A DNA stretch of 64,000 nt, taken from assembly GCF_001941825.1 (NCBI RefSeq), contig NZ_CP019038.1, forward strand, positions 6,882,001 to 6,946,000, given 5' to 3'. Source of the stretch: Massilia putida. Its GTDB lineage: Bacteria > Pseudomonadota > Gammaproteobacteria > Burkholderiales > Burkholderiaceae_D. Below the pieces are notes generated by a model. It saw only the letters and a program-made list of their open reading frames with translations. It had not been told where the DNA came from and did not search any database. This document shows, piece after piece, positions 1 to 64,000 of this stretch; position 1 is the stretch's first letter, and every line of letters starts with the position of its first letter. The translations under genes were made by a program, and so were the position numbers.

Positions 1-1174
1 CGAGGCGCGCGGTGAGGTCCGCGTTGCCGCCGGCCAGGCCGGCCATGGCGGCGCTCAGCACCCGCAGCGGCTTGGTCAAGCGGTTCAGCACGGCCACGAG
101 GACGATCGCCGCGCCCACGGCGCACAGCACCGACACCAGCAGCGTATAGCGCAGCAGATCACGGGCGTCCGCGGTCACCACGCGTTGCGGGAAGCTGAGC
201 TTGATGGCCCAGGGCGCGATGTCCGCATGCAGCTGGACCGGCTGCAGAAGGTGCTCGTCGCCCTTGTCATCGGCGTATTCGTAGGACTTGCCCTGGCGGA
301 TGGCGTCCAGCCCGGCGGCCGGAATGTCGTCGGCCTTCTTGCCGTTGAGGGCGGCGTCCGGATTGCTCGCGTACAGGCCGCCACTCGATACGAGCGCCAG
401 CCGGCCGCCTTCGATGACCTTGAGCCCGGCCAGGATCTGGCCCAGCTTGGACAGGCCGAAGTCGGCGCTGACCACGCCCCGGAACTCGCCGTTGACCATG
501 ATCGGCACGTTGATGGATGTCATCGCGACGTCCTTGCCGTTGACCGGATACGTGTGCGGCTCGGTGAGGTAGGGCCTCCGCGTGTTTTTCGGGATGTCGT
601 ACCAGTCGTTGCCATGGGGCTTGTCCAGGAACACGATGGGTTCCACATGCAAGCCGCCCGACGACTCGCGCGAATAGTAGGGCATGGCGCGTCCGGTGTC
701 GTCGTACTCCGGCTTCTTGCCGGCGTACTCGGCGTCCTTGCCGTCGAGTGCATTGGGTTCCCAGGTGACGGTCGAGCCGTTCAGGTCGTCCGAGTCGAGC
801 AGCGATGCCTTGACCATCTCGTTGATCTGGTTGCGTGTCAGCGCCAGGTCGGTCGCGCGCGTCGCGCGCATGGCACGCGCCTGGCCGAATGCGACCGCCA
901 GGTTCGGCGTCATGCGCGCCTGGATCGTGGCGGCCGCTTCGCGTGCGCTCGTGCGCGCCAGTTTCATGCTGGATACTTCGGCGCTGCTGCTGCCGCGGAT
1001 GCCGGTGACGGTCGACGTGGCGGCCAGGCTTAGGATCACGAGCGCGGTCGCGGTCAGGCAGATCTTGGCGTTCAAGGTCAGAGAGCGGGCGATGGAACGT
1101 GGGCGGTCCGGAGCGGGGCGGCGCGGCGAAGCAGGCTGTGGCGATTGTGGCCGCAGCATCGGGCTGGTTGTCAT
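1..1174 (-). CDS. Methyl-accepting chemotaxis protein, dCache sensor type (3' end cut by window edge)
   Basis: Inner-membrane chemoreceptor that would signal through CheW/CheA. Read on the minus strand, the first 391 codons show a Pro/Arg-rich cytoplasmic tail, a first membrane helix at about residues 37-57, a large periplasmic dCache-type ligand-binding region (about 65-330, with WYDIPK, the Asp-rich stretch and GEFRGVVSADF typical of this fold), a second helix near residue 340-362, and the start of a HAMP segment (LTKPLRVLS). The methylated signalling domain lies outside the window. ATG at 1174 is the first plausible start, but no good ribosome binding site precedes it; ATG six codons in is an alternative. 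The overlapping open frame on this strand in another register has no family features. Ligand unknown. Confidence 0.88.
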   Translation of the reverse strand, partial: MTTSPMLRPQSPQPASPRRPAPDRPRSIARSLTLNAKICLTATALVILSLAATSTVTGIRGSSSAEVSSMKLARTSAREAAATIQARMTPNLAVAFGQARAMRATRATDLALTRNQINEMVKASLLDSDDLNGSTVTWEPNALDGKDAEYAGKKPEYDDTGRAMPYYSRESSGGLHVEPIVFLDKPHGNDWYDIPKNTRRPYLTEPHTYPVNGKDVAMTSINVPIMVNGEFRGVVSADFGLSKLGQILAGLKVIEGGRLALVSSGGLYASNPDAALNGKKADDIPAAGLDAIRQGKSYEYADDKGDEHLLQPVQLHADIAPWAIKLSFPQRVVTADARDLLRYTLLVSVLCAVGAAIVLVAVLNRLTKPLRVLSAAMAGLAGGNADLTARL

Positions 1175-1226
1175 GGAGGGACTCGAAAGATACGGGCGAA
1201 AGGATGTCACATGCAGAGCAAATTAG

Positions 1227-1238
1227 TTCCGTACGGAA
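1227..1238. promoter_or_regulatory. Perfect 12-bp palindrome upstream of the chemoreceptor gene
   Basis: TTCCGTACGGAA lies 53 bp upstream of the chemoreceptor start codon, inside an AT-rich stretch of the 1175-1460 intergenic region. Its symmetry suggests an operator, but no regulator can be named from the sequence. The rest of this 286-bp gap shows no open frame worth calling. Confidence 0.3.
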
Positions 1239-1460
1239 AATATTAGGGGACGAGGGGGGCCGTGTCCAAGAGGCCGCCGAAATATTTGTGCGCGCCGAGG
1301 TACTTTGGCGGGAACACGACACTTTCGGTCACTTTTAGTTGCAGAGCCGCAAATTAAGCGCACGGGCGTGCGTTGTTTATTCGCAACAGGCGGTCGCGCG
1401 TACGCGTGGCGGCGCCGACCGGCGCCGCGCGAGGTGGCTCGTTGCCGTGGGCCGCGCGGG

Positions 1461-1904
1461 TTACGCCACGCGTGCCGCCTGCTGCGCCCAGGCGACGATG
1501 CGGTTCGCATCCATCGCCCCGGCCTGGCGCGCGATTTCGCGACCTCCCTGGAACAGCGCGATGGTCGGGATGCTGCGGATGCCGTAGCGTGCGGCGAGAT
1601 CCTGTGACGCCTCCGTATCGACCTTCAGCAAGCGGACGCGCGGCTCCAGCCGGCCGGCGGCCTGGGCGTACGCGGGTGCCATCATGCGGCAGGGACCGCA
1701 CCACGCGGCCCAGAAGTCGACGAGGACGGGGATGTCGTTGCGCCCGACGTGCTTGTCGAAGCGGGCGGACGACACGTCCGTGGGCTGGCCGGTGAACAGC
1801 GCCTGCGTGCATTTGCCGCAGACGGGTTGGTCGGCCAGGCGCTCGCCGGCGACGCGATTGACGGCGTCGCAGTGCGGACAGACGATGTGCAGGGACTCGG
1901 CCAT
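1461..1904 (-). CDS. trxC: Thioredoxin 2 (TrxC) with N-terminal zinc motif
   Basis: Cytoplasmic dithiol-disulfide oxidoreductase reducing protein disulfides. The 147-residue protein has the two N-terminal zinc-binding Cys pairs that separate TrxC from TrxA (C9/C12 and C29/C32), followed by a thioredoxin fold with the active site WCGPC at residues 68-72 and a cis-Pro loop (SIPT). Length matches TrxC (about 140-148 residues). A clear AGGAGG ribosome binding site precedes the ATG at 1904. In other proteobacteria trxC is often under OxyR control; no OxyR site was identified here. Monocistronic, divergent from the DUF72 gene. Confidence 0.95.
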   Translation of the reverse strand: MAESLHIVCPHCDAVNRVAGERLADQPVCGKCTQALFTGQPTDVSSARFDKHVGRNDIPVLVDFWAAWCGPCRMMAPAYAQAAGRLEPRVRLLKVDTEASQDLAARYGIRSIPTIALFQGGREIARQAGAMDANRIVAWAQQAARVA

Positions 1905-2018
1905 GGTGGTTCCTCCTGTTGGTGATCGATATTCTATGCCCGGCGGCGCGTGCGCCGTCCGTCATGCTGTTCGGCATAGAATCGGATGCCGGGCGGATGC
2001 CCTCCAACATGGGTCCAG

Positions 2019-2810
2019 ATGAGCGAATTGCAATCCACGGCAGCACAGGCGAACCGGCCCCTGATCGGCTGCGCCGGCTGGGGCATCAACAAGGAAGCGG
2101 CGGCCGCGTTTCCCATCGAGGGCAGCCACCTCGAGCGCTACGCGGCCGTGTTTCCGGCCGTCGAGATCAATTCGTCGTTCTATCGCCCGCACCAGCCGCA
2201 GACCTACGCCCGCTGGGCCGCCAGCGTGCCGGACGCGTTCCGTTTTTCCGTCAAGCTGCCGAAGGCGATCACGCACGAGGCGAAGCTGCGCGGCGCCGAC
2301 GAACTGCTGGACCGTTTCGTGCGCGAGGCCGGGGAGCTCGGCCCGAAACTGGGCTGCGTGCTCGTCCAGCTGCCGCCCAGCGGCGTGTTCGACGCGGAGG
2401 TCGTGGCCGACTTCCTGCCCCGGCTGCGCGCCCGCTTTCCCTGCATGCTCGCGCTGGAAGGCCGCCATCCGACATGGTTCGGCGAGACCGCGACCGCGCT
2501 GCTGCGCGAGCACGGGGTCACGCGCGTGATCGCGGATCCGGCCGCCGGCCAGCCCGGCCCGCACGTGCCGACGACGGCGTCGACATACGTCCGCCTGCAC
2601 GGTACGCCGCGCATCTATTACTCGGCCTATCCGCCCGAATTCCTGCGCCAGGTCGAGCAGAGAATAGCGGCGATGTCGCGGCCCGGCGCGGACCTCTGGT
2701 GCATCTTCGATAACACGGCCGAGGGCCACTCGGTGCCGAACGCGCTGGCGGTACTGGGCGGCGTCGCGGAATCATGGTCAGCGCAACATTCCGCTTCTAC
2801 GGCGAACTGA
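2019..2810 (+). CDS. DUF72 family protein (YecE-like)
   Basis: Conserved TIM-barrel-like protein of unknown biochemical role, similar to E. coli YecE. The family signature is visible: IGCAGWG near the N-terminus, EINSSFYR, FRFSVKLPKAITH, and YVRLHGTP and WCIFDNTAEGHSVPNAL towards the C-terminus. The frame opens at 1986, but the ATG at 2019 (MSELQ) gives a 263-residue protein in line with relatives and is preferred; its ribosome binding site is weak. The last 37 bp overlap the following Mut7-C gene, suggesting translational coupling. Confidence 0.85.
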   Translation: MSELQSTAAQANRPLIGCAGWGINKEAAAAFPIEGSHLERYAAVFPAVEINSSFYRPHQPQTYARWAASVPDAFRFSVKLPKAITHEAKLRGADELLDRFVREAGELGPKLGCVLVQLPPSGVFDAEVVADFLPRLRARFPCMLALEGRHPTWFGETATALLREHGVTRVIADPAAGQPGPHVPTTASTYVRLHGTPRIYYSAYPPEFLRQVEQRIAAMSRPGADLWCIFDNTAEGHSVPNALAVLGGVAESWSAQHSASTAN

Positions 2811-3538
2811 ACGACTTCCTCGCGCGCGAGCGGCGGGGCCGCGCGTTCACGACGCCGTGCGCGCGGGCCGCGACGACCAAGCACATGGTCGAGGCGCTGG
2901 GCGTGCCGCACACGGAGGTCGAGCTGGTGCTCGTGAATGGCGAGCCGACGGGGCTCGACGACATCCTGGAAGAGGGCGACCGCGTGGCCGTCTATCCCCG
3001 CTTTACCACGCTCGACGTGGCCGACGTGGCGCGGCTCGGCCAGCGGCCGCCGGGCCGCGTGCGCTTCGTCGCGGACGCGCACCTCGGCGGGCTCGCGCGG
3101 CTGTTGAGAATGGCGGGGTTCGACACCATCTACCGCAATACCCTGAACGATGCCGAGGTCGAAGCGATCGCGCTGGATGAGGGGCGGGCCGTGCTGACGC
3201 GCGACCGCGAACTGCTCAAGCGCCGCGGCATCGCATACGGCTGCTACGTGCGGACGCTGAAGGCGGAAGACCAGTTGCGCGAGGTGGTCGAGCGTTTCGG
3301 TCTGGCCGAGCGCATGCGCCCGTTCACGCTCTGCCTGTCGTGCAATGCGCCGCTGCGGGCCGTGGCGAAGGCGGACGTGCTGGACCGCCTGCCGCCGCGC
3401 GTGGCCGCCACGCAGGACGAATTCAGCACGTGCGACTGCTGCCACGGCGTGTTCTGGAAAGGCTCGCACTGGCAGCGCATGGCGGGCGTGCTCGACACGC
3501 TCTGGCGCGATTCGGGGGACGAGAATGCCCCACATTGA
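2774..3538 (+). CDS. Mut7-C RNase-domain protein with N-terminal ubiquitin-like (MoaD/ThiS-type) domain
   Basis: Predicted PIN-fold ribonuclease. Residues 1-80 resemble the Mut7-C ubiquitin-like beta-grasp domain. Residues 96-245 form the Mut7-C domain: the acidic motif FVADAHLGGLARLLR (D101), LTRDRELL (D144) and a zinc ribbon made of C187/C190 and the C220-x-C222-C223 cluster. The 254-residue length fits the two-domain family. It overlaps the upstream DUF72 gene by 37 bp on the same strand. Substrate unknown; the acidic residues are consistent with metal-dependent RNA cleavage, which is inference from the fold. Confidence 0.85.
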   Translation: MVSATFRFYGELNDFLARERRGRAFTTPCARAATTKHMVEALGVPHTEVELVLVNGEPTGLDDILEEGDRVAVYPRFTTLDVADVARLGQRPPGRVRFVADAHLGGLARLLRMAGFDTIYRNTLNDAEVEAIALDEGRAVLTRDRELLKRRGIAYGCYVRTLKAEDQLREVVERFGLAERMRPFTLCLSCNAPLRAVAKADVLDRLPPRVAATQDEFSTCDCCHGVFWKGSHWQRMAGVLDTLWRDSGDENAPH

Positions 3539-3584
3539 GATACACTACGTTCCCGGACGAGCAATCCGTTGACAGCGTGACCCC

Positions 3585-3995
3585 ATGTTGCAACAAGCAT
3601 CGATACCCATCCGCACCGAATGTCCCCCCGGCGCCTGCGTCTGCGAGCGCGAGATCCTGCTGGCCGATCCGGACGCGGACCTGCGCCCGCTGCGGCTCAC
3701 GCGCACCGAGGAGCAGCGCCTGCTCGAGCGCATTGACGCCGTGAGCACCTACGCGGAGCTCACGCGCTTGCAGGACCGCATCCGCGCCAACCTGGGCGTC
3801 GAGCTGCGGATCACGCCCGGCCCCAACGAGGTGCGCACCTTGCGCGGCATCCTCATCGTGCTGGAAGACCGGCCCGGCCTGTGCAAGAAAGTACGGCAAT
3901 CGGTGCCCGCCGCCGTGCGCAAGGTGCTGGAGCGGCATCCCGAGATCACGTACGCGATCCTTGATGCGCACGACCTGTTCGGGGCGCAAGGCTGA
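3585..3995 (+). CDS. Conserved hypothetical protein with N-terminal Cys cluster
   Basis: 136-residue soluble protein without a recognised family. The N-terminus has a compact Cys motif, TECPPGACVCERE (C13, C18, C20), which could bind a metal or Fe-S cluster but lacks the usual fourth ligand nearby. The middle is charged and helical; the C-terminal half (GPNEVRTLRGILIVLEDRPGL) looks like an alternating alpha/beta fold. It follows the Mut7-C gene by 46 bp on the same strand and precedes glycerate kinase by 141 bp. Codon use matches its neighbours, so it is probably a real gene. Function unknown. Confidence 0.7.
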   Translation: MLQQASIPIRTECPPGACVCEREILLADPDADLRPLRLTRTEEQRLLERIDAVSTYAELTRLQDRIRANLGVELRITPGPNEVRTLRGILIVLEDRPGLCKKVRQSVPAAVRKVLERHPEITYAILDAHDLFGAQG

Positions 3996-4136
3996 CACGT
4001 TTACCGGCCGCCAGCGCTGGGCGACCGGCGCGGTGCTCGCCACGATGGCCACCGGGCCGGGGCCATCGCGGCGCGACATGCACGGTGCCGCTGCAATATC
4101 GTATATCCTTGCGGGCATCGCTCACGAGGAAAGCCC

Positions 4137-5273
4137 ATGAAGATCGTCATCGCCCCCGATTCGTTCAAGGAAAGCCTGACCGCCCTGCAGGTGGCGCACG
4201 CCATCGAAGCCGGCATGCGCGAGATCTGGCCCGACGCGGACTACGTTAAAGTGCCCGTGGCCGATGGCGGCGAGGGCACGGTGCAGGCCATGACCGACGC
4301 GATGGGCGGCCGGCGCGTGGACGTGCGCGTGACCGGACCGCTGGGCCAGACGGTGGACGCGTTCTACGGCGAGGCAGGCGACCTCGGCGTCATCGAGATG
4401 GCCGCCGCCAGCGGCCTGGAAGGCGTCCCGCCCGACCTGCGCGATCCGCGCACGGCCACGAGCCGCGGCACGGGGGAACTCATCCTCGCCGCGCTCGACG
4501 CCGGCGCCCGGCGCTTCGTGCTCGGCGTGGGCGGCAGTGCGACCAACGACGGCGGCGCCGGCATGCTGCAGGCCCTCGGCGTGCGCCTGCTCGACGACGC
4601 TGGCGACGACATCGGCCCCGGCGGGGCGGCGCTCGCGCGGCTGGCCCGCATCGATGTGGCCGCGCTCGATGCGCGCGTGCGCGAGGCCGAGTTCAGGATC
4701 GCGTGCGACGTCGACAATCCGCTCACCGGGCCGCGCGGCGCGTCCGCCGTGTTCGGGCCGCAGAAGGGCGCGTCGCCGGCGATGGTCGCGCAGCTCGATG
4801 CGGCGCTCGCGCATTTCGCGGACGTCATCAAGCGCGACCTCGGCCAGGACATCGCGCAACTGCCCGGCGCGGGCGCGGGTGGCGGTATCGCGGCGGCGAT
4901 GGTCGTGTTCCTGAACGGGCAGCTGCGGCCCGGTGTCGACATCGTCACGGAAGCCGTCGGGCTGGACGCGGCCGTGCGCGACGCGGACCTCGTCGTGACG
5001 GGCGAAGGCCGCATCGACGGCCAGACCGTGAACGGCAAGACGCCGATGGGTGTGGCGAAGGTGGCGCGCCGCCACGGCAAGCCCGTCGTCGCCATTGGCG
5101 GGAGTCTGGCGAAGGACGCGGACGCCGTGCACGCGGAAGGCATCGAGGTCGTGGTCGCGGCCGTCGCGCGGCCGTGTTCCGTGGCCGAGGCGCTGGCCGC
5201 GGCCGACGAGAACCTGCGCCGCGCCGCGCGCAATCTCGCGGCCGCGCTGGCGCTCGGCGCACGCCTGCGGTAG
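4137..5273 (+). CDS. garK: Glycerate kinase (GarK/GlxK type)
   Basis: Phosphorylates D-glycerate (2-phosphoglycerate in the GarK/GlxK class) to feed glyoxylate, glucarate or glycine breakdown into glycolysis. The 378-residue length equals the E. coli enzymes (381). Diagnostic stretches are IAPDSFKESLTA at the N-terminus, VADGGEGTV (41-49), the glycine-rich GVGGSATNDGGAGM (130-143), DVDNPLTGPRGA and VTGEGRIDGQT. The start ATG at 4137 has AGGAAAG upstream. garK or glxK cannot be separated by sequence alone. It runs into the aminotransferase gene after 44 bp, possibly one transcription unit. Confidence 0.93.
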   Translation: MKIVIAPDSFKESLTALQVAHAIEAGMREIWPDADYVKVPVADGGEGTVQAMTDAMGGRRVDVRVTGPLGQTVDAFYGEAGDLGVIEMAAASGLEGVPPDLRDPRTATSRGTGELILAALDAGARRFVLGVGGSATNDGGAGMLQALGVRLLDDAGDDIGPGGAALARLARIDVAALDARVREAEFRIACDVDNPLTGPRGASAVFGPQKGASPAMVAQLDAALAHFADVIKRDLGQDIAQLPGAGAGGGIAAAMVVFLNGQLRPGVDIVTEAVGLDAAVRDADLVVTGEGRIDGQTVNGKTPMGVAKVARRHGKPVVAIGGSLAKDADAVHAEGIEVVVAAVARPCSVAEALAAADENLRRAARNLAAALALGARLR

Positions 5274-5317
5274 GGTGCGCACAACCGTGCCCACGCGCCA
5301 CCCACCTGGAGACCGCC

Positions 5318-6462
5318 TTGCTCGCCATTCTGCCCGACGACGAATCGTACTGGTCCGCCATCCGCGCGCACTATTCGCCGGCGCCCGGGTTCATCAACCT
5401 GGAGAACGGTTACTTCGGCATGCCGGCCGATCCGGTGCGCGCCGCACTGCGGCGCTACCAGGACGAGGTCGACCAAGAGAACGCCTACTTCCTGCGCACG
5501 CGCTGGCCGGCGCGGCTCGCGCACGTGAAGTCGCTGCTGGCCGGGTTCACCGGCGTCGCGGCTGATGAACTGCTGATCACGCGCAGCGCCGTCGAGTCCA
5601 TGAACATCCTGCTGCAAGGCTATCCGTTCGACGCCGGCGACACGATCCTGATGGCGCGCCACGATTACGACAGCAGCCACGACATCGTGCGGACGGTTGC
5701 CGCGCGCAAGGACTTGAGCATCGTCCAGGTCGACGTGCCGTACGACCTGGAAGACGAGGATGCCGTCGTGGCGCTGTACGCCGACGCGATCACGCCGCGC
5801 ACGCGCGTGCTGCTGGTCACGCACGTCGTGCACCGCACGGGCCGCATCATGCCGGTGGCGCGGCTGGCCGCGCTGGCACGGGAGAAGGGCATCGATGCGG
5901 TCGTCGACGGCGCCCACGCGCTCGCGCAGCTCGACTTTACGATCCCGCAGGTCGGCGCGCCGTTCGCTGCGTACAACCTGCACAAATGGGTCGGCGCGCC
6001 GCTGGGTACGGGCTTGCTGTACGTGGCGCGCGACCGTATCGCGGACATCGCTCCGCTGTACGGCGACGTGTCGTTCGCCCGCGGCGACATCGACAAGTTC
6101 GGCCATGTGGGCACCGTGCCGCCCGCACCCGTCATGGCCATCGAGGACGCGCTGGCTTTCCACGCGTCGATCGGCTCGTGCAACAAGGAAGCGCGCCTGC
6201 GCTGGCTCGCGCGGCGCTGGATGGACCAGGTGGCGGACGCGCCGGGCGTGCGCCTGTACACGCCGCGCGACCCGCGCCTGCATTGCGCGCTGGGCGCGTT
6301 CGCCATCGACGGCGTAGCGGCCGCGGAGGTCGTGCGCCGACTGATGGTTGACCACCGCATCTTCACCGTCGTGCGCAAATTCGGCGCGGCGGACATCGTG
6401 CGCGTCACACCGCACCTGTACACGAAGCTTGGCGACCTCGACGCGCTGGCGCGGGCGATCCG

Positions 6463-6484
<22 letters not shown>
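5318..6484 (+). CDS. PLP-dependent class V aminotransferase (isopenicillin N epimerase-like)
   Basis: Fold-type I PLP enzyme of the class V aminotransferase/cysteine desulfurase group; substrate unknown. Features: YFGMP near the N-terminus, the cofactor-binding stretch around ITRSAVESMNILLQG, the Asp in VVDGAHALAQLDF that pairs with the pyridine nitrogen, and the Schiff-base lysine in LHKWVGAPLGTG (K223). The open frame extends back to 4703 inside the glycerate kinase gene, but homology begins near 5318. TTG at 5318 with GGAG about 7 nt upstream is the best start, giving 388 residues. The 3' end overlaps livF convergently by 22 bp. The family also includes racemases and epimerases. Confidence 0.88.
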
Positions 6485-7185
<701 letters not shown>

Positions 7186-7194
7186 GTGGTCTCC

Positions 7195-9159
7195 TCAGAC
7201 GGCGGCGTTCGTGGTGGCCGCCGGTTCGCCGGCGCCGCCCAGATAGGCTTCGATGACGCGCGGGTCGGACTGCACGCGTGCCGGCGTGCCCTCGGCGATC
7301 TTCTGGCCGAAGTCGAGCACGGTGACGGTGTCCGAGATCGACATCACGACGTCCATGTGGTGCTCGATGAGGACGATGGTGATGCCATGGTCGCGGATCT
7401 TGCGGATGATGGCCATCAGCTCGCGGATGTCCGGCGCCGTGAGGCCGGCGGCCGGTTCGTCCAACAGCAGCAGGCGCGGGTCGAGCGCGAGCGCGCGGCC
7501 GATCTCCAGCAGGCGCTGCTTGCCGTAGGGGAGGTTGCGCGCTTCCTCGTCCGAGAGATCGGCCAGGCCGACGAAGCGCAGGATCGCGGCCGCGCGCGCC
7601 CGCGCGGCCAATTCCTCGCGCTTGCGGCGCGGCGTGTGCAGCATGGCGTCGAACACGTTCGAGCGGAAGCTGTGGTGCAGGCCGACGAGGATGTTTTCCG
7701 TCGCGGTCATCTCGCCGAACAGCTGCACGTTCTGGAAGGTGCGGGCGATGCCGCCCAGCGCGATCTGCGACGGTGTGCGGCCCGTGATGCCGGCACCCGC
7801 GAAAAACACCTGGCCCGCGGTTGGCTTGTAGATGCCCGTGAGGACGTTCATCATCGTGCTCTTGCCGGAGCCGTTCGGGCCGATCAGGCCGTGCACGGTG
7901 CCCCGCGCCACCGTCAGGTCGACCTGGTTCAGCGCCTTGAGGCCGCCGAACTGCATCAGCACCTGTTCGACGCGCAGCAGGTCGCCGGCGGTGCTTTCGG
8001 CCGCCGGCGCCGCCTGCGGCGGGGTCACGCCGGCGAACGGATCGGCGCCGTCGTCCGCCAGCGCGCGCGCATGCTGGCGGCCGCGGCCCAGCAGGCCACG
8101 CAGGAAGCCGACGATGCCCTCCTGCAGGTAGTAGACGACGAACAGCGTCATGAGGCCGAAGATCGTCAGGCGCCAGTCGACCATGCTTTGCAGCTTGTAC
8201 GACACGACCGCCATCGCCAGCGTCGCGACGACGGGCACGGCGACGCGGCCCACGGTCGTCTTGCGGCGCGCCAGCAGCAGGCCGGAGATCACGACCGCGG
8301 CGATCGCGGCGCCGACGGCGATGCGGCGGAACAGGTCGATGTCGGACAGGAGGCTGGGCAGCATCACGACGATCACGGCGCCGATCAGCGCGCCGCTGCG
8401 CGTCTTGCGGCCGCCCATGATCACCGCGAGCAGGAACAGGATGGTCAGCTCGAAGTTGTAGGTGTTCGGCGAGATGTACTGCTCGGAGTAGGCATACAGG
8501 CTGCCGGCCAGGCCCGCGAAGCCGGCGCTGATCACGAACGCGTACACCTTGTAGCGGTAGACCGAGACGCCCATGCAGTCGGACGCGATGGGGCTGTCGC
8601 GCAGCGCCTCGAACGCGCGCCCGATGTGCGATTTGAGGAGGCGGTGCACGAGCAGCAGCGACGCCACCATCAGCGCGGCGACCGCATAGTAGTACTGGAC
8701 CTCCGTCAGTTCGTGCCCGGCCACACTGGGTTTCGTGAGCATGATGCCCATCGGGCCTTCGGTGAGGAAGGTCATTTCGTTGATCAGGATTTGCACGATG
8801 GTGCCGAAGGCCAGCGTCACCATCGCGAGATACGGCCCCGTCACGCGCAGCGCGGGCAGGGCGAGGATGGCGCCGAACAGCGCGGCGCCGGCGATGCTGG
8901 CGGGGAGCGTCAGCCACCACGCGGCGCCCAGCTTCATCACGAGCACGCCCGTCACGTACGAGCCGACGCCGAACAGGCCCGCATGGCCCAGCGACACCTG
9001 GCCCGTGTAGCCGACGACGATGTCGAGGCCGAACAGCAGGATCGCGTAGATCAGGATCGTCTCGACGAGGTGCAGGTAATAAGGGTTCGCGACCAGCACG
9101 GGAAAGGCGGCCAGCAGCGCGATGCCGGCAATGGCCGCGCCGGTAATCAGCTTGTTCAT
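7195..9159 (-). CDS. Fused branched-chain amino acid ABC permease/ATPase (LivM-LivG fusion)
   Basis: A single 654-residue protein joins the LivM permease (about residues 1-345, multiple membrane helices, with GYTGQVSLGHAGLFGVG and YAYSEQYISPNTY) to a complete LivG ATPase (from about 400: Walker A GPNGSGKST near 425, GIARTFQNVQLF, NLPYGKQR, Walker B LLLLDEPAAGL). Between them are extra hydrophobic segments and an Ala/Pro-rich linker (PQAAPAAESTAG). The ATG at 9159 lies 3 bp after the livH stop. The much longer open frame reaching 10113 is not used: its first part covers livH in the wrong frame. Such fusions are known in this transporter family; here it fixes the 1:1 stoichiometry of the two subunits. 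Confidence 0.92.
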   Translation of the reverse strand: MNKLITGAAIAGIALLAAFPVLVANPYYLHLVETILIYAILLFGLDIVVGYTGQVSLGHAGLFGVGSYVTGVLVMKLGAAWWLTLPASIAGAALFGAILALPALRVTGPYLAMVTLAFGTIVQILINEMTFLTEGPMGIMLTKPSVAGHELTEVQYYYAVAALMVASLLLVHRLLKSHIGRAFEALRDSPIASDCMGVSVYRYKVYAFVISAGFAGLAGSLYAYSEQYISPNTYNFELTILFLLAVIMGGRKTRSGALIGAVIVVMLPSLLSDIDLFRRIAVGAAIAAVVISGLLLARRKTTVGRVAVPVVATLAMAVVSYKLQSMVDWRLTIFGLMTLFVVYYLQEGIVGFLRGLLGRGRQHARALADDGADPFAGVTPPQAAPAAESTAGDLLRVEQVLMQFGGLKALNQVDLTVARGTVHGLIGPNGSGKSTMMNVLTGIYKPTAGQVFFAGAGITGRTPSQIALGGIARTFQNVQLFGEMTATENILVGLHHSFRSNVFDAMLHTPRRKREELAARARAAAILRFVGLADLSDEEARNLPYGKQRLLEIGRALALDPRLLLLDEPAAGLTAPDIRELMAIIRKIRDHGITIVLIEHHMDVVMSISDTVTVLDFGQKIAEGTPARVQSDPRVIEAYLGGAGEPAATTNAAV

Positions 9160-9161
9160 GG

Positions 9162-10052
9162 TCACACCTTTTTGATCGCGGCCTTGCCGAACAGGCCGGA
9201 CGGTTTCACCGCCAGCACGAGCAGCAGCAGGACGAGGCCCGGCACTTCCTTGTAGCCGGTCGACAGATAGAATCCCGTGGCCGTTTCCGCGATGCCCAGG
9301 ATGATGCCGCCGACGATGGCGCCCATGCCCGACGTGAGGCCGCCGATGATCGCGACCGCGAACGCCTTGAGCCCGAGCGACGCGCCCATCGTGGCGCTCG
9401 TGAGCGTGAGCGGCGCGATGAGGGCGCCCGCGAAGGCGGCCGTGGCGGACGACAGCGCGTACGAGAACGTGATCACCAGGCGGGTGTTGATGCCCATGAG
9501 GCCCGCGGCGTCGCGGTCGTTCGCGGTGGCGACGACGGCCTTGCCGTAGATGGACTTGCGGTTGAAGATCTCGACGGCGAGCATGATGGCCAGCGCGCCG
9601 ATGACCACGGCGACCTGCATCGGCTGCACGTTCGCGCCCAGCACGGTGAACGGTTCGGACGACAGCGGCGACGGGAACGGCAGCACGTCCTTGCCCCAGA
9701 TGTTCTCGGCCACGTTCTTGAAGATGATGGCGAGGGCGATCGTCGACATGATCCACCCGAATTCCGACTTGATGCGGATCGCGGGCCGCACGGCGATCCA
9801 CTCGACGAACATCCCCTGCAGCGCGCCGAATACGACGACGATGGGAATCATCAGCCAGTAGCTCAGATAAGGGCCGCCGTGGATGGTGCCGACGAGCGAC
9901 AGGCCGACGAGCGCGCCGAGCATCAGCGCCTCGCCCTGGCCGAAGTTGAGGGTGCCGGACGTGGCGAACGTCAGTTGGTAGCCGAACGCGATCACGGCGT
10001 AGATCATGCCGAGCGCGATGCCGGACACGACAAGTTGCAGCAGGATCTCCAT
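9162..10052 (-). CDS. livH: Branched-chain amino acid ABC transporter permease LivH
   Basis: Inner-membrane permease subunit pairing with the LivM half of the next gene. 296 residues with about eight hydrophobic helices. Family marks: SGIALGMIYAVIAFGYQLTF and LNFGQGEALMLGAL at the N-terminus and LKAFAVAIIGGLTSGMGAIV near the C-terminus. AGGAGGAATC precedes the ATG at 10052. Separated from the binding-protein gene by a palindromic repeat cluster, which may tune relative expression. Confidence 0.95.
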   Translation of the reverse strand: MEILLQLVVSGIALGMIYAVIAFGYQLTFATSGTLNFGQGEALMLGALVGLSLVGTIHGGPYLSYWLMIPIVVVFGALQGMFVEWIAVRPAIRIKSEFGWIMSTIALAIIFKNVAENIWGKDVLPFPSPLSSEPFTVLGANVQPMQVAVVIGALAIMLAVEIFNRKSIYGKAVVATANDRDAAGLMGINTRLVITFSYALSSATAAFAGALIAPLTLTSATMGASLGLKAFAVAIIGGLTSGMGAIVGGIILGIAETATGFYLSTGYKEVPGLVLLLLVLAVKPSGLFGKAAIKKV

Positions 10053-10089
10053 GATTCCTCCTGGGGAGCGGCAGGTCGAAGAGCACGTC

Positions 10090-10232
10090 GTTCCCGCGAA
10101 AGCGGGAACCCATGCTGAGGAGCCGGATTCGGTATCCCGGGAACCACGCGGTGTAACCGGCGTCCGGCTTCGGGCCTTCAGTATGGATCCCCGCTTGCGC
10201 GGGAAGCTATTTCCGGCAGTGCCGGAAATGAC
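10090..10232. repeat. Cluster of three REP-like palindromes between the binding-protein gene and livH
   Basis: Three short hairpins lie in a 188-bp intercistronic gap: TTCCCGC-GAAA-GCGGGAA (10090-10107), CCCGC-TTGC-GCGGG (10190-10204) and ATTTCCGGC-AGT-GCCGGAAAT (around 10209-10229). The third is nearly the same as the palindrome at 32944-32970. The position inside an operon, between a highly expressed periplasmic binding protein and its permeases, is typical of REP/BIME elements that stabilise upstream mRNA. Confidence 0.65.
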
Positions 10233-10240
10233 GCAGTGGG

Positions 10241-11398
10241 TTACTTGGCCTGCACCACGCGCCCGTCCCGCACTTCGCCGAACTTGGTGTTCTCGAAGTT
10301 GATGGCCTCGTGGTCCGAGTGCGAGTACGGCTTGTTGTAGGTGGTGACGACGCCTTCGACCGGGGTCTTCAGGTCTTCCAGCGCGGCGGCGATCTTCGGT
10401 CCTTCCGTACTGCCGGCCTGCTGGATCGCGGCGGCGAGCAGGTACACGGAATCGTAGCCCTGCGCGGCCGACACGGCGGACGGCATGCGGCCGCCCGGCG
10501 GATTGTAGGCCTTGATGTAGGCGTCGATGAACGCCTTGCGCTTGGGCGTGTCCGGGTTCTGGATGAAGGTCTGCGGCATGCGCGTGCCGTCGCCGTTCTT
10601 GCCGGCGTTGTCGATGAAGTTGGCCATCGCGAGCGTCCAGCTGCCGACGATGGGCACTTTCCAGCCCAGCTTCTGCATGCCGTTGGCGATCTGCGCCAGC
10701 TCGGGGCCGATGCCGTAGGTGAGCACGACGTCGGCACCGGCCTGCTTGGCGCGCAGCAGCTGCGCCGTCATGTCGACGTCACCGATGTTGTACTTCTCGA
10801 CGGCGACCGGTTTCACGCCCTTCTTCTCGAGCACCTTCTCGAGATCTTCGCGGCCCAGCTGGCCGTAGTTCGTGGAGTCGGCGAGGATCGCGGGCTTCTT
10901 GAAGCCGCGGCGCCCGATGGCTTCGTCGACGATCATCGCGGACTGGATCGTGTCGTTCGCCGAATTGCGGAAGATGTAGTTTTCCGGCTGGTTGGCGAAC
11001 TGCTTTGTGACGATGGAGCCGGTCGCCACATTGTTCATGACGGGGATCTTCGCCTGCTGGTAAAAGCGCTGCGAGGCGAGCGCGACGCCCGTGTTGATGT
11101 AGCCGACGGTGGCGACGACGTGCTCCTTGTTGATGAGCTCCTGCGCGACCTGCACGCCGCGTTCGTTCTTCGCTTCGTCGTCGCGTTCGATCAGTTCGAT
11201 CTTGCGGCCCAGCACGCCGCCCTTGGCATTGATTTCATTGACGGCGAGACGGACGCCGTCGCGCATCGATACGCCCATCGGCGCCGAGCCACCCGTGAAC
11301 GGACCGGACACGCCGATCTTGATCGGCTCCGCCGCCATGCTGGACATCGAAAAACCCAGAACCACCCCTGCAACCAATGCTTTCATCTTGAAATTCAT
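10241..11398 (-). CDS. Branched-chain amino acid-type ABC transporter substrate-binding protein
   Basis: Periplasmic binding protein of the Liv-like system, first gene of the liv operon. N-terminal signal peptide (MKALVAGVVLGFSMSSMAA, cleavage after AMAA-like site near residue 23), then the type I periplasmic fold: IKIGVSGPFTGGSAPMG, GVRLAVNEINAKGG, VGYINTGVALAS, ADSTNYGQ. 385 residues, full length. The start could be ATG at 11398 or the in-frame ATG four codons in. Ligand could be branched-chain or other amino acids, amides or aromatic acids; the sequence does not decide. Confidence 0.92.
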   Translation of the reverse strand: MNFKMKALVAGVVLGFSMSSMAAEPIKIGVSGPFTGGSAPMGVSMRDGVRLAVNEINAKGGVLGRKIELIERDDEAKNERGVQVAQELINKEHVVATVGYINTGVALASQRFYQQAKIPVMNNVATGSIVTKQFANQPENYIFRNSANDTIQSAMIVDEAIGRRGFKKPAILADSTNYGQLGREDLEKVLEKKGVKPVAVEKYNIGDVDMTAQLLRAKQAGADVVLTYGIGPELAQIANGMQKLGWKVPIVGSWTLAMANFIDNAGKNGDGTRMPQTFIQNPDTPKRKAFIDAYIKAYNPPGGRMPSAVSAAQGYDSVYLLAAAIQQAGSTEGPKIAAALEDLKTPVEGVVTTYNKPYSHSDHEAINFENTKFGEVRDGRVVQAK

Positions 11399-11581
11399 TG
11401 CCGTCTCCGTAGTCGTTCATTCTCATTTTTACGCTGGACGCCGAGGATCGGCGCCGGGCCCATCGTGGCCGATTGTAGAATGGCAATCAAACAACAGCAA
11501 ACGATTGATGTGACGCGATGCAACATGCGTCATTCGTGCAAATCCGTAAGGAAAGCGTCAGGCAGGACGGGTAGGGCGCAT

Positions 11582-11611
11582 AAAAAAAGGCCGCGCCGAA
11601 GCGCAGCCTTT
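11582..11611 (-). terminator. Intrinsic terminator of the lipoprotein gene
   Basis: On the minus strand a GC-rich stem with a TTCG tetraloop (GCGC-TTCG-GCGC core, extended by AAGGC/GGCCTT) is followed by seven T residues. It lies 25 bp past the stop codon at 11636. The rest of the 11399-11635 gap holds the upstream region of the binding-protein gene and no other gene. Confidence 0.8.
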
Positions 11612-11635
11612 GATCGATGCGTGGTCGCCGAAAGG

Positions 11636-12046
11636 TCAGCGATGACCGCGCCAGTAGCCGCGGCCGCCCCAGCCGTGATGGCCGCCGCTCCAGTGGCTCC
11701 AGCTGAAGCCGAGGCCGATCGAGACCGGCGGATACCAGTACGGGTCGGCGTACACGGGCGCATACGGCGCGTAGATCGGCGCGGGCGCGTAGACCGGAGG
11801 CGCCACGTACACCGGTTGCGTGACGACCGTGGTCGGCGCCGGGGAATAGGTCACGCGGCCCGCATCGCCCGACGCGGCGGCGGCCGCGCCGGTGCCCGGT
11901 GCGACCGGCCTCACCGAGACGACCTGCCAGCCGTTGGCGTCGGGTTGGGTATAGGCGCGCGTGCCGTAGTTGGCCGGCGCCGGGTAATACGTGGCGCAGC
12001 CGCTGAGGGCTGCAGCGAGCGAAGCGATAATGGCGAGCTGTTTCAT
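11636..12046 (-). CDS. Tyr/Pro/Gly-rich predicted lipoprotein
   Basis: 136-residue lipoprotein of unknown function. The signal peptide ends in a lipobox, LSGC (Cys about residue 17), so the mature protein is lipid-anchored. The mature part is low in complexity: a Pro/Ala/Tyr-rich stretch ([17 protein letters not shown]) and a Gly/His/Trp-rich C-terminus. ATG at 12046 with GAGGAGA upstream is preferred over the in-frame start at 12067. Similar short lipoproteins occur widely in Burkholderiales. Own terminator downstream. Confidence 0.78.
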
Positions 12047-12225
12047 GGCGGTTCTCCTCACCTGCACACTATACGGATTCGGCGGGCGCGCGCCCGGTGA
12101 TTTACAGGCTGTTACACCTGTTCACTTTGTGGAACATGGCCGCGCCGGTGCCGGCCCGGGCCGGCGCCTGCGGATGCGGCCGGTTTGATGATATCGTGTC
12201 GGGTTTCGCTTCACATACGCTTTCG

Positions 12226-13140
12226 ATGTCTTCTCCAACGCCATCGCGCGCGGCGCCTGCCGGTTTGTCCGCCTGGGTACCGTACGCGGCCCTCCTCGGG
12301 TCCCTCGTCTCGCTGACGACGGGCGCCTCGCTCGCCAAGCACTTGTTCCCCGTCGTCGGCGCGTCCGGCGCCACCGCGATGCGGCTCACGATCGCCGCCG
12401 TGATCCTCGCCATCGTGTTCCGCCCCTGGCGCGTCGGCGTGCGCGGCGACGGGCGCGCGCTGCTGCAGTACGGTCTGTCGCTCGGCGCGATGAACCTCAG
12501 TTTCTACACGGCGCTCGCGTACGTGCCGCTGGGGATCGCCATCGCCGTCGAGTTCACCGGGCCGCTCGTCGTGGCCGTGGCGACGTCGCGCCGGCGCCTG
12601 GACTTCGTCTGGATCGCCGTCGCCTGCGCCGGCCTCGCGCTGCTGCTGCCGCTGCGGGACGGCGCGCCCGTCGACTGGCGCGGCATCGCCTTCGCATTGA
12701 TCGCGGGCGCCTGCTGGGCCGTGTACATCCTGGCCGGCAAGCGCGCCAGCGCCGCCTACGGGCCGGCGGCGTCGAGCTGGGGCACGTTGCTGGGCGCGCT
12801 GATCGCGGGTCCGGTAGGTGTCGCGCACGCGGGCGCGGCGCTGCTGACGCCGTCCGTGCTGTGGTTCGGCCTCGCGGTCGCCGTGCTGTCCAGCGCGATC
12901 CCGTACTCGCTGGAGATGGTCGCGCTGCGCCGCCTGCCGGCCAATACCTTCAGCACCTTGCTCAGCGCGGAACCCGCGATCGGCGCACTGATGGGTCTCG
13001 TGCTGCTGGACGAGCATCTCGACGGCGCGCAATGGCTCGCGATCGCGCTGATCGTCGCGTCGTCGATCGGGGCGGCGACGAGCGCCAGCCTGGCCGCGCG
13101 GCGGCGGCCGGCCGATGCCGAGCCGCCGGTGCCGCTGTGA
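12226..13140 (+). CDS. EamA-family exporter (RhtA-like)
   Basis: Inner-membrane transporter of the drug/metabolite superfamily with ten predicted helices in two EamA repeats. Closest in pattern to the threonine/homoserine exporter Rht[49 protein letters not shown] and [14 protein letters not shown]. 304 residues from the ATG at 12226, matching RhtA (295). The frame is open from 12097, but the additional 43 residues are not hydrophobic and have no counterpart. Substrate assignment to amino acids is inference. Confidence 0.87.
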
Positions 13141-13209
13141 TGGGTCCGGCATGGATTCCGGTGCTGGGGTAGAGTAGCGGCTCGACCAAAACGACCACCG
13201 AGGAAGACT

Positions 13210-14193
13210 ATGCAACGACGACAACTGGGCCCGGACGGCCTGACGGTGCCGGAGATCGGCCTGGGATGCTGGCAGCTGGGCGGCGGCTGGGGCAACGACT
13301 GGAACGACGCCATCGCGCAGGAGACCTTGCGGACGGCGTTTGATGCCGGCGTGCGGTTTATCGACACGGCCGACGTCTACGGCGACGGCGCCAGCGAGCG
13401 CTCGATCGGCCGCTTCCTCGCCGGACGGCAGGACACCGGCATCGTCGTCGCGACCAAGCTAGGACGCGCCGGCATCTACCCGGACGGCTACACGCGCGCG
13501 TCGCTGCGCGAAGCGACGCAGCGCTCGCTCGAGCGTTTGCAGGTGGATGCGCTGGACCTCACGCAGCTGCATTGCGTGCCCACCAGCGTGCTGCGCCAGG
13601 GCCACGTGTTCGACTGGCTGCGCGAACTGCAGCAGGAAGGGCTGATCAAGCGCTGGGGCGCCAGCGTGGAATCCGTCGAGGAAGGCCTGATCTGCCTGCA
13701 GCAGGACGGGCTGGCGTCGCTGCAAGTCATCTTCAACATCTTCCGTCAGAAGCCGGCCGAGGAGCTGTTCCCGCGCGCGGCGGAGAAACGGGTCGGCATC
13801 ATCGTGCGGCTGCCGCTGGCGAGCGGCCTGCTGGGCGGGAAGATCACGCGGGCGACGACGTTCCGCGACGACGATCACCGTCACTTCAACCGCGACGGCG
13901 CCATGTTCAACGTGGGCGAGACGTTCGCTGGCCTGGAACTGGAGCGCGGCATCGCTGCCGCCGAGCAGGTCGCGGCATGGGTCCCTGCCGGGATGACGAT
14001 GGCGCAGATGGCGTTGCGCTGGATTCTGGACCACCCGCAGGTGTCGGTGGTGATTCCGGGCGCGAGCCGCCCGGACCAGGTGCGTGCGAACGTGGACGCG
14101 GCGCTTGTGGCGCCGCTGCCGGCCGAACTCCACGAGAAGCTCGCCGGCGTGTATCGCGCCCACGTGCACGACTTCATCCGCGGGCCGTACTGA
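13210..14193 (+). CDS. Aldo/keto reductase
   Basis: NADP(H)-dependent oxidoreductase of 327 residues. The TIM-barrel active-site residues are visible: Asp and Tyr in FIDTADVYGDG, Lys in VVATKLGR and His in LTQLHCVP. The C-terminal VSVVIPGASRPDQVRAN is the coenzyme-binding region. ATG at 13210 preceded by GAGGAAG. Substrate unknown. A strong hairpin follows the stop codon. Confidence 0.9.
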   Translation: MQRRQLGPDGLTVPEIGLGCWQLGGGWGNDWNDAIAQETLRTAFDAGVRFIDTADVYGDGASERSIGRFLAGRQDTGIVVATKLGRAGIYPDGYTRASLREATQRSLERLQVDALDLTQLHCVPTSVLRQGHVFDWLRELQQEGLIKRWGASVESVEEGLICLQQDGLASLQVIFNIFRQKPAEELFPRAAEKRVGIIVRLPLASGLLGGKITRATTFRDDDHRHFNRDGAMFNVGETFAGLELERGIAAAEQVAAWVPAGMTMAQMALRWILDHPQVSVVIPGASRPDQVRANVDAALVAPLPAELHEKLAGVYRAHVHDFIRGPY

Positions 14194-14201
14194 CGGCTTG
14201 C

Positions 14202-14230
14202 CCCGCGCGCCGAGCGCGCGGGTTGTTTCC
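14202..14230 (+). terminator. Rho-independent terminator after the aldo/keto reductase gene
   Basis: Nine-base-pair stem CCCGCGCGC / GCGCGCGGG with a CGA loop, followed by TTGTTTCCTTT. It lies 8 bp after the stop codon and also separates the convergent TonB-dependent receptor gene. Confidence 0.75.
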
Positions 14231-14237
14231 TTTCACA

Positions 14238-16748
14238 TCACAGCGCGACGTCCAGGCGGGCCGACCACGAACGGCCGTTGATGCCGAACGGGCAGGTCTC
14301 CCAGCAGTACGTGAAGCCCAGCTGCGGGAACGGCGCGGCCTTGACCGGGTCCCACTTGGTCGGGAACGTGTTGAAGATGTTGTTCGAACCGACGGTCAGG
14401 CTGGTCGACTTGGAGAAGCTGTAGCGCACGGTGGCGTCCACGATCCACTTGGCGTCCCAGGTCTGGACGAACGGGGCGGTGAAGCCCTGGCCCTGCACTT
14501 CGCCATAGTAGTTGGCGCGCACGTTGCCGTTCCATTGGCCGTGCGTGAGGTCGGCCGCCACGACGTGGTGCTGGCGCGGCTGGCCGCGTTCGATCAAGGT
14601 CACCTGCGAATCGTCGAACAGCTGGGTGCCCGTCAGCACCGGCGAATCCGAATGCCGGCCCGTCACCGACGTGCGGTTGAAGTCCAGCTGCGCGGACAGC
14701 ACGAGGGTCGAACCCGGCCAGCGCGTGGTGTGCTCGGCGACGATGTCCAGACCTTTCGTTTCGGTGTCGATCGCGTTCGTGAAGAACTGCGCCTGGCCGA
14801 CTTTCAGCGGGTCGAGGATCGCCTTGATCGGGCACGCGGCCGCGGTCGGGCACGGGCCGGATTCCGGCGCGATGTTCGACGAGAACACGATGCGGTTGTC
14901 GATGTCGATGCGCCACAGGTCGGCCGTCACCGAGAAGTTCGAGACCGGGCGCAGCACGATGCCCACGCTGCCGTTCTTCGACGTCTCTTCCTTCAGGTTC
15001 GGGATGCCGAAGGCCTTCGTGACGGCGCTGCCTTCGCGTGCCGTCAGCGTCTCGGTCAGCACGCCGGCCGCGTTCAGGTTCGTCGACACGGAGCTGTAGA
15101 ACTTCTGCTGCACGCTCGGCGCGCGGAAGCCCGTCGACAGGGTGCCGCGGAAGCCCACCTGGCGGGACGGATCGTAGCGCAGCGACAGCTTGCCGGTCGT
15201 CGTGCTGCCGAAGTCCGAGTATCGTTCCCAGCGCGCGGCGGCGCCGATCAGCAGCTGCGGCGTGATGTTGTGTTCGACGTCGGCGTACAGCGCGATGTTG
15301 TGGCGCGCGTCGTCGACGGCGGTGCCGGGCGTGTAGCCGGGGAAGCCCTGCGTGCCGGATGCGGCCGCGCCGCCCGTCTGGTCCTTGATCACGATGGCCG
15401 GGTTGTTGGTGCGGCCGTACTGGTACGAGACCGGATCGCCGGCGTCGATCGCATAGCCGTCGCGGCGCCATTCGAAACCGGTCGCGAAGTTGACGTTGCG
15501 GCCGAAGACGTCCAGCGGGCCGCGCAGGTCGGCGTTGAACGTCGTCTGCTTGAATTTCAGCTTGCCGGTGTCGGCTTCCAGCGGCGACTCGGCGTAGATG
15601 CCGCCGCCCGGTTTCGGTTCGTACCAGTAGCTGACGTTGATCGTCTGTTTTTCGTGGAAATCGAGCTCGCTGCGGCCGTGGTTGACGGAGAAGTCCACCT
15701 TCCAATCGTTCGCCAGGTCGCGGCGGTAGCCGACGGCCAGCGACGCGTCCTTGACGGTCGTGCGGATGTTCGGCAGGAAGCCGTTCGGATAGACGGCCGG
15801 CACGTTGCGGCCGTCGCCGGCGGAGCGGTAGAAGCCGGACGAATCGCCCGTGCGGTGCGACACGCCGCCGAACACATAGACTTCGCCGTCGCTGGCGACG
15901 GGAATGGCCGAGTTCCACCAGAAGTACTGGTCCTTCGCGAGGCTGTCGCCGATGCGCTGCGTGACGCGCGGCGGGTTGACGCGCAGCGTGTCCACGCCGG
16001 CGCGGTTGGTCTCGCCGCGGTAGCGGGCTTCGGCCGTCAGGTTGACGTAGCCGCCGTCGCCGATCGTCCAGCCCTTGTTGACGCTGCCCTGGCGCAGTTC
16101 GCCGCCGCCTTCCGTCGTGCCGCCGACGGTGCCGGACAGCTGCGTTTCATTGGTCTGGTTCTTGAGGACGATGTTGATCACGCCGGCGATGGCGTCCGAG
16201 CCGTACTGCGCCGCGGCGCCGTCGCGCAGCACTTCGATGCGCTGGATGGCCGACATCGGGATCGCGTTGATGTCCGTACCGGCCGAGCCGCGGCCGATCG
16301 TCTGCTGCACGTTGACGAGCGCCTGCTGGTGGCGGCGCTTGCCGTTCACGAGCACGAGCAACTGGTCCGGGCCCAGCGAGCGCAGGGTGGCGGGGCGGAT
16401 GATGTCCGTGCCGTCGCTGATGAACGTGGTCGAGAAGTTGAAGGACGGGTCCAGCGTCTGCAGCAGCTTGCCCAGTTCGACGGGGCCGGCCATCGCCATG
16501 TCCTTGCCGCTGATCAGGCCGACCGGAGCGGCCGAGTCCAGTGCCGTGCGCGCGGTCGAGCGCGAGCCGAGCACGACGACGGATGCCATGCCGGAGTCGG
16601 CGGCGGGTTGGGCCGGCGCGGTGGCGGTTTGCGCGGCGGCGGGCGGATCGGCGGGCGTCTCTTGAGACCAGGCGGGAGCGAAAGCGAGGAACAGCGAGGA
16701 AGCGAGCAAGGTGCGGGTGAAGACGGGTACGGCGCGGTGTTGTGTCAT
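14238..16748 (-). CDS. TonB-dependent outer membrane receptor
   Basis: Outer-membrane 22-strand barrel for TonB-driven uptake. 836 residues: signal peptide (residues 1-28, cleavage after PAWS), Ala/Pro-rich spacer, a plug domain (about 55-175, with RSLGPDQLLVLVNGKRRHQQA and IQRIEVLRDGAAAQYGSDAIAGVINI), then the barrel with TGFRAPSVQQKFYSS and a C-terminal aromatic-rich strand ending in Leu. The C-terminal Cys pair (CWETCPFGI) is common in relatives. Substrate unknown: no siderophore or vitamin synthesis gene nearby. Confidence 0.93.
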   Translation of the reverse strand: MTQHRAVPVFTRTLLASSLFLAFAPAWSQETPADPPAAAQTATAPAQPAADSGMASVVVLGSRSTARTALDSAAPVGLISGKDMAMAGPVELGKLLQTLDPSFNFSTTFISDGTDIIRPATLRSLGPDQLLVLVNGKRRHQQALVNVQQTIGRGSAGTDINAIPMSAIQRIEVLRDGAAAQYGSDAIAGVINIVLKNQTNETQLSGTVGGTTEGGGELRQGSVNKGWTIGDGGYVNLTAEARYRGETNRAGVDTLRVNPPRVTQRIGDSLAKDQYFWWNSAIPVASDGEVYVFGGVSHRTGDSSGFYRSAGDGRNVPAVYPNGFLPNIRTTVKDASLAVGYRRDLANDWKVDFSVNHGRSELDFHEKQTINVSYWYEPKPGGGIYAESPLEADTGKLKFKQTTFNADLRGPLDVFGRNVNFATGFEWRRDGYAIDAGDPVSYQYGRTNNPAIVIKDQTGGAAASGTQGFPGYTPGTAVDDARHNIALYADVEHNITPQLLIGAAARWERYSDFGSTTTGKLSLRYDPSRQVGFRGTLSTGFRAPSVQQKFYSSVSTNLNAAGVLTETLTAREGSAVTKAFGIPNLKEETSKNGSVGIVLRPVSNFSVTADLWRIDIDNRIVFSSNIAPESGPCPTAAACPIKAILDPLKVGQAQFFTNAIDTETKGLDIVAEHTTRWPGSTLVLSAQLDFNRTSVTGRHSDSPVLTGTQLFDDSQVTLIERGQPRQHHVVAADLTHGQWNGNVRANYYGEVQGQGFTAPFVQTWDAKWIVDATVRYSFSKSTSLTVGSNNIFNTFPTKWDPVKAAPFPQLGFTYCWETCPFGINGRSWSARLDVAL

Positions 16749-17057
16749 CCTGATTCTCTCGATGGTTGTTGTTGTGCAAACACGGCCGCACCGATTTGGT
16801 GCCGGCCGGGCGTGCCCCAGTGTAACGACCGCTCTGCCGTATTCACAATCGTCACCTGTCTATACTGTTGTGAAATTGATGCGTACAAAGCAATCTTGCT
16901 TGTTGGAATAGACGGAATGCGGCTATTCTAGACACCATGGCGGAGTTATCGACATCGCAAAAGGCATAAATGAGTATGAGAATTCCGAATATGTATATAC
17001 GCGGAATGTCACAATGTTGCCTGAGGGATGGCCAGCGCGGCGCACCGCGCCGACCGG
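16749..17057. other. Intergenic region, AT-richer, no gene
   Basis: 309 bp between the receptor start codon and the stop of the next minus-strand gene. It holds the candidate receptor promoter and, near 17033-17050, a GC-rich inverted repeat (GCGCGG/CCGCGC) that could end the hypothetical gene transcript. Short open frames here lack start signals and coding-like codon use. Confidence 0.5.
16820..16848 (-). promoter_or_regulatory. Possible sigma-70 promoter of the TonB-dependent receptor gene
   Basis: On the minus strand TTGTGA (16843-16848) and TACACT (16820-16825) are separated by 17 bp and lie about 72 bp upstream of the receptor start codon. The spacing is ideal and the hexamers are moderate matches. 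Confidence 0.35.
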
Positions 17058-17468
17058 TCACGCGTACACGTCGATCGTGTTGACGATGTCTTGCGCGACG
17101 GCGTCGGCGACCGCGACGCTCGTGAGTGCGGGATTGGATTTCAGGATCGTGCCCCAGTCGCCCGGGACCGCGGCCGCTACCGACGTGGCGGAGGCCGGGG
17201 ATGCGGCCGCGGCCGGATCTATAGACGTGGCCTGGCCGGCCGGCGCGGCGCCCGCGGCCGCCATGCTCGCCTGCGCAACCTGGTTCAGGAGGCCGGTCGC
17301 GTCATACGTCTGGAATTCGGGCGTGGCGCGTCCCAAGGTCGCGACGATGCCCGCCTCCGCGGACAGCGAGGACATCGTGACGCTCGTCTGCGGCGTCGGT
17401 GCGGTCGCCGGCGGGTTCGCGTAGGCGGGGGAGGATGCCGTCGACGTCACGGAGGAAACAGTCATCAT
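17058..17468 (-). CDS. Hypothetical Ala/Ser/Thr-rich protein
   Basis: 136-residue protein of unknown function, low in complexity. It has no signal peptide or membrane helix; composition is Ala/Pro/Ser/Thr-rich with a more ordered centre (EFQTYDATGLLNQVAQASMAA) and an acidic C-terminal helix (VADAVAQDIVNTIDVY). GGAAATC lies before the start (MMTVSS), which gives two adjacent ATG codons. It sits 48 bp downstream of serB on the same strand. No similarity recognised. Confidence 0.55.
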   Translation of the reverse strand: MMTVSSVTSTASSPAYANPPATAPTPQTSVTMSSLSAEAGIVATLGRATPEFQTYDATGLLNQVAQASMAAAGAAPAGQATSIDPAAAASPASATSVAAAVPGDWGTILKSNPALTSVAVADAVAQDIVNTIDVYA

Positions 17469-17516
17469 GATTTCCTTTTGATTGCCGTACGTTAATTCTA
17501 CACCCGCTTTCGGCTG

Positions 17517-18365
17517 TCAGGCCAGGATCGTCAGCAGGCCGTCCAGCCCCGTGAAATTCAGCGCGACGTCGGCCTGGGCGCGCACGACGGGCTTGGCGCG
17601 GAACGCCACCGACAGGCCGGACACGCCCATCATCTTGAGGTCGTTGGCGCCGTCGCCCATGACGATGGCCTGCGTCGTCGCGATGCCCAGTTCGGCGCAT
17701 ACGCGTTCCACCGTGCGCTTCTTTTCCTCGGCGTCGACGATGCCGCCGACGACTTTGCCGGTCAACACGCCACCGGCCGCTTCCAGCACGTTGGCGTGCG
17801 TGTAGTCGAGGCCCAGACGGGTCTTGAGGCGCTCGGTGAAGAACGTAAACCCGCCCGACACGAGCAGCGTCTTGAGGCCGGCCGCCTGCACGCCCTGCAG
17901 CATCGCTTCGCCGCCCGGCGAGATGCGCAGGCGTTCTTCGTAGACGCGCTCCAGCGCGATTGTGGGCAAGCCTTCCAGCAGCGCGACGCGGCGCGCGAGG
18001 CTTTCCGAGAAATCCAGCTCGCCGCGCATCGCCGCTTCCGTGATCGCCGACACCTGGGGCTTGAGGCCCTGCATGTCCGCGATCTCGTCGATGCACTCGA
18101 TGGTGATCAGCGTCGAATCCATGTCCATCGCGACCAGTTTGAAGTCGGCCAGCGCGAGGCTTTCGTCGACGAACGTCGCGTCGATGCCGGCCGCATACGC
18201 CGCGGTCTCGACGGCCGCTTTCAGTTCGGGCGTAAAGTCGAATCCGTCGCAGCGCAGCGCGTGCGCGTCGAGTTCGGTGGTGCGTGCGGGTCGGGCGAGT
18301 TGGGCGATGCGCGCGAGCGCGGCCTGGTCGGCCTGCGGCCCCTGGAGTACGAGCTTCTTGGACAT
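17517..18365 (-). CDS. serB: Phosphoserine phosphatase SerB
   Basis: HAD-family enzyme for the last step of serine biosynthesis, phosphoserine to serine. The catalytic motif MDMDSTLI has the nucleophile D81 and general acid D83. Other motifs: LLVSGGFTFF (motif II Ser) and VMGDGANDLKMMGVSGL (motif IV). 282 residues, with the short N-terminal ACT-like region usual in proteobacteria. Lies 19 bp downstream of mfd, as commonly seen in Burkholderiales. Confidence 0.96.
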   Translation of the reverse strand: MSKKLVLQGPQADQAALARIAQLARPARTTELDAHALRCDGFDFTPELKAAVETAAYAAGIDATFVDESLALADFKLVAMDMDSTLITIECIDEIADMQGLKPQVSAITEAAMRGELDFSESLARRVALLEGLPTIALERVYEERLRISPGGEAMLQGVQAAGLKTLLVSGGFTFFTERLKTRLGLDYTHANVLEAAGGVLTGKVVGGIVDAEEKKRTVERVCAELGIATTQAIVMGDGANDLKMMGVSGLSVAFRAKPVVRAQADVALNFTGLDGLLTILA

Positions 18366-18384
18366 GATGGATTCGGCGTTCTGT

Positions 18385-21300
18385 TTAAGCGAGGAGTTGT
18401 TTGATGGTCTGCTTGACCTGGTTCACGCGCGCGGCCAGGTCCGGCATGTTGGACGTGATGCGCAGCTTGTCCTGGCCGGCCAGCTTGATGTGGCGGTTCT
18501 TCTGGATGAGCGTGATGATCTTGATCGGGTCGATGGGCGGCTTTTCCATGAATTGCAGGCTGGCGCTTTCCGCGTGCGCGTCGATCTTGACGATGCCGAC
18601 CGACTTCGCCGCGATGCGCAGGCGGTGCGTCTCGATCAGCGCCTTCACGGCATCGGGCAGCTTGCCGAAGCGGTCGATCAGCTCTTCCTGCATGTCGTCG
18701 ATGCGGCTCTGCTCCTCGCAGTTCGCGAGGCGCTTGTAGATCGACAGGCGTTCGTGCACGTCGCCGCAGAAGTCGGCCGGGAGCAGGGCGGGCACGTGCA
18801 GGTTGATCTCGGTGGTCGACGACAGCGGCGCGCTCATGTCCGGCTCGCGGCCGGCCTTTAGCGCCTTCACGGCCTCGTTCAGCATGTCGGAATACAGTTG
18901 GAAGCCGATTTCCAGCATCTCGCCCGACTGGTTTTCGCCCAGTACCTCGCCGGCGCCGCGGATCTCCAGGTCGTGCATGGCGAGGTAGAACCCGCTGCCC
19001 AGTTCTTCCATCTGCTGGATCGCGTCGAGGCGGCGCTGCGCCTGTTTCGACAGTCCGAGCATGTCGTTCACGAGCAGGTAGGCATAGGCCTGGTGATGCG
19101 ACCGGCCGACGCGGCCGCGCAGCTGGTGCAGCTGCGCCAGGCCGAACTTGTCGGCGCGGTGCATGATGATCGTGTTCGCCGTCGGCACGTCGATGCCGGT
19201 CTCGATGATCGTCGTGCACAGCAGGATGTTGTAGCGCTGCGCCACGAAATCGCGCATGACTTTTTCCAAGTCGCGCTCGTGCATCTGGCCATGCGCGACG
19301 GCGATGCGCGCTTCCGGCAGCAGCTCGCGCAGCATGGCGAGGCGGTTCTCGATGGTCTCGACCTCGTTGTGCAGGAAGTAGATCTGGCCGCCCCGTTTCA
19401 GCTCGCGCAGGCAGGCTTCGCGGATGATCGAACCGTCCTCGCTGCGCACGAACGTCTTGATCGCGAGGCGCTTCTGCGGCGCCGTCGCGATGACGGAAAA
19501 GTCGCGCAGGCCTTCCAGCGCCATGCCCAGGGTGCGCGGGATCGGCGTGGCGGTCAAGGTCAGCACGTCGACTTCCGCCCGCAGGGCCTTCAGCGCTTCC
19601 TTCTGGCGCACGCCGAAGCGGTGTTCCTCGTCGATGATGACGAGCCCCAGGCGCGTGAACTTCACGTCCGGCGACAGCAGTTTATGGGTGCCGATGACGA
19701 TGTCCACGGTGCCGTCGGCCATGCCCTTGATCGCGTTATTGATCTCCTTGCCGGTGCGGAAGCGCGACAGTTCCGCGATGCGCACGGGCCAGTCGGCGAA
19801 GCGGTCGGAGAACGTCTGCGCATGCTGCTCGGCGAGCAGGGTCGTGGGCGCGAGGATCGCGACCTGCTTGCCGCCCATGACGGCGATGAACGCGGCGCGC
19901 AGCGCGACTTCCGTCTTGCCGAAGCCGACGTCGCCGCACACGAGGCGGTCCATCGGCCGGCCCGACGTCATGTCCTGGATGACGGCCGCGATGGCGGCGC
20001 GCTGGTCCGGCGTCTCGTCGAAGCCGAAGCTCTGGGCGAAGTTCTCGTAGTCGACGGCGGAATATTCGAACGCGTGGCCCTGGCGCGCGGCGCGGCGGGC
20101 ATACAGGTTCAGGAGCTCGGCCGCCGTGTCGCGCACCTGTTCCGCCGCTTTTTTCTTCGCCTTGTCCCACTGGCCGGAGCCGAGCGTGTGCAACGGCGCG
20201 TCTTCGGGCGACGCGCCGGAATAGCGCGAGATCACGTGCAGCTGCGAGACCGGCACGTAGAGCTTGGTCTCCTTGGCGTATTCGAGGTGCAGGAATTCCG
20301 TCTCGCCTTCGCCCAGGTCCATGCTCATCAAGCCCATATAGCGGCCGATGCCGTGGTTGATGTGCACGACCGGGTCGCCGATTTTCAGCTCGGACAGGTC
20401 GCGCACCATCGACTCGACTTGCGAGCCGGCTTCCTGCTTCTTCTTGCCGGCGCGCCGGCCCGTGCCCGCGTACAGCTCGGTCTCGGTGATGAAGACGAGG
20501 TGGCCGGCACCTTCCTCCATCAGTTCGAAGCCGGCCTGCAGCGGGGCGACGCCCAGCACGACCCGCGCATCGGACGCGCGCAAGCCGTCGAACCCTTCGA
20601 CCAGCGCGAGATCAAGCTTGTACTCGTTGAAGTACTGCTGCAAGGTCTCGCGGCGGCCGGCGGACTCCGCGCAGATCATCACGCGCTTGCCGGCCGCCTG
20701 CATCAGGAACGAACGCAGGTTCGCGAGCGGGTCGTCGAGGCGGCGGTTGACGGCGATGTCGGGGATCGGTGCCGACAGTTCGGATGGCAGGTTTCCAGCA
20801 GTGCCGGGAGCCTGCGCCGAGGCGTCGCGCGCGATGGCCCAGCGTCCGTGCGGTTTCGCCTGCACGAAGAAATCCTCGGCGCCGAGGAAGATCTCCTTCG
20901 GTTCCAGGATCGGTCGATCGCGGTCGCTTTTCAGGAATTTGTAGCGCGATTCCGTGTCGAGCCAGAAGCGCTGGATGGCGGCCTCGATGTCGCCGACGAG
21001 GGCGAGGCTCGTCTCCGCCGGCAGGTAGTCGAACAGCGTGGCCGTCTGGTCGAAGAACAGCGGCAGATAGTATTCGATGCCGGCCGACGCGATGCCGTTG
21101 CCGATGTCGCGGTAAATCGTCTGCCGGGAAGGATCGCCTTCGAAGCGCTCGCGCCAGCGGCCGCGGAACGCGGTGCGGGATTGCTCGTCCATCGGGAATT
21201 CGCGGCCCGGGAGCAGGCGCACTTCCTTGACGGGGTACAGCGAGCGCTGGGTGTCGGCGTCGAAGGTGCGGATCGTCTCGATCTCGTCGCCGAACAGGTC

Positions 21301-21858
21301 GAGGCGGTACGGCAGGGCGGAACCCATCGGGAACAAGTCGATCAGGCCGCCCCGCACCGAGTATTCGCCGGGCGACATCACCTGCGTGACGTGGGTGTAG
21401 CCGGCGAGCGTCAGCTGGGCCTTGAGCTTCGCCTCGTCCAGGTGTTCGCCCTGGCGGAAGAAGAAGGTGTACGCGGCGAGGAAGGACGGCGGTGCCAGGC
21501 GCACGAGCGCGGTCGTCGCGGGCACGACGAGCACGTCGCACTGGCCGTTGCGGACTTCGTGCAGGGTCGCGAGGCGCTCGGACACGAGGTCCTGGTGCGG
21601 CGAAAACGCATCGTACGGCAGCGTCTCCCAATCCGGCAGCAGGTGGCACGACACCTTGCCTTCCGCGAACCACGGGATTTCGTCGAGCAGGCGCTGGCCG
21701 TCGCTGGCGTTCGCGACGATTACGGTCAACATCTGCTTCCTGGCTTTCAGCGCGCGGGCGGCGACGGCGAGCGCATAGGCATCGGCCGAGCCGTGCAGCT
21801 GGGGCAGGGCGAAACGGGTTCCGGGTTTGGGAAGGTGCTTGGAGAGGTCGAAGGGCAT
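18385..21858 (-). CDS. mfd: Transcription-repair coupling factor Mfd
   Basis: ATP-dependent translocase that removes stalled RNA polymerase and recruits UvrA. 1157 residues, full length. N-terminal UvrB-like region (EIPWFAEGKVSCHLLPDWETLPYD), CarD-like RNA polymerase interaction domain (GDPVVHINHGIGRYMGL, about residue 490), RecG-like helicase with Walker A (CGDVGFGKTEVAL) and DEEH box (IIDEEHRFGV), and C-terminal TRCF domain. ATG at 21858. The long plus-strand frame covering the same DNA is its antisense shadow. Confidence 0.97.
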   Translation of the reverse strand: MPFDLSKHLPKPGTRFALPQLHGSADAYALAVAARALKARKQMLTVIVANASDGQRLLDEIPWFAEGKVSCHLLPDWETLPYDAFSPHQDLVSERLATLHEVRNGQCDVLVVPATTALVRLAPPSFLAAYTFFFRQGEHLDEAKLKAQLTLAGYTHVTQVMSPGEYSVRGGLIDLFPMGSALPYRLDLFGDEIETIRTFDADTQRSLYPVKEVRLLPGREFPMDEQSRTAFRGRWRERFEGDPSRQTIYRDIGNGIASAGIEYYLPLFFDQTATLFDYLPAETSLALVGDIEAAIQRFWLDTESRYKFLKSDRDRPILEPKEIFLGAEDFFVQAKPHGRWAIARDASAQAPGTAGNLPSELSAPIPDIAVNRRLDDPLANLRSFLMQAAGKRVMICAESAGRRETLQQYFNEYKLDLALVEGFDGLRASDARVVLGVAPLQAGFELMEEGAGHLVFITETELYAGTGRRAGKKKQEAGSQVESMVRDLSELKIGDPVVHINHGIGRYMGLMSMDLGEGETEFLHLEYAKETKLYVPVSQLHVISRYSGASPEDAPLHTLGSGQWDKAKKKAAEQVRDTAAELLNLYARRAARQGHAFEYSAVDYENFAQSFGFDETPDQRAAIAAVIQDMTSGRPMDRLVCGDVGFGKTEVALRAAFIAVMGGKQVAILAPTTLLAEQHAQTFSDRFADWPVRIAELSRFRTGKEINNAIKGMADGTVDIVIGTHKLLSPDVKFTRLGLVIIDEEHRFGVRQKEALKALRAEVDVLTLTATPIPRTLGMALEGLRDFSVIATAPQKRLAIKTFVRSEDGSIIREACLRELKRGGQIYFLHNEVETIENRLAMLRELLPEARIAVAHGQMHERDLEKVMRDFVAQRYNILLCTTIIETGIDVPTANTIIMHRADKFGLAQLHQLRGRVGRSHHQAYAYLLVNDMLGLSKQAQRRLDAIQQMEELGSGFYLAMHDLEIRGAGEVLGENQSGEMLEIGFQLYSDMLNEAVKALKAGREPDMSAPLSSTTEINLHVPALLPADFCGDVHERLSIYKRLANCEEQSRIDDMQEELIDRFGKLPDAVKALIETHRLRIAAKSVGIVKIDAHAESASLQFMEKPPIDPIKIITLIQKNRHIKLAGQDKLRITSNMPDLAARVNQVKQTIKQLLA

Positions 21859-21906
21859 TGACGCTTGCTATTATGTTCGCCAGGACGAGCGTCAATTATA
21901 GACGAA

Positions 21907-21939
21907 CAACGTCCCGCCTGCCCTGAGGCGGGGACGTTG
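21907..21939 (-). terminator. Hairpin after the first Ser/Gly/Thr-rich lipoprotein gene
   Basis: Inverted repeat with arms CAACGTCCC(C)GCCT and AGGCGGGACGTTG lies 10 bp after the stop codon at 21949. No strong T-run follows, so termination may be partial. Confidence 0.5.
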
Positions 21940-21948
21940 GCGGCGGGT

Positions 21949-22224
21949 TCAGCGCACGCCGGTGCCCGACGTGTTGGAGCTCGACGTGCCGGTGCCCGTC
22001 GTGCCCGAGGTGCCGGTGCCGGACGACGTGCCCGACGAACCGGAGGTGGCGGTCCCCGCCGGCATCGCGCCCACGGCGCCCGCGCCCTGGGCGCCTTCGT
22101 TGGTGCTGCCGCTGGACGTCGCGCCGGACGCCGAGCTGCCGCTGCTGTTGCTGCCGGTGGAGCTGCATGCCGCCAGGCCCAGGGCCAGCAGGCCGCCGAG
22201 CAGGATACCTCGATACGTTTTCAT
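21949..22224 (-). CDS. Small Ser/Gly/Thr-rich lipoprotein (copy 1)
   Basis: 91-residue predicted lipoprotein. Signal peptide MKTYRGILLGGLLALGLAAC with lipobox LAAC (Cys20), then a mature chain almost wholly of Ser, Gly, Thr and Ala, ending GTGVR. Probably a flexible, surface- or periplasm-exposed peptide. GGAGTGCGAC precedes the ATG at 22224. It resembles the gene at 22375-22659 in signal peptide, composition and upstream sequence, so the two are likely a tandem duplication. Confidence 0.75.
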   Translation of the reverse strand: MKTYRGILLGGLLALGLAACSSTGSNSSGSSASGATSSGSTNEGAQGAGAVGAMPAGTATSGSSGTSSGTGTSGTTGTGTSSSNTSGTGVR

Positions 22225-22283
22225 GTCGCACTCCCGTGATGGATGAACGCGGACATCATGCGGTGCGGCGGGGCCGTTCAGAA

Positions 22284-22312
22284 TAGGATGGCTACGTGAC
22301 GCCCTGTAGGAT
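22284..22312. promoter_or_regulatory. Twin TAGGAY motif upstream of lipoprotein copy 1
   Basis: TAGGAT at 22284-22289 and TAGGAT at 22307-22312, 23 bp apart (about two helical turns), 60 bp upstream of the start codon. The same pair with the same spacing occurs before copy 2, followed in both by a conserved GGCGCAC. Likely a regulator site or promoter; the factor is unknown. Confidence 0.45.
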
Positions 22313-22374
22313 TGGGCGCACAGTCTGAAAGCCGGTCGTCCGGCCGCGGACGGGCCGGACTGTGAGGCGGACGG

Positions 22375-22659
22375 TCAGCGGCCGTTGTTGCCCCGGGCCG
22401 TGGTGCCCTGAGTGTTGATGCCCTGGCCGGTGGCGTCCGAGTTGCCGCTGCCGCCGGCGGAGGTCGTGGGCGGGAGCGAGTTCGCGGTACCCGTCGCTGT
22501 CGCGTTGGTGGCCGAGTCGCCCGTGCCCGCGCTGCTGGACGTGGCGCCAGCCGACGAGCTGCCGCTCGCGTCGCTGCTGGTGGTGGCGGTCGAGCTGCAT
22601 GCGGCCAGGCTCATGGCCATCAGGCCGCCGATCAGAAGGGCTTGGTACTTTTTCATCAT
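22375..22659 (-). CDS. Small Ser/Gly/Thr-rich lipoprotein (copy 2)
   Basis: 94-residue predicted lipoprotein, paralogous to the gene at 21949. Signal peptide with lipobox LAAC (Cys about residue 21), then CSSTATTSSDASG and a Ser/Thr/Gly/Ala-rich chain with a few Asn/Gln. Two adjacent ATGs (22659 and 22656) follow an AGGAG site; the first is chosen. The longer open frame up to 23238 runs antisense through the PBP1A gene end and is not coding. No domain recognised. Confidence 0.75.
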   Translation of the reverse strand: MMKKYQALLIGGLMAMSLAACSSTATTSSDASGSSSAGATSSSAGTGDSATNATATGTANSLPPTTSAGGSGNSDATGQGINTQGTTARGNNGR

Positions 22660-22713
22660 TGACTCCTGTTGTAAAAGTGTCGCCATCATGGGGGCACGCA
22701 TGCTCGTCCGAAA

Positions 22714-22742
22714 TAGGATCAGCCCGTACCGACACGTAGGAC
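22714..22742. promoter_or_regulatory. Twin TAGGAY motif upstream of lipoprotein copy 2
   Basis: TAGGAT at 22714-22719 and TAGGAC at 22737-22742, again 23 bp apart and 55 bp upstream of the start. AATAGGAT and GGCGCAC are conserved with copy 1 while the bases between have diverged, which argues for function rather than recent duplication alone. Confidence 0.45.
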
Positions 22743-22793
22743 TAGGCGCACGATCTGTTCGATCCGTGGCAATTCGATACACGCTCCGCCAAT

Positions 22794-22818
22794 GAAAACG
22801 GGCCGCACGCGGCGGCCC
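22794..22818 (-). terminator. Terminator downstream of the PBP1A gene
   Basis: On the minus strand GGGCCGC-CGCGT-GCGGCCC is followed by GTTTTC, about 95 bp after the PBP1A stop. A second hairpin (CCCCGC-GAG-GCGGGG, around 22829-22843) lies between them. Confidence 0.6.
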
Positions 22819-22913
22819 TCCATGTCGTCCCCGCGAGGCGGGGAGCGAATCTCGCGTGCGTTGCGGCGGCGCTGAACTTGGGGGGGCGCCTCCGTGGGAA
22901 CGACGGTGATCGG

Positions 22914-25337
22914 TCAGAACAGCGTGTTCGACGGCTGCTGTTGCTGGGTCCTCGGTTGCGTCTGTTGCGCCGGCGGCGGCTCCGTGCCGTCGGCCGGCTG
23001 TACGGCGTTCGCATCCGGAGCCTGGTCGAGGTCGATGCCGCTCAACGTCGGCGTCTCGGCGAATTCGGCATACACCCAATCGTCGTTCTCGCGCACGACG
23101 CCCTCCGGCTGCGCACGCTCTTCCTGCTGCGGTTTCTTCGCGAGCGCCACGCGCATGTAGTCGATCCAGATCGGCAGCGCGACGGTGGCGCCGAATTCGC
23201 GGCCGCCCAGCGATTTCGGATCGTCGTAGCCCATCCACGCGACGGCGACGACATTGCCGCCATAGCCCGAGAACCAGCCGTCCATCGCATCGCTTGTCGT
23301 ACCCGTCTTGCCCGCGATGTCGGTACGGCCGAGAGCCTTCGTCGCTTCAGCGCCGGTGCCGTAGCGGGTCACGTCGCGCAGCATGCTGTCGGTGATGAAG
23401 GCGTTGCGCGGGTCGAGCACGCGCTGCTCGTCCGTGTGCTCGGGCGCGGCCTTGGTCTGCTGGATGATCTTGCCGTCGGCATCCTCGATGCGGGCGATCA
23501 GGTAAGGCTGCACGCGATAGCCGCCGTTGGCGAAGACGGCGTACGCACCGGCCATCTGCAGCGGCGTCGCGGCGCCCGTCCCCAGCGCCAGCGTATAGTT
23601 CGACGGCTGGCGCGACAGGTCGAAGCCGAACTTGCCGATGAATTCATGCGCATACGGCACCGTGATCGCGCGCAGCAGGCGCACCGACGGCACGTTCTTC
23701 GATTCGGCCAGCGCGCGGCGCAGCGTGATCGGGCCGTCCCACTTGCCGTCGTCGTTCTGCGGCGACCAGGTCTTGCCCGCGTCCTCGCCCGGCATGTCGA
23801 GCGGCGCGTCGAGGATGCGCGTGCCCGGCGAATACCCCTTGTCGATCGCGGCCGAATAGATGAACGGCTTCATGCCGGACCCGGGCTGGCGCCACGCCTG
23901 CGTCACGTGGTTGAACTTCTGGAAGTTGTAATCGAAGCCGCCGACCATCGCGTGGTAGGCGCCCGTGTCCGCGTCGATGGCGACGAAGGCCGCCGCCACC
24001 TGCGGCACCTGCGTGACGCTCCAGTGGTCCTTCGCATCTTTCGCCACGCGGATGATGGCGCCCGGCGTCAGGCGCATGCCTTCCTTGGCGCTGGACGACA
24101 GGCCGGCCTGGGCGAATTTCAGACCGGCGCCCGTGAGGTCGACCATATCGCCGTCGACCGTCTCGACGCGCACCGTTTTCGACGTCGCCGACAGCACGAC
24201 GGCCGGGATCAGGCCGTCGCTGACGGGACGCTTGCCCAGCGTCTCGCTGATGGCGTCCTCGCGTTCCGTCGGGTCGGCCGGCAGTTCCATGCGGTCTTCC
24301 GGCCCGCGCCAGCCGTGGCGCTGGTCGTAGGTCAGCACGTTGCGGCGCACGGACGCGTACGCGGCGTCCTGCTCGGGCTTCAGGATCGTCGTGTAGACCT
24401 TGATGCCCTTCGTGTACGCGTCTTCCTTGAACTGGCTGTACACGGCCTGGCGCGCGAGTTCGGCGACGTATTCCGCGTGCGTGCCGAAATCCTGCACGCC
24501 GCGCTGGTTCACGCGCAGCGGTTCCGCGAGTGCCTTCTGGTATTGCTCTTCCGTGATGTAGTTCAGCGCGCGCATGCGGCCCAGCACCGCGTGCTGGCGC
24601 TCGCGCGCCCGCTTCGGATTCGCGACCGGATTGTGGCGTGCCGGATTCTGCGGCAGGCCTGCGAGCATCGCCATTTCGGCGACCGAGAGCTGGTCGAGCG
24701 TCTTGTTGAAGTAGATGTGCGCGGCGCTCGAGAAACCGTATGCACGCTGGCCCAGGTAGATCTGGTTCATGTACAGCTCGAGGATCTCGTCCTTCGACAG
24801 CGCGGTCTCGATCTTGTACGCGAGCGCGATCTCGTTGATCTTGCGCGTCAGGCGCTTTTCGCGCGACAGGAAGAAGTTGCGGGCGACCTGCATCGTGATC
24901 GTCGACGCGCCGCCGGACCCGAAGCCGCCGCGCAGGTTCGACCCGACCGCACCCATCGCGCGCTTCCAGTCGATGGCGCCGTGCTCGTAGAAGCGGGCGT
25001 CCTCGATCGCGAGCAGCGATTTCTTCATCAGGTCGGGGATCTTGTTGATCGGAACGAAATCGCGGTGCTCTTCGCCGAACTCGCCGATGAGGACGTTGTC
25101 TGCCGTATAGACACGCAGCGGAATCTTGGGCCGGTAGTCGGTGACGGCATCGAGCGCGGGCACATTGGGCAGCACACGGAACACGACGTACCCGGCGACG
25201 CCGGCGATGAGCAGGACGATGACGGCGGCCGCGATGGCCAGGAGCGGAAGCAGGAAGCCGCGCTGGCGGCTGGGGATAGTTGCCAAAACTGAACTCTCTT
25301 GATGCGGGTCCTGGAACCCGTTTGTGACCGTAAACAC
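22914..25337 (-). CDS. mrcA: Penicillin-binding protein 1A (bifunctional transglycosylase/transpeptidase)
   Basis: Class A PBP that polymerises and cross-links peptidoglycan from the inner membrane. 807 residues: cytoplasmic tail, one membrane helix (about 27-50), GT51 transglycosylase domain (E112 in AIEDARFYEHG; GGASTITMQVARNFF), an intermediate OB-like region, and the transpeptidase with S487 (SGMK), a later SxN-type motif and K677 (KTGT). The C-terminus is a Gln/Pro-rich tail. The start is uncertain: GTG at 25337, with TTG 17 codons later possible. Divergent from the OPT gene. Confidence 0.94.
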   Translation of the reverse strand: MFTVTNGFQDPHQESSVLATIPSRQRGFLLPLLAIAAAVIVLLIAGVAGYVVFRVLPNVPALDAVTDYRPKIPLRVYTADNVLIGEFGEEHRDFVPINKIPDLMKKSLLAIEDARFYEHGAIDWKRAMGAVGSNLRGGFGSGGASTITMQVARNFFLSREKRLTRKINEIALAYKIETALSKDEILELYMNQIYLGQRAYGFSSAAHIYFNKTLDQLSVAEMAMLAGLPQNPARHNPVANPKRARERQHAVLGRMRALNYITEEQYQKALAEPLRVNQRGVQDFGTHAEYVAELARQAVYSQFKEDAYTKGIKVYTTILKPEQDAAYASVRRNVLTYDQRHGWRGPEDRMELPADPTEREDAISETLGKRPVSDGLIPAVVLSATSKTVRVETVDGDMVDLTGAGLKFAQAGLSSSAKEGMRLTPGAIIRVAKDAKDHWSVTQVPQVAAAFVAIDADTGAYHAMVGGFDYNFQKFNHVTQAWRQPGSGMKPFIYSAAIDKGYSPGTRILDAPLDMPGEDAGKTWSPQNDDGKWDGPITLRRALAESKNVPSVRLLRAITVPYAHEFIGKFGFDLSRQPSNYTLALGTGAATPLQMAGAYAVFANGGYRVQPYLIARIEDADGKIIQQTKAAPEHTDEQRVLDPRNAFITDSMLRDVTRYGTGAEATKALGRTDIAGKTGTTSDAMDGWFSGYGGNVVAVAWMGYDDPKSLGGREFGATVALPIWIDYMRVALAKKPQQEERAQPEGVVRENDDWVYAEFAETPTLSGIDLDQAPDANAVQPADGTEPPPAQQTQPRTQQQQPSNTLF

Positions 25338-25464
25338 GGGCGATGTGGGAAATTATAATCCGCTTTTCTTAACCCACGGCATGTGCGATAGTCACGCTTG
25401 CAAGGTCCGTCCGGCGATCCCGGCAGTCCCGTTCCACAATACCATCGCCTGAAGGAAACCCCTC

Positions 25465-27729
25465 ATGCCCTACGATCCCCATCCGCCCGTCGTCAAACCA
25501 TATATCCCGGCTTCGGCGCGGTTACCGGAGCTGACCTGGCGCGCGCTGATCATGGGCACCGTGCTCGGCATGATCTTCGGCGCCTCCTCGCTATACCTGG
25601 TGCTCAAGGTGGGCCTGACGGTCAGCGCCTCGATTCCCGTCGCCGTCATCGCGATCACGCTGTTCGGCCTCGCGAAAAAGGTCGGCGGGCGCGAGTCGAC
25701 GATCCTCGAGAACAGCATCACGCAGACGGCCGGCTCGGCCGGCGAATCGATCGCGTTCGGCCTTGGCGTCACCATGCCCGCGATCATGATCCTCGGCTTC
25801 GACCTGGAGATCTCGCGCGTGATGCTCGTGGGCGTGCTGGGCGGCCTGCTGGGCATCCTCATGATGATCCCGATGCGCCGCACGATGATCGTCGACCAGC
25901 ACCGCGAACTGAAATACCCGGAAGGCACGGCGTGCGCCGAAGTGCTGAAAGCCGCGGCGACGGAAACATCGCGCGAGGCCGCGGGCGAAGTGCGCGACGC
26001 GGACTCCGACGAAGCGCGGGAAGCCCGCCAGCGCGCCTTCATCATCTTCGGCGGCTTCGGCCTGGGCCTGCTGTACAAGGTCCTCAACATCTCGCTGAAG
26101 CTGTGGAAGGACACGGTCAACTTCGTCTTCGATGCGCCGCTGAAGGCGGGTTCGGCCGGCGCCGAGATCTCGCCGGAGCTGCTGGGCGTCGGCTACATCA
26201 TCGGCCCGCGCATCGCGATGATCATGGCGGGCGGCGGCGTGCTGTCCTACCTGCTCCTGATTCCGATGATCAAATTTTTCGGCGACGCGCTGACGGTGCC
26301 GGTGGCGCCGGGCACGATGCTGATCCGCGACATGAGCCCGGACGACGTGCGCAGCGCCTACGTGCTGTACATCGGCGCCGGCGCGGTGGCGGCGGGCGGC
26401 CTGATTTCCCTCGCGCGCTCGCTGCCCACGATCTGGAACGGCCTGAAGGGTGGCCTGGCCGGTATCGGGAAAAATGCCGGCAAGGGCACTGCCGTGGATA
26501 GCTCGCTGCGCACCGAACAGGACATCCCGCTGAAGTGGGTCGTGATCGGCTGCCTGGGCATCATTGCCGTGATCACGTTCTCGACGCCGCTGCACATGAA
26601 TCTGCTGGGGGCGCTGCTGATCCTCGTGTTCGGCTTCCTCTTTTCGACCGTGTCCTCGCGCCTGACGGGCGAGGTCGGTTCGTCGTCGAACCCGATCTCC
26701 GGCATGGCCGTGGCGACGCTGCTGTTCACCTGTCTGATCTTCCTCGTGATGGGCTGGACGGGCGGCCGCTATTACGTGACGGCGTTGTCGGTCGGCGCCA
26801 TCGTCTGCATCGCCGCCAGCAATGCGGGCACGACGTCGCAGGATCTGAAGACGGGCTTCCTCGTCGGCTCCACGCCGAAGCTGCAGCAGTACGCGATCCT
26901 CGCCGGCGCGTTCGCGTCCGCGCTGATCCTGGGCCCGATCCTGTTGAAGCTGAACGACGCGGGCACCGTGTACGTGCCGGCCGCCCAGGTGGCGCCGCAC
27001 GTGACGACGGACGCCTCGACGCTGACCGATACCATGGCGTTGCAGGGCCCGCAGGCGGCAACCGACCACGCCACATACAAAGTCTGGCAGAAGAAGGACA
27101 CGGTCGGCGGCCCCGCCGGCAAATACCTCGTGCGCGCGGACGGTTCGCTCGCCTACCTCGTCGACCCGGGCATCAACGGCCAGTTCCACACGCGGCCGGA
27201 CGGCTCCGAGGTCAAGAAATACGATGCGCCCAAGGCCGTGCTGATGTCGTACATCATCAAGGGCATTCTCGACCACCAGCTGCCGTGGACCCTCGTGCTG
27301 TTCGGCGTGATGGTGGCCGTCGTGCTGGAGATGTCCGGCGTCGCGTCGCTCGCGTTCACGGTGGGCGTGTATCTGCCGCTCGTGTCGACGCTGCCGATCG
27401 CGGTCGGCGGCATCATCCGCTGGCTGGTCGACCGCCGCAACAACACGCTGCCGCAGTACAAGGGGCTGTCCGAGGACGAGCTGCAGGCCGCGGGCGACCG
27501 CAGCTCGGGCACGTTGCTGGCCTCCGGCTATATCGCGGGCGGCGCGCTGGCGGGTATCATCATCGCCATCACGGCGGGCGTCATGACGGATTTCGACAAT
27601 GCCATGAACAAGTGGGCCGAGGGCATGAACCCGTTCTTCGCGGGCGCCAGTTCGGACTTGTTGTCGTTGCTGCCGTATGCGGCGATCTGCGTGCTGCTGT
27701 ACATGGTCGGCCGCGAGAAAGCCCGGTAG
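25465..27729 (+). CDS. OPT-family oligopeptide transporter
   Basis: Inner-membrane symporter of the OPT family (oligopeptides or metal-chelate substrates). 754 residues with about 14-16 helices. Family marks: LTWRALIMGTVLGMIFG near the N-terminus, ENSITQTAGSAGESIAFG, PEGTACAEVLKA and SSNPISGMAVATLL. AAGGAAACC precedes the ATG at 25465. A hydrophilic insert at about 515-590 lies between helices. The stop codon TAG is the first part of a large inverted repeat. Confidence 0.92.
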   Translation: MPYDPHPPVVKPYIPASARLPELTWRALIMGTVLGMIFGASSLYLVLKVGLTVSASIPVAVIAITLFGLAKKVGGRESTILENSITQTAGSAGESIAFGLGVTMPAIMILGFDLEISRVMLVGVLGGLLGILMMIPMRRTMIVDQHRELKYPEGTACAEVLKAAATETSREAAGEVRDADSDEAREARQRAFIIFGGFGLGLLYKVLNISLKLWKDTVNFVFDAPLKAGSAGAEISPELLGVGYIIGPRIAMIMAGGGVLSYLLLIPMIKFFGDALTVPVAPGTMLIRDMSPDDVRSAYVLYIGAGAVAAGGLISLARSLPTIWNGLKGGLAGIGKNAGKGTAVDSSLRTEQDIPLKWVVIGCLGIIAVITFSTPLHMNLLGALLILVFGFLFSTVSSRLTGEVGSSSNPISGMAVATLLFTCLIFLVMGWTGGRYYVTALSVGAIVCIAASNAGTTSQDLKTGFLVGSTPKLQQYAILAGAFASALILGPILLKLNDAGTVYVPAAQVAPHVTTDASTLTDTMALQGPQAATDHATYKVWQKKDTVGGPAGKYLVRADGSLAYLVDPGINGQFHTRPDGSEVKKYDAPKAVLMSYIIKGILDHQLPWTLVLFGVMVAVVLEMSGVASLAFTVGVYLPLVSTLPIAVGGIIRWLVDRRNNTLPQYKGLSEDELQAAGDRSSGTLLASGYIAGGALAGIIIAITAGVMTDFDNAMNKWAEGMNPFFAGASSDLLSLLPYAAICVLLYMVGREKAR

Positions 27730-27830
27730 GGTGGACGGCTGGCCGTCCACGCGTTCAAGCGGCTCGCGACATAGTGCGCGGCGATTCCGAGGTCGCTCGA
27801 ACGCGTGGACGGGAAACCCGTCCACCCTAC
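27726..27830. repeat. 105-bp inverted repeat spanning the convergent stop codons of the OPT and LysR genes
   Basis: The ends are perfect complements (GTAGGGTGGACGG at the left and CCGTCCACCCTAC at the right). Each arm has an internal hairpin (GGACGG/CCGTCC and GGACGG/CCCGTCC) and GCGTTC/GAACGC further in. The TAG of the left end terminates the OPT gene at 27727-27729; the TAG of the right end, read on the minus strand, terminates the LysR gene at 27827-27829. It could act as a bidirectional terminator. Confidence 0.85.
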
Positions 27831-28738
27831 GTGCCGAGCGTTCGGCTCATTGACTCCATTTCGTTGACGATCCACTCGCGGAAATGCTTGACCTTCGTCA
27901 TCGTCTCCTTGTGCGGATTGACGAGGAGCCGGTAGCCGTAGCCGAACGGCGCGCTGCGGCACGCGAGCTGGAGCAGCGTGCCGGCGCGGATGTCCTCGAA
28001 CGCGATCCCGTACGGCACGAGGCCGATGCCCTGGCCGGCCACGGCCGCCTGCGCCAGCACGCCCCAGTGGCTGTACGTACGCGAAAAGTCGTAATCTCCC
28101 TTCAGCGCGCGGTTCTCGTTCAGCAGCTGCAGCCAGGCTTCCGGGGTGCGCTCGCACAGCAGCGGAAAGCGGGTCAGGTCCGACAGCTGCAGCGCGTCCT
28201 GGCCGTCGGCCAGCAGGTCCGGGCTGTACACGGGCACGAGGCGCTCGCGGAAGAGCAGGGCGGGATCGCCATCCTTCACGGGGCCGTAGCGGATCGCCAC
28301 GTCGACGGCGTCGTCCTCGATGTCGACCGGCGTGTCGTTCGAATCGATGCGTAGGTCCAGTTCCGGATGCAGCTTGGTGAAGCGCGACATGCGCGGCACC
28401 AGCCACTTGATCGCGAACGAGTGCGTCGTCGAGATGCGCAGAACGGCCTCGTCGCTGCCGCGCTGCAGGGCCGCCACCTTGGCGCCCAGGTCGGCCAGCA
28501 TGCGCGCCACCGCGATCGCCAGTTCCTGCCCCTTGGCGGTCAGCGCGATGTGCCGCGGATGCCGCACGAACAGCGCAAAGCCGACGGCTTCTTCCAGCTG
28601 CTTGACCTGCAGGCTGACGGCGGCCGGGGTCTTGTGCAGCTCGCGCGCGGCCAGCTTGAAGCTGCCCCAGCGCGCCGCGCACTCGAAATCGATCAGGCCG
28701 GAGAGGCTGCGCAGCGGCCTCACCGCCCACTCCAGCAT
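27827..28738 (-). CDS. LysR-family transcriptional regulator (GcvA-like group)
   Basis: 303-residue LTTR. N-terminal winged helix (FECAARWGSFKLAARELHKTPAAVS) at about residues 17-45, then an effector domain (FAIKWLVPRMSRFTKLHPELDLRI) as in GcvA-type regulators. Start ATG at 28738 is reached after a 101-bp AT-rich gap shared with the divergent epimerase-like gene, its most likely target by LysR convention. Ligand unknown. Confidence 0.88.
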   Translation of the reverse strand: MLEWAVRPLRSLSGLIDFECAARWGSFKLAARELHKTPAAVSLQVKQLEEAVGFALFVRHPRHIALTAKGQELAIAVARMLADLGAKVAALQRGSDEAVLRISTTHSFAIKWLVPRMSRFTKLHPELDLRIDSNDTPVDIEDDAVDVAIRYGPVKDGDPALLFRERLVPVYSPDLLADGQDALQLSDLTRFPLLCERTPEAWLQLLNENRALKGDYDFSRTYSHWGVLAQAAVAGQGIGLVPYGIAFEDIRAGTLLQLACRSAPFGYGYRLLVNPHKETMTKVKHFREWIVNEMESMSRTLGT

Positions 28739-28839
28739 AAGTTTTTCTTACTCATAACATTTATTTTTCTAGTTTGAACAATTGCGGTTCTGGTTACAGA
28801 ATATAGCGGATTGACCTCGACGTGCCTAAGGAAAACTTC

Positions 28840-29769
28840 ATGACCAAGAATATCCTGGTGATCGGCGGTACCCGTTACATCGGCAAGCTGCTGGTGCAGC
28901 GCCTGCTGCGCGCCGGCCATCGCGTGACCATCGCGACCCGCGGCTACGCGCCGGACCCGTTCGGCGACCGGATCGCGCGGGTGCGCGTCGACCGCCGCAA
29001 CGAGACCGCGATGCGTAACGCGTTCGCCCGTCTCGGGCCGTTCGACATCGTCTACGACCAGATGTGCTACAACCCGCTCGACGCCGCCATCGCCGTGCGC
29101 ACGTTCGCCGGCAAGGTGGGGCGCTACGTGATGGCGTCGACGATCGACGCCTACCGCATGCTCGGTTTCGGCCATGCCGACCCGATGCGCGAGAGCGACC
29201 TGGCCGTTCCCGCGCAGCCGATCGACACGGGTTATCCGTGGCACGACCCGTGCCGCGCCACCGAGTGCTATGTCGCGGGCAAGGTGCAGGCGGAGGCCTA
29301 TCTCGTGCGCGATGGATCGTTGCCGCTCGTCGTGCCGCGCCTGGCGCACGTGCTGGGCGGACCGGAGGATTTCACGGGGCGGCTGGCTCATTACGTGGAG
29401 CTGGCGCGCATGAACGGGGTGCTGGAATACTCGAACCCGGACGCGGTGCTGTCCTTCATGCCGCTGCAGGGCGCGGCCGATTTCCTCGTCTGGGTCGGGA
29501 TGCAGGATTTCACGGGGCCGGTCAACGCGGCGTGCGACGGCGCGCTGTCGGCGAAAGGCCTGTACGAGCGGGTCGGCGCCGTGCTCGATACGAAGGTAGC
29601 AATGCGCCAGCGCGTGCCGCCGGCGGAGATGGGGCGCCTGTCGCCGTTCGACGTGCCGGGCGCGATGGTGCTCGACACGTCGCGCGCGCAGGCGCTCGGC
29701 TACCGGTTCGGCCATTGCGACGACTGGATCGACGATACGATCCAATTGCACGACCTGGCCTTCGTATGA
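28840..29769 (+). CDS. NAD-dependent epimerase/dehydratase-like protein
   Basis: Extended short-chain dehydrogenase-like protein, 309 residues from the ATG at 28840 (AAGGA upstream; the in-frame GTG at 28822 is less likely). N-terminal nucleotide-binding motif VIGGTRYIGKLLVQRLL is typical. The usual catalytic YxxxK is not clear, only ATECYVAGKVQAE at the equivalent place (Y and K present), so an mRNA-binding or reductase role cannot be excluded. Divergent from the LysR gene. Confidence 0.8.
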   Translation: MTKNILVIGGTRYIGKLLVQRLLRAGHRVTIATRGYAPDPFGDRIARVRVDRRNETAMRNAFARLGPFDIVYDQMCYNPLDAAIAVRTFAGKVGRYVMASTIDAYRMLGFGHADPMRESDLAVPAQPIDTGYPWHDPCRATECYVAGKVQAEAYLVRDGSLPLVVPRLAHVLGGPEDFTGRLAHYVELARMNGVLEYSNPDAVLSFMPLQGAADFLVWVGMQDFTGPVNAACDGALSAKGLYERVGAVLDTKVAMRQRVPPAEMGRLSPFDVPGAMVLDTSRAQALGYRFGHCDDWIDDTIQLHDLAFV

Positions 29770-29781
29770 CCGTCAACGACA

Positions 29782-29803
29782 ACGGCGGCCCGCAGGCCGC
29801 CGT
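29782..29803. terminator. Hairpin between convergent epimerase-like and POT genes
   Basis: Perfect nine-bp stem ACGGCGGCC / GGCCGCCGT around a four-base loop, lying between the two stop codons. No T-run on either side; likely a bidirectional but weak terminator. Confidence 0.5.
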
Positions 29804-29823
29804 CATGGTCGAAGCGCAACCGG

Positions 29824-31326
29824 TTATTTTACGCCGTGCATCAGTTTCTGGATCAGCGGCGCGATCAGGAACAGCAGCACGCCGGCGCCGATCAGGGCCC
29901 AGAAGCCGAACGTGTAGCCGGACAGCGCCGATTCCACGGTCATGCCTTTTTCACCCGACACGATGGAGGCGAAGATGCCCGACAGGTTGTTGCCGATGCC
30001 GGTCGACAGGAACCAGCCGCCCATGCCCAGGCCCACGAGGCGGGTGGGGGCCAGCTTGGTCACCATCGACAGGCCGATCGGCGACAGGCACAGTTCACCG
30101 ACGGACTGGATCACGTACACCATGAACAGCGTCCAGAACGGGATCTTGCTGTCCGGGCCGACGAGGTGCTGCAGCGCGAACATCAGCAGCAGGAACGCGA
30201 GGCCGTTGAAGATCAGGCCCAGGCCGAACTTGCGCGGGATCGACGGATTCCGGCGGCCCATCGCGACCCACACCGAGGCGACGACCGGTGCGCACACGAT
30301 GATGGCCAGCGTGTTCACGGACTGGAACCAGCCGGTCGGGAAGACCCAGCCGCCGAAGTCGCGGCGCACGATGTACTCGGCCAGGAAGGTGAACGAGCTG
30401 CCCGCCTGTTCGAAGAAGCACCAGAACATCACGTTGAAGAAGAAGATGACGAGCATGGCGATCGTCTTGTCGCGCACGACAGCGCCGCCGCGGATGCCTT
30501 CCACCATCAGCATGATCGCGAGGATGATGAAGAGGACCGACAGCACGCCTTGCAGCTTTTCCGCGCCGAGCTTCAGCAGGAAGTACACGACCGGGATCAC
30601 GAGGAGCGAACCGATGACGACGCCGACGACGCGCATCGGATTGGCCAGCGGGCCGGTGGCGGCGCCGATGCCCTTCAGCATGCGGCGGCCGATCTGGAAC
30701 CAGATCAGCGACAGGATCATGCCCACGCCGGCCGCGAAGAACACGACCTTGTACGCCGGCACGCCGGTTTGGCCCGCCATGCTTTGCGCCAGCAGGCCGG
30801 TCACGATCGGGGCGAGGAAACCGCCGCCGTTGATGCCCATGTAGAAAATGGTGAAGCCGGAGTCGCGGCGCTGGTCGGCGATGCCGTACAGCTGGCCGAC
30901 CATGGCCGAGATGTTCGGCTTGAACATGCCGTTGCCGACGATGATCGTCGCGAGGCCCATCTTGAAGATGTCGGGATTCGGGATCGTGATCGCGAACAGG
31001 CCGAGCACCATGAACGAGGCGCCGACGAGGATGGATCGCTGGTAGCCGATCACGCGGTCGGCGATGTAGCCGCCGAACACGGCGCCGGCATAGACCAGGG
31101 CGAGGTAGGAACCATAGGTCAGGTTGGCGTCGGCCTGGCCCACGCCGCTGCCGCCGTAGAACTGGGCGACGATGTAGAGCACGAGGGCCCAACGGATGCC
31201 GTAGAAAGCGAACCGTTCCCAGAACTCCGTCATGAACAGCATCCACAGCGGCGCCGGGTGTCCCATGATCTGTTTGAATTCCGGTACCGCTCTCGGTTCC
31301 GCGGTAGTAGTAGCTGCACCGCTCAT
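29824..31326 (-). CDS. POT/PTR-family proton-dependent peptide transporter
   Basis: Inner-membrane di/tripeptide:H+ symporter of the MFS. 500 residues with about 14 helices. The ExxER proton-coupling motif is present (EFWERFAFYG, near residue 35), followed by GGYIADRVIGYQRSI and the PTR signature around NGMFKPNISAMVGQLY and FTIFYMGINGGGF. ATG at 31326 preceded by GAGGAACC. Substrate range within peptides cannot be told. Confidence 0.93.
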   Translation of the reverse strand: MSGAATTTAEPRAVPEFKQIMGHPAPLWMLFMTEFWERFAFYGIRWALVLYIVAQFYGGSGVGQADANLTYGSYLALVYAGAVFGGYIADRVIGYQRSILVGASFMVLGLFAITIPNPDIFKMGLATIIVGNGMFKPNISAMVGQLYGIADQRRDSGFTIFYMGINGGGFLAPIVTGLLAQSMAGQTGVPAYKVVFFAAGVGMILSLIWFQIGRRMLKGIGAATGPLANPMRVVGVVIGSLLVIPVVYFLLKLGAEKLQGVLSVLFIILAIMLMVEGIRGGAVVRDKTIAMLVIFFFNVMFWCFFEQAGSSFTFLAEYIVRRDFGGWVFPTGWFQSVNTLAIIVCAPVVASVWVAMGRRNPSIPRKFGLGLIFNGLAFLLLMFALQHLVGPDSKIPFWTLFMVYVIQSVGELCLSPIGLSMVTKLAPTRLVGLGMGGWFLSTGIGNNLSGIFASIVSGEKGMTVESALSGYTFGFWALIGAGVLLFLIAPLIQKLMHGVK

Positions 31327-31561
31327 GCGGTTCCTCCCCTAATCTTTATAAGAATGATTGCGTTTTCGGGGCAGGTCCGCCCTGGGTAAGGATGGCTGCC
31401 CAGCGTCGCATTTTAGTGGAAATCGTGCATATGGGGCCAGCTTTTTACAACTCATCCATATGCCGATTCGGCATAAACGAAATGGAGGGCACAAACTGGT
31501 GTGACTTGTCGTATATTGGAGCAAAAGTCACACCGATTCACAGAAGAGAAAAGGAACCAAC

Positions 31562-32932
31562 ATGAATTACGACGTTGTCGATACGCTGATTTCACCGGAA
31601 GGACGGCTGGAAGTCCTGTCGAAGGCCGAGGTGTCCAAGCTCCTCGATACGAGTCAGGGCGGTCTGTACCAGATCTTCCGCAAATGCGCGCTGGCGGTGC
31701 TCAACTCCGGCAGTTCGATCGACGACGGCAAGGAACTGCTCGAGCGTTACAAGGATTTCGACATCAAGATCATCCAGCGCGAACGCGGCATCAAGCTCGA
31801 TATCCGCGGCGCGCCCGCCCACGCCTTCGTCGACGGCAAGATGATCAAGGGTATCCACGAGCACCTGTTCTCGGTCCTGCGCGATATCGTCTACGTGAAT
31901 TTCGAGGTGACGGACAATCCGCGCTTCGACCTCACGCGCCCGGAAGGCATCACGGACGCCGTCTTCCACATCCTGCGCAACGCCAACGTGATCCAGCCGC
32001 AGCGCAATCCGAACCTCGTCGTGTGCTGGGGCGGCCACTCTATCAACCGCGTCGAGTACAACTACTCCAAGCATGTGGGGTACCAGCTGGGCCTGCGCGA
32101 ACTCGATATCTGCACGGGCTGCGGTCCGGGCGCGATGAAGGGCCCGATGAAGGGCGCCGCCATCGGCCACGCGAAGCAGCGCCTGCAGGGCGGCCGCTAT
32201 CTCGGCATCTCGGAGCCGGGCATCATCGCGGCCGAGTCGCCGAATCCGATCGTCAACGACCTCGTGATCATGCCGGATATCGAGAAGCGCCTGGAAGCCT
32301 TCGTGCGCACGGGGCACGGCATCGTCGTGTTCCCGGGCGGCGCCGGAACGGCGGAAGAGATCCTGTACATCCTCGGCATCCTGCTCCACCCGGACAACGC
32401 GGAGCAGCCGTTCCCGCTCGTGTTCACGGGCCCGGCGACGGCGCGCGAATACTTCGAGCAGATCGACCATTTCATCGGCCTGACCCTGGGCGAGTCGGCG
32501 CAGCGCCGCTACAAGATCATCATCGACGACCCGGACGCCGTGGCGCGCGAGATGCAGACCGGGATCCGCCAGGTGCGCGAATTCCGCAAGTCGCGCAGCG
32601 ATGCGTACTACTTCAACTGGGGCTTGCGGATCGACCCGGAATTCCAGAAGCCGTTCCGTCCGACGCACGAGAACATGCGCAACCTGTCGCTGCACAAGAA
32701 CCAGGAAACGCACCTGCTGGCGGCGAACCTGCGCCGCGCGTTTTCGGGTGTCGTCGCGGGCAACGTGAAGGAAGAGGGCATCCGCGCGATCGAGCAGTTC
32801 GGCAAATTCGAGATCCACGGCGAGAACGAGATCATGGCGCCGATGGATGCGCTGCTGCAGTCGTTCGTGGAGCAGAGCCGCATGAAGTTGCCGGGTAAGG
32901 AGTACGTTCCCTGCTATCGGGTGGTTCGGTAA
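31562..32932 (+). CDS. ppnN: Pyrimidine/purine nucleotide 5'-monophosphate nucleosidase PpnN
   Basis: LOG-family enzyme cleaving nucleoside monophosphates to base and ribose 5-phosphate; E. coli PpnN is controlled by (p)ppGpp. 456 residues, matching E. coli (454), with the DUF4478-like N-terminal region, the LOG core (GCGPGAMKGPMKGAA, and PGGAGTAEE around 261-269) and the DUF3412-like C-terminus. ATG at 31562 follows AAGGAACCA. Monocistronic, with a palindrome and terminator downstream. Confidence 0.93.
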   Translation: MNYDVVDTLISPEGRLEVLSKAEVSKLLDTSQGGLYQIFRKCALAVLNSGSSIDDGKELLERYKDFDIKIIQRERGIKLDIRGAPAHAFVDGKMIKGIHEHLFSVLRDIVYVNFEVTDNPRFDLTRPEGITDAVFHILRNANVIQPQRNPNLVVCWGGHSINRVEYNYSKHVGYQLGLRELDICTGCGPGAMKGPMKGAAIGHAKQRLQGGRYLGISEPGIIAAESPNPIVNDLVIMPDIEKRLEAFVRTGHGIVVFPGGAGTAEEILYILGILLHPDNAEQPFPLVFTGPATAREYFEQIDHFIGLTLGESAQRRYKIIIDDPDAVAREMQTGIRQVREFRKSRSDAYYFNWGLRIDPEFQKPFRPTHENMRNLSLHKNQETHLLAANLRRAFSGVVAGNVKEEGIRAIEQFGKFEIHGENEIMAPMDALLQSFVEQSRMKLPGKEYVPCYRVVR

Positions 32933-32943
32933 GAAAGCACCGT

Positions 32944-32970
32944 CGTCATTTCCGGCAATGCCGGGAATGA
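32944..32970. repeat. REP-like palindrome
   Basis: GTCATTTCCGGC-AAT-GCCGGGAATGAC, nearly identical to the palindrome in the liv operon around 10209-10232. Placed between ppnN and its terminator. Confidence 0.65.
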
Positions 32971-32980
32971 CGGCGGCAAT

Positions 32981-33017
32981 AAAAAGGCGCGGACGATTTC
33001 TCGTCCGCGCCTTTTTT
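32981..33017. terminator. Bidirectional intrinsic terminator between ppnN and lysS
   Basis: Fifteen-bp stem (AAAAGGCGCGGACGA and its complement) with a TTTC loop; A-run on the left and T-run on the right serve both convergent genes. Confidence 0.92.
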
Positions 33018-33031
33018 GTGATGCGTGACGC

Positions 33032-34582
33032 TTAATCTTCCTTGCGCAGATGCGGGAACAGCAGCACGTCGCGGATGTTCGGCGAGTCGGTGATGATCAT
33101 CATGAGACGGTCGATACCGATGCCGCAGCCGCCGGTCGGAGGCATGCCGTATTCCAGCGCGCGGATGTAGTCGGCGTCGTAGTACATCGCCTCCTCGTCA
33201 CCCGCCTGCTTCGCCTCGACCTGAGCCAGGAAGCGCGCGGACTGGTCTTCCGGATCGTTCAGCTCCGAGAAGCCGTTGGCGATCTCGCGGCCCACCATGA
33301 ACAGTTCGAAGCGTTCGGTAATGCCTTCGCGCGTGTCCGACGCGCGCGCCAGCGGCGACACTTCGACCGGGTAGTCGATGATGAACGTCGGTTCCCACAG
33401 CTGCGCTTCCGCCGTCTCTTCGAACAGCGACAGCTGCAGCGCGCCGAGGCCCGAGATGACGTGCGGCTTGACGCCGAACTTCGCCAGCTCCGCCTTCAGG
33501 AAATCCATATCGTGCAGCTGCGCGTCCGTGTAGTGCGGCGCGAACTTGTTGATGGCCTGGACGATCGTCAGGCGGTGGAACGGTTTCGAGAGGTCCAGCG
33601 CGCGGCCGCCGTAGGTCAGTTCCGCGGTGCCGTGCGCGTCGACGGCGGCCTGGCGGATCACGGCTTCCGTGAAATCCATCAGCCACTTGTAGTCGGTCCA
33701 CGCGGCGTAGAACTCCATCATCGTGAATTCCGGGTTGTGGCGGATCGACACGCCCTCGTTGCGGAAGTTGCGATTGATCTCGAACACGCGGTCGAAGCCG
33801 CCGACCACGAGGCGCTTCAGGTACAGCTCCGGCGCGATACGCAGGAACATCTGCATGTCCAGCGCGTTGTGGTGCGTGATGAACGGTTTCGCCGCGGCGC
33901 CGCCCGGGATCGGGTGCAGCATCGGCGTCTCGACTTCCATGAAGCCGTGGTCCTGCATGAAGCGGCGGATCGACGCGATGGCGGCCGTGCGCGCCTTGAA
34001 CGTGCGGCGCGTTTCCTCGTTCATGATCAGGTCGACGTAGCGCTGGCGGTACTTCGTTTCCTGGTCGGCGAGGCCGTGGAATTTGTCCGGCAGTGGACGC
34101 AGGGCCTTCGTGATCAGGCGCAAGGTCGTGACCTTCACGGTCAGCTCGTCGGTCTTGGTCTTGAACAGCGTGCCCTCGACGCCCAGGATGTCGCCCAGGT
34201 CGTAGTGGCGGAACGCTTCCATCGCCTCTTCACCCGTGTTGTCGAGGGTGACGTAGATCTGGATGCGGCCGTCGGCGCGCGGGCCCGACGCGTCCTGCAG
34301 GGTGGCGAAAGCCGCTTTCTTGCCCGCTTCGCGCTTGAGCATCATGCGGCCGGCCAGCACGACCTGCTGCGGCTCCGCTTCCAGCTGCTCGCGGGTCCAG
34401 CCGCCGAACTGCTCCGTGAGGTCCGCCGCCTTGTGCTGCGGGACGAAGTCGTTCGGGAAGGCGATGCCTTTTTCGCGGATCGCGGCCAGCTTCACGCGGC
34501 GCTCGGCGATGATCTTGTTGTCTTCGGCCGCGAGGCTGGTCGGCTCGCTGCCTGCTTGCTGTTCTTGGTTTTCGGTGCTCAT
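33032..34582 (-). CDS. lysS: Lysyl-tRNA synthetase, class II
   Basis: Charges tRNA-Lys. 516 residues: N-terminal OB-fold anticodon-binding domain (about 65-190), class II catalytic core with motif 2 ([20 protein letters not shown]) and motif 3 ([12 protein letters not shown]). Start at 34582 is followed by a Gln/Glu-rich leader ([13 protein letters not shown]) typical of betaproteobacterial LysS. Same strand as the HAD gene and prfB: likely prfB-HAD-lysS transcription. Confidence 0.97.
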
Positions 34583-34605
34583 ATCAGGTATCGGTCTGGT
34601 AGGAA

Positions 34606-35265
34606 TTACGGGGTGCCGAGCAGGTCGCCGACGTTCAGGTCGTCGTAGTGGGCGGCGATGCGCACGACGTTGTCGAATTCGCGGAAGGCGTCGGCAGGCA
34701 AGGTCGTCGTGATGACGACGGTGCGCATGCCGGCGCGGCGCGCGGCCTCGACGCCCATCGGCGCGTCTTCGAACACGATGCAGTCTCGAGGCGGAATGCC
34801 GAGCTTTTCGGCCGCTTTCAAAAAGACGTCCGGATGCGGCTTGCCGCGCGCGACGTCGGCCGCGCCGACGACGGCGTCGAAGTGGCGGCGCAGATCCAGT
34901 TCGTCGAGCGTGAAGACGATGTTCGCGGGCGGGGCGGACGTCGCCACCGCCAGCTTCACGCCTTGCGCGCGCGCGGTCGTGACGAAGGCCTCGAAGCCCT
35001 GGATCGCGCTGCGGTGCGGACCGTACATCTCACGGTACAGGACGTCCTTTTCCTGCGCCAGCACGGCGATCTCGTCTTCCGGGATGTCGGCGCCAAGGCG
35101 TTCGCGCAGGATCTCGCGGCCCTGCGCGCCCGCCGTCTCGCGGAAGAACGCATCCGGGTCGTACGTCTTGCCGCGGCGGGCGAAGAACGCCAGCCACGAA
35201 TCCGTATGGAACGCCATGTTGTCGACGATCGTGCCGTCCATGTCGAAGATAAAGGCGGGCTTCAT
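34606..35265 (-). CDS. HAD-superfamily phosphatase (beta-phosphoglucomutase-like)
   Basis: 219-residue subclass I HAD protein. Motif [13 protein letters not shown] near the N-terminus, motif II Ser in LAVATSAPP, Lys in [12 protein letters not shown] and motif [15 protein letters not shown]. Could act on a sugar phosphate. ATG at 35265 is chosen because HAD homology begins at once; the frame continues upstream inside prfB. Inserted between lysS and prfB, which are often adjacent. Confidence 0.88.
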
Positions 35266-35285
35266 GATCGGTTCTTGGTGCGGGA

Positions 35286-36390
35286 TTACACGCCCTGCTT
35301 GAGCGAGGCGGAGATGAAGTCGTCGAGGTCGCCGTCCAGCACGTTCTTCGTGTTGCCGGTCTCGAAGCCGGTGCGCAAGTCCTTGATGCGCGACTGGTCG
35401 AGGACGTACGAACGGATCTGGTGGCCCCAGCCCACGTCCGTCTTCGAATCTTCCAGCTTCTGCTGCTCGGCCATGCGCTTGCGCAGTTCCAGCTCGAACA
35501 GCTTGGCGCGCAGCATGTCGAACGCCTCGGCCTTGTTGCGGTGCTGCGAGCGGTCGTTCTGGCACTGCACGACGATGCCCGACGGCGCGTGCGTCAGGCG
35601 CACCGCGGAGTCGGTCTTGTTGATGTGCTGACCGCCGGCGCCGGACGCGCGGTACGTGTCGATGCGGACGTCGGCCGGGTTGATTTCGATCTCGATCGAT
35701 TCGTCGACTTCCGGATACACGAAGATCGACGAGAACGACGTGTGGCGGCCGTTGGCCGAGTCGAACGGCGATTTGCGCACGAGGCGGTGCACGCCGGTTT
35801 CGGTGCGCAGGTGGCCGTAGGCGTATTCGCCCTCGACCTTGATGGTGGCCGTCTTGATGCCGGCGACCTCGCCCTCGGACACTTCCATCACCTCGGCCTT
35901 GAAGCCCTTGCGCTCGCAATAGCGCAGGTATTGGCGCATCAGCATCGACGCCCAGTCCTGGGCTTCGGTGCCGCCGGCGCCGGCCTGGATGTCGATGAAG
36001 CAGTTGGCGTGGTCCATCGGGTTGCTGAACATGCGGCGGAATTCCATCTGCTCGATCACCTTCGTGATCTCGGCAGCATCGGCTTCCACGGCTTCGAGGG
36101 TCGCGTCGTCGCCTTCCTCGCGTGCCATCTCGAACAGGTCGGACGCGTCCGTCAGGTCGGTGCGGGCCTTTTCCAGGGTCAGCACGACGCCTTCCAGCGC
36201 CTTCTTCTCGCGGCCCATGTCCTGGGCGCGTTTCTGGTCATTCCAGATCGCGGGATCCTCGAGTTCCTGGTTGACCTGTTCTAACTTCTCCGCTTTGCGG
36301 TCGAAGTCAAAGATACCTCCGAAGTTCGGCTTCACGGCTGGTCAGGTCGTTCAGCAGGGCGGAGAGGGCATTGATGCGTTCAGCTTCCAT
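35286..36390 (-). CDS. prfB: Peptide chain release factor 2 with programmed +1 frameshift
   Basis: Recognises UGA and UAA stops. The start ATG at 36390 opens a 27-codon frame ([16 protein letters not shown]...) that ends in TGA at 36307-36309; the +1 frame continues to 35286. Skipping T36309 joins them into a 367-residue protein (E. coli 365). The main part has [10 protein letters not shown] (the SPF tripeptide) and the catalytic GAGGQHINK (GGQ). A frame calling 35286-36335 alone would miss the true N-terminus. Autoregulated by RF2 level, as known for the family. Confidence 0.96.
36307..36320 (-). promoter_or_regulatory. prfB frameshift site (internal Shine-Dalgarno and CTT-TGA-C)
   Basis: Minus-strand GGAGG-TAT-CTT-TGA-C: an internal Shine-Dalgarno-like GGAGG three bases before the slippery CUU, then the in-frame UGA followed by C, the arrangement that makes RF2 control its own synthesis. 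Confidence 0.95.
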
Positions 36391-36500
36391 GGTCTTTGGC
36401 AAATTTATTGGTTGAATCGAACCCTCGATTATACCCGAACGGGCGGCGCTCCCGTGCCTGCCTTGCCGTGCGACACGGCGCTGCCTTATGATTCCCGTCC

Positions 36501-38501
36501 ATGACGCTTCGCCTTTCCCATCTTTTTCCGCTGATTCCACTCGCCGCGCCCGCGTTGGCCGCGCCGGTTCCGGCCGGCACCCACGCCACGCTCGCGATCC
36601 TGGAGACGACGGATCTCCACGCCAACGTCGTCGGCTACGATTATTTCAAGCTGGCCGCCGACCCGTCGCTGGGGCTCGACCGCACGGCCGTGTTGATCGC
36701 CCAGGCGCGGCGCGAATTCCCGAACACTTTGCTTTTCGATAATGGCGACACGCTCCAGGGCACGGCGCTGGGCGATTACCAGGCCGTCGTCGCGCCCGTG
36801 AAATGCGGCGAGCTGCCGGCGATCTACAAAGCGATGAAACGTCTGGGCTACGACGGCGCCAGCGTCGGCAACCACGATTTCAACTACGGCCTGGGCTTCC
36901 TCGGCCAAGTGACGGGCACCCGCTTCGACGTGCCCGGCGTCGAGCGCCGGGCAAAACCCTGCGCGGGCCCCGGCTTCCCGATCGTGCTGGCCAACGTCTA
37001 CAGCACCAAAACGCACGCGCCGCTGTTCGCGCCTTACCGCATCATCGACAAGCGCGTGCGGGCCGAGGACGCGGCCGGGCGCCCGGTCGAGGCGGTCATC
37101 AAGGTCGGCATCATCGGCTTCACGACGCCGACGATCATGTCGTGGGACAAGCGCTCGCTGGAAGGGCGCGTCTACACGGAAGGCCTCGTGGAGACGGCGC
37201 GGCGCTACATCCCCGAGATGCGCAGGAAGGGCGCGGACCTGATCGTCGCGATCTCGCACGGCGGGCTGGACGCGAGCCCGTATGCGCCGACGATGGAAAA
37301 CGGGAATTACCATCTCGCGCAGGTACCGGGCATCGATGCGCTGCTGCTGGGCCATGCCCACCTGCTGTTCCCGAACCCGAAGAGTACGGCCGCGCAGTTC
37401 AATCTGCCGCACGTAGACAAGGTGCGCGGCACGGTGTTCGGCGTGCCGGCCGTGATGGCCAACCTCTGGGGTCGGAACCTGGGCGTGATCCGCTTCGACC
37501 TGCGCCACGACGGCCGTGGCTGGAAGATCGCCGGCGACCGGACCGTGGTCGAGACGCGCGCCACCCAGCAGGCGGACAAGTCGTATGTCGCGTTTGACCC
37601 GGCCGTAATCGACCTCGTGCCCGCCGAGCACGAGGCGACGATCCGCTACGTGCAAACGCCGGTCGGCGCTACCGGGTTCCGCATGTCGACCTACTTCGCC
37701 GACGTGGGCGACCCGTCCGCGATCCAGGTCGTCAACGCGGCGCAGGCCGATTATGTGCGCGACTACGTCAAGGCGAACCTGCCGCAGTACAAGGACGTGC
37801 CCGTGCTGTCCGTGTCGGCCGCGTTCAAGGCGGGCGCGGCGGGCCCGGGCGATTATACGGACGTGGCGCCCGGCAGCCTCGCGCTGAACAACGCGGCCGA
37901 TCTATATCTATACCCGAACGCGCTCACCGCCGTGAAGGTCGACGGGGCGGGCCTGACGGCGTGGCTGGAAAAGGCGGCGAACCGCTTCAACACGATCGAT
38001 CCGGCGCGGACGGAACCGCAGGAACTCGTCAACACGGGCTTCCCCAGCTATAACTTCGACACGGTCACGTCGCCCGATCTGCGCTACGACATCGACGTGA
38101 CGCGCCCGCCCGGCGCGCGCATCCGCAACCTGGAGTGGCAGGGGAAGCCGGTGGCAAGCGACCAGGTCTTCCTCGTCGCGACGAACAATTATCGGGCGAG
38201 CGGCGGCGGCAATTTTCCCGGCCTGGACGGCACCCGCACCGTGATCGCGGCGCCGGACACGAACCGTGACGTGCTGATCGCGTATATCCGCGCGCGCAAG
38301 CATCTCACGCGCACGGCTGACGGTGCCACGCGCAGCTGGCGTTTCGCGCCCGTGGCGACGGCCGGGTCGGTCGTGTTCCATGCGCCGCCCGGCAAGCTGG
38401 AGCTGGCGCGCGCGGCGGGGCTCGGCAATGTTTCGGAACTGCGGCCGGACGATGGCCAGGGCAAGGGCTGCGCGCTGTACGCGGTCGACCTGGCGAGATG
38501 A
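36501..38501 (+). CDS. cpdB: Periplasmic 2',3'-cyclic-nucleotide phosphodiesterase/3'-nucleotidase (CpdB/UshA family)
   Basis: Exported metallophosphoesterase scavenging extracellular nucleotides. 666 residues (E. coli CpdB 647). Signal peptide ends near LAAPVPAG; metallophosphatase motifs follow: LETTDLHANV, DNGDTLQGT, GNHDFNYGL and GHAHLLF. The C-terminal 5'-nucleotidase domain has SVSAAFKAG and NYRASGGGNFPGL. CpdB rather than UshA is favoured by length and DxHxN context, but the substrate is not proven. ATG at 36501, preceding prfB divergently. Confidence 0.88.
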   Translation: MTLRLSHLFPLIPLAAPALAAPVPAGTHATLAILETTDLHANVVGYDYFKLAADPSLGLDRTAVLIAQARREFPNTLLFDNGDTLQGTALGDYQAVVAPVKCGELPAIYKAMKRLGYDGASVGNHDFNYGLGFLGQVTGTRFDVPGVERRAKPCAGPGFPIVLANVYSTKTHAPLFAPYRIIDKRVRAEDAAGRPVEAVIKVGIIGFTTPTIMSWDKRSLEGRVYTEGLVETARRYIPEMRRKGADLIVAISHGGLDASPYAPTMENGNYHLAQVPGIDALLLGHAHLLFPNPKSTAAQFNLPHVDKVRGTVFGVPAVMANLWGRNLGVIRFDLRHDGRGWKIAGDRTVVETRATQQADKSYVAFDPAVIDLVPAEHEATIRYVQTPVGATGFRMSTYFADVGDPSAIQVVNAAQADYVRDYVKANLPQYKDVPVLSVSAAFKAGAAGPGDYTDVAPGSLALNNAADLYLYPNALTAVKVDGAGLTAWLEKAANRFNTIDPARTEPQELVNTGFPSYNFDTVTSPDLRYDIDVTRPPGARIRNLEWQGKPVASDQVFLVATNNYRASGGGNFPGLDGTRTVIAAPDTNRDVLIAYIRARKHLTRTADGATRSWRFAPVATAGSVVFHAPPGKLELARAAGLGNVSELRPDDGQGKGCALYAVDLAR

Positions 38502-38508
38502 GGCGCGC

Positions 38509-39252
38509 TCAGGAGCGCGCGTTGCGGCCCGTGGCCTGGATCTCGCCGGAAGCGATCTCGGCCAGGTCGATGAGGCTTTGCACTTCGGACGCGCGCAGGC
38601 GGCGCGGTTCGCGGTCGATCACGCACAACGTGCCGAGCGGCTGGCCCGACTTGTCGCGCAGGGGCACGCCCGCATAGAAGCGGATGTGCGGTTCCTGCAG
38701 CACGAGGGGATTCATGCGGAAGCGCTCGTCTTCCATGGCGTCTTCGACGACGAACAATTCGTTTTTCAGAATCGCATGCGAGCAGAACGCCCAGTCGCGC
38801 GGGGTCTCGCGCGCGGCCATGCCGACTTTGGCCTTGAACCATTGGCGGGTCGACGTCAGCAGGGAGATGAGGGCGATCGGCGAGCCGGTCACCATCGACG
38901 CCAGACGTACGAGGCGGTCGAAGCGGGCTTCCTCATCTGTGTCGACAAGGCCGGTGGCGGCCAGCGCGGCCAGCCGCGAGCGCTCGTTAACGCCGATCGG
39001 GTAGCCGGGCTGCGGCGCCGGCTGGTATTCCTTGTCGGTGCTCGGGTTCGGGGTCGAGCGGGCGTGGTCGTCGCCATGCATCAGCCCTTGCACCAGGCTT
39101 AAGCGCGTACGGCGGTGCCCGCCCGGGGTTTTCCAGGAGTCGATCGCGCCGCTTTCCATCCAGATCTGCACGGTGCTCGTCGCCACGCCGAGCAGGCGCG
39201 CGACTTCGCTCGTGGTCAGGATCGGATCGTCTTCTTGTACGTTGCTTTGCAT
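38509..39252 (-). CDS. HTH (MerR/excisionase-like) plus GAF domain protein
   Basis: 247-residue two-domain protein. N-terminal helix-turn-helix of the excisionase/MerR type (LTTSEVARLLGVATSTVQIWMES... with TPGGHRRT), then a GAF domain from about residue 90 (FDRLVRLASMVTGSPIALIS, FCSHAILKNELFVVEDA, FYAGVPLRDKSGQPLGTLCVID). Suggests a regulator that binds DNA and senses a small molecule, or a diguanylate-signalling partner; no output domain is visible. ATG at 39252 with AGGAAG upstream is preferred over GTG at 39264. Confidence 0.82.
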   Translation of the reverse strand: MQSNVQEDDPILTTSEVARLLGVATSTVQIWMESGAIDSWKTPGGHRRTRLSLVQGLMHGDDHARSTPNPSTDKEYQPAPQPGYPIGVNERSRLAALAATGLVDTDEEARFDRLVRLASMVTGSPIALISLLTSTRQWFKAKVGMAARETPRDWAFCSHAILKNELFVVEDAMEDERFRMNPLVLQEPHIRFYAGVPLRDKSGQPLGTLCVIDREPRRLRASEVQSLIDLAEIASGEIQATGRNARS

Positions 39253-39348
39253 AAACTTCCTCACTTCTCGCCAGTATAGCGGATTCGGAGGGTTTTACAT
39301 TTCTTAAAATCTAGTTGCCTTGAAGGGACGTGTTTCCAAACCAACAGT

Positions 39349-39669
39349 TCAGTGCACGGCGTGCTTCTCCGGCTGTACGAGCACGAACGGGCTGACGACG
39401 GACGCCCACAGGCGGGTGTCGGCCGCCTGCCAGGTGCTGGCCTGCACATCCGACACCTTGGCGACCTTGCCTTCGTTCATCCAGCGCGTGATGCTGTCCT
39501 TGTCGTCGTGGGCGATGCGCAAGGCGACCTCGACGAGGTCCAGTTCCTCGCTCACGTATACGACGGCCCCGTGGGCGAAATGGCGTTCCAGTTCGGACCA
39601 GTGCACGCGGGCGGTCTCGCTGTTGATCTTGTCGTGCAGTTCCTTGTCTTTGAGGGGATCGGTTTTCAT
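39349..39669 (-). CDS. DUF2288 family protein
   Basis: 106-residue cytoplasmic protein matching the DUF2288 pattern: KINSETARVHWSELERHFA, VVYVSEELDLVEVALRIA and WMNEGKVAKVSDVQA. Function unknown. ATG at 39669; the longer open frame is an antisense continuation through the RES gene. It lies 17 bp downstream of the RES toxin gene on the same strand and may be cotranscribed. Confidence 0.82.
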   Translation of the reverse strand: MKTDPLKDKELHDKINSETARVHWSELERHFAHGAVVYVSEELDLVEVALRIAHDDKDSITRWMNEGKVAKVSDVQASTWQAADTRLWASVVSPFVLVQPEKHAVH

Positions 39670-39686
39670 GAGTTCGGCTCTGTGAT

Positions 39687-40370
39687 TCAAAGGGCTTCGA
39701 CGGCGGGAACCGGCGAACCCGCCCATGTTAACCGATATGCATGGCCCTTGCGGACATTGCCGACCAGTGCGGGACGAAAGCACGCGAGGTTCGTGCCTTC
39801 GGGCCGGCGTACGCTCGGGTAGATGACGCCCATCGAGCCGGCGTCCAGCAGGTCGGCCGCGAGCGCCTGCGAGGCGAGATAGCTGTCCGGCGCGAGGCAG
39901 TCGTGCCACGCGTCGGACCCGCGCAGGTCGTGGAAGGTGGCGCTGAAGTCGGCCAGTAGCGCCTGGTAATTCACGCTGTCGTCGAAGCGGTCGATCTCCT
40001 GGTATTCGACCGCCTTGTGGAAACTCACCTCGGCCAGCGCCGTTTCGACGTCGAACGCGCAATACCACGCGCCCCGCTCGCCGTCGTTGAAGCGGCTGCC
40101 TTCCGGCCGTGCGTAGGTGTAGGCCGCATTGATGATGCGGAAATTCGGCACGCCGAACACGAGTTCGTCCACACCGATGCCGGGCAGCAAGCCGGATTCG
40201 CCGCGCAGGCGGTCGTTGGTGGCGTTGTCGAGGTCGAACAGGTCGCGCAGCATGCCGTCGTCGTCGGCCAGCGGGGCCAGCACGGAGTCTTCGAGGTCGG
40301 CGAAGCGCGACGGGATCAGGCGGCAGGTGTCGAACTGCCGCAGCGCCGTCAGGCGGGGGACGAGTTTCAC
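39687..40370 (-). CDS. RES-domain toxin (NAD+-depleting toxin family)
   Basis: 227-residue RES protein. The conserved Arg and the motif RFNDGERGAWYCAFDVETALAEVSFH carry the R...G..Y.A...A..E signature. RES toxins degrade NAD+ and arrest growth (established for MbcT/Res). The GTG start at 40370 directly follows the antitoxin stop codon (TGA|GTG), so translation is coupled. Together with the gene upstream it forms a type II toxin-antitoxin pair. Confidence 0.9.
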   Translation of the reverse strand: MKLVPRLTALRQFDTCRLIPSRFADLEDSVLAPLADDDGMLRDLFDLDNATNDRLRGESGLLPGIGVDELVFGVPNFRIINAAYTYARPEGSRFNDGERGAWYCAFDVETALAEVSFHKAVEYQEIDRFDDSVNYQALLADFSATFHDLRGSDAWHDCLAPDSYLASQALAADLLDAGSMGVIYPSVRRPEGTNLACFRPALVGNVRKGHAYRLTWAGSPVPAVEAL

Positions 40371-40808
40371 TCACAGCCCTCCGCGGCGGGCGTCGAGCAG
40401 CCGGCGCACGGTCTGCATCGCCAGCAGGCCGCCGCCCAGCATATACGCCAGCGGGGTGCGGCCATTGAAGATCGGATTCGTGTTCGGGAGGTGCACCCAT
40501 TCGTCCGCGAGCTTGTCGCCGTACAGAATGTGCAGGGCCTTATAGATGCCCAGCAGGTAGGAGATGCGGGTGATGCGGTCGACTTCGAGCACCCGCGCGG
40601 GGTGTTTTTTCCATTCGTAGAACGACGAGGACGACAATCCGCCGAGCAGTTCACGCGCGTCCTCGTCGCGGATCTGCCAGGCGCCCGCCAGGCGGAAAAA
40701 CCCTTTCAGGGCCGATTCCGACAGCCGCTCGCGCTCGGAGCGGGCGGACAGGTCGACGAGGACCGCCGGCTCGAACCGGCTCTTGGGGTAGGCGTAGGCG
40801 AAGTTCAT
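40371..40808 (-). CDS. Xre/MbcA/ParS-family antitoxin
   Basis: 145-residue antitoxin partner of the RES toxin. N-terminal Xre-like helical region (LSSSSFYEWKKHPARVLEVDRITRISYLLG) and the C-terminal DUF2384-type signature (LPNTNPIFNGRTPLAYMLGGGL). First gene of the operon, with GGAGGAATCCTC before the ATG and a strong -10 element. These antitoxins usually repress their own operon. Confidence 0.9.
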   Translation of the reverse strand: MNFAYAYPKSRFEPAVLVDLSARSERERLSESALKGFFRLAGAWQIRDEDARELLGGLSSSSFYEWKKHPARVLEVDRITRISYLLGIYKALHILYGDKLADEWVHLPNTNPIFNGRTPLAYMLGGGLLAMQTVRRLLDARRGGL

Positions 40809-40828
40809 GAGGATTCCTCCGGTTTTGG

Positions 40829-40834
40829 ATTATA
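40829..40834 (-). promoter_or_regulatory. -10 element (TATAAT) of the RES/Xre operon
   Basis: Consensus TATAAT on the minus strand 21 bp before the antitoxin ATG, in an AT-rich tract, leaving a short leader with GGAGG. A good -35 is not evident 17 bp upstream. Several CTTG/CAAA-type half sites in 40860-40930 could be antitoxin operators. Confidence 0.5.
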
Positions 40835-40947
40835 TATACTCCGCTTCCGGACATCGCGCAAGCGTCTTGTGCAAACTGTATTGCCATGTCACAATGCAAA
40901 GCTTGTCAAACCGCTATCCTTGCAAACGACAAATAAAGGGGGGCGCG

Positions 40948-41403
40948 ATGCGTCTGCTGTCGATCGGGGTTATGTGCATCAGCATGCTGATGCTGGCTAT
41001 GGCGAGCGCTGCGCGGCCGTCGCACGACGAACTCAAGAAACAGGTGGCCGATACGGAACGCGCCTTCGCGGCCACGATGAAGGCGCGCGACCATGCCGCA
41101 TTCACATCCTTCCTGGCCGACGAGGCCATCTTCTTTTCCGGCCCGACGCCGCTGCGCGGGCGCGACACGATCGCCAATGCCTGGCGCAAATACTACGAAG
41201 GCGAGCGCGCCCCGTTCTCGTGGGAGCCCGAGCAGGTGGAAGTGGTGGAGTCCGGCACGCTGGCCTACAGCGGCGGACCCGTCTACGACCCCAGCGGCAA
41301 GGTGGTCGGGCGCTTCAATTCGATCTGGCGGCTGGAAGCGCCGGGGCGGTGGAAGATCGTGTTCGACAAGGGCGAAGCGCCGCCCTGTCACTGCAAGCCC
41401 TGA
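40948..41403 (+). CDS. Exported SnoaL-like/DUF4440 protein
   Basis: 151-residue NTF2-fold protein with a signal peptide (VMCISMLMLAMASAA, cleavage near residue 23). Fold marks: VADTERAFAATMKARDHAAFTSFLADEAIFF, LRGRDTIANAWRKYY and GRWKIVFDKGE, ending in a Cys pair (CHC). Possible ketosteroid-isomerase-like enzyme or ligand carrier in the periplasm. ATG at 40948 follows AAAGGGGGG. Divergent from the toxin-antitoxin operon. Confidence 0.83.
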   Translation: MRLLSIGVMCISMLMLAMASAARPSHDELKKQVADTERAFAATMKARDHAAFTSFLADEAIFFSGPTPLRGRDTIANAWRKYYEGERAPFSWEPEQVEVVESGTLAYSGGPVYDPSGKVVGRFNSIWRLEAPGRWKIVFDKGEAPPCHCKP

Positions 41404-41406
41404 CGT

Positions 41407-43104
41407 TCACGCCGGCTCGGCGTGCTCCACCAGCAGTTGCACCTTGGTGACGCCGTTGTACTCGTTGGCGTCGAGCCGGAACGCGACGCGCGCTTTTTCG
41501 CCCAGCGCGTCCGTGTGCCCGAACCAGATGGCGTCGTAGCGGCGGCCGTTACGCTCCAGCAGCAGCTTGAGGTGCTTGTCCTTGAGGATGCGCTGGCTCA
41601 CGACTCGGAATTCGTCGCAGAACACGGGCGGCGCGAAGCCCTGGCCCCACACCTGGCCGTCCAGCAGTTCGATGAATTGCGTGCTGTAGAAATCGTCTTC
41701 CAGCGGCCCGTCCGTCTCGACGATGCGTTCCAGCTGCGCTTGTGTCAGCCATGCGCGGCCGACGGCTTCGAAGGCCTGGGCGAACGTGTCGAAGTGGTCG
41801 GCGCGGATCGACAGGCCCGCCGCCATCGAGTGGCCGCCGAATTTGTCGATCAGGCCGGGGACTTTCTTCGACACGAGGTCCAGCGCATCGCGCAGGTGGA
41901 AGCCCGGGATCGAGCGCCCGGAACCCTTGATCCAGCCGTTGCCCGCCGGCGCGAACGTGATCGTCGGGCGGTAGAATTTTTCCTTCAGGCGCGACGCCAC
42001 GATGCCGATGACGCCCTGGTGCCAGCCGTCGTCGAACACGGCGATGGTGCTGGCGTCCGCCGGGTTGAAATCGTCCAGGTGCAGCAGCGCCGTGCCCTGC
42101 ATGTCGGCCTCGATCTCGCGCCGTTTGAGGTTGATGTCGTTGAGCTGATGGGCGATCTCCCAGGCGCGGCCCTCGTCGTCCGTGATCAGGCACTCGATTC
42201 CGAGCGACATGTCTTCCAGGCGGCCCGCCGCGTTCAGGCGCGGACCCAGCGCGAAGCCGAGGTCGAACGGCGACGCGCAGCGCGCTTCCCGGCCCGCCAC
42301 GCGGAACAAGGCAGCGACGCCCGCGTGCATGCGGCCCGCGCGCATGCGTTTCAAACCCTGCGCGACGAGGATGCGGTTGTTGGTGTCGAGCTTGACGACG
42401 TCCGCGACGGTGCCCAGCGCGACGAGGTCGAGCAGGTTGTCGAGTTTCGGTTGCGTCTGCGCGTCGAACACGCCGCGCCGCCGCAGTTCCGCCCGCAGCG
42501 CGAGCAGCACGTAGAACACGACGCCCACGCCGGCCAGGTGCTTGCTCGGGAATCCGCATTCCGGCTGGTTCGGGTTCACGATCACGCGCGCGTCCGGCAG
42601 GCTGTCGCCCGGCAGGTGGTGGTCGGTGACGACGACGTCGATGCCGCGCGCCTTCGCGGCCGCCACGCCGTCGATGCTGGCGATGCCGTTATCGACCGTG
42701 ATGATGATGTCCGGCGCCTTTTCGCGCGCCGTCAGTTCGACGATCTCGGGCGTCAGGCCGTAGCCGTATTCGAAGCGGTTCGGCACGATGTAGTCGACGC
42801 GCGCGCCCATCGCCCACAGGCCGCGCAGGGCGGTGGCGCAGGCGGTGGCGCCGTCGCAGTCGTAGTCGGCGACGATGGTCATCTTCTTGCCGGCCGCGAT
42901 GGCGTCGGCGAGATAGGTGGCGGCCGCGTCGATCTGGCGCAGCGCGCCCGGCGGCACCAATGCCTGCAGCTCGCTGGCGAGTTCGCGCGGGTCGGTCAGG
43001 CCGCGCGACGCGTACACGCGCGCCAGCACGGGGTGGATGCCGCCCTGGCGCAGCATTTCGGATTGGCGTACGGGGCAGGGGCGGATGGTGATGCGGGTAT
43101 TCAA
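41407..43104 (-). CDS. recJ: Single-stranded DNA exonuclease RecJ
   Basis: 5'-3' ssDNA exonuclease in recombination and repair. 565 residues. DHH-family motifs: DYDCDGATA, VTVDNG(IAS), VVTDHHLPGDSLP (DHH) and the DHHA1 region GGHSMAAGLS. The start is a TTG at 43104 overlapping the upstream stop codon (TTGA), which aligns with known RecJ N-termini. The end meets the SnoaL-like gene convergently at 41403. Confidence 0.95.
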   Translation of the reverse strand: MNTRITIRPCPVRQSEMLRQGGIHPVLARVYASRGLTDPRELASELQALVPPGALRQIDAAATYLADAIAAGKKMTIVADYDCDGATACATALRGLWAMGARVDYIVPNRFEYGYGLTPEIVELTAREKAPDIIITVDNGIASIDGVAAAKARGIDVVVTDHHLPGDSLPDARVIVNPNQPECGFPSKHLAGVGVVFYVLLALRAELRRRGVFDAQTQPKLDNLLDLVALGTVADVVKLDTNNRILVAQGLKRMRAGRMHAGVAALFRVAGREARCASPFDLGFALGPRLNAAGRLEDMSLGIECLITDDEGRAWEIAHQLNDINLKRREIEADMQGTALLHLDDFNPADASTIAVFDDGWHQGVIGIVASRLKEKFYRPTITFAPAGNGWIKGSGRSIPGFHLRDALDLVSKKVPGLIDKFGGHSMAAGLSIRADHFDTFAQAFEAVGRAWLTQAQLERIVETDGPLEDDFYSTQFIELLDGQVWGQGFAPPVFCDEFRVVSQRILKDKHLKLLLERNGRRYDAIWFGHTDALGEKARVAFRLDANEYNGVTKVQLLVEHAEPA

Positions 43105-44165
43105 AGCAGTCGTTCCAGGGTCGGACGGCGCCAGAATTTACGCTGCGCCATCGGGGTCGTTGTCGTTTCGAGGTGGCCGTCGCGGTGGCTCAGCACGAGC
43201 CGCACCGTCTTGACGCGGCCCGTGCCTAATGCGGCCAGCAGCGGCGCGAACAGCTCGGATTCCAGGCGCTGCATCTGCTGCAGCCAGCCGCTCCAGTCGG
43301 CCGCGATGCCGGGCGCGGCCACGTTGCCGCAGGCGAGCAGCCAGTCGCCGCCGTCATTCAGCAGTGTATCGAGTTGCGCGAGGTTGTCCAGGCGGCGTTC
43401 GGCCAGCGCGGTCAGCCAGCCCGGCGCCTCGAACGCGGCCACGCGCGGGCGCGGGCGGGCCTGGCCGGCCGCCTTCGCGACCAGTTCCTGGGCGTGTTCG
43501 GTGGCCTTGCTGGCGTTCCCCCACGGCCAGAAGGAATTGATCGGCAGCTGGCCGCGCGCCTCGCGCGCCGCGTTGGCCGGATCGGTGAACCACGTCACCT
43601 GCACGTCGTTCTGCAGCTTGCGGAAGGCGCGTGCCTGCGGGCCGGACGGCATCCAGTCCGTCAGGTTCATGTTCACGGCCGCGTCCGGGCTTGCCGTCGT
43701 CAGGTCGGTCCAGGCGTCGGCGCGCATGAACCAGGTGTCGTGCGTGCCCCACGCGAGCGCATAGCCCGCGTCCTCGAAGCAGGGGCGGGCGCTGTCGAAC
43801 AGGGCGCGCGCCTCGGGTTCGCGCAGGTCGAGCTGGCGCGGGTCGCCCATCTGCAGATGCGTGCGCGCGATCTGGATGTGTGTCGGATTCACGACGAACC
43901 ACATGCCGCCCTCCGGATCCAGCCCCAGGCCGCGCATGGCGCTGGCCGCGACGCCCGGCACGAGCCCGCGCGCGAGCCCGAGCGCCCGTGCGATCCACAG
44001 CTCGTGCGGCAGCACGCGCGCGTCGGCATCGAGCCGGCGGTAGTGGGCGTTTGATGTTCTTGATAACAGCGCGGACAGCGCCGGTGCCTGCAGGGCGCGG
44101 GTCAGGTCGGGCGCGAATTCTGGAACGGGGAGGGCGAACGGCAGGACGAGCGATATGTGGGCCAT
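43101..44165 (-). CDS. RpfE-like protein (phosphoglycerate mutase-like, cofactor-independent type)
   Basis: 354-residue protein of the RpfE/phosphoglycerate mutase-like group found upstream of recJ. Motifs include LSALLSRTSNAHYRR, GMWFVVNPTHIQIARTHL, FEDAGYALAWGTHDTWFM and INSFWPWG. Metal-binding residues of active phosphoglycerate mutases are not evident, so enzymatic activity is doubtful. It ends 4 bp inside recJ (TTGA overlap), implying coupling. The frame extends back further, but the ATG at 44165 matches relatives. RpfE belongs to the rpf gene region in Xanthomonas. Confidence 0.83.
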   Translation of the reverse strand: MAHISLVLPFALPVPEFAPDLTRALQAPALSALLSRTSNAHYRRLDADARVLPHELWIARALGLARGLVPGVAASAMRGLGLDPEGGMWFVVNPTHIQIARTHLQMGDPRQLDLREPEARALFDSARPCFEDAGYALAWGTHDTWFMRADAWTDLTTASPDAAVNMNLTDWMPSGPQARAFRKLQNDVQVTWFTDPANAAREARGQLPINSFWPWGNASKATEHAQELVAKAAGQARPRPRVAAFEAPGWLTALAERRLDNLAQLDTLLNDGGDWLLACGNVAAPGIAADWSGWLQQMQRLESELFAPLLAALGTGRVKTVRLVLSHRDGHLETTTTPMAQRKFWRRPTLERLL

Positions 44166-44193
44166 CCCGTTATTGTAGGCGAAAATGGTCTGT

Positions 44194-45045
44194 TCAGATA
44201 TCCGTCCCCAGCATGCCGTCCGTGCCGGGAAGGGGTGTCGTGACGTCCGGCGTGGACGTGGGCGCCGTCGATGCGTCCGGCGGCAGCCCGGCCGATCCGC
44301 CCGGCGGCAGCATCCCGGACACGGGCGTGAGGCCGATCGCCTCGTGATACCACCCCTGCACGAGCGCCAGGTGCCGGTGCTCGTCCTCCAACGCCAGCGT
44401 GAAACCGGCAACGAGGTCGTCCTGGCCCGCCTCGCCGGCCAGCGCGATGAGGGTCTCCCAGCCGGCGCGGTCGGCCAGCTCGGCCGTGAGCAGCGCGTGC
44501 AGCGACTGCGCCAGGCTCGTGCGCGGATCGTACAGCACCTGCACGATGCCCTGCGATTCGACGCCCGTGACGTCCGCGCTGGGCGTCTGCGCCGTCGGGT
44601 CGCCGCCCAGCGATTCGATCGCCTCCTTGAGCAGCAGGAAGTGGCGGGCTTCGTCGCGGCGGATGTCGGCCACGTGGTCGCGCGTCATGCCCGCCGGGCC
44701 GCCCTCGATGACGTCGCATTTCGCCAGCAGCGCGTCGTACAGCCGGGTGCCGGTCCGTTCGAACGACAGGCGTTCCCCCAGCTTGTCGAGCAGGATCTGC
44801 GGACGGTCGCCCTTGAGCATGTGCAGGCCCAGGCTGACCGCGCCCGCCACCGAGCCCGGGATCGGGAGCGAGCCGATGGCGTCGGCGTCGAGGATATAGG
44901 CTTCGCGCGCATCCAGCAGCGCGCGCTCGTCGCCGGGGGCGCCGCGCATGGGCACGTTCTCGCTGCCCTGCATGGCGGCCGTGTCGATGGGTGACATCTG
45001 TACCCCGGTCCGGTTCATGCCCATGTGTTCGCTCTGGTGTGCCAT
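44194..45045 (-). CDS. Ferritin-like domain protein (first of a pair)
   Basis: 283-residue four-helix, ferritin-like protein. Metal-ligand patterns are spread over the helices: RRDEARHFLLLKEAIESLGG (E-x-x-H type), LTAELADRAGWETLIAL and ALEDEHRHLALVQGWYHEAIG. The C-terminus is a Pro/Thr/Ser-rich tail. Possible diiron or manganese oxidase/catalase-like function, not proven. ATG at 45045 follows GGAGGTCAT. Separated by 18 bp from the next ferritin-like gene on the same strand. Confidence 0.75.
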   Translation of the reverse strand: MAHQSEHMGMNRTGVQMSPIDTAAMQGSENVPMRGAPGDERALLDAREAYILDADAIGSLPIPGSVAGAVSLGLHMLKGDRPQILLDKLGERLSFERTGTRLYDALLAKCDVIEGGPAGMTRDHVADIRRDEARHFLLLKEAIESLGGDPTAQTPSADVTGVESQGIVQVLYDPRTSLAQSLHALLTAELADRAGWETLIALAGEAGQDDLVAGFTLALEDEHRHLALVQGWYHEAIGLTPVSGMLPPGGSAGLPPDASTAPTSTPDVTTPLPGTDGMLGTDI

Positions 45046-45063
45046 ATGACCTCCGCTTGCCGC

Positions 45064-46284
45064 TCAGGGCATGACGACGCCGCCCTCGTTGGCGGGCCGG
45101 GTCGCGATGAGGGCCGTCGTGCCGGCCGCGCCATGGCTGACCAGCTCCGTGCCCGGCGTCCAGACGTAGCCCGCCGCCACCGCCTCGCTGGGCGAGCCGT
45201 CGGCGTTCAGCTGGCGGCGAACATCGATGCTGGCCTGGTCTTCGTGCGCTTTGGGCACGATCTGCGTGCCGAGTGCGCGCAGTTCGACTTCGGTCGCGAG
45301 GACCTTGCGTACGTACTCGCGCTGGCTGCGTAATTCGATCGGCCGGGGAAAGTCGCCCACGATCTCGGCCGGATCGCGCCGTTCGTAGCGCCGGAACGCC
45401 TCGGCGGCCATGTGGAAATGGCCCAGTTCGTAGTCGAGGCAGCGCTCCCAGACCGCCTTGACCTGGTGGTTCGTCTCCGTCTCGACGCAACTGTAATAGG
45501 TGTAGCACTCGTTCGCCTCGTGCAGCAGCCACTGCTCGACCCAGGTCTCCGTCGGGTCCAGCAGCGATTCGTACTGCGTCACATGCTGTTCCTCCACCGA
45601 GGCGATCTCGGCATACAACTGGCGGGCGACCGGGTCGGCGAACGTCGGCCCCACGTTCATGTAATAGGCGTGCGTCTGGGCCTCGGCCGCCGTGATCGTC
45701 AGCGCATGCAGCTTGCTGAGCATCGCGGCCATGCTGCGGTCGTACGGGATGCGCAGGTCGTCGCGCGGGGCGCGGTGGTGTTCGAGCGTGGGACGGCCGG
45801 GCAGGATGTCCGTATAGCTCTGCAGGATATTGTTCGCGTCCTTGCCCTCCACGCGGTCGAGCAGCGCGGCGTAACGGTACAGGTGGTCGAAGTCTTCCAG
45901 CAGGCCGAAGCGGTAGACCTGCGACAGGTAGTTGTCGGGCTCGGCCTTCGCGACGCTGGCCGTCAGCTCGATGGCCAGCTGTTCGTAGGCGATCGTCGTC
46001 TCGAGCGGCGAATGGTCGGACGACAGCAGCCAGCCGACCAGCGTGGCCTGATGCTGTTCGACCCGGCGCACGTCGGCCAGCGGCTGGCGCAGCGCCATAT
46101 TGCAGCGCGCCGCCATGTGCGAGAAGCGCAGCGCCTCCTGCTCGATGCCGCTCATGAGGATGACGCGCATGCGGGTGAAGGCGTCGTCGTCCAGCTTGCT
46201 GATCGGCTTGCGCACCATGTCGCGCCACGTCATGTGCTGCCGGTCGAGCGGCGTGCCCTTGGAATCGAAGACGGAAAATGGCAT
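45064..46284 (-). CDS. Ferritin-like protein, second of the pair (unknown family)
   Basis: 406-residue mostly helical protein with repeated Glu/His pairs at helical spacing: GIEQEALRFSHMAARCNMAL, ETTIAYEQLAIELTASV, EEQHVTQYE, LLHEANECYTYYS and CLDYELGHFHMAAEAF. This suggests two or more ferritin-like bundles, perhaps a double-domain diiron protein. ATG at 46284 with GAGGCCGAC before it. Transcribed first, upstream of the 283-residue gene, and divergent from lolC. Function unknown; stress or metal storage is only inference. Confidence 0.68.
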   Translation of the reverse strand: MPFSVFDSKGTPLDRQHMTWRDMVRKPISKLDDDAFTRMRVILMSGIEQEALRFSHMAARCNMALRQPLADVRRVEQHQATLVGWLLSSDHSPLETTIAYEQLAIELTASVAKAEPDNYLSQVYRFGLLEDFDHLYRYAALLDRVEGKDANNILQSYTDILPGRPTLEHHRAPRDDLRIPYDRSMAAMLSKLHALTITAAEAQTHAYYMNVGPTFADPVARQLYAEIASVEEQHVTQYESLLDPTETWVEQWLLHEANECYTYYSCVETETNHQVKAVWERCLDYELGHFHMAAEAFRRYERRDPAEIVGDFPRPIELRSQREYVRKVLATEVELRALGTQIVPKAHEDQASIDVRRQLNADGSPSEAVAAGYVWTPGTELVSHGAAGTTALIATRPANEGGVVMP

Positions 46285-46442
46285 GTCGGCCTCCTGTCTG
46301 CGTTCGATGGGCGCGCGCGCGCGGAGTTCCGGACATTTTCAGTGTGTGCGAGATAGAAAAAGTACTTCCAATTGTGACAACGCCCCACACGGATGAGCGT
46401 TGTGTGGCAAACTGCGGGACCAATGCATTTACCCTGGAGCCC

Positions 46443-47708
46443 ATGAGCCTCATCCACAAACTGCCGTACGAATGGCTGGTCGGCCTGCGCTACACGCGCG
46501 CCGGCAAGCGCAGCAGCCGCAACAGCTTCATTTCCTTCATCTCGCTGATCTCGGTGTCCGGCATCGCCCTCGGCGTGGCCGCGCTGATCGTCGTGCTGTC
46601 GGTGATGAACGGGTTCCAGAAAAAGGTGACGGACCGCATGCTGTCCGTGCTCGCCCACATCGAAGTGTTCGACGCGGCCGGCTCGATGCCGAACTGGCGC
46701 CAGGCCGAGCAGGAAGCGTTCCGCAACCCGGCCGTGCGCGGCGCGGCGCCGTTCGTCGAGACCCAGGGCCTGCTCGTGCGCGAAGATACGATGAAGCCGG
46801 CCGTCATCCGCGGCATCCTGCCGTCTGAAGAGCACAAGGTCTCGGACGTCGCCAAGCAGATCCGCCAGGGCAGCATGGACAGCCTGCGCCCGGGCCAGTT
46901 CAACATCGTGCTCGGCTACGTGCTGGCGCGCTCGCTCGGCGTGGGCGTCGGCGACAAGGTCAACATGCTGCTGGCGCAGGGCCAGACGACGCCGGCCGGC
47001 ATGGTGCCGCGCTCGCGCGTGTTCACGGTGAGCGGCATCTTCGAGGCCGGCCATTTCGAATTCGATTCCGCGCTGGCCTTCATCAACATCGAGGACGCCG
47101 AACGCATGGAACGCCTGGATGCGCCGAACGGCCTGCGCCTGCGCATCGCCGACATGCACCAGGCCCCGATCGTGGCCGAGGAACTGAAGCGCACGATGTC
47201 GGGCGACCTGATCATGCGCGACTGGTCCAAGCTGAACGCCAACTGGTTCGCCGCCGTGCAGACCGAGAAGCGCATGATGTTCATCATCCTCACGCTGATC
47301 ATCGCCGTGGCCGCGTTCAACCTCGTCTCCACCCTTGTCATGACGGTGACGGAGAAGCAGCCGGACATCGCCATCCTGCGCACGCTGGGCGCGTCGCCGC
47401 GCTCGATCACCAAGATCTTCATGATCCAGGGCGCCCTCGTCGGCCTCATGGGCACGGCCGCCGGCGTGGCGCTGGGCGTGCTGGTGGCGCTGAACATCGA
47501 CGTCATCGTCCCGTTCATCGAGCACCTGCTGGGCGTCCAATTCCTGTCCAAGGATATTTATCTGATCAGCGAAGTCCCGTCCGACCTGCGCTGGCCGGAC
47601 GTCTTCAAGATCGGCGGCGTCTCGGTGCTGCTGGCCTTCGTCGCGACCATCTACCCGAGCTGGTCGGCCTCGCGCGTGAAGCCGGCGGAGGCCTTGCGTT
47701 ATGAATGA
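46443..47708 (+). CDS. lolC: Lipoprotein-releasing system permease LolC/LolE
   Basis: Membrane subunit of the LolCDE complex that extracts lipoproteins from the inner membrane for LolA. 421 residues: first helix near 25-50 ([31 protein letters not shown]), a large periplasmic domain, and three C-terminal helices ([18 protein letters not shown] ... [15 protein letters not shown]). ATG at 46443 with GGAG upstream; the frame is open earlier. Overlaps lolD by 8 bp. Confidence 0.94.
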
Positions 47709-48426
47709 CATGAAAAAGCACACCGCCGGCGCGCCGGCGACAGGCACGGCCGTCCTGGCCTGCCGCGGCGTCGGCAAGACCTTCCGCCAGGGCGACTACG
47801 CCGTCCAGGTGCTCGACCACATCGACTTCGCCATCGGCCGCGGCGAGCGCGTCGCCATCGTGGGCGCGTCCGGGTCCGGCAAGTCGACCCTGCTGCACAT
47901 CCTGGGCGGGCTCGATACGCCCAGCACCGGCGTCGTGACCTTGCACGGCGAAGACTTCGCGACGTTGTCCGAGACGCGCCGCGGCGAGCTGCGCAACCGC
48001 TCGCTCGGCTTCGTCTACCAGTTCCACCACCTGCTGCCGGAATTCACGGCGCTGGACAACGTCGCGATGCCGCTGTTGATCCGGCGCGTGAAGCGCGAGG
48101 AAGCCGTCGCGCGTGCGCAGGCGATCCTGGCGCGCGTGGGCCTGACGAAGCGCGCGATCCACCGGCCGGGCGAACTGTCCGGCGGCGAGCGCCAGCGCGT
48201 GGCCCTGGCGCGCGCCCTCGTCACGGAACCGGCCTGCGTGCTCGCGGACGAACCGACCGGCAACCTCGACCACACGACGGCGCAGGGCATCTTCGACCTG
48301 ATGCTGGAACTGTCGAAGACCCTGGGCACCGCGTTCGTGATCGTCACGCACGACCCGGAACTGGCGGGCCGCTGCGACCGCGTGCTGCGCATGACGGAAC
48401 ACGGCCTGCAACCGGCCGACGTGTAA
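47701..48426 (+). CDS. lolD: Lipoprotein-releasing system ATP-binding protein LolD
   Basis: ATPase of LolCDE. 241 residues with Walker A ([11 protein letters not shown]), Q-loop ([15 protein letters not shown], Lol-specific), signature LSGGERQRV and Walker B ([11 protein letters not shown]). The MacB/LolD-type H-loop VTHDPELA is present. Translation is coupled to lolC by the 8-bp overlap. Confidence 0.96.
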
Positions 48427-48432
48427 TCCCCC

Positions 48433-49254
48433 ATGTGGATCGACACCCACTGCCACCTCGACGCGCACGAATTCGGCGCCGAATCCGCCGACACCGCGCG
48501 CCGGGCGGCGGAGCAGGGTGTCGGCATGATCGTGATCCCGGCCGTCGCGCGCGACAATTTCGACGTCGTGCGCCGGCTGGCCGCGGACGTCCCGAACGCC
48601 AGCTATGCGCTGGGCATCCATCCGATCTACGTGCCGCAGGCGCTCGATGCCGACCTGGCCGAATTGCGGCGCCAGGTCGAGGCCTCGCTCGACGATCCGC
48701 GCCTCGTGGCCATCGGCGAGATCGGCCTGGACTTCTTCATCCCGATGCTGTGCGAACCGGCGATGCGCGACAAGCAGGAACGCTTCCTGCGCGAGCAGCT
48801 GCGCATCGCCCGCGATTTCGGTCTGCCCGTCCTCACGCATGTGCGCCGCTCGCAGGACCAGGTGCTGAAGCATGTGCGCCAGATCCGGCCGCCGGCCGGC
48901 ATCGCGCACGCGTTCAACGGCAGCTTCCAGCAGGCCCGGGCCTTCATCGACGTGGGCTTCCACCTCGGCTTCGGCGGCGCCATGACCTTTACGCGCGCGC
49001 TGCAGATCCGGCGGCTCGCGGCCGACCTCCCGCTGGGCGCCATCGTGCTGGAGACGGATGCGCCGGACATTTCGCCGTCCTGGATCCACCCGGGCCGCAA
49101 CAGTCCGGAGCAATTGCCCGCGATCGGCGGCGTGCTGGCGGAACTGCGCGGCATCGATGCGGACGCGGTGCGCGCGGCGACGCACGCGAACGCGCTCGCG
49201 GCGATGCCGCGGCTGGCCGCGCTGGTGTCCCGAGCATCCCACCCGCGCGCCTGA
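48433..49254 (+). CDS. tatD: TatD-family metal-dependent hydrolase
   Basis: TIM-barrel hydrolase/DNase of 273 residues. Metal ligands in DTHCHLDAHEF, GEIGLDFF, THVRRSQ and AHAFNGSF, with the final Asp in LETDAPD. Follows lolD by 6 bp, as in Burkholderiales. Several TatD paralogues exist in a genome, so the exact subgroup is uncertain. Its last 38 bp are imperfectly repeated just after the stop codon. Confidence 0.9.
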   Translation: MWIDTHCHLDAHEFGAESADTARRAAEQGVGMIVIPAVARDNFDVVRRLAADVPNASYALGIHPIYVPQALDADLAELRRQVEASLDDPRLVAIGEIGLDFFIPMLCEPAMRDKQERFLREQLRIARDFGLPVLTHVRRSQDQVLKHVRQIRPPAGIAHAFNGSFQQARAFIDVGFHLGFGGAMTFTRALQIRRLAADLPLGAIVLETDAPDISPSWIHPGRNSPEQLPAIGGVLAELRGIDADAVRAATHANALAAMPRLAALVSRASHPRA

Positions 49255-49292
49255 CCGCGCTGGTGTCCTGAACATTTCGTCCGCGCGCATGC
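49217..49292. repeat. 38-bp imperfect direct repeat over the tatD 3' end
   Basis: Bases 49217-49254 (the last 12 tatD codons and stop) recur at 49255-49292 with about 30 of 38 matches, the first 14 identical (CCGCGCTGGTGTCC). A short GCGCATGC palindromic stretch follows. The repeat sits at the left edge of the type VI module and could be a recombination scar or a former attachment site. The rest of the 49293-49542 gap has no gene. Confidence 0.5.
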
Positions 49293-49542
49293 GGCGCGCA
49301 TGCTGCACATGGGTCGTACCCGCCGGCCATCGTGCCGCGCCGCGCGACTGCGTCCGCACGGTCCCGGTTCCCGCGTGTTCGCACCGGCGCATCGCGCGAC
49401 CCCGTGCGGCGCGTCGCATGGGACCATCCACACGCCCCGAAGTTCGCCCCGGCACACACTGAGTTAAACCAATCCCGCGCCGGTTGAAGCATGGAAGAAT
49501 CCATTCTCGTGCCGCAGCCGCGGCGTGTTCACGGGAGAGACA

Positions 49543-52353
49543 GTGGAAAGCGCGAGCGAGTTCCTGCGGGTTCTGCAGCACGAAAAAATCCTGAGCACCG
49601 CTCACCGGCCGCTGCGCCTGCGCCTGGCCCACGGCGGGCAGCTCGCGGAGGACGTGCTGCTGCCCCAGCGGGTCGTCGGGAGCGAGGCGGTCTGCGGCGG
49701 CATCGACTACCGCGTCGCCTGCCTCGCCGGCAGCCCGCACATCGCGCTCAAGGATCTCATCGCGCTGCCCGCGGAACTCCAGTTCGTCACCGACCGCGGC
49801 ATGCTCCGCAGCGTCTGCGGCATCGTCACGGAGGCGCGCGCGGGCGATGCGGACGGCGGCCTGGCTGGCTACGAGCTGGTGCTGCGCGACGTCTTCGCCG
49901 TGATGGAAAAGCGCACCAACAGCCGCGTGTTCCGCTACCAGAACGAACTCGAGATCGTGCAGGTGCTGTGCGACGAATGGCGCCAGTCGAACGCGGTGCT
50001 CGCGAACGCGTTCGAGCTGGAACTCGACCCGCTGTTCGACATGCGCCAGTTCCCGCCGCGCGAACAGACCATGCAGTACAACGAGTCGGACGCCGCGTTC
50101 GTGCGCCGCCTGCTCAAGCGGCGCGGCATCGCGTGGGTCTTCCGGCCGGGCCGCAGCCGCGGCAGCCCCGTCGACCCCGCGCACGACCGCACGCCCGCGC
50201 ACACGCTGGTGCTGTTCAACGACCCGAACGGCCTGCCGCGGAACGCGGCAGGCACGGTGCGCTACCACCGCGACAGCATGGCCGACGGCCGCGACACCAT
50301 TCAAGCCTGGCGCGCCGCGCGCCGCCTGCAGCCGGGCGTCGCCACGCGTCACAGCTGGGACTATAAAAATCCCGGCTGCGCGCAGTTCATGACGGCCACC
50401 GCGCGCAGCAACGTGGACCAGGGCCCCAGCGGCAACACGCTCGCCGCGTCGCTGGACGACTACCTGATTGAGATGCCGCACGCCGGCAACGACGTCCTCG
50501 ACCACTGGCGCCTGGGCCATGTGCGCATGAGCCGCCACGAGTTCGAATCGAAATGCTTCCAGGGCGAGGGCAGCGTGCGCGACTTCTGCGCCGGCCAGTA
50601 TTTCGCGCTCGAAGGCCATCCCGAAATCGATACGCACCCGGCGGCGGAGCGCGACTTCGTGATCACGGAATTGCACATCGTGGCCGACAACAACCTGCCG
50701 CGCGATCTCGACCGCCATGTCGTTGGCCATCCTGCGTCGCTGTCGGCCGATGCCGCCCTGGGCGCGCTGCCGGCCCCGCGCGCGGGCGATGGCCAGGCAC
50801 GGGTGCGCGTCAGCTTCTCGGCCGTGCGGCGGGGTATCCCGATCGTGCCGGCGTACGACCCGCGCACGGACCTGCCGCATCCGCAGCTGCAAAGCGCCAT
50901 CGTCGTGGGCCCGGCGGGCGAGGACGTGCATTGCGACGCGCTGGGGCGCGTGAAAATCCGCTTCCCCGGCATGCGCGCCGCCGACCACCGCCACGCACAC
51001 GGCGCCGGGGCGTCCGGTTCGCCGGCCGATTCGGCCTGGGTGCGCGTGGCGTCCAACTGGGCCGGCAACGGCAACGGCAGCCAGCAGCAGGCGGGCGCGC
51101 TGTCGCTGCCACGCGTGGGCAGCGAGGTGCTGGTCGCGTTCCTCGGCGGCGATCCGGATCGTCCGATCATCCTCGCGCAGTTGTACAACCAGCGCACGGC
51201 GCCGCCCGCGTTCAGCCAGACGGGCGCGCTGCCGGGCAACCGCTACGTGTCCGGCACGCGCACGCACGAAATCCAGGGCGCGCGCGGCAACCAGCTGCGC
51301 TTCGACGACACGCGCGGCGAGATCAGCGCGCAACTGGCCAGCGACCACGGCATGTCGGAACTGAACCTCGGCTGGCTGACGCGCCCCCGCGCCGACGGCA
51401 CCGGCACGCCGCGCGGCGAGGGCGCCGAATTGCGCAGCGACCGCGCGGTGGCCGTGCGCGGCGCGCAGGGCGTCCTGATCAGCGCCGAGGCGAGCCCGCG
51501 GGCGGACGGGGGCCAACTCGACCGGGCCGGCCTGGCCGGCCTGGCGGAGGTCATGCAGGGCATCCTCGACGAAGTGGGCAAGCTGGCCGCCGTCCACACG
51601 GACGACGAACCGACGGGCAAGCGCCTCGCCGCCCTCGTCGACAAACTGAAACGCTGGCACGCGGGCAGCAACGTGGCGGAGGGCGCGGCCGGCGGCGGCG
51701 AACCGATCCTCGCGGCGACGGCACCGAACGGCGTCATCGTCGCCAGCAACGACAGCCTCGCACTGGGCGCGAGCGGGAAGGTGGACATCGTCAGCGCGGG
51801 CGATGCCGAGATCGCGGCCGGCAGGAACATCTTCGTGCGCGCGGCACGCCGCCTGAGCCTATTCGCCCACGAACTGGGCGTACGGCTCGTCGCGGGCCGC
51901 GGCGACATCGTCGTCCACAGCCACCTGGGCAATATCCAGATCAAGTCGGCCGGCCGCATCAGCCTCGTCGCCGCCGAGCGCATCGAGCTGGAGGCGCCTG
52001 ACGTGAAAATCATCGCGCCGGGTGCGCAGACGGACTGGGCGAACGGCACGGTCACGCAGCAGACGAGCGGCCGCCAGGTGTTCAAGGCCGCCGGCTTCGA
52101 CCACCTGGGTCCGGACGGCGCGGCGCCCGCGGGCGTGCGCATGCCGACGTCGCACCTGCGCACCGACGAATACGTGGTGCTGCGCCACGAACAGACCGGC
52201 AAGCCGGTCCCGAACCAACGCTACAAGGCGACGTTCGAAGACGGCCGCACCGTCACCGGACGCACCGACGCGGAAGGCCGCACCTCGTTGCTGATCGGCG
52301 AAATGATCGGCGCCGTGCACATGACCTTTCTCCCCGACGACGTCCCCCGCTGA
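49543..52353 (+). CDS. vgrG: Type VI secretion VgrG spike (TssI) with DUF2345 and transthyretin-like tail
   Basis: Trimeric puncturing spike of a T6SS. 936 residues: gp27/gp44-like base (about 1-380, with FVRRLLKRRGIAWVF), gp5 OB-fold (about 430-560, RVKIRFPGMRAADHRH, SEVLVAFLGGDPDRPII), the DUF2345 beta-helix (about 590-810), and a C-terminal extension. The last 65 residues (RHEQTGKPVPNQRYKATFEDG..TGRTDAEG) resemble a transthyretin-like domain used by VgrGs to load lipase effectors. GTG at 49543 with GGGAGAGACA before it is preferred over GTG at 49525. No other T6SS core gene is in the window, so it is an orphan vgrG island. Confidence 0.93.
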   Translation: MESASEFLRVLQHEKILSTAHRPLRLRLAHGGQLAEDVLLPQRVVGSEAVCGGIDYRVACLAGSPHIALKDLIALPAELQFVTDRGMLRSVCGIVTEARAGDADGGLAGYELVLRDVFAVMEKRTNSRVFRYQNELEIVQVLCDEWRQSNAVLANAFELELDPLFDMRQFPPREQTMQYNESDAAFVRRLLKRRGIAWVFRPGRSRGSPVDPAHDRTPAHTLVLFNDPNGLPRNAAGTVRYHRDSMADGRDTIQAWRAARRLQPGVATRHSWDYKNPGCAQFMTATARSNVDQGPSGNTLAASLDDYLIEMPHAGNDVLDHWRLGHVRMSRHEFESKCFQGEGSVRDFCAGQYFALEGHPEIDTHPAAERDFVITELHIVADNNLPRDLDRHVVGHPASLSADAALGALPAPRAGDGQARVRVSFSAVRRGIPIVPAYDPRTDLPHPQLQSAIVVGPAGEDVHCDALGRVKIRFPGMRAADHRHAHGAGASGSPADSAWVRVASNWAGNGNGSQQQAGALSLPRVGSEVLVAFLGGDPDRPIILAQLYNQRTAPPAFSQTGALPGNRYVSGTRTHEIQGARGNQLRFDDTRGEISAQLASDHGMSELNLGWLTRPRADGTGTPRGEGAELRSDRAVAVRGAQGVLISAEASPRADGGQLDRAGLAGLAEVMQGILDEVGKLAAVHTDDEPTGKRLAALVDKLKRWHAGSNVAEGAAGGGEPILAATAPNGVIVASNDSLALGASGKVDIVSAGDAEIAAGRNIFVRAARRLSLFAHELGVRLVAGRGDIVVHSHLGNIQIKSAGRISLVAAERIELEAPDVKIIAPGAQTDWANGTVTQQTSGRQVFKAAGFDHLGPDGAAPAGVRMPTSHLRTDEYVVLRHEQTGKPVPNQRYKATFEDGRTVTGRTDAEGRTSLLIGEMIGAVHMTFLPDDVPR

Positions 52354-52385
52354 CCCGGGCCCCACCCCTTGACCACGGAGCGCGC

Positions 52386-54056
52386 ATGCCTGACCCCACC
52401 CGCCCCTTGCCGAACCTCGTCCCGCAGCCGGACGGCAGCTGGACCGGCCGAACCGTTCTCACGCCGACGTCGTTCACGACACGCGGGCTGTTCACGTTGC
52501 CGTCGTCGAAGGTGATTCCGGTCATCGTCGTGCCGGGGATCATGGGGACGAATTTGCGGGCGGCGACCAGTCCGGCGAAGAGGGCAAACAAGACAATAAA
52601 TCCGGGGGAAGAAGCTTGGCGGGCGCCGAACGGTACTATCGACGGAATTTACGCGGCCCGTTTATGGAAAGGCCGGGATCCAGGCACCCGCCAACAGATC
52701 CTCGACGGCAACACGTTGGAGGTCGACAAACGTGGCGAAATCCATTTACCGCTCGAAGCCCGCAACTATGGCATGACCGAGGCCGAGGTGCGAGAACGTT
52801 GGTGGGGGGAGGTGCATTGGGATTCATATGGAAGGTTGCTGTATGGGTTACATATTGGCCTGAACCATACGTTTGAAATGGCGCCGCTCGACAATGTGCG
52901 TGTGATTTGCGCCCATTGGAAGGACGTAATGGCATGCGATCCCACGAAATGGGGTGTCCGTGGCATCGACAAGGTCACGGAGCCGGAACTGGAAAAGCAC
53001 GCCGATTTCTACTACCCGGTGTACGCGTGCGGGTATAACTGGCTGGAATCGTGCGAGGACTCGGCCAACTGGTTGCGTCAGCGCATTGAGCGCATCATCG
53101 CGTTCTGGACCGACCGTAAGCGCGAATGTCGAAAAGTGATTCTCGTGACACATTCGATGGGCGGCCTGGTCGCGAGGGCGTGCGCGAAACAGATTCCGGA
53201 CAGCATCCTGGGTGTGATCCACGGTGCGATGCCTGCATTGGGTGCGCCTGTCTGTTACCGGCGCATCGCTTGTGGTACCGAAAAATGGAGTCCGACTAAT
53301 GGTGGGATCGACAACAAAAAAGCGGAGTACATATCGGAGATCCTTGGAGAGCGGCCAGAGTCGACGATGCCGGTAATGGCGACTTCACCCGGTGCACTAC
53401 AGTTGCTTCCGAATCATTTATACCCGCAGCCGTGGCTGCACATCTGTATGGTCAGCCGGATCAATCATAAAGATGTGCCGCGCGACGTCGTGCATTTGCC
53501 AGTTGGCAATCCCTACGAGTTCTACCGTGATATGAAGTCCTGGTACCGATTAATCGACCCAGCGTTAGCCGATCCTGTTGGGAAATACCACGACGAAGAC
53601 CACGGTGTCACGGAGGCCATCAGAAAGGCCATCGCAAAAGCTGAGCATTTTCATCGCAACGTTCTGGATGCTTACTATCATCCAAATACCTATGCCTTTT
53701 ACGGTGCCGATCCGGCTCACTTGTCCTTTGGTGCAGTGCGTTGGGTCGCGCGTGATACCGGGGCGGGGGCTGTGTTCACGGATGCCAATTTACGAAGCGC
53801 GTTGCAGACCGGTTATGGGGCTGGCGGCGGGCGCCGGGTTCGCGTCGAAGGAAGGACTGATTTGCATTTCGTACCCGCGCGGCAGGATGTTGCAGGTGAC
53901 GGAACCGTGCCACATCAATCCGGCACAGGCCCACGTGGAAAGGTTACTCAACTTTTCGATATCCGTGGATTTGATCACCAGGGAGCGTTCAACGATGAAG
54001 CTGCCTTGTTGTTGACTCATCATCTTATCGTCAAGCTTGTACAGAAGATGCCATGA
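52386..54056 (+). CDS. Predicted T6SS phospholipase/lipase effector (LCAT/PGAP1-like alpha/beta hydrolase)
   Basis: 556 residues, no signal peptide. N-terminal lipase-like PVIVVPGIMGTNLR, then a lid-rich region and the nucleophile elbow THSMGGLVARA (S257). D505 (AGDGTVP) and H531 (FDHQGAF) fit the order of the catalytic triad. The fold resembles lecithin-cholesterol acyltransferase and PGAP1-type lipases, as in Tle-type effectors delivered by VgrG. Located 32 bp after vgrG and immediately before a Tli4-type immunity gene. Codon use becomes AT-richer from about 52560 on, whereas the first 60 codons match vgrG. The Tle class (Tle4-like by partner) is inference. Confidence 0.83.
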   Translation: MPDPTRPLPNLVPQPDGSWTGRTVLTPTSFTTRGLFTLPSSKVIPVIVVPGIMGTNLRAATSPAKRANKTINPGEEAWRAPNGTIDGIYAARLWKGRDPGTRQQILDGNTLEVDKRGEIHLPLEARNYGMTEAEVRERWWGEVHWDSYGRLLYGLHIGLNHTFEMAPLDNVRVICAHWKDVMACDPTKWGVRGIDKVTEPELEKHADFYYPVYACGYNWLESCEDSANWLRQRIERIIAFWTDRKRECRKVILVTHSMGGLVARACAKQIPDSILGVIHGAMPALGAPVCYRRIACGTEKWSPTNGGIDNKKAEYISEILGERPESTMPVMATSPGALQLLPNHLYPQPWLHICMVSRINHKDVPRDVVHLPVGNPYEFYRDMKSWYRLIDPALADPVGKYHDEDHGVTEAIRKAIAKAEHFHRNVLDAYYHPNTYAFYGADPAHLSFGAVRWVARDTGAGAVFTDANLRSALQTGYGAGGGRRVRVEGRTDLHFVPARQDVAGDGTVPHQSGTGPRGKVTQLFDIRGFDHQGAFNDEAALLLTHHLIVKLVQKMP

Positions 54057-55810
54057 CGCGCATGGGGAAGCGCGGATGGCAAAAGCTCATCGTTTTGGTT
54101 GCAGCTTTAGCTTGTGCCGGAACTTGGGCTGCTGGCCAAGTCCGCAGTATGCGGGACAGATCCGAGGTGGCGAAAATGACGGAAAAGATGAAGACGATAT
54201 GTATTGGGCGGTTTCTTATCGATGTGCCGACTCAGTCCGAGATCACCGTTTCCCGCGAGAGAATGGCCGGGTTCGAAATCGAAACGATCGAGGAGGACGA
54301 CGACGCGTTCCGCAAGCGGATGGCCGCGCGTGAGACCGATATCGGTGCCAAGGGCGTGGGACAGGATCGGGACGGTGGCATTGTCGAGGCTCGCGATCTG
54401 CGGGTGCCCAACATGATTGGTCGCGTATTTGTCTATGGGCGTAGCCGCGGGCACGTGATGGAGGGTGATCGACGTGTTGACATGGAATCGGTCTCGGTCG
54501 AGGCTCATGGGCACATAAGCGGCTTGAGTTTTTCACTCGCCTCGACGGAATCGAGCGAGTCCAGAGCCAAGATTGCGGAAGAACTATTAGCGAGGCTTCG
54601 GGTTCGAGCCGAGGACGAAATTCCCGCCGTTCCTGGGTTCTGTATCTGGCGCGCCGTGTTTGCGGATCCTGTGCCTGCGCACAAGACGGAGCACATCGCG
54701 ATGCATATCGGTTTTCCCGATCACCCCGATGTGGCGCTGGCATTCGTCAGTATTCCTGGTGGCAACAGAAGCCGCAGCCTTCTGACTCGCTACGCCGATA
54801 TGGATGCCGAAGCGAGTCCTGATGAGATGCTGCGGGTGTCTAAGCTGCGCTCCGACAAGCGCGTGATCAACGGGCTCGAGGGCGAGGAAGTGTTGGAGCG
54901 TGTCCGCGAGTTGAATTTTGCGACGACATACGGTTTTGTATGGGAAACCCAAGGCATTCCGGATGATCCATGGCAGCCGTTCTTATCGCTCGAATTACAC
55001 GGCGGAATCAATCCTCAACCGGGCGGCAAACCAGTCGACGCCAGCTTGCATGAAGACGCAGTTCTGGCTCTATGGGATAGCATCTCGTCCAGCATCCGCT
55101 TACGTAAGTCTGATCCGCCGCCGCCAGACGATCTGCCCACGGAACCGCCGGCTCCGAAGCTGGGAGCATTGGCAATCGCCGGGGAAGTGTGCCCGCAGTC
55201 CGGTTGGTGGAAGTGCCGCGAGGGCGGTCCTGGTGTCGATGTCCAAGGTGGCACGGTTCAGTGGATCTGCAAGGGCGATCGTATGCCACAGGCGCTGCTG
55301 TTGCCGCGCCAGACCCTATGGCAAAAGTTGCGTGGTCTCCAGCCGAGCATCGAACCGTCACAGCTGACCACTTGGAGACTGGTCGATAAGCGGCTGCGTC
55401 CCAGGACGCCAATTTTAGTGGCGCTCGATCCTCCGGGACCCCTTAGTGCGACTGCGGACGCGCCAAGCGATGCCAGTGGCCGGCCGGCTGCCCTCGGTAT
55501 TAATGTACGGACCGGAGAAGTTTGTCCGGCGAGCGGCTGGTGGCGTTGCTTGGAGACGCATGCTCTCGACGGCACGCGCTGGTTCCCCCGCGGTAGTACC
55601 CTGCCATCCGCGACTTTTCAAGTACCAGTAGCCATGTTTGGTCGTTCAGCGGGTCCCGAAGTCATTCAGCGTCGCAGCACGTGGCAACTGATGCGTTTCG
55701 CCGAGGCTGAATTTGTCGGGCTTCTCGCTGAAGGTGGACAGGAGAGGCAAGGTGACGATCCTCCGCCTCCGGTCGGCCCGTCGACGTTCGCGAGCGACCG
55801 GCGTGCGTGA
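54053..55810 (+). CDS. Tli4-type T6SS immunity protein with duplicated C-terminal Cys/Trp domain
   Basis: 585 residues anchored by an N-terminal helix (LIVLVAALACAGTWAAG, about 12-28), so it should face the periplasm and block the lipase there. The body matches the Tle cognate immunity protein 4 pattern: ICIGRFLIDVP, GFEIETIEEDD, PGFCIWRAVF, WQPFLSLELHGG and DASLHEDAVLALWDSISSSIRLR. The C-terminal 220 residues hold two copies of an approximately 80-residue unit with GEVCP-x-SGWW-x-C (around residues 375 and 485). Starts 4 bp before the effector stop codon, so coupled. AT-richer than the chromosome average. Confidence 0.8.
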   Translation: MTRMGKRGWQKLIVLVAALACAGTWAAGQVRSMRDRSEVAKMTEKMKTICIGRFLIDVPTQSEITVSRERMAGFEIETIEEDDDAFRKRMAARETDIGAKGVGQDRDGGIVEARDLRVPNMIGRVFVYGRSRGHVMEGDRRVDMESVSVEAHGHISGLSFSLASTESSESRAKIAEELLARLRVRAEDEIPAVPGFCIWRAVFADPVPAHKTEHIAMHIGFPDHPDVALAFVSIPGGNRSRSLLTRYADMDAEASPDEMLRVSKLRSDKRVINGLEGEEVLERVRELNFATTYGFVWETQGIPDDPWQPFLSLELHGGINPQPGGKPVDASLHEDAVLALWDSISSSIRLRKSDPPPPDDLPTEPPAPKLGALAIAGEVCPQSGWWKCREGGPGVDVQGGTVQWICKGDRMPQALLLPRQTLWQKLRGLQPSIEPSQLTTWRLVDKRLRPRTPILVALDPPGPLSATADAPSDASGRPAALGINVRTGEVCPASGWWRCLETHALDGTRWFPRGSTLPSATFQVPVAMFGRSAGPEVIQRRSTWQLMRFAEAEFVGLLAEGGQERQGDDPPPPVGPSTFASDRRA

Positions 55811-55825
55811 ATACTGACTGAACGG

Positions 55826-56350
55826 GTGCCGATCACGATTAAGTCGAGAAAGCTCGGATGGTGCGCGATGATCGTACTGCTTGCAGCGCTCGCCTGTGCG
55901 GGAACGTGGGCCGTTGGTCAGGTCTCCGGTGCACGGGATCGATCCGAGGTCGAAAAAATAATGAAAAAGAAGAGCAGGGTTTGCATGGGACGCTTTCTCG
56001 TCGATGTGCCGGGCGATGCGCAGTTGCGCTTCTTACATGAGATGATGGACGGGTTCAGGATCGAGACGATCGAGGACGGTGAGGCAGTGTTCGGCAAGCG
56101 TCTGGCGGCGCGTGAGGCGGAGATCGAGGCCCGTGGCACGACGACAGGTTCACGCAGGTCGAGCGGGATCGCGGACGCCCGCGACCTGCTCCGTCCAGGA
56201 GGGCAGCCAGTGGACGCAAGTCTGCGCGGGGAGGCTGTATTGGCGCTGTGGGACAGTGTGTCGTCGAGCATCCGCCTCCGATCAGTTGTGTCCACGGATC
56301 GCCACTCGTCTGCGAACACGCCGGCCATGTGCGATCCCGACCCGACATGA
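55826..56350 (+). CDS. Second, internally deleted Tli4-type immunity gene
   Basis: 174-residue paralogue of the preceding gene. The membrane anchor and first 110 residues align (LLAALACAGTWAVGQV, CMGRFLVDVP, FRIETIEDGEAVF); after ADARDL it jumps to PGGQPVDASLRGEAVLALWDSVSSSIRLR, which corresponds to residue 323 onwards of the long copy. About 205 residues are missing in frame, and the Cys/Trp repeats are lost. Starts with GTG 15 bp after the long gene. It may be inactive or a partial immunity or competitor form. Confidence 0.65.
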   Translation: MPITIKSRKLGWCAMIVLLAALACAGTWAVGQVSGARDRSEVEKIMKKKSRVCMGRFLVDVPGDAQLRFLHEMMDGFRIETIEDGEAVFGKRLAAREAEIEARGTTTGSRRSSGIADARDLLRPGGQPVDASLRGEAVLALWDSVSSSIRLRSVVSTDRHSSANTPAMCDPDPT

Positions 56351-56384
56351 ACTTCGACCCGGCGTAACGCCAGACCGTCCCGCC

Positions 56385-57170
56385 ATGCGCAGCTTCATCC
56401 TTGGGTTCGTCAGCGGCATCACCTACCTGCAAACCGTCGCGGCGCTACCTTCTGCAAACCTGATGGCCGCCTGCGCTGCCACCGCCACGCTCCTCGTGCT
56501 GGCCTGCGCATCCACACGCCGCCGCCCGGCAGCGCGCATCGCGACAATCGCCACCGCCGGCCTCCTGGCCGGCTATGCCTGGGCCGCACTGCTGGCCCAG
56601 GCCACGCTCGCGCCATCGCTAGCCCCGCGCGACGAAGGCCGCGACCTGCACATCGTCGGCATCGTCGAGACGCTGCCGTACCGCTTCGACCAGGGCGTGC
56701 GCTTCGGCTTCCATGTCGAACGCAGCCTCGACGCGGACGTGCGGGTGCCGCCCCACGTGGCGCTGTCGTGGTACGCGGGCATGCATGGCGCGCGCCAGGT
56801 GGTCGGCGACGTCCAGCCGGGCCAGCGCTGGCAATTGACGGTGCGCCTGCAGCGCCCCCACGGCAACGCGAATCCGGGCGGGTTCGATTACGAAGCGTGG
56901 CTGCTGGAGCAAGGCGTGCGCGCCACCGGCTACGTCCGCGCCGGCGACGACGACACGCAGCTCGACGCCTTCGTGCCCGGTCCCGGCGTGCTGGTCGAAC
57001 GTGTCCGCGCGGCGTTGCGGGCCCGCATCCAGGATGCCCTCGCGGGGCGCGCGTACGCAGGCGTCATCGTGGCGCTCGTGATCGGCGACCAGCGCGGCAT
57101 CGACCAGGCCGACTGGCAGGTGTTCAACCGCACCGGGATCGGTCATCTGATTTCGATCTCGTGGCTATGA
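56385..57170 (+). pseudogene. comEC: comEC 5' part (competence DNA-uptake channel, disrupted)
   Basis: N-terminal 259 residues of ComEC/Rec2: membrane helices near residues 15-70, the OB-like domain (VGIVETLPYRFDQGVRFGF, GQRWQLTVRLQRPHGNANPGGFDYEAWLLEQG) and the start of the channel domain (NRTGIGHLISIS). The conserved I-S-I-S-G core breaks after ISIS (57150-57161); then WL and a stop at 57168-57170 come from inserted DNA. ATG at 56385 lies just after the truncated immunity gene. Protein truncated before the channel, so not functional alone. Confidence 0.9.
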
Positions 57171-57259
57171 ATACATCGCGGCACTGGTAGTTGTGGCGAA
57201 TATCGGCTGGTGGTATGTCAAAAGGAATTTCTGCGCTCTGGCTACGGCTAACTTCAGCT

Positions 57260-58336
57260 TTAGAACGGCCATACGTTGAACGGCGCTCCCACAAAAAGTC
57301 CGAGCGTCGTTTTTTTGTCTTGGCTGTCCCAAGAGACCCCGAACCCGCCGCTTAAGGCACTGTCTTTATTCGCTAGTAAATAAACTGGAAAGTCTATAGT
57401 GGTTTTGTGCACGTTCTTATCACGTGTCACGGAAGGCGAGATCCCCACACTTGACCCAATCAGTATCCGCCCTTCAAGACCAAAGAGCGTACTCGCCTGA
57501 CTCTTTGGCATACCGATCGATCCCGTCACACAAGCAATAGTAGTTGAGGTCGCTAGTGCTGGGCACCTAACGGACTGGTCTAAATCCTTGTAATCCTGCT
57601 TTCGAGTAACTTTCAACACATAGAACTGAGGTAAAGCAACTGAGCTAGGATTCCACCCTGCATATAGCGATGCGCTCCACGGATTGTTGTGCACTTCGTT
57701 CTTCGACAATGTCGTTGCGTCGTAGAATGTAGAATTCTGCCTTCCATACTTTAAAGCTGCGCCCCATAAAACTCCACCGGGAGTGGGCCCGGGCATGGAA
57801 GCTCTCGCTTCTTGATATAAGTCAGATGAAAGGTATTTTGCAAAATTGGTTGCAGTACATTCAAGTTTTTTTGCGTCAGTGCCCGGAGGAAGACTAACGC
57901 TTTTTTCCGCTGCACTGCGCATCTTATTGCAATACTCGGTCAATTTTGAAAGGTTTCCCGGACTTACTCCGGTTTGAAAGCGCATGTACGAAACACCAAT
58001 GGCAGTCGCGTTTTCGAACCCATCCACTGAGAATAATCGGTGAGGACTGTCAGTTTTGCCAATGGGCGCCTCAGCGGACAGATTCCAAGTGGAAAACTGT
58101 GCTGTTTCATCGGTGAGCGTTGACGTTTCCTTCCCAATTTTGATGGAGGCGGATGATCCATCATTGGAGGCGGTGATTTGCGCTCCGGCCGAAGAGATAA
58201 GAGAAGAAGATGGAGCTGCGGTAATCACTTGAGGCATCTTGTCTGGCGCTTTCGGCGTTTCATCGGCAGACGAAACTTCGCACAGAGAGAGAGCAAGCAT
58301 CAACGTAGTTGCATTACATACACTCATAGTTTTCAT
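57260..58336 (-). CDS. Unknown exported protein, beta-barrel-like, in the comEC insertion
   Basis: 358 residues from the ATG at 58336 (AGGGATAAACAA upstream). Signal peptide to about residue 24 (CEVSSADE). The mature protein is rich in Ser/Thr/Asn with short alternating strands (SASLYAGWNPSS, DFPVYLLANKDSALSGGFGVSWD) and ends GLFVGAPFNVWPF, the C-terminal Phe typical of outer-membrane barrels. Four or more Cys residues are scattered. No family recognised. Second gene of a two-gene unit with the 89-residue gene. Strongly different codon use from its neighbours. Confidence 0.7.
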   Translation of the reverse strand: MKTMSVCNATTLMLALSLCEVSSADETPKAPDKMPQVITAAPSSSLISSAGAQITASNDGSSASIKIGKETSTLTDETAQFSTWNLSAEAPIGKTDSPHRLFSVDGFENATAIGVSYMRFQTGVSPGNLSKLTEYCNKMRSAAEKSVSLPPGTDAKKLECTATNFAKYLSSDLYQEARASMPGPTPGGVLWGAALKYGRQNSTFYDATTLSKNEVHNNPWSASLYAGWNPSSVALPQFYVLKVTRKQDYKDLDQSVRCPALATSTTIACVTGSIGMPKSQASTLFGLEGRILIGSSVGISPSVTRDKNVHKTTIDFPVYLLANKDSALSGGFGVSWDSQDKKTTLGLFVGAPFNVWPF

Positions 58337-58346
58337 TTGTTTATCC

Positions 58347-58616
58347 CTAGGGAACGACAAATGACTTGGTGCCCCAGCCATCAACGGAATTCGCTGGGAT
58401 CATGTCGCTTACTCCGACCAAAACCCCGGCCGGACCGATTACTTCGAATGCGAATTTGCTTCCTGCGGGACCTCTAAAGTCCCAGAAGAGGTTGTAATTG
58501 CCGGGTGGAAGCGTTGCGACGCTATCGGTTAAATTTACGTTATTTGGCCCTAAGGTCGTCCAGTACCAGTAAGGTCCAGCCGCAGCCACCATAGTCTTGC
58601 CTTGCACCTGTGTCAT
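58347..58616 (-). CDS. Small protein of unknown function in the comEC insertion
   Basis: 89 residues with no signal peptide. Beta-rich and aromatic (AAAGPYWYWTTLGPN, GNYNLFWDFRGPAGSKFAFEV, GWGTKSFVVP). GGGAGGGCAA before the ATG at 58616 is a strong ribosome binding site. It is followed after 10 bp by the exported protein gene. The compact beta-sandwich look could fit a carbohydrate- or phage-type binding domain, but no similarity is claimed. Confidence 0.6.
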   Translation of the reverse strand: MTQVQGKTMVAAAGPYWYWTTLGPNNVNLTDSVATLPPGNYNLFWDFRGPAGSKFAFEVIGPAGVLVGVSDMIPANSVDGWGTKSFVVP

Positions 58617-58648
58617 TTGCCCTCCCTATTGAAGAGTGAAGCTAAATT

Positions 58649-60394
58649 TTGTTGGCGAACAGATACGATAATGTAAACACTCGCCACGGAAGAAATCAAC
58701 TCGTGTTGGATAAATCGCAATATTTCTTCATTTTGGACCTCGTCAATTTTGTCTTAAAGCAAGAATGGCCTTACATCATCTCCATCTCCGGATTGCACAT
58801 CACGATGATCGCGGGCCTTGCCGCCGGGGCCGTGTCGGCCCTGTGGCGCCGCTCGTTCTACACCCCCGCGCGGCTGCCGCTGCTGCTACCGGCACAGAAG
58901 GCGGCGGCGCTCGCCGGGGCGGTCGTCGCCTTGCTGTATGTGCTGCTGGCCGGTTTCGGCGTGCCGGCGCAGCGCACGTTGTACATGCTGTCCGTCGTCG
59001 CGCTGGCGTTGTGGACGGGGCGCCTGGCGGCCGTGTCGCACGTGCTGTGCACGGCGCTCGGGGCGGTCGTGCTGCTCGACCCGTGGGCGGTGCTGTGGCC
59101 GGGGTTCTGGCTGTCGTTCGGCGCGGTGGCCGTCATCCTGTTCGCCGGGCACGGCCGGATCGGGCCGCCGCCCGCCGGTCCGCGCGGCGCGCTGCTGCTG
59201 GCGGGACGCACGCAATGGGCCGTCACGGCCGGGCTGGTGCCGCTGACGTTGCTGCTGTTCGCTCAGGTGTCCATCGTCAGTCCGCTCGCGAACGCGGTGG
59301 CGATCCCGCTCGTCAGCTTCGTCGTAACGCCGCTCGCGCTGGCCGGCAGCCTGATGCCCGGGCCCCCGGGCGACTGGCTGCTTCTGCTCGCGCACTGGGT
59401 CGTCGAGATGCTCGCGGCGCTGCTGCGGCTCATGTCCGGATGGCCCGGCGCCGTGTGGCGTGCGCCGGCGCCGCAGGCGTGGGTGTTCGTCCTGGGTGTG
59501 GGCGGCACGCTGTGGATGCTGATGCCGCGCGGCTGGCCGCATCGCTGGGCAGGTGCGGTGGCGCTGCTGCCGATGCTGCTGCAGGTCCCGGACCATCCAC
59601 CCGCCGGCACCTTTCGCGTGACGGCGTTCGACGTGGGGCAGGGCATGGCGCTGCTCGTCGAAACGGAGCGGCACCGGCTCATTTACGACACGGGCCCCGC
59701 ATACGCGCCCGGTGTCGATGGCGGCAGCCGCGTGATCCTGCCCTACCTGCGCATGCGCGGCATCGCGGCGCTCGACGGCATCGTCGTCAGCCACAGCGAC
59801 ACGGACCACACGGGCGGCGCGCTGGCGCTGCTGGAAGGCGTCGATGCCGGCTGGCTCGCGTCGTCTTTGCCCATCGACCACGCGATCGTGCGCGCGGCGC
59901 GGCGGCACCTACGCTGCGCCGCCGGCCAGCATTGGGAGTGGGACGGCATCGTGTTCGACATGCTGCATCCGACGCCCGCCAGTTATGGCGATGCGCACCT
60001 GAAGACCAATGCGCGCAGCTGCACGCTCCGCATCAGCAATGGCCGGCGCACCGTGCTGCTGGCCGGCGACATCGAAGCCGCGCAGGAAGCGGCGCTGCTC
60101 GATCGCGCGCGCGCGCAGCTGCGCGCGGACGTGCTGCTCGCCCCGCACCACGGCAGCGGCACGTCGTCGACACTGGCCTTTTTGGAGGCGGTGCGGCCCG
60201 AGGTCGCAATCTTCCAGGTGGGATTCCGCAATCGCTACCACCACCCGAAGGCCGAGGTTTATGAACGCTACGGCACGCTCGGCATCCGGCGCCTGCGCAC
60301 CGACGACGCGGGTGCGCTGATGCTGGACGTCGGTAACTCCGTGAACTGGCGCAGCTACCGCGACGAGCATGCGCGCTACTGGTACCGGCGCTGA
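58649..60394 (+). pseudogene. comEC: comEC 3' part (channel and metallo-beta-lactamase-like domain)
   Basis: Real comEC sequence starts at the ISISGLHITM core (58778) and runs to the stop, about 534 residues. It has the competence channel helices (SGLHITMIAGLAAGAV, GFGVPAQRTLYML) and the C-terminal metallo-beta-lactamase-like domain (FDVGQGMALLVE, SHSDTDHTGGA, LLAPHHGSGTSS). The 43 codons before it (from 58649) are AT-rich insert sequence with a TTG-type start, so the piece might be translated. The stop TGATCA is shared with the convergent kinase gene. Confidence 0.88.
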
Positions 60395-61852
60395 TCAGAC
60401 CACGCGCGGCAGCGTGATGGTCATCCGCAGCCCGCCTTCCGCGCGGTTCGCGGCCGAGATGCGTCCGCCGTGCGTCTCGACGACCCGCTTCGCGATGGCC
60501 AGACCGAGCCCGTGGCCGTCGACGTTGTTGCGCGTCGGGTTCGAGCGGAAGAACGGTTCGAACACGTCGCCCAGGTGTTCCGGGGCAATGCCGGGGCCGT
60601 TGTCGAGGACTTCGATGTGAACGAGCTCGCGGTCGGGATGCACGCACACGTGCACGCGCCCGCCCGCGCCGTGCTTGACGGCGTTGCGCACGATGTTCTC
60701 GACGGCGCTCCACAACAGGTCCGGCGCGGCGCGCACGGTGACCGGCTCCGGTGCGTCGACGTCGACCACCACGCCGGCTTCGAAGCGGGCGTCGTCGGCG
60801 ATCTGGTCGACCATCTCGACGACGTCGACGGGCTCCGTCGCCGGCGGCGCCGTCGCCGCTTCCAGGCGCGACAAGGTCAACAGCTCGCCGACGAGGCGGT
60901 CCATGCGTACGCTCTCGCGCTCGATGCGTTCCAGCGATGCCTGCAGGCGGTCGGGCTGCTGGTGCGCGAGGCCGATGGCCGCCTGCAGGCGCGCCAGCGG
61001 CGAGCGCAGCTCGTGCGAGACGTCGTGCAGCAGGCGGCGCTGGCCATCCATCAGGGCGCGCAGCTGGGCGCTCATGCGGTCGAAGTCGTGGCCCAGCTCC
61101 GCCAGTTCGTCGCCGATCAGCCGCGGTGCCGCGTGCGCGAATTTCGGCGCGAGGTCGCCGGCGGCCGCGGCGTCGAAGGCGCGCTGCAAGGCGCGGATCG
61201 GGCGCGAGAAATACCAGGCGAGGAGGGCGGCGAACAGCAGGCTCGCGAGCATGGCGGCGACGATCGGCAGCCAGCGGCCCACATGGCGGCCGAATTCCGG
61301 CGGCAGGCCGAACCAGCCGGCGCCCGGGCCGCCTGGGCCGCCGGGACCACCCTCCATGCGCGGGCCCGGGCCACCTGGACCGCGGGCGCCCGGGGCGCTT
61401 GCCGGGGGGGCGAACCCGCGCGGTCCGGGACCGTCCATGCCCGGCATATGCCAGGCACGCGACGCGAAGGCGGTATAGCGGCGGCCGTCGGCGCCCGTCA
61501 GCTGCGTGACGGCATGCGTGGGGCCATCGCCCTGCAGATTGCGTTCGACCTCGTCGCGCAGCTTGGCGGACACGGGCCGGCCGAGCAGTTCATGGCCCTG
61601 GTCGTCGAGCACGTACAGATGCATGCGACGGCTGCCGGCGGCCAGGTCGCGCAGGGCGTCGATGCCGCCGTGCTTGAGCGTGGCCGCCGCCGCGTCCAGC
61701 ATGATCGTGGCGGGCGGGCTGGCGTCGAGCGTAGGCTCGCTGTTGCGCTGGCGCGCCTGGTCGCGCAGCCACAGGGTGCCGCCGATGCCGATCGTGGCGG
61801 TCACCTGGGCCAGCAGGATGGACAGGAAGAACTTCCAGAACAGCCGCCCCAT
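60395..61852 (-). CDS. Sensor histidine kinase (CpxA/RstB-like)
   Basis: 485-residue membrane kinase. Helix 1 at about 7-28, a periplasmic region with a Gly/Pro-rich tract (PGGPGGPGAGWF and neighbours, about residues 145-185), helix 2 near 195-215, HAMP (SRPIRALQRAFDAAAAGDL), the H-box DVSHELRSPLARLQ with H280, and the ATPase boxes (ENIVRNAVKHG, DNGPGIAPEHL, GHGLGLAIAKRV). Starts 2 bp after the regulator stop. Probably senses envelope conditions together with the Spy-like protein encoded divergently. Confidence 0.92.
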   Translation of the reverse strand: MGRLFWKFFLSILLAQVTATIGIGGTLWLRDQARQRNSEPTLDASPPATIMLDAAAATLKHGGIDALRDLAAGSRRMHLYVLDDQGHELLGRPVSAKLRDEVERNLQGDGPTHAVTQLTGADGRRYTAFASRAWHMPGMDGPGPRGFAPPASAPGARGPGGPGPRMEGGPGGPGGPGAGWFGLPPEFGRHVGRWLPIVAAMLASLLFAALLAWYFSRPIRALQRAFDAAAAGDLAPKFAHAAPRLIGDELAELGHDFDRMSAQLRALMDGQRRLLHDVSHELRSPLARLQAAIGLAHQQPDRLQASLERIERESVRMDRLVGELLTLSRLEAATAPPATEPVDVVEMVDQIADDARFEAGVVVDVDAPEPVTVRAAPDLLWSAVENIVRNAVKHGAGGRVHVCVHPDRELVHIEVLDNGPGIAPEHLGDVFEPFFRSNPTRNNVDGHGLGLAIAKRVVETHGGRISAANRAEGGLRMTITLPRVV

Positions 61853-61854
61853 CG

Positions 61855-62541
61855 CTACTCGCGGATCAGCTGGTAGCCGAGACGGTAGACGGTCTGCAGG
61901 CAGGAACGGCCGTCGGACAGCGTGCCGAGTTTGTGGCGCAGGCTCGACAGGTGCACGTCGATGTTGCGGTCGAAGCGGGCCAGCGGGCGGCCCAGGCCCT
62001 GCTCGGACAAGTCGTTCTTGCTGACCGGGCGGCCGGCATTGCGGGCAAGGACTTCGAGCAGGTTGAATTCGGTGCTGGTCAATTCCAGCGGCTGGCCGCC
62101 CCACATGGCGCGGCGCTGTTCCGGCAGCATGGTCAGCTTGCCGACCGTGAGCGTGATGCCCGGGCCGTCGTTCGGCGACCCTTGGGTGCGGCGCAGGATG
62201 GCGCGCACGCGCGCCGTGAGTTCGCGCGGCGTGCAGGGCTTCGTGACGTAGTCGTCGGCGCCCAGTTCCAGGCCGAGGATGCGGTCGGCGTCGTCGCCAC
62301 GGCCGGTCAGCATCAGGATCGGCATGCGGCTGGCGGCGCGGATGCGGCGCAGCGTCTCGATGCCGTTCATGCGGGGCATCATCACGTCGAGGATGGCGAT
62401 GGCGTACTGGCCGGTCAGCGCTTCGCGCGCGCCCGTCTCGCCGTCGTGGGCACAGGCGACGCGAAAGCCTTCCTGTTCCAGGTATTCGGAGAACATGCCG
62501 ACCAGTTCGGTGTCGTCGTCGATAAGCAGGACTTGGTTCAT
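61855..62541 (-). CDS. OmpR-family response regulator (CpxR/RstA-like)
   Basis: 228 residues. Receiver domain with the acidic pocket DDD (8-10), phospho-acceptor D52 (AILDVMMP) and Lys in YVTKPCTPRELTAR; winged-helix DNA-binding domain with LTSTEFNLLEVLARNAGRPVS and FDRNIDVHLSSLRHKLG. First gene of the regulator-kinase operon, divergent from the Spy/CpxP-like gene it likely activates. Confidence 0.94.
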   Translation of the reverse strand: MNQVLLIDDDTELVGMFSEYLEQEGFRVACAHDGETGAREALTGQYAIAILDVMMPRMNGIETLRRIRAASRMPILMLTGRGDDADRILGLELGADDYVTKPCTPRELTARVRAILRRTQGSPNDGPGITLTVGKLTMLPEQRRAMWGGQPLELTSTEFNLLEVLARNAGRPVSKNDLSEQGLGRPLARFDRNIDVHLSSLRHKLGTLSDGRSCLQTVYRLGYQLIRE

Positions 62542-62676
62542 GCTCGCATCTTAGCGTAGCGCGCTTGTGCGGGCCACGCCCGCCGCCGGCTCTTTACGCG
62601 GTTTTACACGGCGATAACACTCCTTAACACGGAGGCAACCGAGAATGGCGTCTCCCAACAAAAGAGGATGACAGAC

Positions 62677-63177
62677 ATGAAACTCAGAAGCCTTTCCGCG
62701 GCGGCCGCGCTGCTTGCCGCCAGTATCGCCACGACCTCCGTCACCCCGGCCTTCGCCGCCGGCGAGCCTCCGGCAGAAGGTGACCACGAGCGGGGGCCGG
62801 GCGGCCACGGACCCGGCGCGCCGGGCCCGGACATGCCCTTCGGCCGGATGCCCCTGCATGGCCTGAAACTCACCGACGCGCAGCAGGACAAGCTGTTCGC
62901 CATCATGCACGCGCAGGCGCCCGAGCGGCGCGAGCGCGACAAGGCCATCCGCAAGGCGCACGAGGCCCTGCGCGACCTGGGCCGCGCGGACAAATTCGAC
63001 GACGCGAAGGCCGCCGCGCTGGCGCGCGACCTGGGCCAGGCCGTCGCCGCCGAAGCGCTGCTGCAAGCCCGCACGGAAGCCCAGGCGCTGGCCGTGCTGA
63101 CGCCGGAACAGCGCGAACAACTGCGCCAGCGCCGCGTCCGCGTCCGCGACGCGGACGGCCCGCCAGACCGCCGTTGA
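62677..63177 (+). CDS. Spy/CpxP-family periplasmic chaperone-like protein
   Basis: 166 residues with a signal peptide (cleavage after PAFA). The two LTxxQ motifs are present (LTDAQQDKL and LTPEQREQL), as in CpxP and Spy, on a helical, charged core. The N-terminus of the mature protein is Gly/Pro/His-rich (GPGGHGPGAPGPD), echoing the Gly/Pro tract in the kinase. ATG at 62677 with GAGG upstream is chosen over the ATG three codons earlier. Divergent from the two-component genes. Confidence 0.88.
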   Translation: MKLRSLSAAAALLAASIATTSVTPAFAAGEPPAEGDHERGPGGHGPGAPGPDMPFGRMPLHGLKLTDAQQDKLFAIMHAQAPERRERDKAIRKAHEALRDLGRADKFDDAKAAALARDLGQAVAAEALLQARTEAQALAVLTPEQREQLRQRRVRVRDADGPPDRR

Positions 63178-63285
63178 GCCGGCGCCTGCACGCGGCGGGT
63201 GTAGGCGTTTCCCTCTAAACCACGGGAGGTAATGACATTACAATGGGCCTCGTTCCGACTATGCGCAGCCGCGTCATACCTTCCG

Positions 63286-64000
63286 ATGCCCCAGCCATTA
63301 CTCCATTTCACCCACGGGAACAGCTATCCGGCTGGATCGTACGGCCGCCTGCTCGACGAGCTGCGGCGCGATTTCGACGTGCGCACGACGGACATGCTGG
63401 GCCACGATCCCCGCTTTCCCGTGCGCGACAACTGGCACACGCTGATCGACGAACTGATCGCGCAGCTGGAGACGTACGGCCGGCCCGCGATTCTCGTCGG
63501 CCATTCGCTGGGCGGCGCGGTCAGCATGCTGGCGGCCCATCGCCGGCCCGACCTGGCGCGCTGCGTCGTGATGCTGGATTCGCCCGTCGTCGCGGGCTGG
63601 CGCGCGGGCGTGTGGCGCTTCGTGAAGGCGCTGGGATTGCGCGAGCGGCTGTCGCCCGGCGGTGTCGCGCGCCGGCGCCGCAACGTGTGGCCGTCGCGCG
63701 CGGCCGCCTACGAGCATTTCATCGCCAAGCCGATCTTCCAGGCGTGGGCGCCGGGCGCGCTGGACGATTATCTCGATCACGGCCTGAAGCCGCATCCGGA
63801 CGGCGTGCAGCTGCGCTTCGACCGCGACGTCGAGGCGGCGATCTACGGCACGCTGCCGCACGACATGGACCGCGCGCTGCGCGCGCCGTTCCCGGTGCCG
63901 GTGGGTTTCATCGCGGGCACCGATTCCGCCGAGCTGCGCCAGGCGGGCCTGGATGCGACGCGCCGGCTCGTCGGCGCCAACTTCGTCACGATCGAGGGCA
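63286..64000 (+). CDS. Alpha/beta hydrolase (3' end cut by window edge)
   Basis: 238 codons to the window end. The fold marks are FTHGNSYPAGSYGRLLDEL (oxyanion region), the nucleophile elbow LVGHSLGGAVS and VVMLDSPVVAGW, and a cap-like helical region follows. Resembles lipase/esterase members of the family used as generic hydrolases. The His of the triad lies beyond the window. ATG at 63286 is the first start in frame with homology. No neighbour suggests a substrate. Confidence 0.85.
   Translation, partial: MPQPLLHFTHGNSYPAGSYGRLLDELRRDFDVRTTDMLGHDPRFPVRDNWHTLIDELIAQLETYGRPAILVGHSLGGAVSMLAAHRRPDLARCVVMLDSPVVAGWRAGVWRFVKALGLRERLSPGGVARRRRNVWPSRAAAYEHFIAKPIFQAWAPGALDDYLDHGLKPHPDGVQLRFDRDVEAAIYGTLPHDMDRALRAPFPVPVGFIAGTDSAELRQAGLDATRRLVGANFVTIEG

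Follow-up and report, generated by a model that had tools for sequence, protein, structure and literature searches.

Interruption of comEC by an AT-richer insert

In the window (the whole 64-kb stretch of DNA analysed), comEC, which encodes the channel that admits transforming DNA to the cell, lies in two pieces separated by approximately 1.6 kb of AT-richer DNA (Table 1). The G+C content of the insert is 0.47–0.50 versus 0.68–0.75 for the comEC parts. The source genome (G000) measures 7.52 Mb in 3 contigs at a completeness of 100, and the window falls within its 6.99-Mb contig. A whole-genome search returned a single comEC match, and the insert is likewise present in one copy.

Table 1 Features of the interrupted comEC locus, in window positions
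Feature	Position	Strand	Description
comEC 5' part	56385–57161	+	259 codons; DUF4131 and the first 29 Competence positions
Putative left attachment junction (attL-like)	57150–57178	+	host core TTTCGAT, then arm with CTATGAATACATC at 57165–57177
Inserted cargo module	57158–58785		approximately 1.63 kb, in which no recombinase gene was found
374-aa ORF	57260–58384	-	outer-membrane beta-barrel and signal peptide predicted; listed with a 358-aa start in database entry P0001
89-aa ORF	58347–58616	-	paired with the 374-aa ORF; probable all-beta sandwich
Putative right junction	58764–58789	+	end of the module, followed by core ATCTCCAT and host CTCCGGATTGCAC; without inverted right arm
comEC 3' part	58778–60394	+	rest of Competence and metallo-beta-lactamase-like domain

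Both comEC halves are free of stop codons. The left frame runs past the ISIS motif, which ends at 57161, to a stop at 57168–57170. The right part comprises 538 codons (58778–60391) before its stop, and its frame is open upstream as far as a TTG at 58649. Joined, with ISIS counted once, the halves amount to 793 residues, the length that an earlier note on this DNA had estimated. In the Pfam comparison, the left half matched DUF4131 and positions 1–29 of the Competence profile, and the right half matched positions 26–268 of the same profile and Lactamase_B; the Competence profile thus breaks at ISIS. These observations uphold the proposal of that note that foreign, AT-richer DNA cut comEC at its ISIS core. 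Its argument that unlike ISIS codons exclude a simple target duplication also stands: the left copy, ATTTCGATCTCG (57150–57161), and the right copy, ATCTCCATCTCC (58778–58789), differ at 3 of 12 nucleotides.

The comparison with close relatives that had been suggested was carried out in a first survey, in which the comEC gene was present in 40 of 41 genomes. In each of the 24 other genomes of the same genus that this survey covered, the right half belongs to a full-length frame that stays open over 785 codons or more. In the closest relative of that survey, G009 (90% protein identity), the empty site is visible.

The two ORFs of the insert match no Pfam family. Similarity to large serine recombinases (LSRs) was searched for in the insert and none was found, nor did plasmid or phage records contain DNA-level relatives of it. 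Fold comparison of the 89-aa protein gave middling matches only. A scan of named-genome contigs and viral contigs, of a kind that misses distant relatives, yielded pattern matches to this protein and no confirmed relative; distant relatives were found by whole-genome search. A defence role for the pair was considered and dropped, PADLOC having returned no match. In genome G392, the pair is located away from comEC (contig 11 vs contig 44). A third gene, encoding a membrane protein of approximately 470–520 aa, adjoins the pair in some genomes of another genus and is absent from the window.

Among the repeats compared, which comprised every direct family and, of the 33 inverted pairs, the 25 longest, none pairs the two ends of the insert, and an origin as a simple target duplication or insertion sequence was rejected on this basis. 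With no terminal inverted repeats among those compared, no exact target duplication and no transposase recognised by Pfam, the insert does not resemble an insertion sequence or DDE transposon.

Recurrence of the site in Oxalobacteraceae

The first hint of a wider pattern came when 392 genomes of the family were searched at the DNA level, which gave a match in G344 with an E-value of 0.008, weak when taken alone; the match starts in the left comEC half and continues approximately 17 nucleotides into the insert. In G344, a genome of the same genus, an 18.9-kb island interrupts comEC at this very residue; it has the left end TCGATATTGGGTCTATGAATACATC and carries the arm in inverted orientation at its right end.

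We then surveyed the family with the right half of comEC, which matched in 368 of 383 genomes. The best 150 of the 368 matches (149 genomes) were examined, and the counts of split genes hold for this best-matching part. Frames shorter than 700 codons occurred in 11 of these matches, and 9 were inspected; the other two, in G265 and G240, lie near contig edges. The arm was found at ISIS in the window, in G344, G219 and G329, and, across two contigs, in G042, so that the element family occupies ISIS in 5 of the 149 best-matching Oxalobacteraceae genomes. Two further same-genus genomes of this wider survey, G344 and G385, show a break at ISIS. The latter was dropped as a family member since it has no arm; its 3' half that begins at ISIS is a second copy, with a complete comEC upstream. 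Other interruptions lie elsewhere in the gene: G328 and G208 are cut approximately 15 residues upstream of ISIS, a second site that is also used in G042 and G329, and comEC of G392 is cut near residue 165.

In an ungapped alignment, the left junction of the window is in register with the arms of the islands in comEC of G344, G329, G219 and G042, which argues that the insertion was not random. A weight matrix built from six arms of other genomes scores this 28-nt junction at 32.3 bits, the second-best place in the 64-kb window reaching 8.5 bits. The maximum over 60 simulated 14-kb sequences of GC-rich, window-like composition was 12.7 bits; this null is mild for AT-rich DNA, as one non-junction spot in the AT-rich G344 island scores 18.3 bits. 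The inverted right arms of G344 (19.9 bits), G329 (21.5 bits) and G219 (19.5 bits) are for the same reasons less secure than the left arms; the right end of G042 falls at a contig edge, and the scoring of right arms took in the other three islands. The 13-mer CTATGAATACATC has one exact occurrence in the window. A degenerate pattern derived from all arms occurs seven times in six whole genomes, five times abutting comEC and twice next to the LSR gene within the islands of G344 and G329; read backwards, the same pattern has no occurrence in the six genomes. At the right end of the window module, an inverted arm was looked for and not found, the best minus-strand match in the region scoring 2.4 bits.

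Both junctions contain ATCTC. The exchange point is probably the AT dinucleotide at 57156–57157, inside ISIS, and the empty site deduced on this assumption is similar to a comEC consensus drawn from 29 fetched loci, of which a motif recognised the 23 that were used. With an exchange at this point, positions 57158–57161 and 58778–58783 would probably derive from the element. The left ISIS copy would be of host origin through TTTCGAT and of element origin beyond it, and the right copy of element origin through the first ATCTCC and of host origin beyond it. An exchange inside the ISIS codons would in this way account for the difference between the two copies, each of which would be half host and half element.

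To judge from these junctions, a family of serine-recombinase elements has used the ISIS residue of comEC repeatedly as its attachment site. The earlier note was right in reading a foreign split at ISIS but missed this recurrence.

Large serine recombinases and cargo of the islands

Each of the four islands (G344, G329, G219 and G042) has an LSR gene whose start lies within approximately 100 bp of an arm. In G219 and G042 this is the arm that abuts comEC. In G344 and G329 it is a second arm inside the island, at a further distance of 3.5 and 1.4 kb, respectively. Three of the LSRs are intact and comprise Resolvase, Recombinase and Zn-ribbon domains; that of G344 contains an in-frame stop. The only LSR relative in the source genome is distant (E-value 8e-50) and lies approximately 3 Mb away. 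As the module contains no recombinase gene either, the acting enzyme is absent from this genome.

PADLOC was applied to a sample of island genes (8 ORFs, plus one ORF). It identified a CBASS-like set (phospholipase, cyclase, E1-E2 and JAB) in the G208 island, AbiEi and AbiEii in the G328 island, and a TIR-NLR together with a TIR effector in the G329 island.

A family-wide search of 383 genomes at an E-value cut-off of 1e-60 yielded 26 LSRs in 25 genomes. Four are located at comEC, nine at genes that we assign to comM (three confirmed by Pfam, five read by eye, and one, a 36-aa piece, without a match), one perhaps at a gene for a comF-type phosphoribosyltransferase (a weak Pfam assignment, E-value 0.009), and 12 elsewhere or at unassigned places. 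When the LSR alignment was used to scan named genomes, 10 loci emerged. Two of them, in Duganella aquatilis FT26W and a Herminiimonas MAG, correspond to comEC elements already counted among the four of the family; five read as comM, one of which was confirmed by Pfam; two are others; and one belongs to Desulfopila sp. IMCC35006. The Desulfopila LSR is 33% identical and follows a comEC N-terminus (DUF4131, E-value 2e-26; start of Competence, E-value 0.005) that ends in MHILAM, which corresponds to the same residue.

A tree was built of 32 LSRs. It unites the four comEC enzymes of Oxalobacteraceae with a single unassigned LSR (100/99), and this group adjoins two comM enzymes (98/97). The Desulfopila enzyme lies apart. 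On this placement, LSRs have probably reached comEC at least twice, with the reservation that the Desulfopila row is long-branched.

Origin of the module and its consequences

The window module shares with the islands the target residue and the left arm; it has no inverted right arm and no LSR gene of its own. We consider it quite probable, from the sequence comparisons above, that the comEC ISIS motif is the attachment site of an LSR element family and that the window module is left-armed cargo, without LSR or right arm. An LSR would have integrated DNA at the ISIS core by exchange at AT, and the module would once have stood in tandem with an LSR element in an array. Later loss of the LSR element on the right at the core would have left module DNA against a bare core, which is what the window shows and is the reason for favouring this reading. 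Modules of the same build occur elsewhere: G344 has a 3.5-kb LSR-less module between its comEC-abutting and internal arms, and G329 one of 1.4 kb whose single gene is of TIR type, both with an arm on the left and a bare core on the right. For the step from array to loss, taken by itself, the chances seem to us about even. Weighing against the reading as a whole are the lack of an LSR gene and of an inverted right arm in the module, and the position of the 89/374-aa pair away from comEC in G392.

The main rival account has the module inserted alone, as a one-armed circle, by an LSR acting in trans, without ever having belonged to a larger array. The one-armed build common to the window, G344 and G329 modules would suit self-moving units, yet the modules of G344 and G329 are immediate neighbours of an LSR element. 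The two sites that an LSR joins are normally unlike, and a single-armed circle would be a non-standard substrate; we regard a lone arrival as unlikely. Insertion of an ordinary transposon, or by microhomology, at a chance ATCTC match has in its favour the ATCTC common to both junctions and the absence of a recognised transposase or recombinase in the insert. It would leave unexplained why the arm is in register with islands at the same residue in four other genomes, and is disfavoured by the 32.3-bit arm score and by the lack of a listed repeat pairing the insert ends, so that we give it very little weight. An assembly error fusing unrelated DNA within comEC is the least credible alternative and is highly improbable, given that the insert is embedded in the 6.99-Mb contig of a three-contig genome with a completeness of 100, and that its left end corresponds to a recombination arm present at this site in other genomes.

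A stranded module would invite comparison with cis-mobilizable elements (CIMEs), which arise by accretion and loss of integrative elements and keep both att sites. Like them, the window module is attachment-site cargo without its own recombinase, and such modules would lie beside, or derive from, tandem arrays. The left end is attL-like; the right end, in contrast to a CIME, has no arm and consists of an 8-nt core only.

Site-specific integration into a competence gene is itself a known process. Passages of a survey of LSRs describe their targets as strongly enriched in competence genes and place 12.4% of predicted site-specific LSRs in a magnesium chelatase gene (Durrant et al. 2022, PMC10083194). 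The targeting of competence genes is shared with the present case, where the LSR clade has comM relatives; comEC is not named in those main-text passages, and the window module has no LSR. In streptococci, Phi1207.3 and Phi10394.4 (Tn1207.3) are reported in part of another study to lie in comEC at a GA dinucleotide, with serine recombinases thought to drive integration (PMC4260502). The likeness is site-specific integration interrupting comEC. Compared by description, Phi1207.3 is a prophage of 52.5 kb that targets GA and bears two recombinases in tandem at the right end, whereas the window holds a 1.6-kb module without recombinase, with a probable AT exchange in ISIS, in Oxalobacteraceae. Mobile DNA also interrupts comEC of Piscirickettsia salmonis, which, in the passages available of that report, has been hit by several transposons, each at a different position, and has decayed frames; here the halves are undecayed and the cut is at one fixed residue. 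The same passages term disruption of comEC by mobile elements rare and limited to some streptococci (PMC12955456). Among the matches listed in our literature search (titles and the starts of abstracts), there was none on an LSR element at this comEC site in these bacteria. As far as these searches show, the LSR element family, the ISIS site and the one-armed modules are new.

With the Competence domain no longer intact, the source strain likely produces no full-length ComEC and hence takes up no DNA by transformation, as the earlier note expected. In part of a study concerned with comM in Acinetobacter, a comEC deletion served as the non-transformable control (PMC11472951). A ComEC that still works as two polypeptides, making the insertion neutral for transformation, would fit the open frames of both halves, the extension of the right frame to the TTG at 58649, and the low dN/dS relative to the intact gene of G009 (0.24 over 254 codons of the 5' part and 0.16 over 534 codons of the 3' part). 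The cut, however, falls 29 positions into the Competence domain and not at a domain border, and the low ratios may simply reflect an insertion that is young compared with the divergence from G009. Stop-free halves and low dN/dS fit a recent insertion and leave some room for use of the pieces. The four other genomes in which the same element family cuts comEC at this residue (G344, G329, G219 and G042) include none known to have a working two-piece ComEC, and we judge such a protein very improbable in the present case.

A broader and more tentative idea, which we hold to be possible though doubtful, is that the ISIS site may act as a docking port for one-armed, recombinase-free cassettes, gained and lost in tandem beside an LSR element in the manner of integron cassettes. 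Defence and surface genes would collect there, and transformation would be sacrificed. We found no earlier description of the present pair of LSR and comEC attachment site. An LSR with a defined site in comEC would make the proposal that mobile elements silence transformation to escape curing testable in environmental bacteria.

A further insertion site in comEC

A further insertion site in comEC lies ~15 residues upstream of ISIS, the residues at which large serine recombinase (LSR) elements of this family attach, and is used in four of the compared genomes, and in two of these, G042 and G329, ISIS is occupied by an element as well. The upstream elements end, for example, in TGGT...CAATTAAAACCTG, or in the repeats GGGAAGAACTTAATTGTC, and by eye these ends look like those of Tn7-type elements. 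Genes of defence type are present within the comEC islands. The comEC of another genome, G392, is interrupted by ~2.4 kb at a position other than ISIS, near residue 165.

Coordinates of features at comEC
Feature	Genome	Locus	Coordinates
Second-site elements	G328	L070, L079, L080	
Second-site elements	G208	L071, L078, L083	
Second-site elements	G042	L077, L082	
Second-site elements	G329	L075, L081	
CBASS-like set in comEC island	G208	L071	14779-19094
AbiE in comEC island	G328	L070	12262-13955
TIR-NLR in comEC island	G329	L072	9157-11760
Interruption near residue 165	G392	L073	14127-17230
comEC with second 3' half	G385	L067	4161-11300
Tli4-like gene (after lipase-like gene) and shortened second copy	M. 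putida	window	54053-56350

Duplicated sequences around comEC

The same-genus genome G385 has an intact comEC; downstream of it, past a two-gene stretch of ~3.1 kb, the 3' half of comEC is present a second time, beginning precisely at ISIS. Over ~800 nt there is hardly any difference between this second 3' half and that of the intact gene; beyond that, they show 11-36 differences per 100 nt. The arm, the short attachment sequence at the ends of LSR-family islands, was searched for in G385 and is absent.

Upstream of comEC, the window carries a lipase-like gene, a Tli4-like immunity gene and, just before comEC, a shortened second Tli4 copy. Related DNA also lies upstream of comEC in the closest relative, G009.

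LSRs at competence genes elsewhere

In Desulfopila sp. IMCC35006 (L095), the comEC N-terminus is followed directly, at the ISIS-equivalent residue, by the start of a distant LSR. In G197 (L102), a weak Pfam match suggests that a comF-type gene may host an LSR of the comEC clade; if true, this insertion would represent a third competence target of that clade.
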